In this document: positions 1 to 64,000 of the stretch, one piece after another
Layout: each line of letters starts with the position of its first letter
How positions within the stretch are numbered: the first letter of the stretch is position 1
NCBI RefSeq assembly: GCF_002214485.1
Contig: NZ_CP015102.1
Location: 62,001 to 126,000, forward strand
From: Thermococcus pacificus
GTDB taxonomy: Archaea > Methanobacteriota_B > Thermococci > Thermococcales > Thermococcaceae
Reading direction: 5' to 3'
DNA: 64,000 nt
Made by a program: the position numbers and the translations under genes
The notes under the pieces: model-generated
What the model was told of the DNA's origin: nothing
The model's input: only the letters and a program-made list of their open reading frames with translations
The model's database searches: none

Positions 1-1
1 C

Positions 2-613
2 GGCGGCGGTGACGGAGGGACGCTCAGGGAGGTTCTGAGACACAAGACCGTTGAGAAGGCAACGATGGTCGAGATAGACGACGCCGTTGTCGAGGCATCC
101 TACCTCTACCTCGACGTTGCCAAAGACCTGCTCGACAGGCTCATAAAGAATGAGGAACCACGGGCCGAGCTCATAATTGGCGACGGAGTGAAGTACCTGC
201 GCGAGAGCGAGGAGAAGTTCGACGCCATAATAGTGGACTCTACCGACCCCGTTGGCCCGGCGAAGCTCCTCTTTTCAGAGGGATTCTACAGGGACGCTTA
301 CGAGAAGCTCAACGACAGAGGGCTGTACATCACCCAGGCCGGGAGCGTCTACCTCTTCACCAACGAGCTGCTAGATGCATACAGGGGAATGAAGAAGGTT
401 TTCGACAGGGTTTACTACTTCAGCTTCCCGGTCATCGGCTACGCCTCACCGTGGAGCTTCCTCGTTGGCGTCAAGGGGGACATCGACTTCACGAAGGTCG
501 ACCTTGAGAGGGCAAAGGAGCTCAAGCTCCACTACTATGACCCAGAGAGGCACGAGACTCTGTTCCAGATGCCACGCTACGTCAGGAAGCTCCTCGAGGA
601 GCAGGGCGAGTGA
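2..613 (+). CDS. speE: polyamine aminopropyltransferase (spermidine synthase family), 5' truncated
   Basis: Transfers an aminopropyl group from decarboxylated SAM to a polyamine; in Thermococcales the enzyme also works on agmatine. The gene enters from the left edge in frame at base 2. The first visible residues carry the glycine-rich GGDGGT nucleotide-binding motif, followed by VEIDDAVVE (the acidic residue that holds the substrate ribose) and the catalytic-region motif IVDSTDP. The C-terminus is complete (TGA at 611-613). Only about the last 203 codons are present, so the N-terminal beta domain is missing. BpsA, which acts on the product of this pathway, is encoded about 53 kb away in the same window. 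Confidence 0.93.
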
Positions 614-730
614 ACCATTCCCTGCTCTTTCTATTCTCCCCCTTCATTGATGGACTCCTGCCACCGGAAACTCTGGAAAGCCTTATGAGGAGGTCATCCA
701 ATATTCGCAAGAAGCGAACGGGTGAGGTGA

Positions 731-1381
731 ATGGGTAAGGACGAGGTTCTGGTAGAGATAGACAGGCGTATTAAGCGCCTCGAGGCTGAGATCTCGATGG
801 CGGAGGAGAGGATGCGCTACCTAGAAGAGATAGGGGCGCCTGTCAAGTACAGGGCCCTCCAGAGGAAGGATTACACCGTCTACTACCTTATCCTCATGGG
901 GGTCTGGATAGTCATAGGCATGCTGGCTCTCCTCCTCATGAAGAACCGCCTCCCGTACTACTTCAACGTCCCGCTCATGCCCTACTTCATCATAGCCCTC
1001 GTCCTCCTCGTCGCTCCCGCGGTTTACCTCATCTGGAGCCGGAGGGAGTCACCGCCGACCCCAATGGAGGACTTAGAGGAGAGGGAGAGGCTCTCCAGGG
1101 TGGTTCTAAACCTTTTCTACCGCCCGCTGAGGGAGGCCGTGGAGGAGAACGATATGGAGAAAATGCGGGCTCTCGCCGATGAGCTCCTTAGCAACCCCGT
1201 TTTAGCCAGCGGCGTTGAGAGGATGGCCGAGGGCGACCCAAAGCTCAACGCCTACGCCCTCTACCTCTACGCCAGCTACACGCCAGAGCTGGAAAGCGAG
1301 GTGAGGGATACCATCGAAAAGCTCACCAACAGGCCCCTGAAGGTCCTTCTATCCGGCCTACTGGAGAAAGAGAGGGACTGA
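731..1381 (+). CDS. membrane protein with N-terminal coiled coil, unknown function
   Basis: I do not recognise this 216-residue protein. Residues 1-40 are a charged helix with coiled-coil character. Two hydrophobic segments follow at about 51-70 and 83-102, the second ending in WSRRES, so both ends are probably cytoplasmic. The C-terminal 110 residues are helical and acidic (DLEERERL, EENDMEKMRALADELL) and resemble a tetratricopeptide-like helical repeat, though that is only an impression. The start is the ATG preceded by GAGGTGA. It is followed 73 bases later by another unrecognised acidic protein on the same strand. Confidence 0.8.
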   Translation: MGKDEVLVEIDRRIKRLEAEISMAEERMRYLEEIGAPVKYRALQRKDYTVYYLILMGVWIVIGMLALLLMKNRLPYYFNVPLMPYFIIALVLLVAPAVYLIWSRRESPPTPMEDLEERERLSRVVLNLFYRPLREAVEENDMEKMRALADELLSNPVLASGVERMAEGDPKLNAYALYLYASYTPELESEVRDTIEKLTNRPLKVLLSGLLEKERD

Positions 1382-1457
1382 CCTCCCCTTCTGAAGAGCG
1401 AGGCCTTCGGGAGAAAAAGGTAACGTTATAACCCCACCTGCAGTTCTTCAATCGGTG

Positions 1458-2276
1458 ATGTGCTTGAGGCTGGAGGTTCTCAGCAAGGAGGATATGAACG
1501 CCCTGTCGAGGGAGCTGAGCAGGGCAGGGATAATGAACAGGACGAAGGAGGAGGTTTCCCCCCAGATATCCCACTACATTGTCATCGAAGAAACCTACGC
1601 GGAGCTTCTCGAAAAAGCTGAGGGCATCGAGCCCCTGGAGGAATACCTTGAGGAGCTCAGGGCCGCCTACGAGGAGATGCTCGCTGATTGGAATGTTGGC
1701 GAGGAGAGGACTCTTGAGGGCCTTTTTGATGAGTCCGACCCTGGAAAGCTGATACTAGTAACCGCCCTCATGGAATCGGAGGCAGTCAAGGAGGACAACG
1801 GAAAGCTGATTCTGAAGGAAAAGCCCGCCCTCGACGTCCTGAAGGTTGAGCTCCGCTTCCCGATAGAGGAGCTCGAAGAATACCTTGAAGAGCTGGAGGA
1901 GCGCTTCAATCCGAGCATGGTCACGGAGTACATCCTCGAGAAGAACTACTACGTCGAGGTCATGGAAGTTGATAGAGAGCTCGTTGAGGCCGCCCTTGAG
2001 ATAGCGGAGGAGTACGCCACGGAGGAAAGCTTAGTTGAGGCGATGTTCGACGGCATAGCCCGCTCCGTCCTGGCGGACGTCATACTCGAGCTGGCCGAGA
2101 AGCACAGGCGCAAGAACGAGCTGATGGAAGTCCTCATGGAAAGGGAGCCGATAGTCATCGAGGGCGAGCGCGAGAGGGTGAACATATACTTCGACGAGGA
2201 GGCTGTAGAGGACCTCTTGAAGGAGCTTCAGACGCTGGGCTATCTCAAGGTGAAGGGCAACAGAATATGGGTATGA
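1458..2276 (+). CDS. acidic helical protein, unknown function
   Basis: Not recognised. About 272 residues, very rich in Glu, with long amphipathic helices (LEEYLEELRAAYEEML, IEELEEYLEELEERF) that look like two related helical blocks, about 85 residues apart. The last 45 residues (EAVEDLLKELQTLGYLKVKGNRIWV, in part) have the helix-wing pattern of a winged helix, so a DNA- or protein-binding role is possible but unproven. A TATA-like element (GTTATAACC, near 1425-1433) lies about 26 bases before the start, and there is little room for a leader, so the transcript may be leaderless. A GTG one codon upstream (1455) is an alternative start. Confidence 0.75.
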   Translation: MCLRLEVLSKEDMNALSRELSRAGIMNRTKEEVSPQISHYIVIEETYAELLEKAEGIEPLEEYLEELRAAYEEMLADWNVGEERTLEGLFDESDPGKLILVTALMESEAVKEDNGKLILKEKPALDVLKVELRFPIEELEEYLEELEERFNPSMVTEYILEKNYYVEVMEVDRELVEAALEIAEEYATEESLVEAMFDGIARSVLADVILELAEKHRRKNELMEVLMEREPIVIEGERERVNIYFDEEAVEDLLKELQTLGYLKVKGNRIWV

Positions 2277-2303
2277 TTCCCCTTTCCGCCCTTACCCTTC
2301 CGT

Positions 2304-2316
2304 AAAATTTTAAAAT
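2304..2316 (+). promoter_or_regulatory. TATA box for the zinc-finger gene
   Basis: AAAATTTTAAAAT lies about 25 bases before the expected transcript start of the small C2H2 gene; no other gene on this strand could use it. Confidence 0.55.
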
Positions 2317-2349
2317 CCCTCTTCTCAGCTAAGGCCGGAGGTGGTGGAA

Positions 2350-2493
2350 GTGGCGGAACTGAAGGCGGTTGTCTTCTATGACCGCGACGGTGTCCGCTAC
2401 TACCGCTGCCCGCGCTGTGGAATGCTCTTCAGGGACTCCAAGGAGTACACAAGACACGTGAACAGGTCCCACGGGCACCTGTTCAGGAAGTGA
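2350..2493 (+). CDS. small C2H2 zinc-finger protein (47 aa)
   Basis: A 47-residue protein made almost entirely of one classical C2H2 finger: CPRCGMLF at about residues 20-27, then HVNRSH at 36-41, giving spacing C-x2-C-x12-H-x4-H. This is the canonical finger geometry and should bind one zinc. It probably binds DNA, RNA or a protein partner, which is inferred only from the fold. GTG at 2350 is preferred because GGAGGTGGT (2337-2345) sits 5-6 bases upstream; two in-frame GTG codons at 2341 and 2344 lie inside that ribosome binding site. Short archaeal C2H2 proteins of this kind are common in Thermococcales and mostly uncharacterised. Confidence 0.85.
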
Positions 2494-2503
2494 TTCTGCG
2501 AAG

Positions 2504-2520
2504 TTTTCGTTTGTTTTGTC
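2504..2520 (+). terminator. T-rich terminator after the zinc-finger gene
   Basis: Two closely spaced T runs (TTTT and TTTGTTTTGT) begin 11 bases after the stop codon, the usual form of an archaeal intrinsic terminator. Confidence 0.4.
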
Positions 2521-2529
2521 CCTTCTCCC

Positions 2530-2604
2530 AACAGTTATCGGGATGAGGAGAACGGTCAGGGCTGAAAAAGTGATGAACGGTAGGGCTTTCCGACCGTTAC
2601 TGTT
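2530..2604 (+). ncRNA. candidate box C/D sRNA
   Basis: The boxes occur in the right order and spacing. C-like ATGAGGA is at 2543-2549 (6 of 7 matches to RTGATGA), then a 12-nt guide (2550-2561), D' CTGA (2562-2565), a 4-nt linker, a perfect C' GTGATGA (2570-2576), a 13-nt guide (2577-2589) and a D-like CCGA (2590-2593). Flanking sequences can pair as a terminal stem: AACAGT (2530-2535) with ACTGTT (2599-2604), and CGG with CCG next to the C and D boxes. The weak point is the D box, CCGA rather than CTGA. If real, it guides 2'-O-methylation with fibrillarin/Nop5/L7Ae. Confidence 0.5.
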
Positions 2605-2638
2605 TTCCTCTGAAAGCCCCCTTTAGGGGCGGAGAAGG

Positions 2639-3643
2639 TCAGTCTCTGATAATTATCTCCTTCGTGAGCTTCACTATGAAAGTCTTCCCAATCTTTTCCC
2701 TCTCGACGAGCTGCTTCTTCTCGAGCTCCTGAATAATCCTGCTTATAGTAGGCCTTGAATATCCCGTCAGCTCGGGAAGGTCTTCCTGCTTGACGGTTCC
2801 CCCTTTTTCAAGGATGGCCTTGACGACTATGCGCTCCTTCTCCGTGAGCACCTCTATCGGCACCTTGTTGGCCGCCCACTTTTTCTTTGCGTAGTAGAAC
2901 GAGACCGGAACCGCGACGGCGAGTGAGGCCACCACAGCCAGTATCACCGTCATCCAATTGGTCTCCTTTGGCTGCTCGGGCACCTCTATCTTGAGGTTCT
3001 CCTTGAACCAATAAGTCTGGTAGCCCATCTCCTCGAGCTTCTTCTGGATGTCCTTGGACATACCAGCCCCCATCAATATAACCAAGTGGGGATGGAGTTC
3101 CTCCAGGGCGTGGACCGTTGAATCTGAAAGGGCATCCTCCTGCGTGAGGAGCATAGGAAGGTCACGTATACTCGCCCACCTGGCCGCGGCCAGGGCAGAG
3201 CCATAATCGCTTGAACTGGCCAGCACTACTGTGTCATGCCCACTAGGATAAAAATGGAGTGCCAGCTTTGCCGCCGTCTCGGTTCTGACCGCACCGCCGA
3301 TTCTCTCCACAACGAAGCCTATGTTGAGCAACTCGTCCTGAACTTTATCGCTCACCGCTTGGGAATCGCCTATTATGAGAACGTGGTTCCACCCGAACTG
3401 GGCGTAGCTCTGGAGCTGGGCGATAGTACTCGGATCAAGCTCAGTGGGGTTGACCGGGAGAATCGGAACCCCCAGCATCTTCGCATAGGGGATGGCGATT
3501 ATATAATCTATGAGGTCGTCGTCCCTGACGATTATCAAGTCATACTGGGGTTCCCACACCTTCTCCTGAGCTGAGGAGAGGGGAAGCAGGAAAGATGATA
3601 ACACAACCACTACGAGCGTCAGAGCAACGGCCCGTTTAACCAT
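2639..3643 (-). CDS. membrane-anchored regulator: secreted CWB2-like domain, one TM helix, cytoplasmic winged helix
   Basis: A 334-residue protein with three parts. Residues 1-25 are a signal peptide ending near LSSAQ. Residues 30-225 resemble cell-wall-binding repeat 2 (CWB2): alternating beta-alpha units with VLIIGDSQAVS, VVLASSSDYGSALAA and LVILMGAGMS. A TM helix follows at about 231-250 (WMTVILAVVASLAVAVPVS). The C-terminal 70 residues are a winged helix of the kind seen in other archaeal membrane HTH proteins (LTEKERIVVKAIL, TGYSRPTISRIIQELEKK). The layout suggests a one-component sensor that reads the cell exterior and binds DNA inside. Start ATG follows GGTGGTGAA. The ligand and targets are unknown. 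Confidence 0.8.
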   Translation of the reverse strand: MVKRAVALTLVVVVLSSFLLPLSSAQEKVWEPQYDLIIVRDDDLIDYIIAIPYAKMLGVPILPVNPTELDPSTIAQLQSYAQFGWNHVLIIGDSQAVSDKVQDELLNIGFVVERIGGAVRTETAAKLALHFYPSGHDTVVLASSSDYGSALAAARWASIRDLPMLLTQEDALSDSTVHALEELHPHLVILMGAGMSKDIQKKLEEMGYQTYWFKENLKIEVPEQPKETNWMTVILAVVASLAVAVPVSFYYAKKKWAANKVPIEVLTEKERIVVKAILEKGGTVKQEDLPELTGYSRPTISRIIQELEKKQLVEREKIGKTFIVKLTKEIIIRD

Positions 3644-3688
3644 TTCACCACCTTGAAAGGGGTAAGAGAAGCCCCTTAAAAATGTTTT

Positions 3689-4363
3689 TCAAAGCTCCAG
3701 GCTCTCCCCCGGTTCGAGGATAACAACCTCCGCTTTGTCCCCAACAAGCCTCTTGAACTCCTCGGGATCCTGAGCAATCGGCGGCCAGGTATTGTAGTGC
3801 ATCGGGATTACCTTCCGGGGCTTCAGGAGCTCGACGGCCTTGGCAGCTTCCCTCGGCCCCATCGTGAAGTGTCCGCCTATCGGGAGCAGGGCAACGTCGA
3901 TCGGCCCGTAGAGCTCGTTGAAGAGGGCCATGTCCGAGAACACGAAGGTGTCACCGGCGTGGTAAATCTTAACGCCGTCGATCTCGATGATGTAGCCACA
4001 GGCGTTGCCTATGCTGTACTTGCCGTCGCTGCTCGAGTGCCAGGCCGGAACCTGGACTATCTTGACCCCGTCGACCTTTGTCGGGCCGTAGTTCATGCCT
4101 ATCGTGGTTATCCCACTGTTGTTCTCAACGAGGTAGTTGGCCACGTCGTACATCGCGACTATCTTGGCCCCCGTCCTCTGGGCTATCGCAACGGCGTCGC
4201 CTATGTGGTCGCCGTGGGCGTGGGTGACCAGGATGAGGTCCGCCTCAAGCTCTTCAGGCTTCGCCGCGGCCTTCGGGTTGCCGGTGAGGAACGGGTCTAC
4301 CAGGATTTTCTTGCTCCCCTCGATCAGAAAGGCAGCGTGGCCCAGAAACTTCACCTTCACCAT
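3689..4363 (-). CDS. UPF0173 metal-dependent hydrolase (metallo-beta-lactamase fold)
   Basis: A 224-residue metallo-beta-lactamase-fold hydrolase of the UPF0173 (UlaG-like) family. The zinc-binding signature is VTHAHGDHIGD (H-x-H-x-D-H) at about residues 49-55, with further ligands in PAWHSSS, YHAGDT and MHYNTWP. The substrate is unknown; UlaG relatives cleave phosphodiester-like lactones. The start chosen is the internal ATG (MVKVKFLGHAAF) because GAGGTG lies at the right distance; GTG 4372 and ATG 4369 overlap that site. A TATA-like AAGATTTAAG on this strand precedes it. Confidence 0.88.
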   Translation of the reverse strand: MVKVKFLGHAAFLIEGSKKILVDPFLTGNPKAAAKPEELEADLILVTHAHGDHIGDAVAIAQRTGAKIVAMYDVANYLVENNSGITTIGMNYGPTKVDGVKIVQVPAWHSSSDGKYSIGNACGYIIEIDGVKIYHAGDTFVFSDMALFNELYGPIDVALLPIGGHFTMGPREAAKAVELLKPRKVIPMHYNTWPPIAQDPEEFKRLVGDKAEVVILEPGESLEL

Positions 4364-4572
4364 CGCCATCACCTCGGTGGTTATACTAACTCGAACTAAC
4401 TTAAATCTTTCGGGGTGAGCAGTACTGTTACCTCATGGCATACCATTCTAAGGGGTCTTGGATTACGGGGCCGGGAGGTCACATCAAAGTCCGGAAAATA
4501 GAATTCTGTATTTTGTAACATGGTGCACATTGTCTGCATAAATAAGGACATTCAAGTACAGAAATGGCAAAA

Positions 4573-4581
4573 CTTATAAAT
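4573..4581 (+). promoter_or_regulatory. TATA box for the sodium/solute symporter
   Basis: CTTATAAAT lies about 40 bases before the ATG at 4616 with GGTGATT in between, a typical Thermococcales promoter and leader. Confidence 0.6.
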
Positions 4582-4615
4582 ATGAACATCATTAAGCATA
4601 AATGGTGATTCAATC

Positions 4616-6082
4616 ATGGAGAACCAAACCCAAATACTGACGGTTCTGGTTCTGTACCTTTCGTTTTTAATAGGTTTTGGAGTGTACCAGGGACGGAAGG
4701 CAAAGAGCGGTAAGGACTTCTCAATAGCCGGCAGACAGCTCCCGGGATGGGTGGCCGCGCTCTCGGAACGTGCCACAGGTGAATCCGCATGGGCCCTTCT
4801 CGGCCTTCCAGGATTTGCTTACGCCGCAGGTTTGTCCGCCATCTGGGTCGCGATAGGCTGTGTTGCCGGCATTATAGTGGCGTGGACCGTTTTTGCAGGC
4901 AGACTCAGGAGGGAGGCGGAGAAGTACGACGCCACGACATTCATCGACTACATAGCGAAGCGCCACGCTGACTCAGGTAAGTGGATACGAATCCTCGGAA
5001 GCTTCACAGTGGTGTTCTTCTTTTTCTTCTACGTCGGAGCCCAGTTCCTCGGTGGCGGAAAGACCCTCAACGCCCTCTTCGGCATTGACCCGAAGGTCGG
5101 CATGTTGATAACCGCGCTCATAATCCTGCCGTACACAGTCCTTGGAGGCCTCAAGAGCGTCGCATACACCGACACGGTCCAGGCGATAGTCATGATACTT
5201 ACCCTCACCATAGCCCCGATAGTCGGTCTCGCCTACATAGCCAGCCATCCGGACGTCTTTGCCCACTCCGTTACCAGCGCCCTTGAGATGTCCGGCCCCG
5301 AATACTCATCGATCCTCGGCGGCCTCGCGGGGGGAGCTGCCCTCGTCTTCGTCATAGCGGAGTTCTCCTGGTTCTTCGGCTACCTCGGTGGAATGCCGCA
5401 GCTCAGCATAAGGTTCATGGCAATAAAGGACGAGAAGAACGCCAAGCTCGCGAGGAACGTCGGTGTCGGCTGGACCATCCTGGCCTACATCGGCGCGCTC
5501 CTCATCGGCTGGATTGGAATAGCCATCTTCGGTCCGGGCGGCCTCTCGGATCAGGAGCAGGTCATGCCGTCCGTGATGCTTAAGCTCTTTCCGCCTTTCC
5601 TGGCGGCGGTGTTCATTACGGGGGCCATAGCGGCCATGCTCTCAACGGCCGACTCGTTGCTCATCCTCTCGGCCACCGAACTCTCGGAGAACCTGCTCAA
5701 GCCTTTCGTCTACAAGGATGACTTCGACCCGAAGAGGAGCCTCAGGCTCTCGAGGATCAGCACCGTGGCCCTTGGAGTGATAGCGCTTATCACCGCCTAC
5801 GTCGTCCCCTCGAACCTCATCTACACCATCGTAGGCTACACATGGGCGGGAATAGGAGACACCTTCTCGGTCATAGTCATCCTGACGCTGTTCTGGAAGA
5901 AGTTCCACGGAAGGGCAGTTCCGCCGACCATCGTGACGGGTCTGCTGTTCACGATATTCTGGATCAGCTCGGGACTCGAGGAGATTGTCTCAGCGAGGCT
6001 CATGACCTTCATCGTCACGGCAGTAGTCGCTGTGATATCGACCTACGCCCTGAAGCCAAAGGAGGCCGCCTCTACCGCTTGA
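4616..6082 (+). CDS. sodium:solute symporter (SSS family, proline permease-like)
   Basis: A 488-residue polytopic membrane protein of the SSS (PutP/SGLT) family with about 13 TM helices. The N-terminal region has the family pattern FGVYQGRKAKSGKDFSIAGRQLPGW, followed by ERATGESAWALLGLPG. TM8 carries FITGAIAAMLSTADSLLI, whose Ser/Asp residues form the conserved sodium site. It uses the sodium gradient to import a small solute, proline or another amino acid judging from similarity; the substrate is not proven. It sits directly before the acdA-iorAB fermentation genes, so a role in feeding amino acids into that pathway is plausible. It has its own promoter and T-rich end. Confidence 0.88.
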   Translation: MENQTQILTVLVLYLSFLIGFGVYQGRKAKSGKDFSIAGRQLPGWVAALSERATGESAWALLGLPGFAYAAGLSAIWVAIGCVAGIIVAWTVFAGRLRREAEKYDATTFIDYIAKRHADSGKWIRILGSFTVVFFFFFYVGAQFLGGGKTLNALFGIDPKVGMLITALIILPYTVLGGLKSVAYTDTVQAIVMILTLTIAPIVGLAYIASHPDVFAHSVTSALEMSGPEYSSILGGLAGGAALVFVIAEFSWFFGYLGGMPQLSIRFMAIKDEKNAKLARNVGVGWTILAYIGALLIGWIGIAIFGPGGLSDQEQVMPSVMLKLFPPFLAAVFITGAIAAMLSTADSLLILSATELSENLLKPFVYKDDFDPKRSLRLSRISTVALGVIALITAYVVPSNLIYTIVGYTWAGIGDTFSVIVILTLFWKKFHGRAVPPTIVTGLLFTIFWISSGLEEIVSARLMTFIVTAVVAVISTYALKPKEAASTA

Positions 6083-6177
6083 TTTCTATTTTTATCCATT
6101 AATGCCATTTTTGGCCCATCGGAGTCTTACTTATCCTCGCTCATGCCCTTATTTGCCTCACTGTCCGTTTTGAGAAA

Positions 6178-6187
6178 GCTTATATAC
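6178..6187 (+). promoter_or_regulatory. TATA box for acdA-iorAB
   Basis: GCTTATATAC preceded by GAAA (BRE-like) lies 33 bases before the acdA ATG; the operon acdA-iorA-iorB has no other obvious promoter. Confidence 0.65.
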
Positions 6188-6219
6188 GTTTCCGCTGAGG
6201 TTAAAGCGGTGAGTGACAG

Positions 6220-7596
6220 ATGACGTTTGACTACTTCTTCAAGCCGAAGGCAATAGCGGTTATCGGCGCATCGAACGATCCCCTCAAACTCGGCTACGAG
6301 GTCTTCAAGAACCTCAAGAAATACAGCGGTGGGAAGGTCTATCCCGTCAACGTCAAGGACGAAGAGGTGCAGGGTGTTAAGGCCTACAAGAACGTGAAGG
6401 ACATCCCCGACGAGGTTGACCTCGCCGTGGTGGTCGTTCCAAAGCGCTTCGTAAAGCAGACGATAATAGACTGCGGTGAGAAGGGCGTCAAGGGAATAAT
6501 CCTCATCACGGCGGGCTTCGGCGAGGTCGGTGAAGAGGGCAAGAGGGAAGAGCGCGAGCTGGTAGAGATAGCCCACAGGTACGGCATGAGAATAGTCGGC
6601 CCGAACTGCGTCGGCATAATGAACACCCACAACGACATGAACGCCACCTTCGTCATGGACGCCAAGAAGGGGGATATAGCCTTCATAAGCCAGAGCGGAG
6701 CTTTAGGAGCAGGAATCATCTACAAGACCGTCAAGGAAGGAATCGGCTTCTCGAAGTTCGTGAGCATCGGAAACATGGCAGATGTCGACTTCGCCGAGTT
6801 CATGGAATACCTGGCGGACACGGAGGAGGACAAGGCCATAGCGCTCTACATCGAGGGGCTCAAGGACGGAAGGAAGTTCATGGAAGTGGCCAAGCGCGTT
6901 ACCCAGAAGAAGCCCGTCATAGTCCTCAAGGCAGGGAAGAGCGAGAGCGGTGCCAGAGCCGCTTCAAGCCACACAGGTTCCCTCGCGGGTTCATACAAGA
7001 TATACGAAGCTGCCTTCAAGCAGAGCGGCGTCATAGTTGCCGAGACGATAGACGACATGCTCAGCATGGCGAGGGCCTTCACACAGCCCCTGCCAAAGGG
7101 CAAGCGCGTGGCCATAATGACCAACGCCGGTGGCCCGGGAGTTCTTACAGCTGATGCGATAGACAAGCTCGGCCTTAAGCTGGCGGATCTTGAGGAGAAA
7201 ACCATTGAGGAACTCCGCTCGTTCCTTCCACCGATGGCTGCAGTTAAGAACCCTGTTGACATGATAGCGTCAGCGAGGGGAGAGGACTACTACCGCACGG
7301 CCAAAGCACTTCTCCAGGACGAGAACGTCGACATGCTCATAAGCATCTGCGTCGTCCCGACCTTTGCTGGCATGACGCCAACGGAGCACGCCGAAGGAGT
7401 TGTTAAGGCGGTTAAGGAAGTCAACAACGGCAAGCCCGTCCTCGGCCTCTTCATGGCCGGTTACGTCAGCGAGAAGGCCAAAGAACTCCTGGAGAAGAAC
7501 GGAATTCCGAGCTACGAGAGGCCGGAGGACGTCGCCGCTGGAGCTTACGCTCTGGTTGAGTTTGCGAAGGCAAGGGGAGTTTTGAAGGAGGAGTGA
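6220..7596 (+). CDS. acdA: ADP-forming acyl-CoA synthetase, alpha subunit (acetate/aryl acid type)
   Basis: Alpha subunit (458 aa) of the heteromeric ADP-forming acetyl-CoA synthetase, which converts acyl-CoA, ADP and phosphate into the free acid, CoA and ATP. It is the main substrate-level phosphorylation step of amino-acid fermentation in Thermococcales. Visible parts are an N-terminal CoA-binding Rossmann domain (AVIGASNDPLKLG), succinyl-CoA-ligase-like domains with VGPNCVGI and SQSGALG, and the phosphorylated histidine His251 in ARAASSHTGS. The beta subunit is not in the window. Location directly before iorAB, with 11 bases between acdA and iorA, suggests this is the isoform handling aryl-acetyl-CoA products (ACS II), which is inference. 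Confidence 0.92.
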   Translation: MTFDYFFKPKAIAVIGASNDPLKLGYEVFKNLKKYSGGKVYPVNVKDEEVQGVKAYKNVKDIPDEVDLAVVVVPKRFVKQTIIDCGEKGVKGIILITAGFGEVGEEGKREERELVEIAHRYGMRIVGPNCVGIMNTHNDMNATFVMDAKKGDIAFISQSGALGAGIIYKTVKEGIGFSKFVSIGNMADVDFAEFMEYLADTEEDKAIALYIEGLKDGRKFMEVAKRVTQKKPVIVLKAGKSESGARAASSHTGSLAGSYKIYEAAFKQSGVIVAETIDDMLSMARAFTQPLPKGKRVAIMTNAGGPGVLTADAIDKLGLKLADLEEKTIEELRSFLPPMAAVKNPVDMIASARGEDYYRTAKALLQDENVDMLISICVVPTFAGMTPTEHAEGVVKAVKEVNNGKPVLGLFMAGYVSEKAKELLEKNGIPSYERPEDVAAGAYALVEFAKARGVLKEE

Positions 7597-7607
7597 GGTG
7601 ATTTTGG

Positions 7608-9548
7608 ATGGCGAAGGTTACTGACATGGTATTATGGGACAAGCCGGGGGAGAAGGTTCTCCTGCTCGGCAACCAGGCCATAGCCAGGGGTGCACTCGAG
7701 GCGAACATAGCGGTCTACGCCGCCTACCCGGGAACCCCGAGCTCCGAACTTACGGACACGATGGCCGTCGTCGCCAAGAGGGCCGGTGTCTACATGGAGT
7801 ACTCGACCAACGAGAAGGTCGCCTTTGAGACGGCTTTGGCCGCGGCATGGAGCGGCCTCAGGGCAATGACGGCGATGAAGCACGTTGGTCTTAATGTCGC
7901 CGCCGATACCTTCCTCAGCTCCGTCGGGATGGGCGTCGAGGGCGGCTTCGTCATAATGGTCGCTGACGACCCGAGCATGTGGAGCAGCCAGAACGAGCAG
8001 GACACGCGCGTTTATGCCAAGTTCGCCAACGTCCCGGTCCTCGAGCCGAGCGACCCGCACGAGGCCAAGGAAATGACCAAGTATGCCTTCGAGCTCAGCG
8101 AGAAGTTCAAGCACTTCGTAATTCTCAGGACGACCACAAGGACCTCCCACGCGAGGGGCGATGTAATCCTCGGCGAGCTTCCTGAGGAGATAAAGCAGGC
8201 AAAGAGAAAGTTCGGAAAGTTCAACAAGGACCCGAGCAGGTTCGTTGACGTCCCCTCAAACGCAAGGCGCTTCCACCCGATAGTGCTGGAGAAGATTGAG
8301 AAGATACGCGAGGAGCTCAACGCGTGCCCGTTCAACTGGATTGAAGGAGACGAGAACGCCAAGGTCGGTATAATCGCCCCCGGCCTCAGCTACGCCTACG
8401 TCAAGGAGGCCCTCCACTGGCTCGGCGTTGAGAACGTGAAGATTCTTAAGCTCGGAACCCCGTTCCCTGTCCCCTACGGCCTGCTTGAGAAGTTCATGGA
8501 TGGCCTCGAGAAGGTTCTCATAGTTGAGGAGCTTGAGCCCGTCGTCGAGGAGCAGGTCAAGACATGGGCCTACGACAGGGGGCTGAGGATACCAATACAC
8601 GGCAAGGACCTCGTGCCGAGGGTTTACGAGATGACCACAAGGAGGGCCGTAACGGCGATAGCCAAGTTCCTTGGCCTCGAGACCCCGCTGAACTACGAGA
8701 AGCTCGACGAGAAGTACAAGAAGGCCCTCGAGATAGTCCCGCCGAGGCCCCCCTCACTTTGCCCGGCCTGCCCGCACAGGAACAGCTTCTTCGCTATAAA
8801 GAAGGCCACGCACTCAAAGGGCATCTACCCGAGCGACATAGGATGTTACACCCTCGGTCTGCTCCCGCCGCTCAACGCGGTTGACACCACCGTTGCGATG
8901 GGCGGCTCGATAGGCATCGCCCACGGTCTCGAGATAGCCCAGCACGGCTCCCTGAGCGAGGAGCAGAGGAAGAAGGAGAAGAAGATAGTTGTCGCCACAA
9001 TCGGTGACTCGACCTTCTACCACACGGGCCTTCCCGCTCTGGCCAACGCGATATACAACCGCTCCAACGTGCTCGTAGTCGTTCTCGACAACCTCGTTAC
9101 CGCTATGACCGGTGACCAGCCCAACCCGAGCACCGGCCAGACGCCGCACGGCATGGGTAAGAGGATTCCGATAGAGGACGTCGCCAAAGCGATGGGTGCC
9201 GACTTCGTAGCGGTGGTTGACCCCTACGACATAAAGGCAACCTACGAGACCATAAAGAAGGCCCTCGAGGTTGAAGGAGTAAGCGTCGTCGTCTCAAGGC
9301 AGGTCTGTGCCCTCTACAGGATAGGCCAGATGAGAAAGAGAGGCGAGAAGTGGCCGATATACTACGTTGACGAAGAGGCATGTACCGGATGCAGGCTCTG
9401 TGTGAACGCCTACGGCTGTCCGGCCATCTTCTGGGACGAGGAGAAGAAGCAGGCGAGGGTAGAGCCCACCATGTGCTGGGGCTGCGGTGGATGTGCGCAG
9501 ATCTGTCCGTTCGGTGCCTTCAAGCCCGTAGAGGAGGGAGAGGAATGA
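7608..9548 (+). CDS. iorA: indolepyruvate ferredoxin oxidoreductase, alpha subunit
   Basis: The 646-residue alpha subunit oxidatively decarboxylates aryl pyruvates from transaminated Trp, Phe and Tyr to aryl-acetyl-CoA, reducing ferredoxin. The N-terminal half is the pyrimidine-binding domain ([29 protein letters not shown]). The TPP-binding domain carries CPACPHR near residue 385 and [16 protein letters not shown]. The C-terminus holds two 4Fe-4S motifs: [14 protein letters not shown] and [15 protein letters not shown] follows GAGGTGATTTTGG. It overlaps iorB by 4 bases (ATGA), so the two subunits are translationally coupled. Confidence 0.95.
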
Positions 9549-10153
9549 AGGAGTACAACATAGTCATCACCGGTGTCGGCGGTCAGGGTGTCCTGACTGC
9601 CGCTAACATACTCGGATGGGCCGCGCTTCACGCCGGCCACAAGGTGAGGATGGGTGAGGTTCACGGAATGAGCCAGCGCTTTGGAAGTGTGGTCTCATAC
9701 GTCCGCTTCGGCGAGGAAGTCTACGGCTCGATGGTCCCCGAGGGCAAGGGCGACGTCATCCTCGCCTTCGAGCCTGTCGAGGCTTTGAGATACATCAACT
9801 ACCTCAAGGAGGGCGGGATGGTCGTTGTTAACACCAAACCCATAGTTCCGGTCCAGGTCTCGATGGGCAAGGCCCGCTACCCCGAGCTGGAGGAGATAAA
9901 GAGGATCGTCGAGGAGGACTTCAAGGGCAAGTGGATAGGCTTCAACGCCGAGGAGCTTGCCATGAAGGCCGGCCATGTGGTCACGACCAATACCGTCCTC
10001 ATCGGTGCCCTCACGCAGGTCCCGGAGTTCCCGCTCGATGCGGAGCACGTGAGGGAAGTCATAAGGCTCAGCGTCCCGCCGAAGGCCGTCGACATGAACA
10101 TGAAGGCCTTCGACCTCGGAATCGAGGCCGCCAAGAAGATTCTGGGGCTTTGA
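9545..10153 (+). CDS. iorB: indolepyruvate ferredoxin oxidoreductase, beta subunit
   Basis: The 202-residue beta (gamma-domain type) subunit of IorAB. It begins with the nucleotide-binding [14 protein letters not shown] motif and has [20 protein letters not shown], typical of 2-oxoacid:ferredoxin oxidoreductase gamma domains that bind the CoA side of the active site. The start is the ATG inside the iorA stop (ATGA); an upstream in-frame extension overlapping iorA is rejected. It is the last gene of the acdA-iorA-iorB operon and is followed by T-rich sequence. Confidence 0.95.
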
Positions 10154-10154
10154 T

Positions 10155-10193
10155 TGTTCCTTCGTCCTTTTGCATCTTTTGTTCTTTCCAAAA
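10155..10193 (+). terminator. T-rich terminator after iorB
   Basis: Several T runs (TTGTT, CCTTTTG, CATCTTTTG, TTCTTTCC) follow the iorB stop immediately, as expected for archaeal termination. Confidence 0.5.
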
Positions 10194-10234
10194 TGCTTAT
10201 TAGAATCCAAGAAGAATGACTTTTTGGTGCAGCC

Positions 10235-11869
10235 ATGGAGTGTATTGATGGAACGCCGCTCGATGGTTGGAGAATATTCTCCGCTAAAGCGGGCTGTCGA
10301 GCATTTAAAGGAAAAGATAAGCTCTATCTAATTGAATGGACGGACTATTATGTCGAAGGCACGAATAACAGTCTCAAAACGGTTTTAATCAACGGCAAAC
10401 CCGCGAGAAGACTCAAAAACGGGCTCTTTGTTGTATCCTTCGGAAATTTCGTTGGCCTTTCTGAGCTGGTTCTTCTGTTTGAAAGCGGCAAAACAACAAA
10501 AGTTCCCGTTGAGGTTCTTTCACTCAAAGTTTCAAGGATGTACCCAGAGCTTTTCTCCTCTTTTAGTGGACACTGGATTGAAAGACTCTCACGCCTCCAG
10601 AACGCCTTTGTGGAGACATTAACCGGTGAAATTCTTCAATATTCAAGTGCAATCCCCTTCCACTTAGAGTCTCCTACTGGATTCTCGACCCTAGAGAGCG
10701 ACGAGCCAATTAACGAGCTCTTCGCCTACCGCTTCCTCCGCTCGAACGGTGAAAGAATCATCGAGGCCTTTGAGACTGTACTCCGCAGAATGAAAAGGAA
10801 GCTCGTGGTTGAAGAAGAATTGCTGAGGCCCGACGAGGTGGATGAGATAACTCCAGAAGCCCTTCTCTCAATCGTTCAGCACCCAGAATATCTGGCTCCT
10901 GCGGGAGAGGGCGTTCTGATAGCGGACTACCTGAACGGATATGCCCCAACCAAGGTCTTGGGGTATATGAAGTACGAAAGCTTCGACACTCTAGAGAACC
11001 GCTTTGCCAAGTATTTTCTCAACCTGCTCATTGAGTGGAGCGAGAGGGTTATAGAAACCCTCGGTGAAAAGAAGGCAAATCTGGGGCCGATTAAAGAACT
11101 CCGCGGAGAGCTTGAGTTTATAGGAAGTGATGGAGTCTGGGACGACGTTGGTGGGATGACGCTCTTCCATTACACTTCCCAGACGCTTTTGAAAGGTGAC
11201 GGCTACCGCGACCTTCTGGAGCTTTACAGGGAATTCACAGCCCGTGTGCCGTTCTTCGAGGAGTTGCAGAGGGCAACAGACAACAAGGACATCGCCAAGC
11301 TCTACGAGTACTGGGCCTTCTTCGGGCTTGTAGAAGAACTTGGAGAGATTCTTGGAAAGAAAGAGCTCAAAGTCCGCATACTTCCTTCAGGTGAGCTTTC
11401 CGAGAGGGGAGACGTTTACGCTGAATTCGACAACGGCTGGAGGCTTTACTACAACAAGCCGCTCTCCCCTACTAGGTGGAGCTATTCCGTTTCGCTCAGA
11501 CCGGATTTTTCGCTCTTTAACGGAAACCCCTCAAAGAAAAGCACGGAGCTCATCGGGGTCTTCGACGCGAAGTTCAAGCTCGACGTGGTGGATAAGCCAA
11601 AGAAGATAGAAGAATTCGATGAGGAAACTGAAACCGCAGAAAAAACGGGGAATTACGAGACATGGGCAAAGCTGGAGGACGTTTACAAGATGCACACTTA
11701 CCGGGACGCTTTGGGATGTAGGTTTGCGGTCGTGGTTTATCCTGGAGAGAGGAGTGTGTTTTTTGACATGAACCGGGGCAAGGTCGGAGGATTTGCTCTG
11801 GAGGAAGTTTTGACCGGGGAACTGAACGGCGTTGGTTATTTGAGGCTTGTTCCGGAGGTGAAAAAATGA
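10235..11869 (+). CDS. McrC-like nuclease subunit (DUF2357/DUF524-type PD-(D/E)XK)
   Basis: A 544-residue protein, predicted nuclease partner of the McrB-like motor encoded next. The N-terminal about 300 residues fit the DUF2357 type of region found beside McrB proteins. The C-terminal region has a PD-(D/E)XK core: acidic Asp424 in RPDFSLF and D444-A-K446 in GVFDAKFKLD. The order is nuclease first, motor second, opposite to E. coli mcrB-mcrC. The stop overlaps the McrB start (ATGA). The first about 400 bases are AT-richer than the rest. ATG follows GGTGCAGCC, and a TATA-like GCTTATTAG lies near 10195. It could instead belong to another McrB-coupled defence family; the nuclease assignment is fairly firm. 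Confidence 0.75.
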   Translation: MECIDGTPLDGWRIFSAKAGCRAFKGKDKLYLIEWTDYYVEGTNNSLKTVLINGKPARRLKNGLFVVSFGNFVGLSELVLLFESGKTTKVPVEVLSLKVSRMYPELFSSFSGHWIERLSRLQNAFVETLTGEILQYSSAIPFHLESPTGFSTLESDEPINELFAYRFLRSNGERIIEAFETVLRRMKRKLVVEEELLRPDEVDEITPEALLSIVQHPEYLAPAGEGVLIADYLNGYAPTKVLGYMKYESFDTLENRFAKYFLNLLIEWSERVIETLGEKKANLGPIKELRGELEFIGSDGVWDDVGGMTLFHYTSQTLLKGDGYRDLLELYREFTARVPFFEELQRATDNKDIAKLYEYWAFFGLVEELGEILGKKELKVRILPSGELSERGDVYAEFDNGWRLYYNKPLSPTRWSYSVSLRPDFSLFNGNPSKKSTELIGVFDAKFKLDVVDKPKKIEEFDEETETAEKTGNYETWAKLEDVYKMHTYRDALGCRFAVVVYPGERSVFFDMNRGKVGGFALEEVLTGELNGVGYLRLVPEVKK

Positions 11870-14124
11870 TTGAGAAAGCTGAGCTTAGAGAATTAATTAG
11901 GGAGTATTGTCATACCGAACTCAACAAGGCGGAGGAATGGGCTGACAAGAATATCCAAGAGTTCAGGACAACCCTCAATGAAATTAAGAATACAGGCAAT
12001 TATGAGCTTCTGAAAGATGCCCTCCGTTATCTGCATTCTGGTAGAAATGCACTTAGGTTCCACATCAAAACTTCATCTGATTTGAAGAACATCTGGGAAA
12101 AGTTCCTTAAGGAGATTATTGAAACAAATCCAGAAAAAATTTTAGAAGACATTGATGAACGCTTTGAGAGATGGAGCCAAATAAAAGGAGTAGGAAAAGG
12201 GCTTGTATCTGAGGCCATAGCTTTTTATTATCCAAATCACTTTGTCCCGTGGAACAATACTGTTGACTGGTACTTCCAGGAACTAGGATGGGGAAAGCCA
12301 ACTAAATATTCAGAAGTTCTCTCCCGGCTTAGAGAATTAAAAAGGTTATTCAAGGAAGAATGCGCTTATCAGGATATTAACTTTGTTATTGTAGATCACT
12401 TTGGCTGGTGGCTCAAGAATAGAAAAGACAACAGCAGTAATGGGAAAACCCATGTCTACATGGAAATAACAAAAACCCCTGGCAAAATCTACACGGAGAA
12501 CCATGTTGGCCGTTTTCTCTGGTCCCCTGCAGATGAAAAATATTGGAATGGTCGCTACGGGAAAATGGGTCTCTTAAAGGTGGGTGATATAATTCTCCAT
12601 GATGTTCATGGCAAGATTATCGGATATTCAGTCGTAGCAGAGCCCCTTAAAGAGCTAACAAAAGAGGAAGTTATGAACCTCTTTGAAAAAACGGGGATTT
12701 GGAATGAAAAGTACAGGGAATTTGCAGAAAGTTGGTTCAAAAAGTCCCAAAATGGGAAGTTTTATGTTGTTGAACTTAGCGGCTTTAAGAAACTAGATAG
12801 GCCTGTTGGATACACCAAAGTCGAAGGTTTGCCAGATCCATGGGAACTTCAGGGAGTGTATCTGATCGATATATCCCCCAAAGTCCTGGAGAAGCTGGGG
12901 ATAGCCCAGGAAGGTGTTGATACAATGGTCATTAAGTTGGATGAGTATTTTACCTCAAAAGGCTATCTCTACCCCTCATACCTAATCGCCCAGTTCTACA
13001 CCGCTCTCAAGACCAAGGGCTTCGTTATCCTCTCTGGCCTCACGGGGACTGGAAAGACAAAGATCGCCCAGGAACTCGCGGAACTGCTGGATGATTCCGG
13101 GAAAAACTTCCTCTTCCTATCTGTCCGCCCGGACTGGCGCGATTCCAAAGCTCTACTTGGCTATTACAATCCGCTGAATGGAAAGTACCACAAAACAAAA
13201 CTTCTTGAGTTCATATTGGAAGCCAAGAGGGACTACGAGCAAAACCGGGGGGATGCAAAGCCCTATTTCGTTCTCCTCGATGAGATGAACTTGGCCCACG
13301 TCGAGTACTACTTTGCCGACTTCCTGAGCGTCCTTGAAAGCGGCAGGGACGAAGATGGATTCACGAGAGAACCGCTTAAGCTTCATGGTGTGGACAAGGT
13401 TGAGGAAGAAGGGATTCCCAAAGAAATCTATCTTCCGCCGAACCTCTACATCATTGGGACGGTCAACATGGACGAAACCACTTACGCCTTCAGCCCGAAA
13501 GTCCTTGACAGGGCTTTTGTCGTGGAGTTCCATGACGTTGATCTTGAAGGCTATCCTCCAGAAACCGATGAACCCACCCTGGAGGCCATAGAAAGCCTTA
13601 GACGCACGATCCTTAAAGACTTAAAAGGACCTAACGGAAAGTTCCTCTCCCGCTCAAAGGACGAGCTAAACGAAGCTGTAAGGGAATTCAAGGGCAAGCA
13701 TTTGGACTACCGGGAGATTCTAATAACCCTCAACAAAGCCCTCGAACCCTACGACATGCACTTCGGCTACCGTGTCGTTGACGAGATTGCCCTCTTCTTC
13801 AAGAGCACAAAGGAAAGTGAGGAGGCCGGCATTGTTGAATTCGAGAACGATGATGAGATCTTTGACCTTGCTCTCCTGATGAAAGTCCTGCCCAAGTTCC
13901 ACGGCAACAGGAAGAAGCTTGAAAAGCCCCTCAAGGAGGCATTAAAGCTCTGCCTCGCGAAGGACTCAGGCCTTAAAGTTAACGAGCTTAGAAGTGCGGA
14001 TATCGTCGAAATACTGGGAGACTGGGAAAACCAGAAAACAAACTTCCGCTTCAAGCACACTGCCAGGAAAGTTCTCCGCATGCTCAGGCAACTCTATGAA
14101 ATAGGCTTCGCGAGCTTCAGTTAA
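11866..14124 (+). CDS. McrB-family AAA+ GTPase/ATPase with N-terminal recognition domains
   Basis: A 752-residue motor of a type IV (modification-dependent) restriction module. Residues 1-185 are a helical domain with an HhH-like segment (IKGVGKGLVSEAIAFYYP, 106-123). Residues about 200-345 look PUA-like (EVE/YTH type), the fold that reads a modified base in the Thermococcus gammatolerans McrB. The AAA+ part follows from about 365: Walker A GLTGTGKT (391-398), Walker B YFVLLDEMN (467-475), the McrB signature NMDETT (534-539) and LDRA (547-550). It pairs with the upstream nuclease by a 4-base overlap. The first about 1.1 kb is distinctly AT-rich and the AAA+ part is host-like, suggesting the recognition half was exchanged. 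Which base is recognised cannot be read from sequence. Confidence 0.85.
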   Translation: MIEKAELRELIREYCHTELNKAEEWADKNIQEFRTTLNEIKNTGNYELLKDALRYLHSGRNALRFHIKTSSDLKNIWEKFLKEIIETNPEKILEDIDERFERWSQIKGVGKGLVSEAIAFYYPNHFVPWNNTVDWYFQELGWGKPTKYSEVLSRLRELKRLFKEECAYQDINFVIVDHFGWWLKNRKDNSSNGKTHVYMEITKTPGKIYTENHVGRFLWSPADEKYWNGRYGKMGLLKVGDIILHDVHGKIIGYSVVAEPLKELTKEEVMNLFEKTGIWNEKYREFAESWFKKSQNGKFYVVELSGFKKLDRPVGYTKVEGLPDPWELQGVYLIDISPKVLEKLGIAQEGVDTMVIKLDEYFTSKGYLYPSYLIAQFYTALKTKGFVILSGLTGTGKTKIAQELAELLDDSGKNFLFLSVRPDWRDSKALLGYYNPLNGKYHKTKLLEFILEAKRDYEQNRGDAKPYFVLLDEMNLAHVEYYFADFLSVLESGRDEDGFTREPLKLHGVDKVEEEGIPKEIYLPPNLYIIGTVNMDETTYAFSPKVLDRAFVVEFHDVDLEGYPPETDEPTLEAIESLRRTILKDLKGPNGKFLSRSKDELNEAVREFKGKHLDYREILITLNKALEPYDMHFGYRVVDEIALFFKSTKESEEAGIVEFENDDEIFDLALLMKVLPKFHGNRKKLEKPLKEALKLCLAKDSGLKVNELRSADIVEILGDWENQKTNFRFKHTARKVLRMLRQLYEIGFASFS

Positions 14125-14290
14125 CTCCCTTATTTTATACCTACCCTCGCAAATTAACTTATCCCTGGCAAGTTGCAGCTTTCACCTCTCTCTAAATCCC
14201 TTTGACTCCAAAGGTGATCGCCAGGGGTGTGGTCTTTGGGTCTGCATCCAGGAAAACGGGAGAATATAGAATCTAAAAGGCCAGAGGCCT

Positions 14291-14863
14291 TCACCATTCG
14301 TCCTCTTCCTCAATGAGGCCGTACTTCTCCAGCTCGCGGAGGAGCTTTCTGACGGCTTCCCACGCGTCGTGCTCGCTTTTTGCACCCGAGCAGACTATCT
14401 TTCCGGAGGAGAAGAGCAGTATCACGGCCCTCGGCTCCTTGACGCGGTAGATGACGCCTGGGAACTGCTCCGGCTCGTACTCACAGTTGGGCAGGCTTAG
14501 GGCAACCGCGTCGAGGTTGAACTCCATGCCTATGTCTCCGCTGAAGACCATGTTCTGGATGTCTATCTGCGGGGCGCGGGCGAACTTGGCGCCTATCTTC
14601 TTGAGCATCTGGATGAGCTTGTTGACGGCCCTCTCGATGTCCTCGACGCTCTTGGCTCCGGTGACGACCAGCTTTCCGGAGCTGAATATCAGAAGAGCAA
14701 CCTTCGGCTCCTCGAAGCGGCATATGATGCCTGGAAACTCTTCCGGGTTGTACTTAGAGTTCGGGCAGATTTCAATGACCTTCTCAAGGTTGAGCTGGGC
14801 GAACAAATCAACAGAAGCGACTATATTTTCAATCCTGAGCTTTACATTGCTCATGTCCACCAA
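14291..14863 (-). CDS. tbp: TATA-box-binding protein
   Basis: The archaeal general transcription factor that binds the TATA box and recruits TFB and RNA polymerase. It is 190 residues with two direct repeats of the saddle fold: [26 protein letters not shown] in the first and [26 protein letters not shown] in the second (partial strings), with an acidic tail LIEEEDEW. The start is a TTG at 14863-14861, 7 bases after GGAGGT; the remembered Pyrococcus protein also begins MVDMSKV, supporting TTG over the ATG three codons later. Confidence 0.96.
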
Positions 14864-14897
14864 GGTTTACACCTCCAAATGGTGGGTTTAAAAACCC

Positions 14898-14910
14898 TTT
14901 ATAAATGGGG
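14898..14910 (-). promoter_or_regulatory. TATA box for tbp
   Basis: On the minus strand CCATTTATAAAGG sits about 26 bases before the ribosome binding site region. An adjacent TTTTTAAACC (14889-14898) makes a second A/T block just downstream, where TBP or a repressor could also bind. Confidence 0.55.
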
Positions 14911-14987
14911 GCTGTTGCTTTTTAAAGGTTTAGGTCACAGTGTCTTAACAGGTACATGCATGCAGTGAAATAAAAAAAGAACTGGAA

Positions 14988-15830
14988 TCATTTTTTGCTC
15001 TCCTGCCTTACGGGGTAAGGCATGAACTCCACGGTGCCCCTCTGTTTGACCGGCTGCTTGTAGAGCTCCATGAGTGCGTAAACTTCCTCCGGGACATCTG
15101 TCTCAACGTGGAGGCCCAGTTCCCTGGCGTGGTCAACAGTTATTGGATAGTCGTGGGTCCACCTGCCCTCGGTGAGTATCTGGGCCAGTTCCTTGGCCTT
15201 CTCCTCGCCGTATTTGTCCTTAAGGAGGTTGTAAACGAAGTCTCTAACCTGCTTTATCGCCTTTTCCGCGACGTCTGCCAGGATAAGCGTCTGGTCGTCG
15301 ACCTTCTCCGGGCCCTTCTTTTCAACCGCCCTGAGTATGCTCGGAGCGGGGTACTGGCCGAGCTGTGGGTCAACCGGGCCGAGGACTGCGTTGGGATCCA
15401 TAATTATCTTGTCTGCGGCTAAAGCAATCAGGGTTCCTCCGCTCATCGCGTAGTGGGGAACTATGACGCGGGTCTCTGCGGGGTGTTCCTTCAGGGCCTT
15501 GGCAATCTGGGTTGCAGCAAGAACGAGTCCACCCGGTGTGTGGACTATCAGATCGATCGGCTTGTCCTTCGGTGCCGTTCTTATTGCCCTGAGGATCTCC
15601 TCGCTGTCCTCGATGCTTATGAACTTGTAAACGGGTATGCCGAAGAGTCCTACGCTCTCCTGCCTGTGTATCATGGCTATTACCGTCGAGTTCCTCTTTC
15701 TGGCGAGCTGGGCCATGATCCTCGCCCTTGCCGCCTGGAGTGCCCTGAACTGAAGCTGGGGCCACATCAGCAGGTAGAGGAAGAACAGCCACCACAGCAG
15801 AGAACCAAAAAATCCGCTAAGGGGGTCCAT
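14988..15830 (-). CDS. membrane-bound ClpP-fold serine protease (SDH proteinase family)
   Basis: About 280 residues. A hydrophobic N-terminus (GSLLWWLFFLYLLMWPQL) anchors it in the membrane, followed by a charged helix and a ClpP/crotonase-fold domain of the serine dehydrogenase proteinase (PF01972) type. The oxyanion region is HTPGGLVLAA, and the nucleophile is the Ser of YAMSGGTLIALAADKI, with PNAVLGPVDPQLG following as in related S49/ClpP-fold membrane proteases. Likely membrane protein quality control. ATG 15830 is chosen because GGAAGGTGA lies 5-6 bases upstream; GTG 15839 lies within that site. The promoter on this strand has TTTATAAG. Confidence 0.85.
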   Translation of the reverse strand: MDPLSGFFGSLLWWLFFLYLLMWPQLQFRALQAARARIMAQLARKRNSTVIAMIHRQESVGLFGIPVYKFISIEDSEEILRAIRTAPKDKPIDLIVHTPGGLVLAATQIAKALKEHPAETRVIVPHYAMSGGTLIALAADKIIMDPNAVLGPVDPQLGQYPAPSILRAVEKKGPEKVDDQTLILADVAEKAIKQVRDFVYNLLKDKYGEEKAKELAQILTEGRWTHDYPITVDHARELGLHVETDVPEEVYALMELYKQPVKQRGTVEFMPYPVRQESKK

Positions 15831-15903
15831 GGTTTTCACCTTCCTTATTTTTGTCTTTGTGTCTTATAAACAATTTGGACAACAAAAAGAAAGAACGGTA
15901 GCG

Positions 15904-17613
15904 TCAGATAGCCATATACGCCTCCACCAAAGTCTTTCCGGCCTCGGTCAGGCTCTTGCTTCCAAGGAAGCCAAGCTCGCGGAGCATCGTTAAGGCCTTC
16001 TTTATCTCGTCGTCGCTCAGGCTGAGGTGCTTCCTGATGACGTCGACCTCTTCCATCTTGTAGCCTCTTGCCTCTCCCTTCTCCTTCCAGATCCTGTTGA
16101 ATGTCTCGAGGTTGTCGTAGATGACCTTGAGCACGTTGTAGAGCGTCGGCGTGACGCTGAACTTGACCTTTACGATCTCCTGGAGCTTCGCGTTCTCAAG
16201 TGCCGTCTTGACCTTTTCTCCGAGCTCGGTTAGCTTAACCATTTCGTTCTGGAGCTCAACGACGAAGCCCTTCGCCTCCGCTTCACCGATTGCCCTCACT
16301 ATCTCCTTCTCGTCGCCGCCTACGTAGTTCTGGACGAGCTCAATAAGTTCGTTCCTGTGTATGTATTTCTTTTTCGGCAGTTTCGCGAGTATCGCGGCAT
16401 CGTAGCGCGTGAGGTAGGGCTTCCTCCTTATCTCTCTGCTGAGCTTGAGGTAGAAGCGTCCCTTGTCGGTAATGCCCGCCTTGACGACTCCCTCTTCCTG
16501 GGCCTTTATTACCCACTCGGCTATGGGCACGTCACCGCTCTCCGCGTAGGTTACGGCCTTCATGGCGTCTGGACTGACCGTTCCGAAAGTTATCGCTTCC
16601 TTACCCCACTCGGTGAGCCAGTAGGTGTCCTTGTTCTTGACGAGCCTTCTCTCGATTAGCTCCTTGCTCTCGAGGAGGTGGAGCACCGCTCCAAGGTCTT
16701 CAACATCAACTCTCTTGGCGATTTCCTTCTCGGTCGGGAGTATATCAGGGTTCGTCTCGTACTTCTTCTCGATCTCCTGAATCGCCTTGAGGACATTCAG
16801 CTCGTCTTCGAGCAGATAAATCGGGAGAACCTTCTCTTCAACCCTTCCCATCGCCTCGTAGGTTTCCATCATGGCCTTTCCAAACTCAGTGGCTCCCCTC
16901 TCGTCGCTGAGTCCCATGCTCTCAAGCTCGGCGTTGGTCTTGCCCGCTTTAAGGGCCTCGAAGTCCTCCTTCCTCAGGACTATGGCCCTTGCAAAGACCG
17001 GAATCATGTTCAGGGCCCTCAGTGCAAGCTTCGCCGCTGGAGTGGTGGTGAAAGCCCTTCCCTTCTCCGTCGGCGGTGATATCAAGAGCAAACGCATGGC
17101 CTGGAGAGCGTTGACGATGTTGTCGCCGTAGAGCCTTGAGTTCTTGAAGGTCACCAGCTCGTCGAGCGTTCCGAGCTTGGGCATTCCCCTCAGGAACGAC
17201 GCTATCTCCGGGGTCAGGTAAACAACTGGATGAGTCTCGCGATAGATCTGGAGAAGTGCCTTTCCAAACTCGGTGAGGCCGTTCTCATCGGCCAGCTTCC
17301 TCTCCTTGAGCTTTTCAAGCCAGCTTTCAGAGATTTTCCCCGTTTCCTCAAGGAGCTCGAGCATCTTCATAATCTCGGTGTCCGCTATAACGTCCGGCAG
17401 TTCCGCGAGGTTGAGCGAGTCGCTTATCTCGAGGAGCTTTCTTCCCGCCTCCGTTAGCTTGATCTTTCCTCCTTCAAGCTCGGCAAAGCCGAGGATGTAG
17501 AGCTCTATAGCCCTTATCTGGAACTCCTCCGGCAGTTTGGTCTCAATCTCGGCCTGGCTCTCGGTCTTCTTCATTTCCCTGAGTATCTCGATGTGCCTCT
17601 TCTTCAGGTACAT
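15904..17613 (-). CDS. DUF505-like protein made of tandem winged-helix units
   Basis: A 569-residue soluble protein that fits DUF505 from memory. It is built of repeated units that each end in a wing-like strand: LTEAGRKLLE, LTEFGKALLQ, ATEFGKAMME, LTEWGKEAI, LTELGEKVKT and LTEAGKTLVE, about 80-110 residues apart. Each is preceded by a helix-turn-helix-like stretch (for example RVDVEDLGAVLHLLESKELIERR). This suggests a string of five or six winged helices for nucleic-acid or protein binding. No enzyme motif is visible. ATG follows GGAGGTGTAGGT. It is divergent from the next gene, with about 140 bases of shared promoter DNA. Confidence 0.7.
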   Translation of the reverse strand: MYLKKRHIEILREMKKTESQAEIETKLPEEFQIRAIELYILGFAELEGGKIKLTEAGRKLLEISDSLNLAELPDVIADTEIMKMLELLEETGKISESWLEKLKERKLADENGLTEFGKALLQIYRETHPVVYLTPEIASFLRGMPKLGTLDELVTFKNSRLYGDNIVNALQAMRLLLISPPTEKGRAFTTTPAAKLALRALNMIPVFARAIVLRKEDFEALKAGKTNAELESMGLSDERGATEFGKAMMETYEAMGRVEEKVLPIYLLEDELNVLKAIQEIEKKYETNPDILPTEKEIAKRVDVEDLGAVLHLLESKELIERRLVKNKDTYWLTEWGKEAITFGTVSPDAMKAVTYAESGDVPIAEWVIKAQEEGVVKAGITDKGRFYLKLSREIRRKPYLTRYDAAILAKLPKKKYIHRNELIELVQNYVGGDEKEIVRAIGEAEAKGFVVELQNEMVKLTELGEKVKTALENAKLQEIVKVKFSVTPTLYNVLKVIYDNLETFNRIWKEKGEARGYKMEEVDVIRKHLSLSDDEIKKALTMLRELGFLGSKSLTEAGKTLVEAYMAI

Positions 17614-17754
17614 ACCTACACCTCCTCCCGTATTGGTTTTCTCCCTTAATAAACCAACCGCCCCATTTTAAAAACATTAAGTTTTTAAAAATTTCGGTAA
17701 CTAAAATCTGCAAACCTTAATAAGCCCAACCGTTAAAGTGGAGGTGGTGAGACC

Positions 17755-18180
17755 ATGAGAAACACGATCGTTTTGGTGAGAACCGACAGCTTTCAGAAGG
17801 CCAGCATTGCCCTGGCAGACCTCGTCCGCTACGGCGGCATGAAGATCCGCGGTGACCCACGGATAATTCCACCGGCCCTTTCGGACTGGGCCTTTGAGCA
17901 GATAAGCGGTGAGAAGCCCAGGAGGAAGTTCAGGGCACACGTCGTTGCCCAGATAGACCTCCCGCCCGCCAAGGCGATAGGAAGGCTGATGGACATACAT
18001 CCGCCGGCCCACGTTCTTGTAATTCCTCCCGATACTGAAGTCTGGGAAGAGCTGATGCGCCTCTGGAAGACGTTCGAGAAGCTTAAGGGCTTCCACCCGC
18101 CAAAGAGGACGAAGGCGGAGGAGCTCAAGCGGAAACGGGAGAAAAAGACAGACGGGGAGTGGGAGTTAGAGGAGTTTTAA
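17755..18180 (+). CDS. DUF356-like conserved archaeal protein
   Basis: A 141-residue protein that fits DUF356 from memory, a family of unknown function in euryarchaea. It has an N-terminal alpha/beta part (TIVLVRTDSFQKASIALADLVRYGG), a conserved middle (LPPAKAIGRLMDIHPPAHVLVIPPD) and a highly basic, then acidic tail rich in Lys and Glu. No catalytic motif is apparent. The ATG follows GGAGGTGGTGAGACC, and a TATA-like CTTAATAAG lies near 17716. It converges with the MBF1 gene, leaving one base between the stops. Confidence 0.65.
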   Translation: MRNTIVLVRTDSFQKASIALADLVRYGGMKIRGDPRIIPPALSDWAFEQISGEKPRRKFRAHVVAQIDLPPAKAIGRLMDIHPPAHVLVIPPDTEVWEELMRLWKTFEKLKGFHPPKRTKAEELKRKREKKTDGEWELEEF

Positions 18181-18181
18181 C

Positions 18182-18721
18182 TCACTTCTTCCGCTTCTTG
18201 ATCCTTATGTTGGCGATGTCCCCCAAGGTTGGCTCGTAGTCCCTTGGGATGGTCTTCTTTTCCAAGAGCTCCTCCCCACCGCTCTCAATGAGCTTTATCT
18301 TGAAGTACCTCTCAAGCTTCTTAGCCTCCTTGATGGTCGGCTCGCGGTGGCCGTGGGCTATGGCGCGGAGGTCATTCATGGAAAGCCCTATCTCCTGGGC
18401 CAGCTCCTGGTAGCTCTTCTTCGAGCGCTGTATGGCCTGATAAACCCTCTCAGCGTAGTCCTCCACTATTTCCTCGGTGACGAGTGGCCTCTCGGTTCTA
18501 GGCTTCGGAGCAGGCTTCGGCCGTGATGGCTGCGAGTAAGTCCTCCTGGCCGGCTGCCTCCCCGTTGGCATTATGCTGAACGTGCCGGGCTTTTTGCCTC
18601 CGTACTTCTCGTAACAGCGGTCGCAGACGAGAACCTCGGCACCCTCGAGCCTTATCCTGTGACCGGGTCCCCTTATCGGTGCGCCGCATATCTCGCAATA
18701 TTTAGGCTTGGCCTTCCCCAT
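18182..18721 (-). CDS. multiprotein bridging factor 1 (MBF1)-type transcription factor
   Basis: A 179-residue archaeal MBF1. The N-terminal zinc ribbon has CEICG near residue 8 and CDRCYEKYG near residue 34. A flexible Pro/Arg-rich linker (about 55-80) leads to the Cro/C1-type helix-turn-helix SYQELAQEIGLSMNDLRAIAHG, with REPTIKEAKKLERYF completing the fold. It bridges TBP or the ribosome to other factors; the archaeal role remains debated, with evidence for ribosome binding. The start is ATG 18721 (MGKAKPKYCE) after GGTGAT; a longer in-frame extension would run through the promoter of the divergent GNAT gene. Confidence 0.92.
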   Translation of the reverse strand: MGKAKPKYCEICGAPIRGPGHRIRLEGAEVLVCDRCYEKYGGKKPGTFSIMPTGRQPARRTYSQPSRPKPAPKPRTERPLVTEEIVEDYAERVYQAIQRSKKSYQELAQEIGLSMNDLRAIAHGHREPTIKEAKKLERYFKIKLIESGGEELLEKKTIPRDYEPTLGDIANIRIKKRKK

Positions 18722-18791
18722 TCCTATCACCTTCTTGCTCCACTTAAGGCTCGGAGTCAGGCTTTTTAAACCCCACGATGAGCTTATATCG

Positions 18792-19295
18792 ATGACGGAG
18801 GTAAAAGTGGAAAAGCTCAAGGAGTTCAATCAGGAGATCCTCGAGCGGCTGATAGAGATTTACATGCGCGGCTACGAGGGAATGCGCGAGTACGGCGGCG
18901 AGGGCGAGAGCTACGCGAAGCGCTATCTTAGGTGGTGCTGGGGAAAGGCCAAGGACGGCTTCTTCGTGGCGAAGGTCGGCGACGAGATAGCGGGCTTCAT
19001 AGTCTGCGACAACGACTGGTACAGCAAGTACGAGGGCAGAACGGTTGGAGCCATTCACGAGTTCGTGGTGGACAAGAAGTTCCAGGGGCACGGGATAGGT
19101 CACAAACTCATGGAGAAGTGCCTTGATTACCTGAGTAAATACAATAACAGGATAGAACTCTGGGTCGGTGAGAAGAACGAGGGGGCGATGAGGTTCTACG
19201 AGGGCTACGGCTTCAGAAAGGTGGGCCAGAGCGGGATATGGGTGCGGATGGTAAAAGACGTACGAAAGGATGATAAGGGATCTGGAAGAGATTAA
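18792..19295 (+). CDS. GNAT-family N-acetyltransferase
   Basis: A 167-residue acetyltransferase using acetyl-CoA. The core shows the strand leading to motif A (AIHEFVVDKKFQGHGIGHKLM, with Q-x-x-G-x-G) and motif B (RIELWVGEKNEGAMRFYEGYGF, partial), the RimI-like ending where a bulky residue packs on CoA. The acceptor is unknown; protein N-termini or small amines are both possible. ATG 18792 is about 26 bases after a TTTTTAAACC box, so the message is probably leaderless; an upstream in-frame extension to 18708 is rejected because it crosses that promoter. Confidence 0.85.
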   Translation: MTEVKVEKLKEFNQEILERLIEIYMRGYEGMREYGGEGESYAKRYLRWCWGKAKDGFFVAKVGDEIAGFIVCDNDWYSKYEGRTVGAIHEFVVDKKFQGHGIGHKLMEKCLDYLSKYNNRIELWVGEKNEGAMRFYEGYGFRKVGQSGIWVRMVKDVRKDDKGSGRD

Positions 19296-19307
19296 AGGGG
19301 TGGAAGA

Positions 19308-19601
19308 ATGCCGTGCATAAAGCCACCTCAGCCGGAGAAGGTGAAGGAATTGAAGGAGGAGAGCTTCATACGCGAGGGCAAAGGCAAGCTCAGAGTAGTC
19401 ATCGAAAGCGAGAATGAGAGGCTTGAGACCACCATTAGCGGTTCTCTGAAGAGTGTCGATGAGATAGCGGAGATGCTTGGCGTTGAAGCAAAAGAAGGGA
19501 AGATAGAGACCGTCGTCGACGGCGTGAAGTTCAGAATGAAGCGCGGAAAGCTCGAGCTTGAGTTTGAAAACGGAGATAAGATGAGAATAGAGAAGGCCTG
19601 A
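19308..19601 (+). CDS. small conserved protein, unknown function (97 aa)
   Basis: Not recognised. It has a Lys/Glu-rich N-terminus with one cysteine (MPCIKPP), then beta-rich sequence: KLRVVIESENERLETTIS, GKIETVVDGVKFRMKRGKLELEF and a final strand DKMRIEKA, with one helix (SVDEIAEMLG) between. The pattern resembles a small alpha/beta nucleic-acid-binding or KEOPS-like fold, but no family can be claimed. It starts 13 bases after the GNAT stop with GGGGTGGAAG as ribosome binding site, so the two are probably co-transcribed. It converges with the DUF35 gene. Confidence 0.75.
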   Translation: MPCIKPPQPEKVKELKEESFIREGKGKLRVVIESENERLETTISGSLKSVDEIAEMLGVEAKEGKIETVVDGVKFRMKRGKLELEFENGDKMRIEKA

Positions 19602-19606
19602 GGCCT

Positions 19607-20023
19607 TCACTCTTTTTGCGGCTTGAGAACCGGCCTGAACTTGTAGGCGTAGAGGATTATTCCATCCTCGTCGAACTCCCTGACCTTCCTCGTGACCATC
19701 TCGACCTCCATGCCGAAGTCTATCTCTTCCGGTTCGACGTCAGTGAGCTGGGCCAGAACGACCGGCCCCTCCTCGAGCTGAACGAGAGCCAGCGGGTAGG
19801 GCTTGTAGTACTCGAAGCCGCTCGGAGGGTTTCTCACTATAGTCCAGCTCACGACCTTGCCCTTCCCGCTGAACTTGTGCTTCTCCACGTTCCTGCTGCC
19901 GCAGACTGGGCAGATCTCTCTGTACGGGAACATCAGATGACCGTTCTCGCACTTGCCACCTATGAGGGCGTATTTCTCCTCAAAGTGCCTCCAGTGCCGG
20001 GCAACCTGCATCGGCTTCCCCAT
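19607..20023 (-). CDS. Zn-ribbon OB-fold protein (DUF35), scaffold of the thiolase/HMG-CoA synthase complex
   Basis: A 138-residue DUF35 protein. An N-terminal helix (HWRHFEEKYALIGG) and a zinc ribbon precede an OB fold (GKGKVVSWTIV, PYPLALVQLEEGPVVLAQL). In methanogens this protein bridges acetoacetyl-CoA thiolase and HMG-CoA synthase and helps channel the intermediate. The gene order HMG-CoA synthase-thiolase-DUF35 here is the same set. One oddity: the first zinc knuckle reads CENGH rather than CxxC, so the metal site may use His or be incomplete. It starts one base after the thiolase stop. Confidence 0.9.
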   Translation of the reverse strand: MGKPMQVARHWRHFEEKYALIGGKCENGHLMFPYREICPVCGSRNVEKHKFSGKGKVVSWTIVRNPPSGFEYYKPYPLALVQLEEGPVVLAQLTDVEPEEIDFGMEVEMVTRKVREFDEDGIILYAYKFRPVLKPQKE

Positions 20024-20024
20024 T

Positions 20025-21191
20025 TCAGACCCTCCTAAGGATGTTAACCGTTATGTTCGAGCCGGTACCACCTATGTTCTGGGTCAGGCCGACCTCGGCG
20101 TCTGGCACCTGTATTCCCTCTGGCGCCTCGCCGCGGAGCTGGAGAACCGCTTCGACCGTCTGGTAAACACCGGTGGCTCCGACGGGGTGTCCCCTCGCTT
20201 TCAGTCCGCCCATCGTCTGTATCGGGTAGTCGCCGTCTATGGCTATCTGGCCCTCTTTCGCTAGCATCGCACCCTTGCCCTTCTCGGCAACGCCGAGGGC
20301 TTCGAGGCTTAAAGCGGCCATCACGGTGAAGGCGTCGTGAACCTCGAAGAAGTCGATATCCTTAGCAGTAACGCCGGCCATCTTGTAGGCCTTTTCAGCG
20401 GCAACCTTTGCTGCCTTGAGCGTGAGGAAGTCCTCCCTGTTGGCGAGGTTGATGGTGTCTATGGCCCTCCAGAAGCCTGCCAGTTCAACCATCCCCTCCT
20501 TCGGAACGCCGAGCTCCTTTGCTTTCTCCTTCGAGGTTATTATAACGGCCGCGGCTCCGTCACACATCGGTGCCGCATCGAAGAGCTTTATCGGGTCGGC
20601 GACGTAGGGGCTGTTGAGAACCGTCTCAAGCTTTATCTCCTTCTTGAACATCGCGTATGGGTTCTTGGCACCGTTTCTGTGGGCGTTGACCGCGAAATGT
20701 GCCAGGTCCTCCTCGGTGTAGCCGTAGGTCTTCATATAGAGCCTCATGATGAGCGCGTTAAGGGCGACGAAGCTCGCCCCATGGAAGAGCTCCCATTCGG
20801 CATCGGCGGCGTAGCCGAGGAAACGTGTCGCGTCGCTCGGCCATGCGTCGGTCATCTTCTCGACACCGACAACTGCCACAACGTCCTCAAGGCCCGACAT
20901 GACGGCCTTCGCTCCCTCCTGGACTGCCGCACCGCCGCTACCACAGGCCGCCTCAACCTTAACTGCCGGAATGTTCCCTAAGCCAGCCCAGTCAGCTATT
21001 AACGCTCCAAGGTTCTCCTGCTCGATGAAGGAACCGGAGGCCATGTTTCCGACGTAGAGGGAATCCACCTTGTCTATTCCAGCATCTTCCATTGCATTAA
21101 GCAGGGCCTCAACGGCCATGTCCCTCAATGACACCCTCCAGTGCTCGCCAACCGGAACCATACCAACTCCAATAATGACGGGTTTCTCCAT
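20025..21191 (-). CDS. acetoacetyl-CoA thiolase (thiolase family)
   Basis: A 388-residue archaeal thiolase that condenses two acetyl-CoA to acetoacetyl-CoA, the first step of the mevalonate route to isoprenoid lipids. The nucleophilic Cys is in VEAACGSGGAAVQEG; CDGAAAVII, HDAFTVMA and ARGHPVGATG carry the other conserved active-site residues. ATG 21191 is preferred because GAGGTGGTTGAG precedes it; GTG 21200 overlaps that ribosome binding site. It lies between HMG-CoA synthase and DUF35 on the same strand with tiny gaps, which points to one operon and one complex. Confidence 0.93.
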   Translation of the reverse strand: MEKPVIIGVGMVPVGEHWRVSLRDMAVEALLNAMEDAGIDKVDSLYVGNMASGSFIEQENLGALIADWAGLGNIPAVKVEAACGSGGAAVQEGAKAVMSGLEDVVAVVGVEKMTDAWPSDATRFLGYAADAEWELFHGASFVALNALIMRLYMKTYGYTEEDLAHFAVNAHRNGAKNPYAMFKKEIKLETVLNSPYVADPIKLFDAAPMCDGAAAVIITSKEKAKELGVPKEGMVELAGFWRAIDTINLANREDFLTLKAAKVAAEKAYKMAGVTAKDIDFFEVHDAFTVMAALSLEALGVAEKGKGAMLAKEGQIAIDGDYPIQTMGGLKARGHPVGATGVYQTVEAVLQLRGEAPEGIQVPDAEVGLTQNIGGTGSNITVNILRRV

Positions 21192-21201
21192 CTCAACCAC
21201 C

Positions 21202-22254
21202 TCACATTATGTACTTGCCCCTGTGCTTGGCATAGAGTGCGTAGTCAATGTACTTCTTCCTGTTCACGTAGTCCATGGTCTTCGGGGCGAGGTCACGCTT
21301 CTCCTCGATGGCGTCCTGCACAACGAGGCTGAAGGCGTCGCTTCCAGCTCCCGAACCGAAGGAAACCCACAGAATCCTGTCGCCGGGCTTGGCTATGTCG
21401 AGAACTGCCGAAACACCGACGAGAGTTGCCCCGCTGTAGGTGTTTCCTATTATCCCGCTGAGCAGTCCAGGGAGAACCTTCTCCTTTGGGATGCCGAGTA
21501 TCTTGGCGGCGGTAAGCGGGAACTTGACGTTGGGCTGGTGGAAGACGGCGTAGTCGAAATCGCTCGGGGAGTAGTCAAGCTCCTCCATAAGGGTCTTGGC
21601 GGCGTTTATTATCTGGTGGAAGTAGGCCGGCTCGCCGGTGAAACGGTTGCCGTGTCTCGGGTAGTGCTCGTGCTGCCTCCTCCAGAAGTCCGGCGTGTCG
21701 GTTACGTAGGAATAGCTCGCCTCGAAGTACGCAACCGTCTCGGAACTCTTGGGGGCGAGGATGTAAGCGGCACCACCAGCCGCGGCGGTAAACTCAAGGT
21801 GGTCCCCAGGTCTCCCCTGGGAGGTGTCCGCTCCGATCGCCATCGCATAGTCGGCCATCTCAGAACCGACGAAGCCAATGGCCGCTTGTATTGCTTCGGT
21901 TCCGGCTTTACAGGCGAACTCAAAGTCGGCTGCATTTAAATCTGGAGTTGCCCCAATCGCCGCCGCTATGACGGTTCCGCTCGGCTTGACCGCGTAGGGC
22001 TTGCTCTCAGTTCCTAACCAAACAGCCCTAATAAGTTTGGGGTCAATTTTAGCTCTCTTGAGGGCGTTTCTCGCCGCTTCAATTCCTATGGTTATGGTGT
22101 CTTCGTCAAGACCGGGAACGGACTTCTCCTGGATGGGGAAGCTCGAAACTCCCCAAACCCTTCCTATCTCTTCCGCTTTGATTCTATACATCGGCACGTA
22201 GGCGCCGTAGCCGATAATACCAACCTCGCGATTTGGCTTCAGGAGTTTTCCCAT
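21202..22254 (-). CDS. hydroxymethylglutaryl-CoA synthase
   Basis: A 350-residue archaeal HMG-CoA synthase, which condenses acetoacetyl-CoA with acetyl-CoA to HMG-CoA for mevalonate synthesis. Active-site residues are visible: Glu in WLGTESKP, the nucleophilic Cys in [12 protein letters not shown] and His in [22 protein letters not shown] near the C-terminus is also typical. ATG follows AGGTGATGCCCC. It is the first gene of the HMG-CoA synthase-thiolase-DUF35 operon; the upstream region carries a TTATAAAAG-like box on this strand near 22310. Confidence 0.94.
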
Positions 22255-22405
22255 GGGGCATCACCTGCAAAAGTTGAACATAACCTCGCCTAAGGTTCAG
22301 GGGGCAGTTATAAAAGTCTTTCGGTGAAAGTAAAAGAGCTTTTCGACGATCGACTATAAACAGGTATTTAACATGGAAGTGTGAGATACTATGAGGTGAA
22401 TTTTG

Positions 22406-23074
22406 ATGAGATACAGCATAGAGCACAGACCAAGCTTTTCTCTAGTGGAGATAGAGCTCGATTCCGGGGAAGCCGTCCAGGCCGAGGCGGGGGCCATGGT
22501 ACACATGAGCCCGAACATAAGGATGGAAACAAAGGCAAAGGGCGGCGTTTTCGGTGCCCTGAAGCGCTCCATGCTCGGTGGGGAGAGCTTCTTCATCAAC
22601 ACGTTCAGGGCAGAAGGCGGACCTGGAACAGTAGGGTTTGCACCCTCATATCCAGGGGACATAGAGGCCTTTGAACTGGACGGAACGCTTTACGCCCAGA
22701 GCGGTGCCTTTCTGGCAAGCACTGAGGGAATAGACATAGACACCAAGTGGGGCGGCGCCAGGACCTTCTTCGGAAGGGAGGGACTGTTCCTCCTCAAGAT
22801 GAGCGGAAAGGGGACGGTCTTCCTGTCGAGCTTCGGGGCGATATACAAGAAAGAGCTCCGCAACGAGCGCTTCGTCATCGATACCGGCCACATGGTTGCC
22901 TTCACCGAGGGACTTGATTTCAACGTGAGGCGCGTTGGTGGTTTGAAGAGCACCCTCTTCAGCGGGGAAGGCCTCGTCGCCGAGTTTTATGGGACGGGGA
23001 CGCTCTACATCCAGACGAGGAGCCTCGACAGCTTCCTGAGCTGGATAATCCCACACCTACCAGAGAGGGACTGA
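22406..23074 (+). CDS. AIM24/TIGR00266 family protein
   Basis: A 222-residue all-beta protein of the AIM24 (TIGR00266) family. Typical features are the N-terminal SLVEIELDSGEAVQAEAGAMV, a glycine-rich GGVFGALKRSMLGGESFF and the repeated beta pattern through GLFLLKMSGKGTVFLSSFGAI to the C-terminus. Function is unknown in prokaryotes; the mitochondrial relative is an inner-membrane organiser, so a membrane-stress link is only speculation. ATG 22406 follows GAGGTGA by 6 bases; TTG 22403 is less likely. It is divergent from the mevalonate operon and converges with flpA. Confidence 0.85.
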   Translation: MRYSIEHRPSFSLVEIELDSGEAVQAEAGAMVHMSPNIRMETKAKGGVFGALKRSMLGGESFFINTFRAEGGPGTVGFAPSYPGDIEAFELDGTLYAQSGAFLASTEGIDIDTKWGGARTFFGREGLFLLKMSGKGTVFLSSFGAIYKKELRNERFVIDTGHMVAFTEGLDFNVRRVGGLKSTLFSGEGLVAEFYGTGTLYIQTRSLDSFLSWIIPHLPERD

Positions 23075-23121
23075 TGGATCCTAAATCCATTTATTCTTTT
23101 AAGGGAGATAAAAACGGAAGC

Positions 23122-23802
23122 TCAAGGCTTCCTAACGACGAAGAGCGCGTGGTCCTTCTCGTAGGGCTCAAGCGAAAGCCTCTCAATGACCTCGAAGTAC
23201 TCGGAGAGCTCCTTCTCAACTTCATTGAAGACCTGCTCGGGCTCTTTCGTCACGTCAATGCTCCTGCTCTTGACTGAAATCATTCCGTAGCCGCCGCTCT
23301 TTAGGTAAACCCTGGCGTTGTCTATGAGGATTTTCGCCTGGGTCGGCTGGGCCACGTCCTCGAAGATTACATCCACCTTTGGAACGAGCGCGCGGTAGCC
23401 CTCTGGCTTGGTTGCATCGCCGAGTATCGGCACGATGTTCCTCCTCTCCTCGACGATTGGGACCAGTTCCCTCAGAACCCTCGGCGAGAACTCGACGCCG
23501 AAGACCTTGCCCTCCCAGCCGACGATGTCACTGACGTGTGAAGCGGTAGTTCCGCTCGCAACGCCGAGGTAGAGCACCGTTGAGCCCGGCCTTATCGGGA
23601 AGTTCTTGAGGCCGTTGAGTATCGCCGCGCCGAGCTTCGACCTGCTCGGGTTCCATATCCTGTATTCCTCGCCCTCCGCCTTGATCAGCCTCTCCCCGTA
23701 GACCTTTTGACCGGGGACGAGGTTCTTCGTGGCTATCTTCTCGCTCCCGTCCTCATCGATGAAGACGTAAACGCCCGGGAACTTGTGCTTCTTAACCCTC
23801 AT
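23122..23802 (-). CDS. flpA: fibrillarin, C/D sRNP 2'-O-methyltransferase
   Basis: The 226-residue SAM-dependent methyltransferase of the archaeal box C/D ribonucleoprotein, which methylates the ribose of rRNA and tRNA at sites chosen by guide RNAs. The motifs are clear: [20 protein letters not shown] (SAM site), [22 protein letters not shown] and [14 protein letters not shown], with SVKSRSID near the end. ATG 23802 ([10 protein letters not shown]) is chosen because GAGGTGATTGAG precedes it; it also matches the remembered Pyrococcus start. It lies 5 bases after the nop5 stop, so the two partners are co-expressed. Candidate guide RNAs occur in this same window. Confidence 0.97.
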
Positions 23803-23807
23803 CTCAA

Positions 23808-25094
23808 TCACCTCTTGTTCTTAGACTTCTTTTTCTTGGGCTTCTTGTCCTTCCCGCCTTTTTCCTTCTTACCCTTGGCCTTCTCCTTCTTCTCGAACTT
23901 CCTGCCCTTTTCGTGCTTTCCGCCCTTGCCCTTGAATTTCTCCTTCTTTTTCTTCTCGGGCTTGGCCTTCCTCTTCGGCGGGTTCGGGTACTTCTGCTTT
24001 ATTTCCTGGATGCGCTGCTCTAGCTCCTGCTTCAGCTCCTCGGCTATGTATTCACCGGAGAAGTAGTCCACCCTCGCGGCAATGGCGAGCTTTCCAGCTA
24101 AAGCCCTCGCTATCTTACCCCTCTGCCACCAGGGCGAGCGGTTTATTGCCGGATACTGGAAGATGACGCCGTGCTTGGGTGGCTTGGCCCCGCTCCTGAG
24201 GTGCCTGAAGAGGGCCTTCTCCGCTCCAAGAACCTGTATTGTCGAGGCGGGCATCATGGCCAGCTCTCTAAGCCCGCCGGCAAGGCTCATGAGCCTCGCG
24301 GCCAGCTTCGCTCCAACCAAAGCTTTAAGGTTCGGGGCTACCTCGTCCATTGCAGTTTCAAGGTAGTCCTCTATCTGCTTCCTCAGTTTGTAGAGGTCGT
24401 TTATCTCGCTCGCGAGCTTTTTGATTATGTCCTCGTCGAACTTGCCGAGCGGTGCGCCCATCGACTTCTCGGCGGCCTTCAGAATTTTCTCGATCTTGCC
24501 CTCTGGGAGGCCGAGCGACTTGAGCCTCCCCTCCGTGGCGTTCTCCTTCGCTCCTACAGTGCTCACGAAGGCGACGTACTGCTCGTGCTTTGGCAGAATC
24601 TCGTCCAGTTCAGGGAAGTGGAGACCGTACCACTCCCTCAGGCGGGAGACGAGGAGGTTCGTGACCTTGTCAATGTCGTCGAGGGCCTCGATGGCCTGGA
24701 TTATCATCTTGTCCCTTGCACCACTCTGCTCCTGTATGCGGAGCCTCGTTAAAGCCACTCCGACGCTGAAGTACTCGTCGAACCACTTCTCTCCAAGGAA
24801 CTCCTCCGGGTTCGAGCGGAGCTTTTCTCCAGCCACGTTCGGGAACTCCGCCGTCGCGCTGTAGCCGAGCTCCTTGAGGTTCCTCGCGAGTTCGGTATCC
24901 TCAACAACGAACTCTGTGTACCCTCTCTCGCCCAGTTCGTCCATCAGTTCCGTAAGCTCGTCAACCGGCTCACCCTTTAGAAGCCTGTCTAGGCTTATCT
25001 CGGGCTTTCCAGCGAAAGATCTGGTCGCGATGAGGTTACCGTCCTCGTCAAAGGCGTAGACACCCCTGACGTTTTCAGCGATGTAAGCTTTCAT
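23808..25094 (-). CDS. Nop5 (Nop56/58-like), C/D sRNP core protein
   Basis: The 428-residue scaffold of the archaeal C/D sRNP; it binds L7Ae-bound K-turns and holds fibrillarin. The N-terminal fibrillarin-binding domain is followed by a long coiled coil and the Nop domain with [18 protein letters not shown] and the RNA-contacting stretch near [18 protein letters not shown]. The last about 55 residues are almost only Lys, Glu, Gly and Phe, a typical disordered basic tail. Of the four leading start codons (GTG-ATG-ATG-ATG) the last, 25094, is best spaced from GAGGGTG. First gene of the nop5-flpA operon. Confidence 0.95.
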
Positions 25095-25124
25095 CATCAT
25101 CACCCTCTCAGTTTTTGTTTCCGA

Positions 25125-25134
25125 AGTATAAAAG
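25125..25134 (-). promoter_or_regulatory. TATA box for nop5-flpA
   Basis: CTTTTATACT on the minus strand, about 26 bases before the expected start near 25103. The same A/T block reads AGTATAAAAG on the other strand. Confidence 0.5.
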
Positions 25135-25170
25135 GGTTAGGCGTTTTAAACCCTTGCGTGTATTCGTTTT

Positions 25171-25290
25171 GCATCATGTTCTCATGATACTCGCTGAGGA
25201 AAAGGAAGTCCCGTGAAAGCCTACACGGAAGCCTTCAGCACGGGAGATGTCGAAGGCTAAAAGCCTTTCACTTTTCACCATCGACAAGAC
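25171..25290 (+). ncRNA. candidate structured RNA of unknown type
   Basis: The 219 bases between nop5 and the ribose-bisphosphate isomerase gene hold unusually many complementary segments. ATCATG/CATGAT forms a perfect 6-bp hairpin (25173-25188). CCGTG/CACGG pairs at 25211-25228. AGCCTTC/GAAGGCT is a 7-bp stem (25230-25258). TCCCGTG (25209-25215) can instead pair with CACGGGA (25239-25245) in that stem's loop, making a pseudoknot, and GTGAAAG (25213-25219) with CTTTCAC (25265-25271). A possible TATA element GTTTTAAAC (25143-25151) sits about 26 bases before 25171 on the plus strand. No known family was recognised, and the strand is an inference. Confidence 0.3.
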
Positions 25291-25313
25291 GGGAAATAAA
25301 GGGAAGAAGAGCC

Positions 25314-26456
<1,143 letters not shown>

Positions 26457-26537
26457 CTAACCTTACCATGTATATAGTTGGTTACGTGTCCCGAAGTGTA
26501 CACCCAAATGGGGGGAAAGAAAGTGGAGGAAAAACTC

Positions 26538-27779
26538 ATGCAAAAGCTCGGTTCAGGCTCACTGGATTTTGAGAGTTACTTCTCAGAAAAAGCCCTGGCG
26601 ATGAAGGCTTCAGAGGTTAGGGAGCTTCTCAAGCTCGTCGAGACCTCCGATGTTATCTCCCTCGCAGGGGGTCTTCCTGCTCCCGAGACATTCCCCGTGG
26701 AGAAGATCAAGAAGATAGCCCAGGAGGTCCTCACGCACCACGCAGACAAGGCCCTCCAGTACGGAACCACCAAGGGCTTCACTCCACTCCGCCTCACCCT
26801 CGCCGACTGGATGGAGAAGCGCTACGGCATCCCGACCAGCAAGGTCGAGATAATGATGGTCGCCGGAAGCCAGCAGGCCCTCGACCTCATCGGAAGGACG
26901 TTCATCAACCCGGGTGACCTGGTAGTCATGGAGGGCCCGACCTACCTCGCAGCGATAAACGCCTTCAAGTACTACGGCCCCGAGTTCATCAGCATACCAA
27001 TGGATCATGATGGGATGAGGATTGACCTCCTCGAGGAAAAGCTTGAGGAGCTGAAAAGGCAGGGCAAGCGCGTCAAGTTCGTCTACACCGTCTCGACCTT
27101 CCAGAACCCAATGGGCGTCACCATGAGCGTTGAGAGGAGGAAGAGACTCGTCGAGCTTGCCAGGGAGTACGACTTCCTCATAGTTGAGGACAGCCCCTAC
27201 AGCGAGCTCCGCTACTCCGGTGAGCCGGTGCCGCCGATAAAGCACTTCGACGACGAGGGACGCGTCATCTACCTCGGAACATTCTCGAAGATACTCGCCC
27301 CCGGCTTCCGCCTCGGCTGGGTCGCCGCACACCCACACTTCATAAGGAAGATGGAGATAGCCAAGCAGAGCATCGACCTCTGCGCCAACACCCTCGCTCA
27401 GGTTATAGCCTGGAAGTACGTTGAGGAGGGCTACCTCGATGAACACATACCGAAGATAATTGAGTTCTACAAGCCGCGCAGGGATGCCATGCTGGAGGCC
27501 CTCGAGGAGTACATGCCCGAAGGAGTTGAGTGGACGAAGCCCGATGGAGGAATGTTCATCTGGGTCACCCTTCCAGAGGGCATAGACACCAAACTCATGA
27601 TGGAGAAGGCGGTCTCAAAGGGAGTTGCCTACGTGCCGGGTGAGGCCTTCTTCGTCCACCGCGATGTCAAGAACACCATGAGGCTCAACTTCACCTACGT
27701 GCCAGAGGAGAAGATCCACGAGGGCATTAAGAGGCTTGCAGAGGTCATTGACGAGGAGATAAAGGCCCTCAAGGGCTGA
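26538..27779 (+). CDS. PLP-dependent aminotransferase (aromatic / 2-aminoadipate / KAT-II type)
   Basis: A 413-residue fold-type I aminotransferase, subgroup Ib, closest in memory to Pyrococcus PH0207 (kynurenine aminotransferase II homologue). Recognisable parts are SLAGGLPAPETFP, LQYGTTKGFTPLR, the PLP-contacting VAGSQQALDLIGR and NPMGVTMS, DSPYSELRY, and the Schiff-base lysine in LGTFSKILAPGFRLGW. It moves the amino group of an aromatic amino acid or 2-aminoadipate to 2-oxoglutarate, supplying the 2-oxoacids used by IorAB. ATG 26538 is preferred because GGAGG lies 7 bases upstream; in-frame GTG 26523 and 26478 are alternatives. Confidence 0.88.
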   Translation: MQKLGSGSLDFESYFSEKALAMKASEVRELLKLVETSDVISLAGGLPAPETFPVEKIKKIAQEVLTHHADKALQYGTTKGFTPLRLTLADWMEKRYGIPTSKVEIMMVAGSQQALDLIGRTFINPGDLVVMEGPTYLAAINAFKYYGPEFISIPMDHDGMRIDLLEEKLEELKRQGKRVKFVYTVSTFQNPMGVTMSVERRKRLVELAREYDFLIVEDSPYSELRYSGEPVPPIKHFDDEGRVIYLGTFSKILAPGFRLGWVAAHPHFIRKMEIAKQSIDLCANTLAQVIAWKYVEEGYLDEHIPKIIEFYKPRRDAMLEALEEYMPEGVEWTKPDGGMFIWVTLPEGIDTKLMMEKAVSKGVAYVPGEAFFVHRDVKNTMRLNFTYVPEEKIHEGIKRLAEVIDEEIKALKG

Positions 27780-27782
27780 ACC

Positions 27783-27795
27783 CTTCTTTCTTTTA
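27783..27795 (+). terminator. T-rich terminator after the aminotransferase gene
   Basis: TTCTTTCTTTTA begins 4 bases after the stop codon. Confidence 0.4.
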
Positions 27796-27860
27796 TGTAG
27801 ACCCCCGCCATCAAAAAGCTTTTTACAGCGTTTTCATGAACTTTTTTCAAGGTGGTGTGT

Positions 27861-28748
27861 ATGAAGCCTCTGATAGGTATAATAGGCCAGATGAACCACT
27901 CAAAAAACGAGCTCTTTCTCGACCGCACTCACATTGAGAAGATAGCCGAGGCTGGTGGAATCCCCGCGGTATTCAACACAGATGCCTCGCCTGAGGAAGT
28001 TCTGGAGCACGTTGACGGCATACTCCTCATCGAAGGGCCCGATGTTCACCCCTACTTCTACGGGGAGGACCCATCGAGCGCGATAAAGTTCGTCGACACC
28101 CACCGCGACGAGTTCGAGATAAAGCTCGTTAGGGCGGCCGTCGAGAGGGGTATCCCCATCTTCGGAATCGGCAGAGGCATGCAGGTCATAAACGTGGCCC
28201 TCGGAGGGACGCTCTACCAGGATATCAGCGAGATTCCCAAGGCCATAAAGCACGACTGGGAGCTTAAGCTCATAGGCCCGAGCCAGCGTGTCCACGGAGT
28301 CAGGATAAAGATGAGCTCCAAGCTCTACGGGATTCTCAAGGACGGGCTGGACATAGAGGGCACCAACGAGGTCTACGTGAATGTCAACAGCTTCCACCAC
28401 CAGGCGGTTAAGAGAGTCGGTGAGGGGCTGAAGCCGGCCGCTTACTCCGTTGATGGGCTCATCGAGGCAATAGAAAGCGCGGAGGAGACTGAAACATTCA
28501 TAATCGGCGTCCAGTGGCAGCCGGAGTACCTCCCGGAGATGGGGAGGCTCTACAAGGCCTTCGTTGAGGCGGCGTCAGAGTACCGGGCCAGGAAGTTCGA
28601 GCTTGAGAGGAGGAAGATAGAGGTCAAGCTCAGAGAGGAGCTGGTGGAGCCCAGAGAACCCGAAGAGGAAGGGCCTACCGCGGAACCAGATGAGAGCCAT
28701 CACAGCTTGGAAACGACCGATAGCCTTCACGACACGACCCAAACGTGA
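27861..28748 (+). CDS. class I glutamine-amidotransferase fold (C26, PuuD-like) protein lacking catalytic Cys and His
   Basis: A 295-residue protein of the peptidase C26 / gamma-glutamyl-GABA hydrolase family by fold: LIEGPDVHPYFYGE, VNVALGGTLYQDI and NSFHHQAVKRVG are family landmarks. Active members have GICRG and GVQWHPE; here the codons read GIGRG (Gly104 for the nucleophilic Cys) and GVQWQPE (Gln220 for His), while Glu222 remains. It therefore should not hydrolyse glutamine or gamma-glutamyl bonds and may act as a binding or regulatory protein. A 60-residue acidic, Ser/Thr/His-rich tail has no counterpart in the family, and its last 74 bases overlap the convergent radical SAM gene. ATG follows AAGGTGGTGTGT. 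Confidence 0.85.
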   Translation: MKPLIGIIGQMNHSKNELFLDRTHIEKIAEAGGIPAVFNTDASPEEVLEHVDGILLIEGPDVHPYFYGEDPSSAIKFVDTHRDEFEIKLVRAAVERGIPIFGIGRGMQVINVALGGTLYQDISEIPKAIKHDWELKLIGPSQRVHGVRIKMSSKLYGILKDGLDIEGTNEVYVNVNSFHHQAVKRVGEGLKPAAYSVDGLIEAIESAEETETFIIGVQWQPEYLPEMGRLYKAFVEAASEYRARKFELERRKIEVKLREELVEPREPEEEGPTAEPDESHHSLETTDSLHDTTQT

Positions 28749-29517
28749 TTCCCCTCTTCAAGATTTTTCTCTCCGCTTCCCGGAGGATTTCGAAGCGGAG
28801 CTCTTGCGGGAGGTAGTGGTATCCTCCTATTCTCTCCCCCTTCTCGTAGAGCGGCCACAGCTTCCCCCTAAGCTCCGGGAACTTGGCAAACATCCTCTTC
28901 TTCGAGTCCGCCCTGAGCTTGAGGGTGGAAACCGTTATGTGACTCACAAAGCTTAGGGCGTCGAGCGTCTCATCGAAGTCCTCCCACGTGTAGAAAGGGA
29001 TTATCGGGTCTATGCGCGCGTAAACGGGAATCCCCGCTTCCTTCGCCTTCTTAAGCGCCCGGATTCTGGCCCTTGGAGATGGCGCGTTAGGCTCCAGCAT
29101 CCTCGCCTTCCTCTCGTCCACTGTCGTCACGGTTATCCCGACGGCGCACTTCAGCTCGCTCAGTATATCGATGTCGCGCTCGAAGATATCCGACTTCGTG
29201 AGGAGCAGACAGCGGACGCCGTATCTCTTGAAGAGCTCCAGCACCTTCCGCGTTACCCCCAGCTCGCGCTCGATGGTCGGATACGGGTCGGAGGAGTAGG
29301 AGAGCGCTATGATGTGGCGTTTGTCGAACTTCCTCAGCTCCCTCTCCAGCTTTGACAGAAGGTTCTCCTTGGTTCTTACCCGAAAGGCGTTCGGGATGTA
29401 GCTCGTTATGTAGCAGTAGACGCAGGCGTGGTCACAGCCTGTGTAGACGTTCAGCGTGTACTTGAAGGGGCAGGTGCAGAGCTTCGCCTTCCAGGGGTCG
29501 AAGGGTCTTACGTACAT
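28675..29517 (-). CDS. radical SAM protein of the SplB (spore photoproduct lyase-like) type
   Basis: A 280-residue radical SAM enzyme. The 4Fe-4S/SAM motif is CDHACVYCY near residue 29, preceded by CTCPFKYTLNVYTG. Sequences such as ALSYSSDPYPTIERELGVTRKVLELF and LLTKSDIFERDIDILSEL are typical of the SplB-like COG1533 group, whose archaeal members have no confirmed substrate; DNA or RNA repair is only suggested by the family name. ATG 29517 follows GGTG; GTG 29520 overlaps it. Its 3' end overlaps the C26-like gene on the other strand. Confidence 0.88.
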   Translation of the reverse strand: MYVRPFDPWKAKLCTCPFKYTLNVYTGCDHACVYCYITSYIPNAFRVRTKENLLSKLERELRKFDKRHIIALSYSSDPYPTIERELGVTRKVLELFKRYGVRCLLLTKSDIFERDIDILSELKCAVGITVTTVDERKARMLEPNAPSPRARIRALKKAKEAGIPVYARIDPIIPFYTWEDFDETLDALSFVSHITVSTLKLRADSKKRMFAKFPELRGKLWPLYEKGERIGGYHYLPQELRFEILREAERKILKRGITFGSCREGYRSFPSCDGSHLVPR

Positions 29518-29575
29518 CACCAGAGGTTTGGGAAATCCCTTTAAATCCCTTCCCGGACTGGTAACGGTGGTGAGA

Positions 29576-29986
29576 ATGTCCGAGCCGGTGAAGGGAAAGG
29601 TCGAGTGGTTTAAGGATTATCAGTTCGTAGGGCACATCGAGGGTGACAAATGCTCCGTCATCCTCGGTGAGGGCGGCATAAGTCCGATGAAGCTCCTGCT
29701 TTTAAGCGTCGCTGGATGTACAGCCTACGACGTGGTCATGATACTCCAGAAGATGCGCGAGCCGATTAAAGGCTTGGAGGTCGAGATAAGCGGTGAGAGG
29801 CGCGAGGAGCACCCGAGGATTTACAGCAAGGTTCACCTGCACTATAAGATACATGGCAATGTAAGCGAGGAAAAGGCGAAGAGGGCGATAGAGCTGAGCC
29901 AGGACAAGTACTGCTCCGCAAGCGCCCACATAAAGCTCAGTGGGGCAAAGCTGACCTATTCCTTTGAGATAGTGAGGGAGGATTAG
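29576..29986 (+). CDS. OsmC-family peroxide-reducing protein
   Basis: A 136-residue OsmC/Ohr-type protein. Both redox cysteines are present: the first in SVAGCTAYDVVMIL and the second in DKYCSASAHIKL, the pair that reduces organic hydroperoxides in active members. Likely protects against peroxides or hydropersulfides. The start is ATG 29576 after GGTGGTGAGA; the longer in-frame extension runs antisense through the divergent radical SAM gene. A TTTAAATCCC box on this strand near 29540 can serve as promoter. Confidence 0.9.
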   Translation: MSEPVKGKVEWFKDYQFVGHIEGDKCSVILGEGGISPMKLLLLSVAGCTAYDVVMILQKMREPIKGLEVEISGERREEHPRIYSKVHLHYKIHGNVSEEKAKRAIELSQDKYCSASAHIKLSGAKLTYSFEIVRED

Positions 29987-30014
29987 CTTTTTAACTCTTT
30001 GTTATCTGGCCGAT

Positions 30015-30668
30015 ATGGTGGGCCCCGTGATTGAGTATCTGAAGTATTTCATTATCCTTTATGGTGGTCTGTTCGCGATAACGAACCCGGTTGGAGCCGT
30101 GCCTGTTTTCCTGAGCGTCACCCATGACCTCAGCTGGCGTGAAAGGCGCGAGATAGCGACGAAGACCGCCATAGCCGTCGTGGTAACACTCGTCGTCTTC
30201 GCCCTCATCGGTGAGTGGATATTCAAGTTCTTCGGCTCAAGCACCGACGCCTTTGCGATAGCCGGCGGCATACTGCTCTTCAAGATGGCCATGGAGATGC
30301 TCTCAGGAAAGCTTTCGACGGTCAAGATAAGCACGGAGGAAACTGAGGAGTTCAGCGAGGAAGTGGTCACGCTGGAGGAGGTAGCTATAATACCTCTGGC
30401 AATACCGCTCATCTCAGGTCCCGGCGCGATAACAACGGTAATGCTCTACATGGCCAAAAGCCACCACCTCTCCGAGAAGGCCACCGTCATAGCGAGCATC
30501 GTGGCGATAGGGCTGACCGTCTGGCTAGTCCTCTGCTCCTCGAACAGGATACAGAAGAAGCTCGGGAGGGTCGGCATCAAGGTGATGACGAGGATGATGG
30601 GTCTGATACTCACCTCGATGGCCGTGCAGATGATAATCAACGGCATAAAGGGGGCGTTTGGGCTTTAG
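30015..30668 (+). CDS. MarC/SnatA-family membrane protein (small neutral amino acid transporter)
   Basis: A 217-residue membrane protein with six TM helices, of the MarC (UPF0056) family. TM1-2 contain YGGLFAITNPVGAVPVFL and the second half repeats it as IPLAIPLISGPGAITTVML, the inverted NPVGA/SGPGA pair that marks this fold. A Thermococcus member, SnatA, was shown to transport glycine and other small neutral amino acids with sodium or proton coupling, so this is the likely role. TTTTTAA lies about 26 bases before ATG 30015, so the message may be leaderless; GTG 30027 with GGTGGGCC before it is an alternative start. Confidence 0.88.
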   Translation: MVGPVIEYLKYFIILYGGLFAITNPVGAVPVFLSVTHDLSWRERREIATKTAIAVVVTLVVFALIGEWIFKFFGSSTDAFAIAGGILLFKMAMEMLSGKLSTVKISTEETEEFSEEVVTLEEVAIIPLAIPLISGPGAITTVMLYMAKSHHLSEKATVIASIVAIGLTVWLVLCSSNRIQKKLGRVGIKVMTRMMGLILTSMAVQMIINGIKGAFGL

Positions 30669-30730
30669 AGTCCAACCACCCCGGATTTTCGTCCGTTCTC
30701 CCTTTTCCCCTTGGAGTTCTTCAACCGGCA

Positions 30731-30740
30731 CATTTTTTAG
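30731..30740 (+). promoter_or_regulatory. TATA-like box for the encapsulin-like gene
   Basis: CATTTTTTAG lies about 26 bases before base 30761, just upstream of the start at 30773 and separate from the preceding marC gene. Confidence 0.4.
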
Positions 30741-30772
30741 TCCAGCGGCCCTAGGTGTCGGTGGTGTTGGAG

Positions 30773-31054
30773 ATGCGCGGCGATCTGATACGGGTTCTAA
30801 GCACCGCAGAGGAGAAGGCAAACGAGCTGAAGCTCGACGGATACGAGCCAGACGTGATCCTTCTAGGAAAGGAGGCCTACGATTTCGTAAGAGAGCAGGC
30901 CAATGAGGAGTTTGGCGGTGAGGAAGAGGTCTTCGAGCTCTCGGGCCTGAAGGTAAGGGTCGTGGAAGAGCTCGGAAAGGACGCGGTCGTCATAGACAGT
31001 AAAACCCTCGGCATGGGGCCCGGAGGGGCCAAGAGGTTTAAAGTCGTCCTATAA
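30773..31054 (+). CDS. family 4 (A-domain) encapsulin-like protein, DUF1884
   Basis: A 93-residue protein closely resembling, from memory, Pyrococcus furiosus PF0899 (PDB 2PK8; DUF1884), which Giessen and co-workers class as a family 4 encapsulin: a lone A-domain of the HK97 phage-capsid fold. Shared segments are MRGDLIRVLS, EEKANELK, EPDVILLGKEAYDF, ELGKDAVVIDSK and the final PGGAKRFKVV. It may form small shells or rings around a partner enzyme. ATG 30773 is chosen because GGTGGTG and the TATA spacing fit; an 18-base in-frame extension is unlikely. No enzyme gene is co-directional next to it; upstream is marC and downstream the convergent CitG-like gene overlaps it by 17 bases. Confidence 0.75.
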   Translation: MRGDLIRVLSTAEEKANELKLDGYEPDVILLGKEAYDFVREQANEEFGGEEEVFELSGLKVRVVEELGKDAVVIDSKTLGMGPGGAKRFKVVL

Positions 31055-31964
31055 CCCCCCAAACCTTTCCATTTCGGATTTCCATCCTCAATCCCCGCAG
31101 AACGAGCAGACTTAGTGACACCGCCATCACGTCGGCCAGGCTCCCAGGGTTTCTAAGATCCCCCTTCTCCCGCATGAAGGCGTCGAACTCATCGAGAGAG
31201 AGCCGGCCTTCGAGGGCTTCTCGGGCCTTCTCCCTGACACGCTCCGCCTCTTCCCTTCCGGCCTTTCTCGCTATTAGGGTATCCTCTCTCTCCGCGAGAA
31301 GCTCGAGGAATGCCCTGACAACGGCGTCCTCAAGCGGAAGTTCTTTTATCAGCTCGTAGAGCCTGCCAAAGGTCCCGTAGCTCAGCTCGTAGCCGTTCAG
31401 CCACTCGCAGAAGATAAGCTCCCGTTCACAGCTCATCTCGGCGAGCCTGGCGAGGTTGATCCCGTCCTGGAAAAGCTCCCTGAAGGAATCGTCGGAATAG
31501 ACGTCGTACTTGACGCCGCTGGGAATTCCCTTGGGGTTCGCTATCCTTATCGCCCTGTAGAACTCCATGCTGTCCCTCACGGTCGATTCCTCGAGCAAGA
31601 GCCTCGCCTTCTCCCTAGCGTCGAGCATGTTCCTGCCCAGAACCATTCCCATGATGAGCGGAACCGAGAGTGTTATGACGCCGAAGTTCGGGTTCGCATC
31701 CTGAGCCTCGCGAGAGGCCTGGACGGCACGCTTTATCAGTTCCCCTATGCCCGCCTCGTTGAAGCCCAGAATTCCCTTCCGAAGGAGCTCAGCCGTTTTA
31801 ATAGCCTCGTAGTAGACTCCAATGACGGCAGTATCCGCGAAGAGGAAGTTGTAGAGGGTAAGGTCGTCGAAGTCGCGGTAGCGGTTCACGTTTCCGGGTT
31901 TTGGAATAGCCGCCTCAAGCAGGGGGCCGAGTACAAAGGCGCGGACTATCTTAAACCTTTCCAT
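31038..31964 (-). CDS. CitG/MdcB-like (triphosphoribosyl-dephospho-CoA synthase family) protein
   Basis: A 308-residue all-helical protein of the CitG family. In bacteria CitG makes 2'-(5''-triphosphoribosyl)-3'-dephospho-CoA, the prosthetic-group precursor of citrate lyase. Family marks are the N-terminal EAAIPKPGNVNRYRDFDDLTLYNFL (partial), ASREAQDANPNFGVITLSVPL and the C-terminal KGDLRNPGSLADVMAVSL. No citrate or malonate lyase is in the window, and archaeal homologues may have another nucleotide-transfer role. The ATG abuts the stop of the preceding small membrane-protein gene, so it appears to be the last gene of the PspC operon. Confidence 0.82.
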   Translation of the reverse strand: MERFKIVRAFVLGPLLEAAIPKPGNVNRYRDFDDLTLYNFLFADTAVIGVYYEAIKTAELLRKGILGFNEAGIGELIKRAVQASREAQDANPNFGVITLSVPLIMGMVLGRNMLDAREKARLLLEESTVRDSMEFYRAIRIANPKGIPSGVKYDVYSDDSFRELFQDGINLARLAEMSCERELIFCEWLNGYELSYGTFGRLYELIKELPLEDAVVRAFLELLAEREDTLIARKAGREEAERVREKAREALEGRLSLDEFDAFMREKGDLRNPGSLADVMAVSLSLLVLRGLRMEIRNGKVWGVIGRL

Positions 31965-32192
31965 TCACACCACCAGGTAGAGCAGCAGGTAAATCAGGTA
32001 GATGGCCAGAACGACCCGCCTCGCGGTTTTCCTGAGCATTATGTAGAAGCCGAACGCTATGAGCGTCACTCCCCAGAAGGCGTCCTTGATGTAGGGCGCG
32101 TAGGACTTCAGGGGCTCGAGAAACGCCGGCTCGAACTGCTTCAGCAGAACGAGGAGCCCTATGAAGACAAGAAGCACACCAAACCATCTCAT
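31965..32192 (-). CDS. small membrane protein (75 aa), LiaF-like transmembrane unit
   Basis: A 75-residue protein with two to three TM helices: FGVLLVFIGLLVLLKQF, AFWGVTLIAFGFYIMLRK and VVLAIYLIYLLLYLVV. The pattern hydrophobic pair with GxxLIAxGFYxMLRK resembles the membrane part of LiaF/PspC-associated proteins. It begins one base after the PspC stop and ends directly against the next start, so it is firmly in the operon. Probably an integral partner of PspC in an envelope-stress module, which is inferred from context. Confidence 0.8.
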   Translation of the reverse strand: MRWFGVLLVFIGLLVLLKQFEPAFLEPLKSYAPYIKDAFWGVTLIAFGFYIMLRKTARRVVLAIYLIYLLLYLVV

Positions 32193-32193
32193 C

Positions 32194-32628
32194 TCAATCC
32201 CCCCTCATGAGCAGGATTATACCCACGATCAGGAATACGAGGGCGGCGAGGGTTCTGAAGTTCACCGCGGGCATGAAGAGGGGCATGAATGGCCCGGCCA
32301 GGAGAAGGGCCCCGAGGAGTACGAGGACGAGTGCTATCGCCTTTGTGTTCTCGTTTCCAGAGAAAATCTCATCCAACCTGTCGCTCGTCTCGCTGACCAC
32401 AGCATCGATCCGGTCTGAGAGCGGTTCCTCTGTCCCTTCGCTCCCCTCCTCAGGGATTATCAGGGCCGCAAGGAAGTAGAGCAGCGTCATCGCCACCGGG
32501 TTGAACACAAGGAGCACAATGAATATCAGCCTCACGAGGGTTGGATCCACCTCAAGGTGCTCCGCCAAACCACCGAGCACGCCGAGGAAAACCCTTTCCC
32601 TTTTCGACCTCACCAGCTTCTTCGCCAT
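32194..32628 (-). CDS. PspC-domain membrane protein
   Basis: A 144-residue protein with an N-terminal PspC domain: KLVRSKRERVFLGVLGGLAEHLEVDPTLVRL (partial) and the TM helix IVLLVFNPVAMTLLYFLAALIIPE. A cytoplasmic or extracellular linker rich in Ser and Glu follows, then two more TM helices (AIALVLVLLGALLLAGPF, LAALVFLIVGIILLMRG). PspC proteins sense envelope stress in bacteria, with PspA/B or with toastrack proteins. ATG 32628 follows AGGTGAG. It sits between the repeat-rich toastrack-like gene and a small TM protein. No PspA homologue is seen here. Confidence 0.9.
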   Translation of the reverse strand: MAKKLVRSKRERVFLGVLGGLAEHLEVDPTLVRLIFIVLLVFNPVAMTLLYFLAALIIPEEGSEGTEEPLSDRIDAVVSETSDRLDEIFSGNENTKAIALVLVLLGALLLAGPFMPLFMPAVNFRTLAALVFLIVGIILLMRGD

Positions 32629-32668
32629 TTTTCTCACCTGCATGGAGAAAAGAGAAAGGGCTTAAAAA

Positions 32669-33385
32669 TCATTGCCCGATTCTGACGTCTCCAACGACGT
32701 CCGAGACCCTCACGAGCACCGGCATTCCCTCCCCGGAGTGGGTGTTCTCAACGTCCCCCACGACATCTTTAACGCTGAGCTGGACCGAGAAGTTTGCCGG
32801 GATGGAGATGTAAACGTCGCCCACCACGTCGCTGACCTCCACGTCCCCCTCCGCGTCTATCGAGACGTCGCCCACGATGTCCTCCACGAGGTACTCCGCG
32901 GGGGCGCTGGCACGGACGTCCCCCACCACATCCTTAAGGACCAATCTCGTTGCGTTGACGTCCACCTCGACGTCGCCGACAGTATCTTTAACCCAGATGT
33001 CCGCCAGCTTCCTCCCGACCTCAATGACCACCTTACCATCGCGGTAGTCACTGCAGGCGTTGTGTTCGCCGAACCGGAGGAGGCCCCTCTTCCGCTCTGT
33101 CGGACAGTACACGGTCAGGAGGCCTCCGGAGTAGTTGGCCTTTACCGGGAGGTTGCTCTTCAGGACTACTCCACTCACGTTTGCTCGGACGATCCGGACG
33201 TCCCCAACGGTATCCCTGATGACAACCCCACCGGCATCAAAGGCCCCTAGCTCCTTCAGCGGGCCGGCCTCTTTCCTGTGGGTTTGATACTTGTGGACTA
33301 TCACCGCGGCCGCTACGGCACCTATGAGGATAACAGCTAGGACGACACCAGCTATAATCGGTAGAACCCCACCACGCCTGAGCAT
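32669..33385 (-). CDS. membrane-anchored beta-repeat protein (DUF4097/toastrack-like)
   Basis: A 238-residue protein with an N-terminal TM helix (LPIIAGVVLAVILIGAVAAAVIV) and an exposed domain of short beta repeats. The motif D-x-VGDV recurs seven times, near residues 58, 134, 152, 169, 184, 207 and 231, each followed by a strand. This right-handed repeat pattern is that of DUF4097 and the toastrack/GIN adhesin domains, which occur with PspC in bacteria. Two cysteines (VYCPTE, NACSDY) in a non-repeat insert at about 90-115 could form a disulfide. First gene of the toastrack-PspC-TM-CitG operon; the promoter on this strand has CTTTATACGG. Confidence 0.8.
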   Translation of the reverse strand: MLRRGGVLPIIAGVVLAVILIGAVAAAVIVHKYQTHRKEAGPLKELGAFDAGGVVIRDTVGDVRIVRANVSGVVLKSNLPVKANYSGGLLTVYCPTERKRGLLRFGEHNACSDYRDGKVVIEVGRKLADIWVKDTVGDVEVDVNATRLVLKDVVGDVRASAPAEYLVEDIVGDVSIDAEGDVEVSDVVGDVYISIPANFSVQLSVKDVVGDVENTHSGEGMPVLVRVSDVVGDVRIGQ

Positions 33386-33525
33386 GTTTTCACCCGTTCC
33401 TTATACCTGCTTCACCGTATAAAGTTTACGCCCAAAGCTAGTCATCGCACTGGCACTGGACGGGCTTGGAGTGACGGGGAGCTGTAGAAGGGACTCACAT
33501 GAAAGGAAAAGAAATGTGAAGGGCT

Positions 33526-34026
33526 TCAGCGAAGGAGCTTCACGAACTCCCTCATCCAGGCGTATAAATCGCCGGGGTGCCTCGAGCTGACCCAGTTGCC
33601 GTCGACGACTACCTCAGCGTCGACCCACTCCGCGCCGGCGTTCTTCACATCGTCGCGGATAGTTATAACGCTGGTTCCCTTTCTGCCCTTCAGCACACCG
33701 GCTGAGATGAGTATCTGCGGCCCGTGGCAGATGCTGGCGACGGGCTTTCCGTCCTCGAACATCTTCTTAACTATTGAGACAGCCTTCTCGTTGAGCCTCA
33801 CTATCTCAGGCGCCCTTCCACCGGGAAGGACGAGCGCGTCGAACTCGTCCGGGTCAACCTCGTCAAACGCAAGGTCAACGTTGACGGAGTAGCCGTGCTT
33901 GCCCGTTATCTTGCCCCTCTGGAAGCTCACCACGTAGACCTCGTGGCCTTCTTCCTTTATCCTGTGGAGAGGGTAGATCAGCTCCAGATCCTCAAAACCG
34001 TCAGCACTCAGAAACAGCACCTTCAT
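33526..34026 (-). CDS. pfpI: PfpI/DJ-1 family intracellular protease-deglycase
   Basis: A 166-residue protein of the PfpI family. The nucleophile Cys100 lies in ASICHGPQIL, with His101 next to it and Glu12 in DGFEDLE, the same numbering as the Pyrococcus enzyme. Described as an intracellular hexameric protease and more recently as a deglycase or glyoxalase that repairs glycated proteins and nucleotides. Length matches the family. Start ATG 34026 follows GGGGGTGTTCGAC; the minus-strand TATA is GGTTATAAG near 34070. Confidence 0.95.
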   Translation of the reverse strand: MKVLFLSADGFEDLELIYPLHRIKEEGHEVYVVSFQRGKITGKHGYSVNVDLAFDEVDPDEFDALVLPGGRAPEIVRLNEKAVSIVKKMFEDGKPVASICHGPQILISAGVLKGRKGTSVITIRDDVKNAGAEWVDAEVVVDGNWVSSRHPGDLYAWMREFVKLLR

Positions 34027-34097
34027 GTCGAACACCCCCATAACGTTCAGAGGAAAATAGAAAAAAGTTACTTATAACCCTTTCTGGGCAGAAATGG

Positions 34098-34550
34098 TCA
34101 GAGGGGGAGCTCCGTTACCTCCTTGTGTGCCTTGAGAACCACCATCGTGTGGGTGGCTTCAACGCCCTGGATCTCCCCGATTCTGTCGAGGAACTCGTTG
34201 AGCTCGTCACTGCCGCTGGTTCTTATCTTGACCAGCATGTCGTAGTCGCCGGTGGTCTCGTAGATTTCAACTATCTGGGGGTACTTCTTGAGCTCGGTGG
34301 CGACGTGGGAGTACATGCCCGCCTTGGACTTTATCAGAATGAACGCCAGTATCTTGAAGCCAAGTGATTCGGGGTCGAGCATCACGGTGAACTTCTTTAT
34401 TATTCCCTTCTCCCTGAGCTTCTTTATCCTCTCGTAGACCGTCGATTCGGCCAGTCCCACTTCCTTGGAGATCTCGCGGAGGGGCGTTCTGCTGTTCTTC
34501 TGGAGTATCACAAGGATTTTCCTATCCACCTCGTCCAAACCCGTTCGCAT
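34098..34550 (-). CDS. Lrp/AsnC-family transcriptional regulator
   Basis: A 150-residue Lrp-type regulator. The N-terminal winged helix reads LDEVDRKILVILQKNSRTPLREI (partial) and GLAESTVYERIKKL, the recognition helix. The C-terminal RAM domain (FILIKSKAGMYSHVATEL, TTGDYDMLVKIRT) senses an amino acid or effector and forms octamers. Divergent from the DRG GTPase gene, with promoters only about 35 bases apart (TTTATATAATCC for this gene, 34581-34594), so binding there could control both. Autoregulation is usual in this family. ATG 34550 follows GGCGGTGA. Confidence 0.93.
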   Translation of the reverse strand: MRTGLDEVDRKILVILQKNSRTPLREISKEVGLAESTVYERIKKLREKGIIKKFTVMLDPESLGFKILAFILIKSKAGMYSHVATELKKYPQIVEIYETTGDYDMLVKIRTSGSDELNEFLDRIGEIQGVEATHTMVVLKAHKEVTELPL

Positions 34551-34615
34551 GATCTTCACCGCCTGTAAAAAATTTTCGAAGGATTATATAAATTTTGCCG
34601 ATTTGGAGAACCATA

Positions 34616-34627
34616 CTTTTATAAAAC
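34616..34627 (+). promoter_or_regulatory. TATA box for the DRG gene
   Basis: CTTTTATAAAAC, about 58 bases before the ATG at 34674, leaving a leader that carries GGGAGGGTCAGCG. Confidence 0.55.
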
Positions 34628-34673
34628 GCCGCCCATCTTCTAATTCAGGACTTTTGGGAGGGGAGGGTCAGCG

Positions 34674-35840
34674 ATGCCAACGAACGTAACGGCAGAGTAC
34701 CTAGCGGCGGAGGAGGAGTACAGGAACGCGAAAACTATTCCCGAGAAAATTCGCGCCCTTGAGAAGATGTACGCCACCGTTCCGAAGCACAAGGGCACCG
34801 AAAAGCTTAGACTTCAAATAAAAAGGAAGCTGGCGGAGCTCAGGAAGGAGCTTGATAAGCAGCGCCAGATGAAGAAGGGCGGTGGCGGGCCGTCGCTCGC
34901 TGTGAGGAAGGAAGGTGCGGCGCAGATAGTTCTCGCGGGGCTTCCAAACGTGGGGAAGAGCTCCCTCATGAAGGCACTCACAAACGTCGATGCCGACGTG
35001 GCCGACTACGCTTTCACGACGGTGGAGCCCATTCCAGGCATGATGCACCACAAGGACGTTCAGATCCAGCTCGTCGAGGTTCCTGGGCTGGTTGAGGGCG
35101 CCGCCCTTGGGAAGGGCATGGGGCCCCAGCTCCTGAGCGTCATAAGAAACGCCGATGCAATAGCGATCGTCGTTGACCTCTCCAGGGATCCGGTTAAGCA
35201 GATGGAAATTCTCCTCAAGGAGTTTGAGAGGGCGGGAATAAAGGTCAACAAGAGGAAGCCGAGGGTTGAGATAAAGAAGACCGCGATGGGCGGAATAGTC
35301 ATCAACGGCCAGGAGAACATCAAAGGCGATATCCAGGAAGTCATGAAGATGCTCCGAGAGGAGAGGATTCACTCGGCAGAGATAACCGTTAAGGAGCCTG
35401 TAACGCTGGAGGAGATAGCCGACGCTCTCGATGAAAGCCTCGTCTGGCGCAGGGCGATAATCATAGCCAACAAGGGGGATGCCCCCGGCAGCAAGGAGAA
35501 CTACGAGCGCTTGTTGAAAGCCTACGGTGACCGCTTTAAGATAATCCCCGTCTCCGCTAAGCGGAAGATACAGCTCGACAAGCTGAAGGACGAGCTCTAC
35601 GAGCTGGCTGGAATAATCAGAGTTTTCACGAAGAGCCCCGGCGAAGAGCCGGCTTATCCGCCGGTGCCGCTGAAGAAGGGCTCGACGGTTATGGATTTAG
35701 CCGAGAGAATCCACAAGGACTTCGCCAAGAATTTCCGCTACGCTCGCGTCTGGGGCAAGAGCGTCAAGTTCCCGGGCCAGCGCGTTGGAGCCGACCACGT
35801 GCTGGAAGACGGTGATATAGTGGAGATCCATGCGCGCTAG
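34674..35840 (+). CDS. DRG-family GTP-binding protein with C-terminal TGS domain
   Basis: A 388-residue developmentally-regulated GTP-binding (DRG/Obg superfamily) protein, associated with translating ribosomes in eukaryotes and archaea. Residues 1-85 are a helical basic domain. G1 is LAGLPNVGKSSL (near 94-102), G2/G3 follow in DYAFTTVEPIPG and VEVPGLVEGA (Asp replaced by Glu-Val as in DRGs), G4 is ANKGD and G5 is PVSAK. An S5D2L insert lies in the G domain, and the TGS domain ends the protein (VMDLAERIHKDF, HVLEDGDIVEIHAR). The stop overlaps the convergent unrecognised gene by 4 bases. Confidence 0.95.
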   Translation: MPTNVTAEYLAAEEEYRNAKTIPEKIRALEKMYATVPKHKGTEKLRLQIKRKLAELRKELDKQRQMKKGGGGPSLAVRKEGAAQIVLAGLPNVGKSSLMKALTNVDADVADYAFTTVEPIPGMMHHKDVQIQLVEVPGLVEGAALGKGMGPQLLSVIRNADAIAIVVDLSRDPVKQMEILLKEFERAGIKVNKRKPRVEIKKTAMGGIVINGQENIKGDIQEVMKMLREERIHSAEITVKEPVTLEEIADALDESLVWRRAIIIANKGDAPGSKENYERLLKAYGDRFKIIPVSAKRKIQLDKLKDELYELAGIIRVFTKSPGEEPAYPPVPLKKGSTVMDLAERIHKDFAKNFRYARVWGKSVKFPGQRVGADHVLEDGDIVEIHAR

Positions 35841-36322
35841 CGGCAGAACGGCCCCTTACAGCTTCTCCCGTTCTTTCCGACCATTGCGCTCAGGGAATAC
35901 TCCTTCCCGTCAAGGCTGTCCATGATCAGCTTCTCCCCGTTCCTTTCGTATATCCAGAAGACCTTGTAGGCCATCTCCTCTCTCACGACCTCTATCCTGG
36001 GGAGCCACCAGGAGACGACGCGGGAGTTACCCCATGTTATTGCGCTCTCAAAGGCCTTCTTCTCTGCCTCCTCGTAGTCCACAAGGGGCTCCATGAGTTT
36101 CCGCTCATCAACGTTCCACTCTTCAAGGGGTATGAAATCGTCACCTCTCTCGGCACCGAGGCGGTAGAGGTCAACATAGGCAAAGTAGTCCATAACCTTG
36201 TCCTTCATTCCAAGGCGCCTGTAAAATAACCTTAGGTGAAAGATGTGATATGGGTAGAGCACGAAATCCCTCTCCTCTGTGTAGGGATGGAATATTGGGC
36301 GCATTACTTTAACCTTGATCAT
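35837..36322 (-). CDS. conserved protein, unknown function (161 aa)
   Basis: Not recognised. The sequence is rich in aromatic residues (YPYHIFHLRLFYRRLG, SWWLPRIEVV, VFWIYERNGEKLIMDSL) with a mostly alpha/beta pattern and ends in RSCKGPFCR, where two cysteines four residues apart from the end could form a disulfide or metal site. There is no signal peptide and no TM helix. ATG 36322 follows GGTGTTTGAT; GTG 36331 is an alternative. It is divergent from the proline operon. Confidence 0.75.
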   Translation of the reverse strand: MIKVKVMRPIFHPYTEERDFVLYPYHIFHLRLFYRRLGMKDKVMDYFAYVDLYRLGAERGDDFIPLEEWNVDERKLMEPLVDYEEAEKKAFESAITWGNSRVVSWWLPRIEVVREEMAYKVFWIYERNGEKLIMDSLDGKEYSLSAMVGKNGRSCKGPFCR

Positions 36323-36340
36323 ATCAAACACCGTTACAAA

Positions 36341-36376
36341 TTGCTTTAATTGGGTTTCCTAACTTCAATTAGGGTT
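36341..36376 (+). promoter_or_regulatory. imperfect direct repeats upstream of the proline operon
   Basis: TTTAATTGGGTTT (36345-36357) and TTCAATTAGGGTTTTT (36364-36379) recur with about 19-base spacing, two helical turns, 25-60 bases upstream of the operon TATA box. This would suit a dimeric activator such as an Lrp-type protein. Confidence 0.3.
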
Positions 36377-36402
36377 TTTCACTCTTAGTTTAAAACGATA
36401 TG

Positions 36403-36409
36403 TTTATAA
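36403..36409 (+). promoter_or_regulatory. TATA box for the symporter/PDH1 operon
   Basis: TTTATAA, about 65 bases before the first ATG at 36472. A second A/T block (CATATATATAC, 36449-36459) is too close to the ATG to be the main promoter unless the message starts inside the gene. Confidence 0.45.
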
Positions 36410-36471
36410 CTTTTTGGCAACAATATACAGTGCTGACCATTGGCTAGCATATATATACAGGGGGTTTCAAT

Positions 36472-36651
36472 ATGGGGCTTAGCGGTGCAGCTTGGGCAAC
36501 TCTGTTGGTTCCAACGATTTTGGGTTTTTTGACGATGGTTCTCTATGGCTACTGGGACAGAATAACGGGGAAGGAGTACTACGTTGACGAGGAGATTCTC
36601 GCATACGACGAAGACCTGGTTGAAGAGCTGAAGAAGGAGGGTAAGCTATGA
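36472..36651 (+). CDS. 59-residue single-TM protein, symporter small accessory subunit
   Basis: A small membrane protein encoded just before the symporter, sharing the ATGA overlap with it (stop 36649-36651, next ATG 36648). It has one TM helix (WATLLVPTILGFLTMVLYGY) preceded by MGLSGAA, followed by an acidic cytoplasmic tail with DRITGKEYYVDEE and VEELKKEG. Size, topology and overlap match small accessory subunits seen with other SSS transporters; its function is probably to stabilise or couple the carrier. Ribosome binding site AGGGGG. The other SSS gene in the window (4616) has no such partner. Confidence 0.8.
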   Translation: MGLSGAAWATLLVPTILGFLTMVLYGYWDRITGKEYYVDEEILAYDEDLVEELKKEGKL

Positions 36652-38264
36652 ACGCGGGAGTGCTCTTTGGTTTTCTGGTGTATCTCGCCCTCCTGGCTTA
36701 TATCGGCTGGTGGGCCAATAAGTACACCAAGACCGAGGACCAGTATTTCGTTGGGGGTAGAAAGGTTCACGTCTTAGCCGCTACCCTCTCGGACAAGGCG
36801 AGCGACTTCTCCGGCTGGCTGATGCTCGGCTATCCCGGAAGCGCCTTTAAAGCCGGTTTAGGGGCGTTCTGGGCTGGAATAGGCTGTCTATTTGGTACAC
36901 TGGCTGATTACGTCCTCATAGGTCCAAGGCTTAGAATATATGCAGGTAAATTCAGGGCCATCACCGTCCCAGACTACCTTGAGGCTCGTCTTAAGGACAA
37001 CACCAAGCTGATAAGAATCCTTAGTGCCCTGATAATCATCATCTTCATGACCGCCTACGTCGCGGCACAATTTACAGCGGGAGGAAAGACCTTTGCGGAG
37101 GGCTTTGGCGTAAGCGTCAACACGGGAATACTCGTAACCGTCATCATCCTCACGGCATACGTTATCACCGGTGGGTTCTTTGCCGTCGTCTGGACGGACG
37201 TCGTTCAGGCCCTCTTCATGCTGCTGACCCTCATAATAGTGCCATTCCTCGCCCTCGCGAAGATCGGCGGGCTAGATAAAGCCACGGACATAATAGCCTC
37301 CGCCGACCCCACCAAGCTCCACCCCTTCGGAGGGGCTACCGGCTGGGCGGCGATAATCTTCGCAATAGGATATGCTTCGTGGGTAGTCGGCTACCTCGGA
37401 CAGCCGCACATAGTAACCCGTTACATGAGCGTTGAGGACCCGAGAAAGCTCAGAAGGCCGGGTATCTTCATCAGCGGTATCTGGACAACCATCGTTCTGT
37501 GGGGCGCCTTCTTCGCTGGATTCCTCGGCTTTGCGCTCTACCAAGCAGGGATGCTCAATGTCAGCGACCCCGAGAGGGTTATCCCGGCAATGGCGGTTGA
37601 GCTCATGCCGAGCTGGATAGCCGGTTTCGTCATAGCCGGTATCATCTCGGCCGTCATGAGCACCGCCGATTCCCAGCTCCTCGTGGCTTCTTCGGCCATA
37701 GCCAGGGACTTCTACCACAAGGTTCTGGGCAAAGAGGTCGGCAAGAAGCAGATGGTCAACATATCAAGGCTGGTCGTCTTTGGCGTTGCCCTTGTCGGCC
37801 TCTGGTTCGCCATCAGCGGGCCGAAGGTTATCTATCAGATGGTCGCAACCGCGTGGGGAGGTTTGGCCGTCGGTTTCGGTCCAATACTCACACTGAGCCT
37901 CTGGTGGAAGCGCGTTACCAAGGAGGGTGGAATCGTAGGAATGGCCTACGGTCTGGTCAGCGAGGTCATCTTCGAGGCCAAGATATACGGCTGGGCATTC
38001 ACCAAGGACGCTCCGGGCATATGGGGCACCATAGGCGGCTGGTTCCAGGACGTCCCGGTGTTCTTCATCAACTTCTTCATAACGCTCTTCATCATCATAA
38101 TCGTCAGCCTCCTCACCAAGCCGCCGGAAGATGTGGTCAAGCTCCACGAGGAATTATTCAGGAAGGTGCCCATCGAGACCGGCAGGAAGAGCATCACCGA
38201 GACCAGGGCCAAGAGCCAGGTCGAGAACGTCGCCGAGTTCATCATAGCCAAGGGGCTCGCCTGA
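36648..38264 (+). CDS. sodium:proline symporter (SSS family)
   Basis: A 538-residue SSS transporter with about 13 TM helices. Conserved features are DQYFVGGRKVHVLAATLSDKASDFSGWLMLGYPG (in parts), YLGQPHIVTRYM, and the sodium-site segment AGIISAVMSTADSQLLVASS in TM8. A C-terminal cytoplasmic stretch follows (LLTKPPEDVVKLHEELF). It most likely imports proline because the next genes encode PDH1. Translation is coupled to the 59-residue accessory protein. A T-rich stretch follows the stop, and the PDH1 genes have their own TATA, so two transcripts are likely. Confidence 0.9.
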   Translation: MNAGVLFGFLVYLALLAYIGWWANKYTKTEDQYFVGGRKVHVLAATLSDKASDFSGWLMLGYPGSAFKAGLGAFWAGIGCLFGTLADYVLIGPRLRIYAGKFRAITVPDYLEARLKDNTKLIRILSALIIIIFMTAYVAAQFTAGGKTFAEGFGVSVNTGILVTVIILTAYVITGGFFAVVWTDVVQALFMLLTLIIVPFLALAKIGGLDKATDIIASADPTKLHPFGGATGWAAIIFAIGYASWVVGYLGQPHIVTRYMSVEDPRKLRRPGIFISGIWTTIVLWGAFFAGFLGFALYQAGMLNVSDPERVIPAMAVELMPSWIAGFVIAGIISAVMSTADSQLLVASSAIARDFYHKVLGKEVGKKQMVNISRLVVFGVALVGLWFAISGPKVIYQMVATAWGGLAVGFGPILTLSLWWKRVTKEGGIVGMAYGLVSEVIFEAKIYGWAFTKDAPGIWGTIGGWFQDVPVFFINFFITLFIIIIVSLLTKPPEDVVKLHEELFRKVPIETGRKSITETRAKSQVENVAEFIIAKGLA

Positions 38265-38286
38265 TTTTTGCCCCTTCTTATTTTTG
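38264..38286 (+). terminator. T-rich terminator after the proline symporter
   Basis: ATTTTTG at the stop codon followed by CTTATTTTTGG about 12 bases later. Confidence 0.45.
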
Positions 38287-38370
38287 GTTTCCCCGGCCGT
38301 CTTCTGTCTAGTGTTTTGAGTCGTCGAGATACTGAACCGAAGGTCCAAAAACCATTCTTGGCCAGCTTAA

Positions 38371-38380
38371 CATTTATAAA
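38371..38380 (+). promoter_or_regulatory. TATA box for PDH1 alpha/beta
   Basis: CATTTATAAA, about 55 bases before the ATG at 38431; the leader then carries GAGGTGGGAGC. Confidence 0.55.
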
Positions 38381-38430
38381 CATCGGTGTATAAGGAAGAG
38401 CGCCGATTGTAAAATTTTCGAGGTGGGAGC

Positions 38431-39915
38431 ATGAGACCGCTCGACCTGACCGAGAAGGACCCTTCTAAGAAAATCACGATTTATTTTGAGGGGAAGCCCT
38501 ACAAGGCCTACGAGGGTGAAAAACTTCCTGTTGCTATGCTAGCCAACGGCATTTACTGGCTCACAACGAGCCTTCAGGGGAGAAAGAGGGGAGCATTCAC
38601 CTTCGGGCCGCTCCCGGTGACGGTAAACGGGGTGAAGAACGTCAACGGAAGGAAGCTCAAAGTTAGGGACGGCATGAGGGTTGAGAGACAGAACTACGGC
38701 GAGTTCCAGGAGGCCGTTGAGGTAGACGGGGGCAAGGAGCCGCTCAGGGAAGTGGTGGACGTTGCGGTCATAGGTGGGGGGATAGCAGGTATCGGCGCCG
38801 CTCTCGAAGTGCAGGAGCACCTCACCGTGGCGTTAATAGAGGAAAAAGGCTGGCTCGGGGGCCTCATGTTCATTGAGAGCGTCCCCCAGGGTGGCTTTGA
38901 TGAGGAGCCGAGGAAGGTCGTGAAAAAGCTAACCTCAGAGTTCAACGAAAACGTCAGGGTCTTCACCGGCACCACCGCACTCGGGATCTTTGATGAGGGC
39001 GAGTACTTCCTAGTTCCAGTTGTCAAGGGTGACCAGCTGATTGAAATAATGGCCAAGCGGGTTGTCCTCGCCACCGGTGCCGTTGAGAACATAGTCCTCT
39101 TCGAGAACAACGAGTTCCCGGGTGTCTTCAGGCTGGACTTTGCCCTCGAGGTTATCAACAAGTGGGGCGTCGCCCCCGGTAAGCGGGTGGCGGTCGTAGG
39201 TAGAAAACCAGAGAGGATAATCCCGGAGCTTGAGAAGTGGGGCATAGAGTACGTGGTCGTTCCCAATCCCAAGCGCGCCGAGGGTGGGGAAAGGGTCGAG
39301 AGGCTCATAGACATGAACGGGAACGTATACGAGGTCGATGCCGTCATAGTCAGCGACTACCGCATTCCGGACATAAACCCCGTGACCCAGGCCGGAGCGA
39401 AGCTGAAGTTCAGGTACGGCTACTACGTGCCCGTCACCGATGGACAAAACCGCATAAGGGACGGAATCTACGTCGCCGGAAGCGCCGTGAGCATAAAGCC
39501 CCACTACGCCAACTACCTTGAGGGCAGGCTCGTTGGTGCCTACATCCTCAGGGAGTTCGGCTACGATGCCAGCCCAGCGGTTTACAGGGAGAAGCTTGAG
39601 GAGTACGAACCCGAGAGCATGCCGAGGTTCACCCTCAGCCTGGGGGATATGAACCTTGAGGACGTGCAGATATGCGGCTGCGACGTTAACCTCAAGAAGG
39701 TAGACGACGTTGTAAAAAGCGGCATAACCGATCTGCAGATCATAAAGAGGCTCACGCACCTCGCTATGGGATTCTGCCAGGGACGCTTCTGCCTCTTCAA
39801 CGGGGCTCTGCTCGCCTCCCAGAGGACTGGAACGCCCATGGACAAACTCGATATCCCGGTCGCGAGACCGCCCATAAAGAACGTCAAGATGAAGGTCGTC
39901 GCGAGGGGGGAGTGA
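38431..39915 (+). CDS. dye-linked L-proline dehydrogenase PDH1, alpha subunit
   Basis: A 494-residue flavoprotein subunit of the heteromeric proline dehydrogenase. The N-terminal about 90 residues align with the plant-type ferredoxin domain of the PDH2 alpha subunit (TIYFEGKPYKAYEGEKLP, VTVNGVKNVNGR) but all four Fe-S cysteines are gone. The FAD domain has AVIGGGIAGIGAALE and VAVVGRKPERI. The last 80 residues are a BFD-like [2Fe-2S] domain (CGCDVN, CQGRFC) equivalent to the separate small subunit of PDH2. The alpha subunit passes electrons from the proline-oxidising beta subunit to an acceptor. ATG follows GAGGTGGGAGC. The stop overlaps the region of the beta start. Confidence 0.92.
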   Translation: MRPLDLTEKDPSKKITIYFEGKPYKAYEGEKLPVAMLANGIYWLTTSLQGRKRGAFTFGPLPVTVNGVKNVNGRKLKVRDGMRVERQNYGEFQEAVEVDGGKEPLREVVDVAVIGGGIAGIGAALEVQEHLTVALIEEKGWLGGLMFIESVPQGGFDEEPRKVVKKLTSEFNENVRVFTGTTALGIFDEGEYFLVPVVKGDQLIEIMAKRVVLATGAVENIVLFENNEFPGVFRLDFALEVINKWGVAPGKRVAVVGRKPERIIPELEKWGIEYVVVPNPKRAEGGERVERLIDMNGNVYEVDAVIVSDYRIPDINPVTQAGAKLKFRYGYYVPVTDGQNRIRDGIYVAGSAVSIKPHYANYLEGRLVGAYILREFGYDASPAVYREKLEEYEPESMPRFTLSLGDMNLEDVQICGCDVNLKKVDDVVKSGITDLQIIKRLTHLAMGFCQGRFCLFNGALLASQRTGTPMDKLDIPVARPPIKNVKMKVVARGE

Positions 39916-39917
39916 AG

Positions 39918-41078
39918 ATGCCGACGAAAACTCTCCCAGAAAAGAGTGAGATAACGGTCATAGGCGGCGGAATAGTCGGAGTCACGATAGCCCACGAGTT
40001 AGCTAAGCGCGGGGAAGAGGTTACAGTTATAGAGAAGCGCTTTATAGGCTCAGGTTCAACCTTCCGCTGCGGGACGGGCATAAGACAGCAGTTCAACGAC
40101 GAGGCCAACGTCCAGGTTATGAAGCGCTCCGTTGAACTCTGGAAGCGCTATAGTGAAGAGTACGGCTTCCCCTTCGAGCAGACAGGTTATCTCTTCCTTC
40201 TCTACGACGATGAGGAAGTGGAAGAGTTCAAGAAGAACATCGCGATACAGAACAAGTTCGGTGTTCCCACGAGGCTCATAACGCCGGAGGAGGCAAAGGA
40301 GATAGTGCCCCTCCTGGATATAAGCGAGGTTGTCGCTGCCTCGTGGAACCCCACAGATGGAAAGGCTGACCCCTTCCATTCCACAGCCAAATTCGCCCTC
40401 CACGCTGAAGAGTTCGGGGCGAAGCTCGTGGAATACACGGAAGTGAAGGACTTCATTGTTGAGAACGGCGAGATAAAGGGCCTGAAAACGAGCAGGGGAA
40501 CGATAAAGACCGGCATCGTCATCAACGCCACCAACGCCTGGGCCAAGCTCGTCAACGCGATGGCGGGTATAAGGACAAAAATCCCGATAGAGCCCTACAA
40601 GCACCAGGCCGTCATTACACAACCGATAAAGAAGGGCGCGGTTAAGCCGATGGTCATCTCCTTCCGCTACGGCCACGCCTACCTCACGCAGACCGCCCAT
40701 GGCGGCGTAGTTGGCGGCGTTGGCTACGAGGAGGGGCCGACCTACGATTTAAACCCCACGTACGAGTTCATGCGCCAGGTGAGCTACTACTTCACCAAGA
40801 TAATCCCCGCTCTGAGGGAGCTCCTCATCCTGAGGACGTGGGCCGGTTACTATGCCAAAACACCCGACAGCAACCCGGCCATAGGCAAAATCGAGGAGTT
40901 GAGCGACTACTACATAGCGGCTGGCTTCAGTGGCCACGGTTTCATGATGGCTCCAGCGGTAGCGGAGATGGTTGCCGACTTGATAACGAAGGGCAAGACA
41001 GACCTCCCGGTTGAGTGGTACGACCCGTACCGCTTCGAGCGTGGCGAGCTGCGCGGCCAGGCCCTCCAGATGGGCTGA
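39918..41078 (+). CDS. L-proline dehydrogenase PDH1, beta (catalytic, FAD) subunit
   Basis: A 386-residue DAO-family flavoprotein that oxidises L-proline to pyrroline-5-carboxylate. The FAD-binding GGGIVGVTIAHELAKRG is at the N-terminus, followed by IEKRFIGSGSTFRCGTGIRQQF; the C-terminus carries [30 protein letters not shown] (partial), the FAD and substrate region. It is about half identical by eye to the PDH2 beta subunit encoded 6 kb away. ATG 39918 is two bases after the alpha stop, with GGGGGGAGTGA as ribosome binding site. Confidence 0.93.
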   Translation: MPTKTLPEKSEITVIGGGIVGVTIAHELAKRGEEVTVIEKRFIGSGSTFRCGTGIRQQFNDEANVQVMKRSVELWKRYSEEYGFPFEQTGYLFLLYDDEEVEEFKKNIAIQNKFGVPTRLITPEEAKEIVPLLDISEVVAASWNPTDGKADPFHSTAKFALHAEEFGAKLVEYTEVKDFIVENGEIKGLKTSRGTIKTGIVINATNAWAKLVNAMAGIRTKIPIEPYKHQAVITQPIKKGAVKPMVISFRYGHAYLTQTAHGGVVGGVGYEEGPTYDLNPTYEFMRQVSYYFTKIIPALRELLILRTWAGYYAKTPDSNPAIGKIEELSDYYIAAGFSGHGFMMAPAVAEMVADLITKGKTDLPVEWYDPYRFERGELRGQALQMG

Positions 41079-41141
41079 CTCCAACTCTTTTCTTATCCTT
41101 TCGACGGAAATTTTATAAAGCCCCCATCGTTCTTTCGGCTG

Positions 41142-42380
41142 ATGCCGAAGCGTGAAAGGGTCGTCATCCAGGGAAAGCGTGAGAGGACTCTAAAACTCAA
41201 AAAGCTCAGGGTTAAGCGGAGAAACATTTTGATTCTGGCCATAGCGATGTTTATCGCAAACGTCGCCTTCGGCATGGCATTTCCCTATCTGAGCGTCTAC
41301 ATGAGCCTCCTCGGCGCGAGCATGTTCATGGTTGGCCTTCTCAGTGTCGCCTTCAACCTAACTTCCACTGTTTTTCAGTACCCCTTCGGCTGGCTTTCCG
41401 ACTCAACCGGCAACAGAAAGGCCTTCATAGCCTTTGGGGCGGCCTCGATTGGAGTTTTCTACACTGCAATAGCCTTCGTCAACTCTGCAACCGGTGTTTT
41501 AATTCTGAGGACCCTCCAGGGCGTTTTCGGCTCGGCAATGACGCCCGCTCACTCGGCCCTCATTTCGGAGCTTTCAACGAGGGCTGGCTCGATATTCGGC
41601 CTCTTCAACTCGATAGAGAACGCCGGTTACATGGTGGGCAACTTTCTGGGGTCATTCGTCGTCGAGTACCTCGGCATAAAAAGCGTTTTCGTCATCGCTG
41701 GCTTTCTGCTCTTTCTCTCCGCGGGTTTGGTTCTTTTGATAAGAGAGAGACCGAGTGGAAAACGTTCCATCCTTGGCATGATACTCGTCCAGGAGGGCAG
41801 GGAAAGCTGGCGCGCGACCGTTAAGGGCTCGGCCTTTAAAGAACTCATGCGCGGCCACCTTGGCCTGTTCTACGTTACGGTTTTTCTCGTCATGATAGCG
41901 AGCGGGCAGTTCTACAGCGTCTCATCGGTTTACTTCAAGGAGACCTTCGGCGAGTGGAGCGTTGGGGTTATTTTTGGGGTTGAAAGCCTTGCCGCGGCCT
42001 TAACCGGCTACTTCCTTGGAAGGCTGATAGACAGGTACGGTGCCAAGAGGTTCTACCTGCTGGCCATAGCGGGCTACGGCCTGGCCTTCCTGCTCTATGC
42101 TTTCGTTAAAAACGTCTGGCTCGTCTTTGGAGTGGCTTTCCTCTCCGGTGTGAAGTGGATTCTGACGATAAACTCGACATCAGCCTACGTCGCCCAGAAC
42201 GTTAAGGTTAGCGAGAGGGCCCAGGGAATGGGCCTGCTAAACGCCATGATGAGCCTTGGCTGGGTAGTGGGGCCGTTAATCGGAGGTTATCTAGCGGGGA
42301 TAAGCTTTACTCTGAACTTTCTCAGCACGCTGGTTCCGCTGGGGCTTGCCTTCCTGCTGGCGCTCAAACTTCAAGAATGA
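41142..42380 (+). CDS. MFS transporter
   Basis: A 412-residue major facilitator with 12 predicted TM helices. The loop 2-3 signature is [13 protein letters not shown], and loop 8-9 has [18 protein letters not shown]. The N-terminal about 25 residues are very basic ([25 protein letters not shown]), an unusual cytoplasmic extension. Substrate unknown; drug or metabolite efflux and amino-acid-related uptake are both possible. TTTTATAAAG lies about 26 bases before the ATG, so the message is probably leaderless. Not in the PDH1 operon, because it has its own promoter. Its 3' end overlaps the convergent kptA by 17 bases. Confidence 0.88.
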
Positions 42381-42909
42381 TGCAGTCCGGGGGAACCCCC
42401 TTTACTATCCTCACGTTCTTCCCTGCTTTGAAAATCCTCAGCCCATTTCTCCTCAGGCAGTCGGCATCTGTAATGAGCAGAACCACGTCCCTTCCATGTC
42501 TCCTACCTGTTTCGAGGGCCTCGCTTTTGCTCGTGCTGAGGTGGACGAACTGCCGTTTCATCGGCTTCAGGCCCTCTCTGAGAATGGACGGTAGGTTTCT
42601 TCTTGGAGTTCCATGGTAGAGAAAGCGGCTTTCAGTGTCTTCCTCGTGGTTCAGACTTACCGGAAAGCTGTGCCCGTAGCGGGCGCGGATTCTATCTCCC
42701 TTGATTTCGTAGCGGCCCTTCGGGTCGTTCGCAACGATATTGCGCACGAACTCTTCGTCAACGTCTGGATAGACCGTGTTTAATGCCTTTAAAAGCTCTC
42801 CTAGGGGAACGAAGCCCTCCACGTCCGGTTTTAGCCCGAACTCCTCCGGAGAGTGCCTCAGAATGTAGGCCATCAGTTTGCTGACCCTTGTCCTCGTTGA
42901 CCACTTCAT
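42364..42909 (-). CDS. kptA: RNA 2'-phosphotransferase (KptA/Tpt1)
   Basis: A 181-residue enzyme that transfers a 2'-phosphate from RNA to NAD, forming ADP-ribose 1''-2'' cyclic phosphate; in eukaryotes it finishes tRNA splicing. The Tpt1 catalytic Arg-His-Arg-Arg set is visible: [10 protein letters not shown] near 17-19, [34 protein letters not shown] and the C-terminal beta core ([14 protein letters not shown]). The archaeal substrate is uncertain because the archaeal splicing pathway does not leave a 2'-phosphate. ATG at 42909; the upstream leader lacks a strong ribosome binding site. Confidence 0.93.
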
Positions 42910-42940
42910 GGTGGAAAATTAAGAAGAAAGGCTAAAAAGC

Positions 42941-44677
42941 TCACGGAATCTCCACCAGCGCCCACACTGGCCTGTGATCCGACACTTCAACATCACAGAG
43001 GCATCCGTAGTCCTTCACTTCCGCGGGCCAGTCCTTTTTGAGGAGGATGTAGTCTATGTTCTCGATATCTACATCTCCCCAGTTGAATGTGTATGGCGGC
43101 CTCTCCTCGAAGGCATCGCGGTAGTCGCGCGTGAGTATCTCTATGGCCCTCTCGTCCGGCTCGGCGTTGGTGTCGCCCGCTATGATCTGGGCGGCCGGTG
43201 AGGCTTCGGCAAAGCTGAGCAGCTCTTCCGCCTGCATCGCGCGCTCTTCCTCGCTCAGCCCCATGTGGACGTTGACGAGAGTAATTCCGAGCTCCTCTAT
43301 TGAGACTTTCTGGGCGGGCCTAGCCTGGCCGATGCTCTTAAGGTTGAGCTCACCTTCTGTCTTCATGTGCCAGTGGGAGAAGACCGCTATGCCATAGGTT
43401 CCCTCAACGGCGGGATTATACTCGTAGGCGTAGCCGAGGTATGCTGACATCATCAGCGGCACGTCCTGGTAGCCGTTCCCTATCATCCCACCAACGACCT
43501 CCTGGGCGGCCCAGACGTCCGGTTTCTGCTCCCTGATGAGGTTTACAAGCTCGTAGCCGTTGAAGGTTCCATCGTACGGCCCGAATCCCTGGTGGACGTT
43601 GTAGGTCCAGATTAGAACTTCCTTCTTTGCCGGCTCGTAGCTCGGGCCCGCGTTGAAGAGCGCCAGCACTATGGCGGCCACTATTACAAGACCGGCCAGG
43701 GAGCCTGCGATCTCCTTTACACTTGGAAGCTCGACCTCAACGTTCCCTTTATAGGCGCTCAGAGCGTAGACTACCGACGCCGCCAGAATTAGGGCTTCAA
43801 GCCTGTCCTCCATAAACGCCAGACCTATGTCCCTCCCGACGTAGGCTCCGAGGGCTAGAGTGGCCATAAGGAAGAGGTAGACGGCCCCGATGACGCCGCC
43901 CCTGCTGCCCTTCGCGCTTTCAAGGAGCGCCACTGTCGAGGCGAGCGCCAGAGGAAGGCCTATGAGGCCGGCCGGCTTCACGAAGAGTGATGCCGATCCG
44001 AGAACCAGCAGGGTGGCGGCGAGGCCCGGCCTCTTCGACAGGTACGGGCCCAGTAGGATCGCCAGAGCGACCACGAAGGAGAAGCCGACGAACTGAGGCA
44101 GATAATAGACGTTAAAGCCGGAGTAGCGCATGATGGCGTTCGGGTAGATAAGGCCCAGCTCGAGCAGAGCCGCGAAAGCGTAGAGGCCGAAGCCGGGTTT
44201 TTTCAGCGTTCCGGGTTCTCTCCAGAGGGCGTAGGCCCCGAGGAAAAGCAGCAGCGCAAGGATAGCCCTCGTGTGCGGGAAGTCAATGGGTTCGCCCCCC
44301 ACGGCCAGGACGCGGAGGCTCAGATCGGCCACGAGGCCTATGGCAAGATACCTCACCTCGACCTCCTTGACCAGTGCAAGGGCCACGGGAAGGGCAAAGG
44401 CCGCTATGAGGTGAGTGTACTCCGTTGCGTCTGTTGCCAGGGAAGCGAGCGCATAGAGGGCCATGATGGCCGCTCCGGCCTTTCTGCTCATCCTCCCGAC
44501 GAGGAAGGCCGCTATGATGAAGAGCAGTATGCCTGCTCCCGAGGGGAAGTTCACCCCATAGAAGAACGTTTTTTCAAGGCTTGAGTAGGCGCCGGCCACA
44601 AAGACTCTCAGCGATGAGGCCAGAAGAACTCCCGCCCCGAGTCCCAGCAGGATTTTATCCCTCTTCTCTATTCTCAT
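42941..44677 (-). CDS. polytopic membrane protein with C-terminal endonuclease/exonuclease/phosphatase domain
   Basis: A 578-residue two-part protein. Residues about 10-350 hold 11-13 TM helices (for example FPSGAGILLFIIAAFLVGRM, AGLVIVAAIVLALFNAGP). The last about 220 residues form an EEP (exonuclease/endonuclease/phosphatase) domain: WTYNVHQG, AAQEVVG, VNVHMG, IIAGDTNAEPDE, NIDYILL and SDHRPVWA, the complete metal-dependent catalytic set. The catalytic domain follows the last TM helix and is likely outside the cell. The arrangement resembles the eukaryotic Cwh43 lipid-remodelling protein; a phospholipid or nucleotide substrate is speculative. ATG 44677 follows GGTGATGACAGCC. Confidence 0.87.
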   Translation of the reverse strand: MRIEKRDKILLGLGAGVLLASSLRVFVAGAYSSLEKTFFYGVNFPSGAGILLFIIAAFLVGRMSRKAGAAIMALYALASLATDATEYTHLIAAFALPVALALVKEVEVRYLAIGLVADLSLRVLAVGGEPIDFPHTRAILALLLFLGAYALWREPGTLKKPGFGLYAFAALLELGLIYPNAIMRYSGFNVYYLPQFVGFSFVVALAILLGPYLSKRPGLAATLLVLGSASLFVKPAGLIGLPLALASTVALLESAKGSRGGVIGAVYLFLMATLALGAYVGRDIGLAFMEDRLEALILAASVVYALSAYKGNVEVELPSVKEIAGSLAGLVIVAAIVLALFNAGPSYEPAKKEVLIWTYNVHQGFGPYDGTFNGYELVNLIREQKPDVWAAQEVVGGMIGNGYQDVPLMMSAYLGYAYEYNPAVEGTYGIAVFSHWHMKTEGELNLKSIGQARPAQKVSIEELGITLVNVHMGLSEEERAMQAEELLSFAEASPAAQIIAGDTNAEPDERAIEILTRDYRDAFEERPPYTFNWGDVDIENIDYILLKKDWPAEVKDYGCLCDVEVSDHRPVWALVEIP

Positions 44678-44767
44678 GGCTGTCATCACCTAAAACTCAA
44701 GTTGCCGGAAGAACACTTAAACTTTGTTGATGTTTCAACGGCATAATAGAAGAAAAGAAACGGAAGC

Positions 44768-46087
44768 TCAGCGGAACTTCCTCATCGCCATCTCAGCTGC
44801 GACCGTTATCGGATCAATCGTCGGGCTTATCGGTGGGGCGTAGGCCGTCTCAAGGTAGGCCACATCCTCCACCGTCGCATCCTTCTGCGCCAGGGCTGAA
44901 AGCGTCATTATCCTGCCCCAGACGCGCTCACCGCCGACTATCTGCGCTCCTATGAGCTTTCTGTCTGACTTCCTGAAGATTAGCTTGACGGTTATGGGCT
45001 TTCCGCCGGGATAGTACTCGGGCTTGGTCGAGCCTTTGAACTTGCCAGTAACTATCTCGATGCCCTCTTTCTTCGCCCTCTCCTCGGTGATTCCAAAGGT
45101 GCCGATTTCGAGGCCGAACAGCTCAGTTATTGCCGTGTTGAAGACGGGCCTGAAGGAAACGTCTTTGCCCGCTATGTGCTCTGCGGCAACTTTGGCCATC
45201 CTCACGGCCGAGGTTCCGAGCTGGCTGAGGGTTCTTTGTCCGGTAACAGCGTCAATAACTTCCGCACAGTCGCCTATCGCGTAGATGTCCGGGTCGCTCG
45301 TCTGGAGGTGCTCGTTGACGACTATTCCCCTGTTGACTTCAAGACCGGCCTTTTTGGCCAGATCAATGTTCGCCCTGACGCCGGTGGCAACTAAAACGAG
45401 GTCTGCCGGAACTTCCTCTTCGCTTATCTTAACGGCTCTGACCGGGCTTCCTATTATCTCGCTCACGCCGACGCCGAAGCGGAATGAAACGCCGTGCTTT
45501 TCCATCTCGGCCTGGACGAGCTTCGCGGTATCTTTGTCAAGCATCGTGGGCATTAGGCGATCCATCAGCTCAACGACGAGAACCTCCATGCCTAGCTTGG
45601 CAAAGGCCTCGGCCCCTTCGAGGCCTATTAAGCCGGCACCAATTACGACGGCCTTCTTCGGCTTCCTCTCGGCGATGTAGGATTTAATCCTGCGCACGTC
45701 GTCGAGGCTCTTGAGGGTGAAAACACCTTCGTTCTCAACACCCTTTATCGGAGGGACGAAGGCCTTCGAGCCAACAGCCAAGACGAGCTTGTCGTAGGGG
45801 ACCTCGCCCTTATCGGTTATCACGACTTTCCTCTCGCAGTCTATCTCTTTAACCTCTGTGTTGAGCATGAGATTGATCTTCTGCTTCTCGTAGAACTCGT
45901 TCGGGAAGACGATGACATCTTCGGGCTTCTCAATCGTTCCGCTTATCACATGGGGGAGCGCGCACGGTGAATACTGCATAGTTGGCTCCTTCCCAATGAC
46001 GGTTATCTCGGCCTTCCTGTCGAGCTTGCGCATGAAGAGGGCGAAGTTGCTCCCGGCTGTACCAGAACCGACAACCACGATTTTCAT
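44768..46087 (-). CDS. FAD-dependent NAD(P)H oxidoreductase, CoA-disulfide reductase/NADH oxidase type
   Basis: A 439-residue flavoprotein of the pyridine-nucleotide disulfide reductase family. It has the FAD motif VVVGSGTAGSNFA, one redox cysteine in YSPCALPHVISG (the CoADR/Nox/Nsr hallmark), the NAD(P)H motif VVIGAGLIGLEGAEAF and ATGVRAN, AIGDCAEV near FAD. Relatives in Pyrococcus reduce CoA disulfide, oxygen or elemental sulfur; which of these applies here is not readable from sequence. ATG 46087 follows GGTGGTGTAC. Minus-strand TATA-like CTTTTTATACC lies at about 46115-46125. Confidence 0.9.
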   Translation of the reverse strand: MKIVVVGSGTAGSNFALFMRKLDRKAEITVIGKEPTMQYSPCALPHVISGTIEKPEDVIVFPNEFYEKQKINLMLNTEVKEIDCERKVVITDKGEVPYDKLVLAVGSKAFVPPIKGVENEGVFTLKSLDDVRRIKSYIAERKPKKAVVIGAGLIGLEGAEAFAKLGMEVLVVELMDRLMPTMLDKDTAKLVQAEMEKHGVSFRFGVGVSEIIGSPVRAVKISEEEVPADLVLVATGVRANIDLAKKAGLEVNRGIVVNEHLQTSDPDIYAIGDCAEVIDAVTGQRTLSQLGTSAVRMAKVAAEHIAGKDVSFRPVFNTAITELFGLEIGTFGITEERAKKEGIEIVTGKFKGSTKPEYYPGGKPITVKLIFRKSDRKLIGAQIVGGERVWGRIMTLSALAQKDATVEDVAYLETAYAPPISPTIDPITVAAEMAMRKFR

Positions 46088-46196
46088 GTACACCACCGGA
46101 GAAAGAAGGGGGAAGAGGTATAAAAAGGTGGCTTTCGTGAGAGGGGATTAAATCCCAAAGCTTTGCGGAGAAAAGTTGGCAAAGAGAAAGTAGCAA

Positions 46197-48116
<1,920 letters not shown>

Positions 48117-48124
<8 letters not shown>

Positions 48125-48389
48125 CGTCACCACCCACCAGCACCTCAACGCGGACTGGCCTTATCGGGACTCTGGCCCGCGGGAGGGGAATCTCGTCGGG
48201 TTTCTTGCCAGTTTTCCTCGCTAGGATCGCCATCACGAGCGGTATGCACGTTCTCCCCTGGCAGGGCCCCATCCCTATGCGGAGGAGGCGCTTTATCTCC
48301 TCGATATCGGTGACGCCCTCGTCTATGAGTGCCTCGATTTCCTCTACCGTTACGTCGTTGCAGCGACAGATGATCACCTTTCCGGACAT
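48117..48389 (-). CDS. pdhX: PDH2 small [2Fe-2S] BFD-like subunit
   Basis: A 90-residue subunit with a bacterioferritin-associated-ferredoxin-like fold: CRCNDVTVEEIEAL at the N-terminus and GPCQGRTC in the middle, the four cysteines that bind a [2Fe-2S] cluster. The rest (ARKTGKKPDEIPLPRARVPIRPVRVE) matches the C-terminus of the PDH1 alpha subunit, which carries this domain as a fusion. It relays electrons between the flavin subunits. ATG 48389 is preferred (GAGGTGATCAAA) and lies 5 bases after the pdhF stop. Confidence 0.9.
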
Positions 48390-48394
48390 TTTGA

Positions 48395-48898
48395 TCACCT
48401 CTCCACCTTAACCGCCCTGACGTCCCACGCCAACTCAATCGGCACCTCGACGGTGATTATCGGCGTGTCCCCCTTCGTCTTCTCCCTTGGGACGACGGTG
48501 AGAACCTTTCCCTTCCCGACGGGTTCTCCAACGCGGTTGAGGAGAACCACTTCCTCCCCTCTCTCCGGGAGCGGCAGAAGCTCGTGAGGCATCGTTATCC
48601 TTGCCTTATCGCCAACGTAGTGCACCATGAAGAACGCCAGCCCGGGGCATATCTGGACGCAGAGGGAGCATCCTATGCACTTCTCATAGTCCACTATGGG
48701 TATGTCGTTCGGCGTGGGCATGCTTATCGCGCCGGTCGGGCATATCTCCCTGCAGGGTGCGCAGGGTATCTCCTGGGGACACTCCGGGACCGCGACGGGT
48801 CTTGCCCCCAATCTTTCCTCGCTCGGCTTCGGAATTATCTCAAAAAGCTCCTCGGGCGTTATGTATCCCCTCTGAAGGTAAGGAGGAATCTCAGACAT
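48395..48898 (-). CDS. pdhF: PDH2 ferredoxin-like subunit with two [4Fe-4S] sites
   Basis: A 167-residue Fe-S subunit. The first cysteine set is PECPQEIPCAPCREICP and the second is CIGCSLCVQICP, together ligating two [4Fe-4S] clusters, followed by a beta-rich C-terminal domain (MPHELLPLPERGEEVVLLN). It carries electrons away from the flavins of PDH2. ATG 48898 overlaps the pdhA stop by 8 bases and follows GGTCGGTGGG, so the four genes are translationally coupled. Confidence 0.9.
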   Translation of the reverse strand: MSEIPPYLQRGYITPEELFEIIPKPSEERLGARPVAVPECPQEIPCAPCREICPTGAISMPTPNDIPIVDYEKCIGCSLCVQICPGLAFFMVHYVGDKARITMPHELLPLPERGEEVVLLNRVGEPVGKGKVLTVVPREKTKGDTPIITVEVPIELAWDVRAVKVER

Positions 48899-50336
48899 TC
48901 CCACCGACCCCCGCAAGAAGCTTCCTTATTCCCTCAGCGACGTGCCTTCCGAAGGGCCCGGAGCGGAACTCCTCGAGGTCGCGCTGGGCCCTCTCTATCT
49001 CCTTCACCCAGCTCTCCTCAGCTATTCCCAGCCTCAGGGCGGCGGCTATGCCGGCTATCTTGCCTTCAAGCATCGCCGTTGTCGCTTCTTCTATTCCCGC
49101 CGTGTCTCCGGCAACGAATATTCCCCTGACCGTTGTTTCCATCCACTCATCGCGAACCGCTACGTGGCCGCCGAGCTCGCGGACGAACCTTATCTGGCAC
49201 CCTGCCTGATGGAGGAGCTCTATGCTTGGCCTCAGCCCAACGGCGAGGGCTATCACATCCACGTCGAAGACCTTCTCCGTCCCGGGTATCGGCTTCCAGT
49301 TCTCGTCGAGTTGGGCTATTACAGCCCTTTCAACCCTCTCCTTCCCCTCGGCGCGCAGGATTGTGTGTCTCGTGAGGATTGGGATTCCGAGGCGCCTCAC
49401 CTTGGCAGCATGCACAAAGTAGCCGCCGACCTTTGGCATCACCTCAACTATCGCTTCAACTTCAACGCCGGCCTGTACGAGCTGGTAAGCTAGGATTAAC
49501 CCGACGTTTCCGGCACCGACTATCAGAACCCTGTCGCCCGGCTTTACCCCGTAGGTGTTCATCAGCGTTTGAATCGCCCCGGCACCGTAGATTCCGGGCA
49601 GGTCGTTGTTCTCGAAGGGTATCATCTTCTCCATAGCGCCGGTGGCCACTATAAGTGCCCTTCCCCGGAACTCCATGAGTTCCTTGTTCTTCCTCACACA
49701 GAGGACGAGCTTTTCATCCCCCTCCTGGAAGATGCCCACTGCCGAGGTCTCGAGAAATACCTCTATGTTATCCCTCTTTCTGACCTCTTTCTCCAGAATT
49801 TTCGCTATCTCCACTCCTCTGACGCCGGCGAACTGCTCCCTCTTCCCAAAGAACTTGTGGGTCTGCTTAACGAGCTGTCCTCCGAGCATGGGGTTTTCGT
49901 CGAGGAGAACAACGCTTGCCCCCGCATCGGCCGCGTGTATCGCCGCCATCAAACCGGCGGGCCCGCCGCCGATAACAACTATGTCCGCCTTCACAGCCTT
50001 CGCGTCCCTAAACTCCGGGGGTTTGGCCTCTTTGGGCAGCTTTGCCTTTCCCCTCTGGGGTTCTATCCGCATTCCGCCCTCCACGAGGGTTATGCACGTC
50101 CTGACGTTTGGTATACCGTTGACTATCATGAGGCACGAGGAGCACTTCCCGATGGCGCAGAAGAGCCCCCTGGGGCGCTTTTCGTTGGCAGAATAGTTCA
50201 GGACCTTTATTCCTGCGGCGTGGAGTGCCGCGGCGATGGGTTCTCCCTCATAGGCCTTCACTGGTTGCCCGTTGAAATATATAGTGACCTCTCTGCCCCG
50301 TTTAAATCTCAGAAGTGGATGTTCATTAAGGCGCAT
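48891..50336 (-). CDS. pdhA: L-proline dehydrogenase PDH2, alpha subunit
   Basis: A 481-residue flavoprotein, first gene of the PDH2 operon. The N-terminal plant-type [2Fe-2S] domain is intact: FCAIGKCSSC and VRTC provide four cysteines. FAD- and nucleotide-binding motifs follow: VVIGGGPAGLMAAIHAADAG, LDENPMLGGQ and VLIVGAGNVGLILAYQL. It relays electrons from the beta subunit towards NAD or a ferredoxin-type acceptor. ATG 50336 is preceded on this strand by GGTGACGTCCA. Comparison with the PDH1 alpha subunit shows the two have distributed their Fe-S domains differently. Confidence 0.93.
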   Translation of the reverse strand: MRLNEHPLLRFKRGREVTIYFNGQPVKAYEGEPIAAALHAAGIKVLNYSANEKRPRGLFCAIGKCSSCLMIVNGIPNVRTCITLVEGGMRIEPQRGKAKLPKEAKPPEFRDAKAVKADIVVIGGGPAGLMAAIHAADAGASVVLLDENPMLGGQLVKQTHKFFGKREQFAGVRGVEIAKILEKEVRKRDNIEVFLETSAVGIFQEGDEKLVLCVRKNKELMEFRGRALIVATGAMEKMIPFENNDLPGIYGAGAIQTLMNTYGVKPGDRVLIVGAGNVGLILAYQLVQAGVEVEAIVEVMPKVGGYFVHAAKVRRLGIPILTRHTILRAEGKERVERAVIAQLDENWKPIPGTEKVFDVDVIALAVGLRPSIELLHQAGCQIRFVRELGGHVAVRDEWMETTVRGIFVAGDTAGIEEATTAMLEGKIAGIAAALRLGIAEESWVKEIERAQRDLEEFRSGPFGRHVAEGIRKLLAGVGGNV

Positions 50337-50425
50337 TGGACGTCACCCATGAACAAGTTGGTGGAGAACCTTATGAAAATTTTTCAATATAAAGGTGGAC
50401 AACCTTTGGTTCTCGACCTACCAAA

Positions 50426-50436
50426 GCTTTATATAT
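50426..50436 (+). promoter_or_regulatory. TATA box of the SRP RNA gene
   Basis: GCTTTATATAT, about 26 bases before the predicted 5' end of the 7S RNA. Confidence 0.65.
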
Positions 50437-50456
50437 CCGGCCCAGATAACTACTCT

Positions 50457-50777
50457 CGGCGGCGGGCTAGGCCGGGGGGTTCGGCGTCCCCTGTAACCGG
50501 AAACCGTCGATATGCCGGGGCCGAAGCCCGGGGGGCGGTTCCCAAATCCAGCGGCAGAAGTCGGGGCATAACGGTGATCCCTCGTCCCGGGGGGCCGGCG
50601 GTGGAGGAGGCGGAGCTGGAGGGCTCCGCTAACCTCCTTTGCCCGCCGAACCCCGCCAGGCCCGGAAGGGAGCAACGGTAGGCGGGACGTGCGGCGCTCC
50701 CGGGGTAGCGGGGGTGAGCGAGCCCCGGTGGAAGCCGCTGGAGGAGGGTTCCCACCCCCGGGCGCGCCCGCCGCCAC
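50457..50777 (+). ncRNA. 7S signal recognition particle RNA
   Basis: A GC-rich region of about 320 bases with the archaeal SRP RNA features. The two ends pair: GGCGGCGGGC (50458-50467) with GCCCGCCGCC (50766-50775). The Alu domain holds TGTAACC near 50490. The S domain has the universal helix 8 (CCAGGCCCGGAAGGGAGCA, about 50657-50675) with a GGAA tetraloop and the asymmetric loop that binds SRP54. The exact ends are estimated from the pairing and the TATA box. It directs ribosomes making membrane proteins to the translocon. Confidence 0.93.
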
Positions 50778-50848
50778 TAAAAATACTTCTCCAAAATCCT
50801 AGGCAAAAACTTAATAGTCCGGCGCTCTTTTGATGTTGAGGTGTCAAA

Positions 50849-51754
50849 ATGGCGAGCCTTGAGGTCGAGCTTTTCGGGATAAGGTTCGAGAACCCCCTCA
50901 TCCTCGCATCGGGAATAAACGACAAGGTGCCTGAGCAGTGGATAAGGGCCCACGAGGAAGGAGCGGGTGGAGTTGTAACGAAATCAATCGGAATCGAGCC
51001 GAGGAAGGGCTACGATAACCCGACGATAGTGGAGCTCCCCTACGGCCTTATAAACGCGATGGGACTGCCAAACCCGGGCTGGAGGGGCTTCCTTGAGATG
51101 GTGGATGGCTATACCTTTGATTTCCCGCTCATCGTTTCCATCTTCGGCGGAACACCTGAGGAGTTCGCCTTCCTCGCCGAAAAGCTGAGTGAAGTGGCCG
51201 ATGCCTTTGAGCTCAACCTCAGCTGTCCCCATGCTAAAGGCTACGGCATGGAAATTGGCCAGAAAACGGAGAACGTCTACGAAGTTGTTAAAGCCGTCAA
51301 GGACGCCACCGATAAGCCAGTTATAGCGAAGCTCACACCAAACACCGACGATATAACGAAACTCGGACTGGCTGCCGAAAAAGCGGGAGCGGATGCCGTC
51401 TCTGCCATAAACACGCTGAAGGCGATAGCGATTGACATCTATGCGAGGAGGCCCATCCTCAGCAACAGGGTTGGAGGTTATTCCGGGCCGGGAGTTAAGC
51501 CTGTTGCCCTAAGGGCCGTCTACGACCTCGCGAGAACCCTCGACATCCCGGTCATCGGGATTGGGGGCATAACGACATGGCAAGATGCAGTCGAGTTTTT
51601 ACTTGCGGGGGCCTCAGCACTTCAGATAGGCACTGCCCTTTCCCTCCGCGGCTGGAAGGTCTTCCGGGAGATAAGCGAGGGGATTGAGAGATACCTTGAG
51701 GGGGAGGGCTTTTCGAGCGTGGAGGAGATAGTGGGGTTGGCTCTGGAGAAATAA
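50849..51754 (+). CDS. pyrD: dihydroorotate dehydrogenase
   Basis: A 301-residue class 1B dihydroorotate dehydrogenase of pyrimidine synthesis, an FMN TIM barrel. FMN- and substrate-binding motifs are [27 protein letters not shown] and GLPNPGW; the catalytic Cys lies in [26 protein letters not shown] and [15 protein letters not shown] complete the phosphate site. The class 1B partner pyrK (electron-transfer subunit) is not next to it, but an Nfn-S/PyrK-like subunit lies 11 kb away. TATA-like ACTTAATAG precedes it. queC follows on the same strand. Confidence 0.95.
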
Positions 51755-51909
51755 GTATGAAGAAGTGGAAAACGTTCTCACTGAGCAGAGATTTGACTCC
51801 TGAGGAAATAGAAAAAGCCACGGAGGAAGCCCTCAACGAGGCCATGAGTGACATCGAACTTCCGGAAAACTTTAAGCCATCACAATTAAACTTGAGCTGG
51901 GTGAGAAAA

Positions 51910-52629
51910 ATGAAGCGCGCCGTTGTTCTGTTTTCCGGCGGGCTGGACTCAACGGCCTGCCTTTACTGGGCCAAGAAGAACTACGATGAGGTAATAATGC
52001 TCACGGTCAACTACGGCAGCAACGAGGAGAAAGTGACGAACAGAGTAGCGGAGTTCTTCTCAAAAGAACTGGGAGTCCCGCTGAAGATTGCGAGGCTGGA
52101 CTTCCTTGAGGAGTTCTCAAAACTGAGGGGCACTACGCTCGTAGGCGGGGAGACGCCTAAAGTTACCGCTCAGGAGCTTGAAGACATGAGCGTTGCTCAG
52201 GAAACAGCCAAGAGCGTCTGGGTTCCAGCGAGAAACGTTGTGCTAATATCGGTCGCGGCGTCGCTTTTGGATGCACTCGGCGGCGGGGACATCATAGTGG
52301 GCTTCAATGCCGAGGAAGGAGCCACCTTTCCGGACAATACTCCGGAGTTCGCGGAGAGGATGAACGAGATGCTCCGCTACGGCACGATGGCGGAAGTAAG
52401 GGTCGTTGCCCCGCTCATAAACCTCGACAAGAAGGGCATAGCGAAGCTTTTGAAAGAGTTAAACGCGAAGTACGAGTACTCCAACTCCTGCTACATGCCG
52501 AAGGGCTTCACGGAGGACGGAAAGCCGATACACTGCGGCGAGTGCGAGAGCTGTGTGAGGAGACACCGCGGGCTCATTGAAGGTATCGGAGAGGACAGGA
52601 CCGTTTACGCGGTCGAGCCCGAGATTTGA
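51910..52629 (+). CDS. queC: 7-cyano-7-deazaguanine synthase (archaeosine pathway)
   Basis: A 239-residue QueC. It converts 7-carboxy-7-deazaguanine to preQ0 with ATP and ammonia, for archaeosine in tRNA. The PP-loop is [22 protein letters not shown]-type contacts appear as [36 protein letters not shown] follows, and four zinc-binding cysteines are in SNSCYMPKG and [15 protein letters not shown] 51910 is chosen because GGTGAG precedes it and the length matches the family. The reading frame is open 51 codons further, to an ATG at 51757, only two bases after pyrD; that acidic N-terminal extension may be real (see findings). Confidence 0.93.
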
Positions 52630-52655
52630 TGTCCGGCTCTGGTAACTCACCGCAA

Positions 52656-52666
52656 GATTTATAAAT
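52656..52666 (+). promoter_or_regulatory. TATA box of the tRNA-Phe/tRNA-Gly genes
   Basis: GATTTATAAAT, 28-38 bases before the first base of tRNA-Phe. Confidence 0.6.
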
Positions 52667-52693
52667 CCGCTTCAGCCTTTTATCTTTGGGCGT

Positions 52694-52770
52694 GGGGCGG
52701 TAGCTCAGCCTGGGAGAGCGCCGGACTGAAGATCCGGGTGTCGGGGGTTCAAATCCCCCTCGCCCCACCA
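52694..52770 (+). tRNA. tRNA-Phe (GAA), CCA encoded
   Basis: 77 bases. The acceptor stem GGGGCGG pairs with TCGCCCC (one G-U); the D arm is GCTC/GAGC; the anticodon stem CCGGA/TCCGG encloses CTGAAGA, anticodon GAA; the T arm is GGGGG-TTCAAAT-CCCCC. The discriminator is A, and CCA is encoded. No intron. Confidence 0.97.
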
Positions 52771-52782
52771 CTTTCTTGCAAT

Positions 52783-52860
52783 GCGGTGGTAGTCTAGCCT
52801 GGTCTAGGACACCGGCCTTCCAAGCCGGTGACCCGGGTTCAAATCCCGGCCACCGCACCA
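52783..52860 (+). tRNA. tRNA-Gly (TCC), CCA encoded
   Basis: 78 bases, 12 bases after tRNA-Phe. The acceptor stem GCGGTGG pairs with CCACCGC; the anticodon loop CTTCCAA gives anticodon TCC between CCGGC and GCCGG; the T arm is CCGGG-TTCAAAT-CCCGG. CCA is encoded. No intron. Likely co-transcribed with tRNA-Phe because no promoter fits in the gap. Confidence 0.96.
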
Positions 52861-52889
52861 CAACTTCAGGTTCTGGGATTCTCCAGGAA

Positions 52890-53567
52890 TTATCGGAGGT
52901 TATCTTGGAGCCCTTTCAGTTCCCTGACCCTGGAGACTATAAACTCCCTCAAAAACTCCCCATTGAACTCCATTTTTCTTCCCGCTAAGTACGAGTGGTA
53001 GATTTCAACCGCTTCCTCGTCCCCAATCTCTTCGAGCTTCCTCAAAACGTCGTCCTTTTTGAGGCTTGAGCCGTGCAGAAAAGCCATCAGCCGAGCAGTT
53101 TCGCCGGCCAGGATGTGGAGCATCTTTGGATTTCCCGAGAAGCGTTCAAGATTCTTCAGAATGCCCTCCAGCCTCCCGGGGAGTATTTCCTTAACCCGGT
53201 ATTCGGGCAGGAGCTCGACTATGTCCTCGCCGGTAACCACGATGTGATTCTCCCTGAAATCCGCCTGGTAAACCGTCAGGAACTTGTAGGGGTAGCCGAG
53301 ACGGAGGGGGTCGCGGAGGTTGGAGAGCCACTCCCAAGCGATGTCAACCTCGACGGGTTTGAGAGGTTTAGTACACTCCTCAAGAACCGGCCTTATTCTT
53401 GAGAGCACTTCCTCTGGTTCGATACCGTCCTCAAGAACCGCAAAGAAGTCAACATCGCTCGTCCCGGGAAGGTAATCTCCCCTCACAAGGGAGCCGTAGA
53501 GAATTAAGGAGTAGAGGCCGGGAACCCGGCCGAGGTTTCGCCCGATGCAGTCTACAACCTCAATCAT
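52890..53567 (-). CDS. nucleotidyltransferase-domain protein (pol beta superfamily)
   Basis: A 225-residue protein with the minimal nucleotidyltransferase motif ILYGSLVRGDYLPGTSDVDFF, GS-x-x-RGD with the two acidic residues of D-V-D for metal binding, and a third acidic residue in PVEVDIAWEW. The C-terminal about 100 residues are helical (HEPN-like or helical substrate-binding type). Substrate unknown; small-molecule adenylylation is possible. Its ATG overlaps the bpsA stop by 4 bases, so it is co-translated with the polyamine enzyme. The 3' end faces the tRNA genes. Confidence 0.85.
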   Translation of the reverse strand: MIEVVDCIGRNLGRVPGLYSLILYGSLVRGDYLPGTSDVDFFAVLEDGIEPEEVLSRIRPVLEECTKPLKPVEVDIAWEWLSNLRDPLRLGYPYKFLTVYQADFRENHIVVTGEDIVELLPEYRVKEILPGRLEGILKNLERFSGNPKMLHILAGETARLMAFLHGSSLKKDDVLRKLEEIGDEEAVEIYHSYLAGRKMEFNGEFLREFIVSRVRELKGLQDNLR

Positions 53568-54619
53568 GTAGTTGACGCTTCCTCGTCGTTGTAGAGCTCG
53601 TCGCCGACGGTAATCCTGTCCTCGAAGCCCTTTGAGCCTTCAAGCGTCTGGATTCTGAACATGTAGCTCTTGTACCAGTTGTAGGACGGCTTGACCTTCA
53701 CTGGAAGGAGCTTCCATGCCCTCGTCTCCTCCTCGTAGCCCCAGTTGACGTACTCGTTGAAGTTCCTGATGATGTCAGTTATGACAACGCCGAACTCGTT
53801 GAGGAGAATCCTCTGTATGTCTCTCCACTTGTCGAGGGAGCTTTCCCTTCTCGTTATGCCGAAATAGCCGGCGCAACCAGGCCCCTTGAGGGTGGCTATT
53901 CCCCTCCCAACGAAGGAGCGGATGGCGTGGACCGTCTCAGGTGGATCTGTGATGAACGTGTCGAACTTGTGGAGCGCGTAGTCTGGTAAGGGCTCACGGA
54001 GGTCGAATGTGAACATCTCGATGTTGGAATAGCCAAGCTCATCTGCCGTCTTCTCAATGAACTTGACAAGCCTCTCGTCGATGTCGAGGACGGCTATCCT
54101 CTTCGGCAGGCCCGAGAGCATGAGAGCGATGCTTGTCAGATCGTCGTCTCCCAAAACGAACACTTCTTTGTTCTCGAGGTCACCACGGGTGTGCATGAGG
54201 GCTATTCTTGCAACGGTGGTCTCTGGAGTAACGTAGGCCTGGTCGAAGTCGTGCTTTGGCTGTGGGCGGTCCTTCACTATCTCCTTGAACTGCTCCAGGA
54301 GGTCGCTGAATGCTGAAAGTTCAACGGTCTTCCCCTGGCAGTGGGAGCAGGTGTAATCTCTCCTCGTGCCGATTCCGTACTTCTCCACCAGCCTCTTCCC
54401 GCTCTCCGTGAGGACAACATTGGGATCATCGAAGGTTATGTACCCCATCTCGTGGAGGGCAGTAATGACGGCAACGACGAGCGGGAGGGGCTCCTCGCTG
54501 AGGTCAACTATGCGCCAGACGTCGCCGCTCGCCTGTATCGCGCTCAGAACGTTCTCGATAGTTCTCTCATAAACAGGAATGCTGGTCTTCTCCTTAACCC
54601 TCTCGACTATTTCCCTCAT
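53564..54619 (-). CDS. bpsA: N4-bis(aminopropyl)spermidine synthase (branched polyamine synthase)
   Basis: A 351-residue aminopropyltransferase that adds two aminopropyl groups to the central nitrogen of spermidine, making the branched polyamine needed for growth at the highest temperatures. The catalytic motif GDDDLTS at 157-163 places the key Asp159 as in the characterised T. kodakarensis enzyme (TK1691, same length). The N-terminus is a winged helix (residues 10-85) with a zinc-like CSHC. TDPPETV is the substrate-side motif. ATG 54619 follows GGAGGTGCTTGCC. First gene of a pair with a nucleotidyltransferase. Confidence 0.96.
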   Translation of the reverse strand: MREIVERVKEKTSIPVYERTIENVLSAIQASGDVWRIVDLSEEPLPLVVAVITALHEMGYITFDDPNVVLTESGKRLVEKYGIGTRRDYTCSHCQGKTVELSAFSDLLEQFKEIVKDRPQPKHDFDQAYVTPETTVARIALMHTRGDLENKEVFVLGDDDLTSIALMLSGLPKRIAVLDIDERLVKFIEKTADELGYSNIEMFTFDLREPLPDYALHKFDTFITDPPETVHAIRSFVGRGIATLKGPGCAGYFGITRRESSLDKWRDIQRILLNEFGVVITDIIRNFNEYVNWGYEEETRAWKLLPVKVKPSYNWYKSYMFRIQTLEGSKGFEDRITVGDELYNDEEASTT

Positions 54620-54726
54620 GGCAAGCACCTCCAGAAAGATTTTAGTCTGTGGATGGGGTTAGGAGGGCCCTCTTTTAAGGTTTTCCCAGAGGCAAACTTA
54701 ATAAGCAGACCCGCGATCGACCTTCG

Positions 54727-55467
54727 ATGATAAAACCGGTGAGAGACGATTTCGTCAAGGGGTATCGGTTACAGTACAACCTTGAGGCCCTTGAGAGGGT
54801 TAGGGGAGAAATCGGCGAAGAAGCCTATTCCCGCCTGAAAGCCTTGATAGAATACCGCCTTTACAGGAAGGACTTCGACCGCTCTCCAACGGGAGTAAAA
54901 ATAGCCCTTGCTTTCTCTGCCGGCTCTGACAGCACAGCCTCGCTGAAAATCCTCCGCTGGGCCGGCTTTGACGTGGTTCCAGTTACCGCAAAACTCCCCC
55001 AAATGAACGAGCATGTAATAGAGAAGGCCAGGCGGGAGGGGGCGGTTCTCGTAGAAGTTCCCAACTACCTCGAAGTGATAACCTCCCAGATGGAAAAAGG
55101 CGCCCCGATATGCGGGAGATGCCACTCTATGGTCATGAAGGCCGTTGAGGACTACGCACAGAGGAAAGGAATAAAAATCCTCGCCTCTGGCGACCTTCTG
55201 AGCTCCGGTCTAATCTCAATCTACCGCTCCGGAGAACTTGTAACCCTCAACCTTCCGGCATTTCTCACCCTCGACAAGGCCGAGATAATCGAGCTCATCG
55301 GGGGGAAGTATGATCTCAGGTTCGGCTGCCCGCTCTTGAGAGAGGCCTTCAGAAGAGCCCCATCGGTGAAGCGCTTCGCCATACAGCGTGTTCTGAGGGA
55401 GCTGAGGGCCAGGGCAATAACGCCAGAAATAGCGGAAAAACTCATACTCGACATTCTGTCTCCCTAA
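54727..55467 (+). CDS. PP-loop ATPase (adenine nucleotide alpha-hydrolase fold), substrate unknown
   Basis: A 246-residue PP-loop protein. The pyrophosphate loop is ALAFSAGSDSTASLKIL (S-x-G-S-D-S), about residue 61. ICGRCHSMVMKAVEDYA holds two cysteines, and LASGDLLSSGL and FGCPLLREAFRRAP follow, as in tRNA-thiolation and asparagine-synthase-like enzymes. Such proteins activate a substrate by adenylylation; the closest roles are tRNA or base modification. A CTTAATAAG box about 26 bases before the ATG suggests a leaderless message. It is divergent from bpsA. Confidence 0.82.
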   Translation: MIKPVRDDFVKGYRLQYNLEALERVRGEIGEEAYSRLKALIEYRLYRKDFDRSPTGVKIALAFSAGSDSTASLKILRWAGFDVVPVTAKLPQMNEHVIEKARREGAVLVEVPNYLEVITSQMEKGAPICGRCHSMVMKAVEDYAQRKGIKILASGDLLSSGLISIYRSGELVTLNLPAFLTLDKAEIIELIGGKYDLRFGCPLLREAFRRAPSVKRFAIQRVLRELRARAITPEIAEKLILDILSP

Positions 55468-55529
55468 ATACCCACTTCTGACCCAAAAGGTTTAAATCTG
55501 TCTTTCCCAACTCCCGCCAGGTGGTGATT

Positions 55530-56066
55530 ATGGTTACGAAGGAAGATGTTGAGAGGGTCGTTAAGAGTATAGTTGACGAGAAGTTCGTCAAATCCATCGA
55601 GGTGGACGATAAGGGTAACGTCACCGTAACCCTAGCGAGGGATACACCGGATATAGACAACGTCCTCATAAAGCTCCACTCCGAGATCGGGAAGCTCAAA
55701 GGCGTCGGTTTGATAACCATAAACCGCGAGCGCGAGGAGAAACCCGGTGAAGACGAGAACGTTCAGCTCACGAAGGAACTGATCCTTGAGAAGCTCAAAG
55801 AGGTTATTGACCCCGAAATTGGAATTGACGTCGTCAACCTCGGCCTCATCTACGAGCTCGAGATAAGGCCCGATAACACCGTTTACGTTAAGATGACGAT
55901 GACGACTCCAGGCTGTCCGCTCACGATGTGGATTCTAAGGGCCGTCGAGGACAAGATACTCGAGATCCCCGGTGTTAAGGACGCCGAGATAGAGCTCACC
56001 TTCGACCCGCCCTGGAGCCCTGATATGGTGAGCGAGGAATACAAGAAGAGGCTGGGACTCTACTGA
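55530..56066 (+). CDS. Fe-S cluster assembly factor (MIP18/PaaD, DUF59), two-domain
   Basis: A 178-residue protein. The C-terminal half (about 85-178) is a typical FSCA/DUF59 domain: LKEVIDPEIGIDVVNLGLIYEL and the metal-binding-site motif TTPGCPLTMW. The N-terminal half (EDVERVVKSIVDEKFVKSIEVD, TVTLA) follows the same helix-strand pattern but has no PGCP motif, suggesting a degenerate duplicate. It helps load Fe-S clusters into client proteins, fitting the many Fe-S enzymes in the window. ATG 55530 follows GCCAGGTGGTGATT. Ferredoxin is the next gene downstream. Confidence 0.88.
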   Translation: MVTKEDVERVVKSIVDEKFVKSIEVDDKGNVTVTLARDTPDIDNVLIKLHSEIGKLKGVGLITINREREEKPGEDENVQLTKELILEKLKEVIDPEIGIDVVNLGLIYELEIRPDNTVYVKMTMTTPGCPLTMWILRAVEDKILEIPGVKDAEIELTFDPPWSPDMVSEEYKKRLGLY

Positions 56067-56084
56067 CCCGTTCTGCCGTTCTAG

Positions 56085-56390
<306 letters not shown>

Positions 56391-56507
56391 AGCCTCTTCT
56401 TTTTCCTTCTCATTGACAACGTGAATTTCTAAAATGCTTGTGCTGTACTTCCCAGTATTTCAACTCTGCTTTTGGGTTTGATAAGAAACGGAAAGGCAGA
56501 AAAGAAA

Positions 56508-57680
56508 TCAATCGAGCGCCAGGTTGAACTTCTTGGCCTGTTCCAGGACGTACTCCCTTATCTCCCTCGCCTTCGGAAGTTCAGCGACTATCTCGCCGTT
56601 CTCTATGAGTGGCTTCAGGAGCGGCTCGACTTTTGCCCCACAGACTGGACAGTGCTCAAGCTTTTTATCTGCCGGAACGCGGTGGTAGTGGCCATTCTCA
56701 CAGCGGTAAATCTGCTTCCTTCCGCTGAGCTTTCCGCGCTTAGTTATAGGCCTGCCCTCGACCTCCACTATGTCGAGTGAGAAGTCTATCGGCTTGGCGC
56801 TCGCTATTGAGCCACCGACACCGAAGGCGTCGGCAACGTCAACTATCTCCCTTATGCTGTCCTCGTTCAGGCCACCGGAGACGAAGATTTTGACCCAGTC
56901 GTAGCCCCTCAGGTCGAGCTCCCAGCGGACCTCCTCGATTATTCTCCTGAAGTTACCCCTCCTTGAGCCGGGCGTGTCCAGCCTTACCGCGTTGAGCCTC
57001 TCGCCAAGGGCTTCCGCTGCCATCAGCGCCTCGAACTTCTCGTCATAGAACGTGTCCACTAAAGCCGTCCTCGGAACCTCGGGGGGCATTACCTCGTCGT
57101 AGTACTTCCATGCCTTCACCTGGTCACCGACCGTTATGATGAGGGCGTGGGGCATGGTTCCAACGGGCTTTTCGCCGATCATCTCGGCTCCAAGAACGCC
57201 AGAGACGCCGTCGCATCCCCCTATAAATGCCGAGCGGTCTATCATCGGGGCTATTGCAGGATGCATGTGCCTTATCCCAAAGGAATAGACGGGCTTGAAG
57301 TTTGCCGCTATCTTGACCCTCAATGCCGCGGTGGCTATTCCGCTCGCCTGGCTGAGCATTCCGAGTAGGGCCGTCTCGTATATTCCAAACTCCTCGTAAT
57401 AGCCCTCTATCTGAAGAACCGGCTCGTAGGGGTGGAAGATTGTGCCCTCAGGCATGGCGTAGACGTTGACAGGAAGGCCTTCAAGGAGCTTTGCGACCTC
57501 TTCAATTCCGGCCAAGACCCCCCACTTCCAGCCGTTTGGAAGGCTCGTCGTGCTCACGTCCGCGAAGACCTTCTTATGGATGCCCTTTTCCTCGAGGATT
57601 TTCTTCGTCCTGATGAAGTAAACGTCCGTCGTTTTTCCCGCCCGGATATCGTCTTCGTGGGCTATGTAGAACTCGCGCAT
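56508..57680 (-). CDS. pncB: nicotinate phosphoribosyltransferase
   Basis: A 390-residue enzyme that makes nicotinate mononucleotide from nicotinate and PRPP for NAD salvage. The active-site region has FADVSTTSLPNGWKWGVLAG, YSFGIRHMHPAIAPMIDRSAF, LDTPGSRRGNFRRI and FVSGGLNEDSI. A C-terminal zinc ribbon (YRCENGHYHRVPADKKLEHCPVCG, in part) is typical of the archaeal form. ATG 57680 follows GGTGGTGAAA. It converges with the ferredoxin gene; the 117 bases between are T-rich on both strands, as expected for terminators. Confidence 0.94.
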   Translation of the reverse strand: MREFYIAHEDDIRAGKTTDVYFIRTKKILEEKGIHKKVFADVSTTSLPNGWKWGVLAGIEEVAKLLEGLPVNVYAMPEGTIFHPYEPVLQIEGYYEEFGIYETALLGMLSQASGIATAALRVKIAANFKPVYSFGIRHMHPAIAPMIDRSAFIGGCDGVSGVLGAEMIGEKPVGTMPHALIITVGDQVKAWKYYDEVMPPEVPRTALVDTFYDEKFEALMAAEALGERLNAVRLDTPGSRRGNFRRIIEEVRWELDLRGYDWVKIFVSGGLNEDSIREIVDVADAFGVGGSIASAKPIDFSLDIVEVEGRPITKRGKLSGRKQIYRCENGHYHRVPADKKLEHCPVCGAKVEPLLKPLIENGEIVAELPKAREIREYVLEQAKKFNLALD

Positions 57681-57727
57681 TTTCACCACCGTTCTAAAGT
57701 TATGTAAAAAAAGTTTAAGGCTTTTCC

Positions 57728-58627
57728 TCAGAGGGAAAACGGGAGTTCGGTTTCTTCTCCCCTTTCCCTCTTGTGAAGCTCCCTCCGGTAAGCCTCAAGC
57801 GGTCTGTCCTCGACCTTGAGGTAGCCCGCGAAGGTCTTCGGTTTTTTCTCCAGCCCATCGAAGAACTCCGGGTAGCGTTTGTCCCTTACGATGTGGTGGT
57901 CGAGGATTATCTCCGCGTCCGTCTCTCGGATTATCTCGTTGAGGTTTTTGATCCCAGTCTCCCAGCTACCCTCAGCGCGCTTTCCGAGATATGTCGGTGG
58001 ACCGCCAGTTATGAGCAGGTCGGGGTTCTTCTCGACTATCCACTCGACCGCTTCCCTATTCAACAGCTGTATATCGCTGGCGTGGATTACACTCTTGGAA
58101 CCATCGTCAATGAGAACCATCACCACGAAACCGAGCTTTGAGCCTTCGCTTCCGTGGGGAACGGCAGGAGAGAACTCAAGCCTAACCCCGCCGAGGTCGA
58201 AGGTTCTCCCGTCGGAGAACTCGATTTTCTTCGCTATTGGTTCCGCGTTCTTGAGAAATGCCCATGCCCTCTTCCTCTGGCTGAAGTTGATGTTCTCCCG
58301 CGGGTGCTTGATGAAGAGGAGCTTTCCGGCGTAGATTTCCCTTGCGTATTCCTCACTTGAGCTCTCGTAAAGGCCCTCAAAGAAGGGCGTGTGGTGGTCG
58401 TAGTGGTAGTGGGAGATTGTTACCACATCCGCTCTCCTCGCATAACCCTGGAGTTTCCTCCTCATCTGCTGAAGGGTTTCCAGTTCTATCTTCGTTGGGG
58501 GAAGACCGTAGCGCTTCGGCCCGAGGGCCACTCCGGGATCGATGAGAATTTTTAAGCCAGAGGCTTCGACGAAAGTGGCTAGGCTTCTCACGCCGAGGCT
58601 CTCAGCCGCCAGGGGTATCAAGCGCAT
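57728..58627 (-). CDS. UPF0282-type metallo-beta-lactamase-fold hydrolase
   Basis: A 299-residue MBL-fold protein. The metal site is TISHYHYDHHTPFFEG (H-x-H-x-D-H), followed by VPHGSEGSKLGFVV, HASDIQLLN and LDHHIVRDKRYPEF. The extended YDHHTP signature fits the archaeal UPF0282 group; the substrate is unknown, with nuclease or lactonase activity possible. Its ATG directly follows the TAA of the transglutaminase-like gene, so the two form an operon. Confidence 0.88.
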   Translation of the reverse strand: MRLIPLAAESLGVRSLATFVEASGLKILIDPGVALGPKRYGLPPTKIELETLQQMRRKLQGYARRADVVTISHYHYDHHTPFFEGLYESSSEEYAREIYAGKLLFIKHPRENINFSQRKRAWAFLKNAEPIAKKIEFSDGRTFDLGGVRLEFSPAVPHGSEGSKLGFVVMVLIDDGSKSVIHASDIQLLNREAVEWIVEKNPDLLITGGPPTYLGKRAEGSWETGIKNLNEIIRETDAEIILDHHIVRDKRYPEFFDGLEKKPKTFAGYLKVEDRPLEAYRRELHKRERGEETELPFSL

Positions 58628-59953
58628 TTATCCACCCCCGTAGAGCACTATCCTGACACCGTTACCACCCATGTAAGACCTTACCGTAACCTGCCACGGA
58701 TATATCTCGTAGTAATCGCTCTTAAGGCTCACCAGCAACGTCAGCCTCTCCGGCTTCCCCTTGAGGAGGGCGTACTTGTAGGCCGGGAAGTTGCCGATGT
58801 GGGTCACCCTCTTCCAGCCCGCCAGAGTGGCCCCTCCGGTGTCGTAGAGCACCACCCAGCTGTTGTCCGCCGCCACGAGCTCAACCGTGGACGACAGGTT
58901 GAGGGGCTCGAAGGTTACCCTCAAGAAGTCGCCCTTCACAGTGGCGTTGAGCAGTCTAGCGCCCCCGTTCCCAATTGGCTCGAAGCGCAGGGTGTACTGT
59001 TTTTCATAATTGGCGTATCTTAATCTAATTTTTTCGATTTTCTTCATTGCAAGTTCCGTGTTAATCTCGAAGGAGGAGGTTGAGTATTGAGGAACCCTAA
59101 CGAACTCGGGAAGACGGTAAAGGGTTACCGAGTAGTGGTTCTGGAGATGACCTCCTTTCATAGCGTAGACGCTCAGGGCCTCCTCTATGGATGAGAATTG
59201 ATTGGCAATGGCTACACCAGCAGGGAACCATCCAAAGAGGTACTCGTTCTTGCCTATCTCAATGACCTTGAACCGGGAGCTCTCGTAGGGCGACTCAAGG
59301 TATTGGGTGGCGAACCAGTCGTAAAGCTCCCAGCGGCCGGCCTGGGGGTAGTGAACGGCTAGGAAGGCGTGGCCAACCCCCACAGGAGGGAGGGAACTAA
59401 CGAAGAAGTATTCCGCGGTGACGTTGAACCTCTCATTCACAGCTAAGATAAGGGCGTAGTCCACGAGGGCCCAGTCGCTACACACTCCCCCGTGCTCTAT
59501 TGTGTATGAGGGGAGGTCAACCCTTCCGTCGTGGACGTAGTGAACCTTCTGGAGGAGGAGAGAATAGGCGGTCCCCCTGACGAGCTGGGGTGTTACTTCG
59601 TAGCCTGAGGTCTGTATGCGCTCGATGCTCTCATTTATTATCTCGCCCACATAGGCTCTTACCTCTGGGCTGTGCACATCCTCCCACAGGGCCTCTCCGT
59701 CAAAGCGAACGTAGGGGGGTCGCTCTCTTTCGTCGTCGCCTCCAAAGGAGTGCCATCCGAACTCAACGCTAACGTTGTCCCCGTGCTCCCTCCGATACTC
59801 GATGACTTTTATCGGAGCTGTGAGGACGCCCTTGATACCCCCATCGGGCTTCACTCCGGGAATCATTCTGAGGGCTACGTTGCCCACCACGATGAAGAGC
59901 ACCAGCAGGAGTGCGGTCAGCTTTAACACCCCTCCAACTGGAGACCTCGCCAT
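58628..59953 (-). CDS. membrane-anchored transglutaminase-like (papain-fold) protein
   Basis: About 441 residues. An N-terminal TM anchor (VLKLTALLLVLFIVVGNVALRM) precedes a domain of the transglutaminase/cysteine-protease fold: the nucleophile in HGGVCSDWALVDYALIL, the His in GVGHAFLAVHYP and the Asp in YDWFATQYL give a complete triad. The C-terminal about 150 residues are beta-rich (KQYTLRFEPIGNGGARLLNATVKGDFL, partial) and may bind a cell-surface partner. Probably cleaves or cross-links surface proteins. ATG 59953 follows GGGAGGGCTTGGG; ATG 59974 lacks a ribosome binding site. Confidence 0.83.
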   Translation of the reverse strand: MARSPVGGVLKLTALLLVLFIVVGNVALRMIPGVKPDGGIKGVLTAPIKVIEYRREHGDNVSVEFGWHSFGGDDERERPPYVRFDGEALWEDVHSPEVRAYVGEIINESIERIQTSGYEVTPQLVRGTAYSLLLQKVHYVHDGRVDLPSYTIEHGGVCSDWALVDYALILAVNERFNVTAEYFFVSSLPPVGVGHAFLAVHYPQAGRWELYDWFATQYLESPYESSRFKVIEIGKNEYLFGWFPAGVAIANQFSSIEEALSVYAMKGGHLQNHYSVTLYRLPEFVRVPQYSTSSFEINTELAMKKIEKIRLRYANYEKQYTLRFEPIGNGGARLLNATVKGDFLRVTFEPLNLSSTVELVAADNSWVVLYDTGGATLAGWKRVTHIGNFPAYKYALLKGKPERLTLLVSLKSDYYEIYPWQVTVRSYMGGNGVRIVLYGGG

Positions 59954-59992
59954 CCCAAGCCCTCCCGTGTCCATTAGTTGTATCCCGAAAGT

Positions 59993-60000
59993 CTTTTTAA
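59993..60000 (+). promoter_or_regulatory. TATA box for the C/D sRNA and downstream gene
   Basis: CTTTTTAA preceded by GAAAGT. A start about 26 bases on falls near 60024, 4 bases before the sRNA C box. Confidence 0.5.
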
Positions 60001-60024
60001 GCGATGCTGGCGATGTGGGGTTGA

Positions 60025-60080
60025 CCGATGATGAGTGTCATCCCTCCTGAACGGATGAGGAGATTATCCCCACCTGAGGT
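60025..60080 (+). ncRNA. box C/D sRNA in the leader of the next gene
   Basis: Boxes and spacings are canonical. C box ATGATGA is at 60028-60034, then a 12-nt guide (60035-60046), D' CTGA (60047-60050), a 4-nt linker, C' ATGAGGA (60055-60061), a 12-nt guide (60062-60073) and D CTGA (60074-60077). ACC before the C box can pair with GGT after the D box. Both guides should direct ribose methylation opposite their fifth base from D' or D. The D guide can pair with an RNA reading TGGGGATAATC; a similar stretch occurs, from memory and unchecked, in the 5' part of archaeal 16S rRNA. The D box overlaps the ribosome binding site (GAGGTGATT) of the protein gene at 60087. Confidence 0.8.
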
Positions 60081-60086
60081 GATTCA

Positions 60087-60551
60087 ATGCTCGGGTTCCT
60101 CAAGCGGAAGAAGAAGGAAACCTACGGGCCGCTCGTCTACCTGAGTGAGCCCACCATACTCTATCACACCCACACGGAAAGGGCCATCCTCGAGCTCCTC
60201 GAGGAGAAGCTGGGGTCGAACAACTTCGTTGTCCCCTCCGACTACGGCCTCAAGACGACCGACCACCTTATCCCTGAGGCCGAGATATTCGTCGCGATAG
60301 CCGTTATCGGCAAGTTTACCTCCCTCGTTGCCCGCGAGATAAAGATCGCCCAGGAGCACGGGAAGAAGATATACACCCTCGATGTGGCGAGAAAGGGTGA
60401 TGAAATACTCTACATCTTTGAGGAGGGTATTCCCGAGCACATCGAGTGGCTCACCCCGGAGGAGACCCAGAAGCTTTACGCGGCGTTCCGCGGGGAGGAC
60501 TTCTCCGGCTTCATGAAGTTCTTCTTCGGGGACAGAAAAAGGCAGTGGTAA
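60087..60551 (+). CDS. Rossmann-like protein, unknown function (154 aa)
   Basis: Not recognised. A basic N-terminus (LKRKKKETYG) leads to an alpha/beta pattern: VYLSEPTILY, ERAILELLEEKLG, NNFVVPSDYG, AEIFVAIAVIGKFTSLVAREIKIAQEHGK (partial) and KIYTLDVARKGDEILYIF. The run with conserved polar residues at strand ends (EAEIFVAIAVIGKFTS) resembles the TIR/SLOG/deoxyribosyltransferase type of nucleotide-binding fold, but no catalytic residue can be named. ATG follows GAGGTGATTCA, which lies within the 3' end of the C/D sRNA, so expression of the two is physically linked. Confidence 0.75.
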   Translation: MLGFLKRKKKETYGPLVYLSEPTILYHTHTERAILELLEEKLGSNNFVVPSDYGLKTTDHLIPEAEIFVAIAVIGKFTSLVAREIKIAQEHGKKIYTLDVARKGDEILYIFEEGIPEHIEWLTPEETQKLYAAFRGEDFSGFMKFFFGDRKRQW

Positions 60552-60583
60552 CTGTAAATCAAAGAGGAAAAAGGAAACCTGAG

Positions 60584-62032
<1,449 letters not shown>

Positions 62033-62881
62033 TCAGATCACCCCCTTCTCCCTGAGCTTCTGAAGATACCTCTCCCTGGCCAGGTTCTGCTGTTCGACGA
62101 AGCGGGCGTCCCTCTTTATCACGTCGTCCCAGTCCACCTTATGAGCGTCGAACATCGGGCCGTCCCTGCAGGCGAACTTTATCTGGCCGTCGTAGAGTAT
62201 CCTGCACGAGCCGCACATGCCGGTTCCGTCGACCATTATCTGCCTGACGGTAACGATGGTCGGGATTCCGTAGGGCCTCGTCAGCTCTGCAAGCTTCTTG
62301 AGGGAGCCGAGCTTTCCGCCGGCGAATACGATGTCCACCTTGTCCTTCTCTATGAGCTCCTTGAGGACGTCGAGGTAGTGGCCCTTTATGCCGACACTGC
62401 CGTCGTCGGTGGTGAGGTAGTGCTCGTCGGCGACGGGCTTCGCGAGGAACTTCTCGGGGTAGACGTTGTCCTTGTTCTCGAAGCTCTGTATGGCTATGGT
62501 GTAGTTGCCCGCTTCCTTCATCGCCTTCAGAGTTGCGTAGCTCTCCGCCTGGGCACAGACGGCATCCGAGGCGAAGACGACGTTGCCGTAGTACTTCACC
62601 TCAATCGGCTTGCCGAGGGGCCCGGCAACGCTGAGGAGCTCGTCTCCCACCTGCTTCTCGTACCAGAGCTTGAAGGTCGTGACCCCGTGGCGCCTTATGA
62701 ACATGCCTATCTTTCCGTCCTCGGCGTAGTAGACGGACATCGGAACTCTTTCGCCCTTCTCGTCAACAATCAAAACGACGAACTGGCCTGGTTTCCAGGA
62801 ACGGGCCACGTGGGGTGCCTCAACCTCCATGAAAAAGTCGATGGCGCTCAGGTTTTCCTTCTTTGTTATCTTATATCCCAT
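62033..62881 (-). CDS. NADH-dependent ferredoxin:NADP oxidoreductase, small subunit (Nfn-S)
   Basis: A 282-residue ferredoxin-NADP-reductase-fold subunit, also similar to PyrK. FAD binding is in the beta barrel (GERVPMSVYYAEDGKIGMFIRRHG, partial), the NAD domain has VDIVFAGGKLGSLKKLAEL, and the [2Fe-2S] site is in GTGMCGSCRILYDGQIKFACRDGP. It binds NADH and, with the bifurcating FAD of the large subunit, splits electrons. ATG follows GGTGATGCACC. The promoter region carries a SurR-type site, a TATA box CCATATAAA (62939-62947, this strand) and an inverted repeat in the leader. Confidence 0.93.
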   Translation of the reverse strand: MGYKITKKENLSAIDFFMEVEAPHVARSWKPGQFVVLIVDEKGERVPMSVYYAEDGKIGMFIRRHGVTTFKLWYEKQVGDELLSVAGPLGKPIEVKYYGNVVFASDAVCAQAESYATLKAMKEAGNYTIAIQSFENKDNVYPEKFLAKPVADEHYLTTDDGSVGIKGHYLDVLKELIEKDKVDIVFAGGKLGSLKKLAELTRPYGIPTIVTVRQIMVDGTGMCGSCRILYDGQIKFACRDGPMFDAHKVDWDDVIKRDARFVEQQNLARERYLQKLREKGVI

Positions 62882-62900
62882 GGTGCATCACCCTGTGCAC

Positions 62901-62918
62901 GTGAACAATCTTGTTCAC
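62901..62918. promoter_or_regulatory. inverted repeat in the nfn leader
   Basis: GTGAACA-ATCT-TGTTCAC, perfect 7-bp arms around a 4-base spacer, between the predicted transcript start (about 62917) and the nfn small-subunit start codon. It could be a protein-binding operator or an RNA hairpin. Confidence 0.45.
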
Positions 62919-62923
62919 CATGA

Positions 62924-62940
62924 GTTTTGAACTTAAGGTT
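62924..62940. promoter_or_regulatory. SurR-type binding site in the nfn promoter
   Basis: GTTTTGAAC (62924-62932), then five bases, then GTT (62938-62940), reads exactly as the extended SurR motif GTTn3AACn5GTT known from Pyrococcus. It overlaps the downstream edge of the minus-strand TATA box and lies before the predicted start, a location where SurR would repress. Confidence 0.6.
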
Positions 62941-63043
62941 TATATGGGTTTTTTAAACCAAAGGTTTAGAACCGCACTCACGCTAAAAAGGCGGGAAATT
63001 GCTCCTTTGGGGAGCAGTCCCCCCTCCAAAAGCGTTTAGGAAG

Positions 63044-63052
63044 CTTTTTAGG
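63044..63052 (+). promoter_or_regulatory. TATA box for phosphopantothenate synthetase
   Basis: CTTTTTAGG, about 32-40 bases before the ATG at 63084. Confidence 0.45.
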
Positions 63053-63083
63053 ATGTGGACCCAAAGTATTGGCGGTGGTGTGG

Positions 63084-63872
63084 ATGGTGAAGATACCCAA
63101 GAGTCACCCGCGTTACTGGAGCCTCTACTACCGGGAGAAGATCATCGAGGGCATGGAGAAGGGAATGACCGCCAAGGCAGGCCTCATCGCCCACGGCCGC
63201 GGAGAGGCCTTCGACTACATAATCGGGGAGAAGACGATAGAGCCGGCCGAGAGGGCGATGAAGGCCGCTGTGGCGAAGCTCCTCTTAGCGGAGCACCCGG
63301 TTATATCCGTTAACGGAAATGTTGCCGCCTTAGTTCCGAAGGAGACCATAGAGCTCGCTAAAGCCCTCAACGCCAAGCTCGAGATAAACCTTTTCTACCG
63401 CACGGAGGAGCGCGTTAAAGCAATAGCAGAGGAGCTGAGGAAGTATGACCCAGAGATAGAGCTCCTTGGAATAAACCCGACCAAGAGGATTCCGGGTTTG
63501 GAGCACGAGCGCGGGAAGGTGGACGAGAACGGGATATGGAAAGCCGATGTCGTTGTCGTTCCGCTGGAAGACGGGGACAGAACCGAGGCTTTGGTCGCTA
63601 TGGGCAAGTTCGTGATAACGATAGACCTCAACCCGCTCTCCCGCTCGGCGAGGATGGCCGACATAACCATAGTGGACAACATAGTCAGGGCATACCCGAG
63701 GATGACGGAACTGGCGAGGGAGATGAAGGACTACAGCAGGGAAGAGCTGCTGAAGATAATCGAGGAGTACGACAACGGGAAGACGCTGAGCGACGTTCTG
63801 ATTCACATGAGGGACAGGCTCACCCGGCTGGCGGAAGGTGGGATCTGGAGGAAGAAGGAACTTGGAAGCTAA
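63084..63872 (+). CDS. 4-phosphopantoate-beta-alanine ligase (archaeal phosphopantothenate synthetase)
   Basis: A 261... 262-residue archaeal enzyme of coenzyme A synthesis, which joins 4-phosphopantoate to beta-alanine using ATP; in archaea it replaces the bacterial PanC/PanK order. Family segments are [65 protein letters not shown] and [22 protein letters not shown] (partial). It closely fits the characterised T. kodakarensis protein (TK1686). ATG 63084 follows GGCGGTGGTGTGG. The stop overlaps the convergent partial gene by 4 bases. Confidence 0.95.
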
Positions 63873-64000
63873 AACTCCCTCTCCGTTTTTTCTACAAGCT
63901 TTCTGAGGTTGGTTATAAGGTCGGACTCGCTTGGGAGCTTCGAGACAACGAGGGGAACCCTCTCACGCTCGGCAAGCTTGACCGCGAGCTCGTCCAGCTT
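63869..64000 (-). CDS. partial CDS, C-terminus of an unrecognised protein
   Basis: The last 43 codons of a minus-strand gene that continues past the right edge. Visible residues include [22 protein letters not shown] and [18 protein letters not shown] (in parts), a helix-strand-helix ending with a TAG stop at 63871-63869. Codon use and the A/G-rich coding pattern are like the neighbours. The family cannot be told from this fragment. It overlaps the end of phosphopantothenate synthetase by 4 bases. Confidence 0.7.

Follow-up and report, generated by a model that had tools for sequence, protein, structure and literature searches.

The window, that is, the whole stretch of 64,000 nt analysed here, carries a box C/D sRNA gene that runs directly into the start of ORF154, a conserved gene of unknown function (Table 1). 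The RNA element shows the C, D', C' and D boxes in this order, with both guides within 9–16 nt, and the box order and spacings given in a preliminary description of this DNA were confirmed base for base. Rfam assigns the element to sR55 (RF01307), a Thermococcales box C/D sRNA, with a score of 63.4 bits against a curated cut-off of 35 bits, which rules out a chance C/D look-alike. The copy in the window is like the RF01307 consensus in sequence, boxes and 5' guide, but it has a shorter linker and a diverged 5' half of the D guide. Judged by its score and its boxes, the element is a genuine box C/D sRNA, sR55. The TATA-like CTTTTTAA, a predicted promoter element of sR55, would put the transcription start near 60020–60025, close to the C box, and a promoter may also lie within sR55 itself.

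Searches with ORF154 against Pfam, NCBIfam and PDB sequences gave no match. Its AlphaFold model (pLDDT 75) returned weak Rossmann and nucleoside deoxyribosyltransferase-like matches (best fold-search E 3.3e-3), which weakly suggest a Rossmann-like, nucleoside deoxyribosyltransferase-like fold. Elsewhere in the window, the archaeal SRP RNA and the adjacent tRNA-Phe and tRNA-Gly genes, at 50460–50773 and 52694–52860, are ordinary.

Table 1. Features at the sR55–ORF154 locus (window positions), with the loci of similar sRNA–gene pairs
Feature	Position	Strand	Basis or remark
448-aa gene	58628–59974	-	Pfam and NCBIfam without match
TATA-like CTTTTTAA	59993–60000	+	sequence; centre ~28 bp 5' of the sRNA start
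Box C/D sRNA sR55 (RF01307)	60024–60079	+	cmscan 63.4 bits; E 7.6e-14, computed for the window
Attachment-site core in relatives, ACCGATGANGAGTGTCATCC	60024–60043	+	single copy in G000; truncated second copies in 8 relatives
C box ATGATGA	60028–60034	+	sequence
D' guide GTGTCATCCCTC, 12 nt	60035–60046	+	10 bp to own 23S 2516–2525
D' box CTGA	60047–60050	+	sequence
Linker ACGG, 4 nt	60051–60054	+	sequence
C' box ATGAGGA	60055–60061	+	sequence; 1 base off consensus
D guide GATTATCCCCAC, 12 nt	60062–60073	+	9 bp to own 23S UGGGGAUAA 2538–2546
D box CTGA	60074–60077	+	last 2 bases are the first 2 of the Shine-Dalgarno sequence
Shine-Dalgarno GAGGTGAT	60076–60083	+	complementary to own 16S 3' end
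ORF154, 154 aa	60087–60551	+	homologues in 84 of 94 Thermococcales genomes
Other C/D sRNAs sharing D box and Shine-Dalgarno sequence	L101:490–560 (G000:15189–15246), L102–L106, L113–L116

Shared bases and rRNA targets of sR55

The D box CTGA is followed by GGTGAT and then by the ATG of ORF154 at 60087. The Shine-Dalgarno (SD) sequence GAGGTGAT starts inside the D box, and all 8 of its bases pair with the 3' end of the own 16S rRNA (...GATCACCTCCT), which was read directly. Five of these eight bases belong to sR55, two as the last bases of its D box and three (GGT, 60078–60080) as part of its terminal stem, in which GGT is the 3' strand opposite ACC at 60024–60026. The overlap of the D box with the ribosome binding site and the ATG 9 bases further, both claimed in the preliminary description, are thus borne out. 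The geometry at 60024–60087 places a K-turn in the leader that overlaps or adjoins the SD.

A search of both guides against rRNA, which had been suggested as a check, gave matches to 23S rRNA of 10 bp for the D' guide (up to 11 bp in other genomes) and 9 bp for the D guide. The pairing of the D guide to UGGGGAUAA, 22 nt from the D' site, is found in genera g1, g2, g4 and g5 (g1–g6 being genus labels only), and in genus g3 it is mostly lost. Under the rule that the fifth base before the box is methylated, with numbering of the own 23S from the start of its Rfam match, 2'-O-methylation is predicted at G2519 (D' guide) and G2541 (D guide). The G2541 site falls within the peptidyl-transferase region of the 23S rRNA, where the GGGGAUAACA segment that contains it is conserved.

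Across genera, the D' guide and the 23S rRNA change in concert in the eight genomes compared: the rRNA sequence CAGGGAUGACA pairs with a guide ending in ...CCCT in G000, G019, G005 and G008, and CUGGGAUGACA pairs with a guide ending in ...CCCA in G086, G073, G002 and G012. Since G012 shares its genus label with G005 and G008, more than one guide/rRNA change is likely. In a shuffled-guide control, the best match scores were reached by 6/200 and 29/200 shuffles, a modest result, so that the weight for the target rests on the co-variation of the D' guide with the 23S rRNA. This co-variation indicates that sR55 is a working 23S rRNA 2'-O-methylation guide. Two other candidate targets were dropped. 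Helix h8 of the 16S rRNA was rejected for the D guide, the best 16S matches being short, and positions 1564–1575 of the 23S rRNA, which form 12 contiguous pairs (two of them G-U) with the D' guide in the own genome, were dropped as the D' target because most relatives do not conserve them, unlike the site at 2516.

Conservation, separation and recurrence of the arrangement

Of 94 Thermococcales genomes, 83 contain sR55 above the cut-off in a covariance-model search, as against 0 of 21 further genomes of the class searched outside the family; these numbers refer to genomes and do not represent independent events. Reading of the flanks showed that 80 of 84 sR55 copies have CTGA or CCGA followed directly by GGTG, with ORF154 starting 9–11 nt beyond the D box. 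This distance is exactly 9 nt in all 56 home-genus copies. The D box itself is CTGA in 80 of the 84 copies and CCGA in the other 4, and a single C-box variant was seen, in G006. The synteny of sRNA and gene in other Thermococcales, proposed earlier as a further check, is thereby established, and none of the sequence-level findings that had been named as contrary to the earlier reading was made.

Four genomes carry sR55 and ORF154 apart, with both kept and the boxes of sR55 all intact, and in these ORF154 stands without an sRNA leader. In three of them, all of genus g4 (G075, G079 and G084; loci L107, L108 and L109), a flavodoxin-like gene (Pfam) lies between the two, ORF154 has its own SD (TTGAGGTGATCCA-ATG or CTGAGGTGATTTC-ATG), and no C/D sRNA was found above the separated ORF154. 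CTGAGGTG or TTGAGGTG is present on either side of the flavodoxin-like insert at these three loci. In the fourth genome, G001, ORF154 lies on a different contig from sR55 and likewise has its own SD (GGGGTGATCTC-ATG). In this sR55, T has been replaced by C at the third position past the D box, giving a GCC/GGC stem, while the coupled copies keep GGT regardless of the 5' side. A change from GGT to GGC is what would be expected once the SD constraint is lifted, here in a single case. Survival of both partners after separation means that each function is needed independently and that neither depends on the link; the link has been broken in at least two lineages, with neither part lost.

The pattern of a C box, CTGAGGTG and an ATG recurs in Thermococcales, with no occurrence in the reversed control. 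Other well-formed C/D sRNAs share their D box with the SD of a NUDIX gene in the home genus, of CobO-type adenosyltransferase, phosphodiesterase and FEN-1 genes in genus g3, and of the RidA gene in some home-genus genomes. A D box also runs into an SD ahead of a 58-aa gene in other C/D families. The FEN-1 and RidA sRNAs are present in the own genome and are unfused to these genes, according to pattern searches, which give an incomplete census of its C/D sRNAs. In G005, such sharing was found in 4 of 35 well-formed C/D sRNAs. The genes downstream have no common theme, and the recurrence is consistent with CTGA and GAGGTG having come to be shared for economy several times in evolution.

C/D sRNA genes are known to overlap the ends of neighbouring ORFs frequently, and promoters of their own are rare (PMC7994747). 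Those that overlap ORF starts (Tripp et al. 2017, as reviewed in PMC7994747), together with the 11 snoRNAs predicted in 5'-UTRs of T. kodakarensis (PMC4247193), resemble sR55 in that the sRNA adjoins or overlaps a downstream start, with presumed co-transcription and release by processing. In sR55, however, the SD is built from the D box and the terminal stem, and the spacing is fixed throughout the order; no description of this arrangement was found in the literature.

The 5' end of sR55 as an integration site in relatives

Even among close relatives, the 50 nt that precede sR55 differ strongly. About one third of the copies (~28 relatives in four genera) have a related cassette of ~115 nt directly 5' of sR55, which contains a separate TATA-like sequence and in which the CCNATGA and GGG blocks are invariant (for example, L022:1385–1500); the sR55 of the window has no such cassette in front of it. 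A riboswitch or other known ncRNA was considered for the cassette and rejected, with no Rfam match and with only 3 pairs, free of compensatory changes, predicted by RNAalifold. The cassette looks like the att-side end of mobile elements. A search with a model of it found more copies 12–34 kb from sR55, and in G042 and G043 the distant copies are followed by only the first 17–18 nt of sR55.

The putative attachment-site core comprises the first 17–21 nt of sR55, of which the own genome has one copy and no insert. A pattern search found truncated second copies of the core in 8 genomes. In four of these (G022, G042, G043 and G076), the truncated copy lies upstream on the same contig and in the same orientation, 12.3–46.6 kb from sR55, so that the end of an RNA gene flanks the insertion as a direct repeat; G042 has two truncated copies in tandem. 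In the other four (G054, G057, G063 and G081), intact and truncated copies are split over contigs. The outermost truncated copy keeps the home-genus host promoter (CTAAACCT..AATAA..) in G042, G054 and G057 and the genus g4 host promoter in G076 and G081, and in the same five genomes the intact sR55 is preceded by cassette DNA. As read from these repeats, this is the classical picture of integration at the 5' end of sR55, with attL, attR and a restored target gene, and the position of the promoters indicates that integration swaps the host sR55 promoter for element DNA.

Related tyrosine-recombinase-like genes (46–94% identity, TGARGSEINDLQF motif) lie a few hundred nt past the truncated copies at 6 loci, with PHROG integrase matches at L165 (E 3e-7) and L157 (E 5e-6). 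A different recombinase is found beside the intact sR55 of G043, its Pfam Phage_integrase match (7e-6) being just below the curated cut-off. The insert at this sR55 (L155:846–7297) contains N6-methylase, specificity subunit, AAA ATPase and McrBC genes, a cargo that is defence-like, and the G042 insert contains Prim-Pol, HsdM-like and HsdS-like genes and a second recombinase fragment. A search of IMG/VR with the 19-nt att core matched one contig, about the chance expectation, and no relatives of the integrase were found among plasmid records.

Integration of the pTN3 type into the 5' half of tRNA genes is known to remove the original promoter (PMC5495485, PMC8371274). The events at sR55 are alike in that the 5' end of an RNA gene serves as attB, the gene is restored and its promoter is lost. 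In contrast to the pTN3 type, the target is a C/D sRNA gene, the shared core is only 17–21 bp long, and in the cases read this core lies ~200 nt outside the integrase ORF, which is unsplit. A review of archaeal recombinases does not mention sRNA or snoRNA targets, and a literature search turned up no case of integration into a C/D sRNA gene; such an attachment site is apparently unreported. It would give archaeal mobile elements an additional target that is not a tRNA gene, and it offers one explanation for the differing promoters of conserved sRNA genes among close relatives. In the window, the 448-aa gene separates sR55 from an MBL-like gene, which is the apparent direct divergent neighbour of sR55 in several relatives, suggesting that the promoter flank may have been replaced here as well.

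Two probable fates of one transcript

Guide function, separability and the unrelated pairs with the same sharing lead to the reading of sR55 as a guide sRNA whose 3' end is also part of the start site of an mRNA. With a probability of about 0.77, the sR55 guide is the 5' part of the ORF154 transcript, its 3' end doubles as the SD of ORF154, and each transcript can meet either fate but not both. The host promoter would start transcription at or just 5' of the C box (more than 90 nt upstream in cassette strains), and a single transcript would run from sR55 on into ORF154, as the short distance and the position of the promoter suggest. Folding of the K-turn and loading of L7Ae, Nop5 and fibrillarin to give the sRNP would then set the limits of the mature sRNA. 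Trimming past the D box would take off GGTGAT and hence the SD, so that packing as a guide would remove or cover the SD, and transcripts left untrimmed would be translated into ORF154, presumably with no dedicated signal deciding between the two. Convenience is the probable origin of the shared bases, CTGAGGTG meeting both needs, and they were then probably locked because both functions constrain them. Conservation of the arrangement in 80/84 copies across the order exceeds what an easily broken convenience would give, and it could reflect a selected coupling. So read, sR55 and ORF154 form a clean, order-wide case of a non-coding RNA and an mRNA competing for the same bases, and the natural separations in G001, G075, G079 and G084 serve as controls that make regulation by a leader C/D sRNA directly testable.

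In the preliminary description, the locus was seen as a possible autoregulatory switch tied to sRNP supply. A real C/D sRNA in the ORF154 leader, the overlap of D box and SD, an order-wide geometry and 23S guides have stood, and the switch is unsupported so far. In such a dedicated switch, L7Ae or the full sRNP would bind the leader K-turn and repress ORF154 according to the supply of free sRNP proteins, and the arrangement would be kept for regulation. The mechanism is possible, since Sulfolobus L7Ae represses its own and other mRNAs through a leader K-turn beside the SD, with masking of the SD proven for its own mRNA (PMC5539422). The Sulfolobus l7ae and nop5 leaders resemble the sR55 leader in having a K-turn beside the SD, where masking would block translation, but they contain a simple K-turn, whereas a full double-guide sRNA here precedes a non-sRNP gene and the effect of L7Ae is putative. 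The fixed spacing throughout the order is consistent with a switch, as is the predicted leader fold, which without protein leaves the SD from 60079 on not strongly hidden, and a cis-regulatory role was suggested for some of the 5'-UTR snoRNAs of T. kodakarensis (PMC4247193). The published overlaps, 5'-UTR snoRNAs and L7Ae work make a regulatory reading credible, though not new in kind. However, ORF154 is not an sRNP component, the two parts outlive their link, the upstream flank and promoter have been exchanged in about one third of the genomes, and unrelated genes show the same geometry, all of which makes a dedicated switch unlikely.

Also improbable is that sR55 and ORF154 merely abut, with an independent SD and negligible competition, for example through a large excess of transcript or separate sRNA starts. 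The separability of both parts would agree with this, as would the finding that C/D sRNA maturation requires the K-turn elements alone (PMC7994747). The exact spacing in all home-genus copies argues against it, and because the bases are physically shared, trimming at the 3' end of the sRNA must remove the SD.

More doubtful is an extension of the regulatory reading in which sR55 would have three roles, as a guide for the peptidyl-transferase region of the 23S rRNA, as a protein-operated switch of ORF154 and as a dock for promoter-replacing mobile elements; if this were true, mobile elements would take control of a host guide for ribosome modification. Finally, a cis-regulatory K-turn leader that is no methylation guide at all, as its l7ae-like geometry of K-turn and SD might suggest, is very improbable, given that both guides match neighbouring 23S sites with guide/rRNA co-variation and that sR55 persists without an adjoining ORF154.
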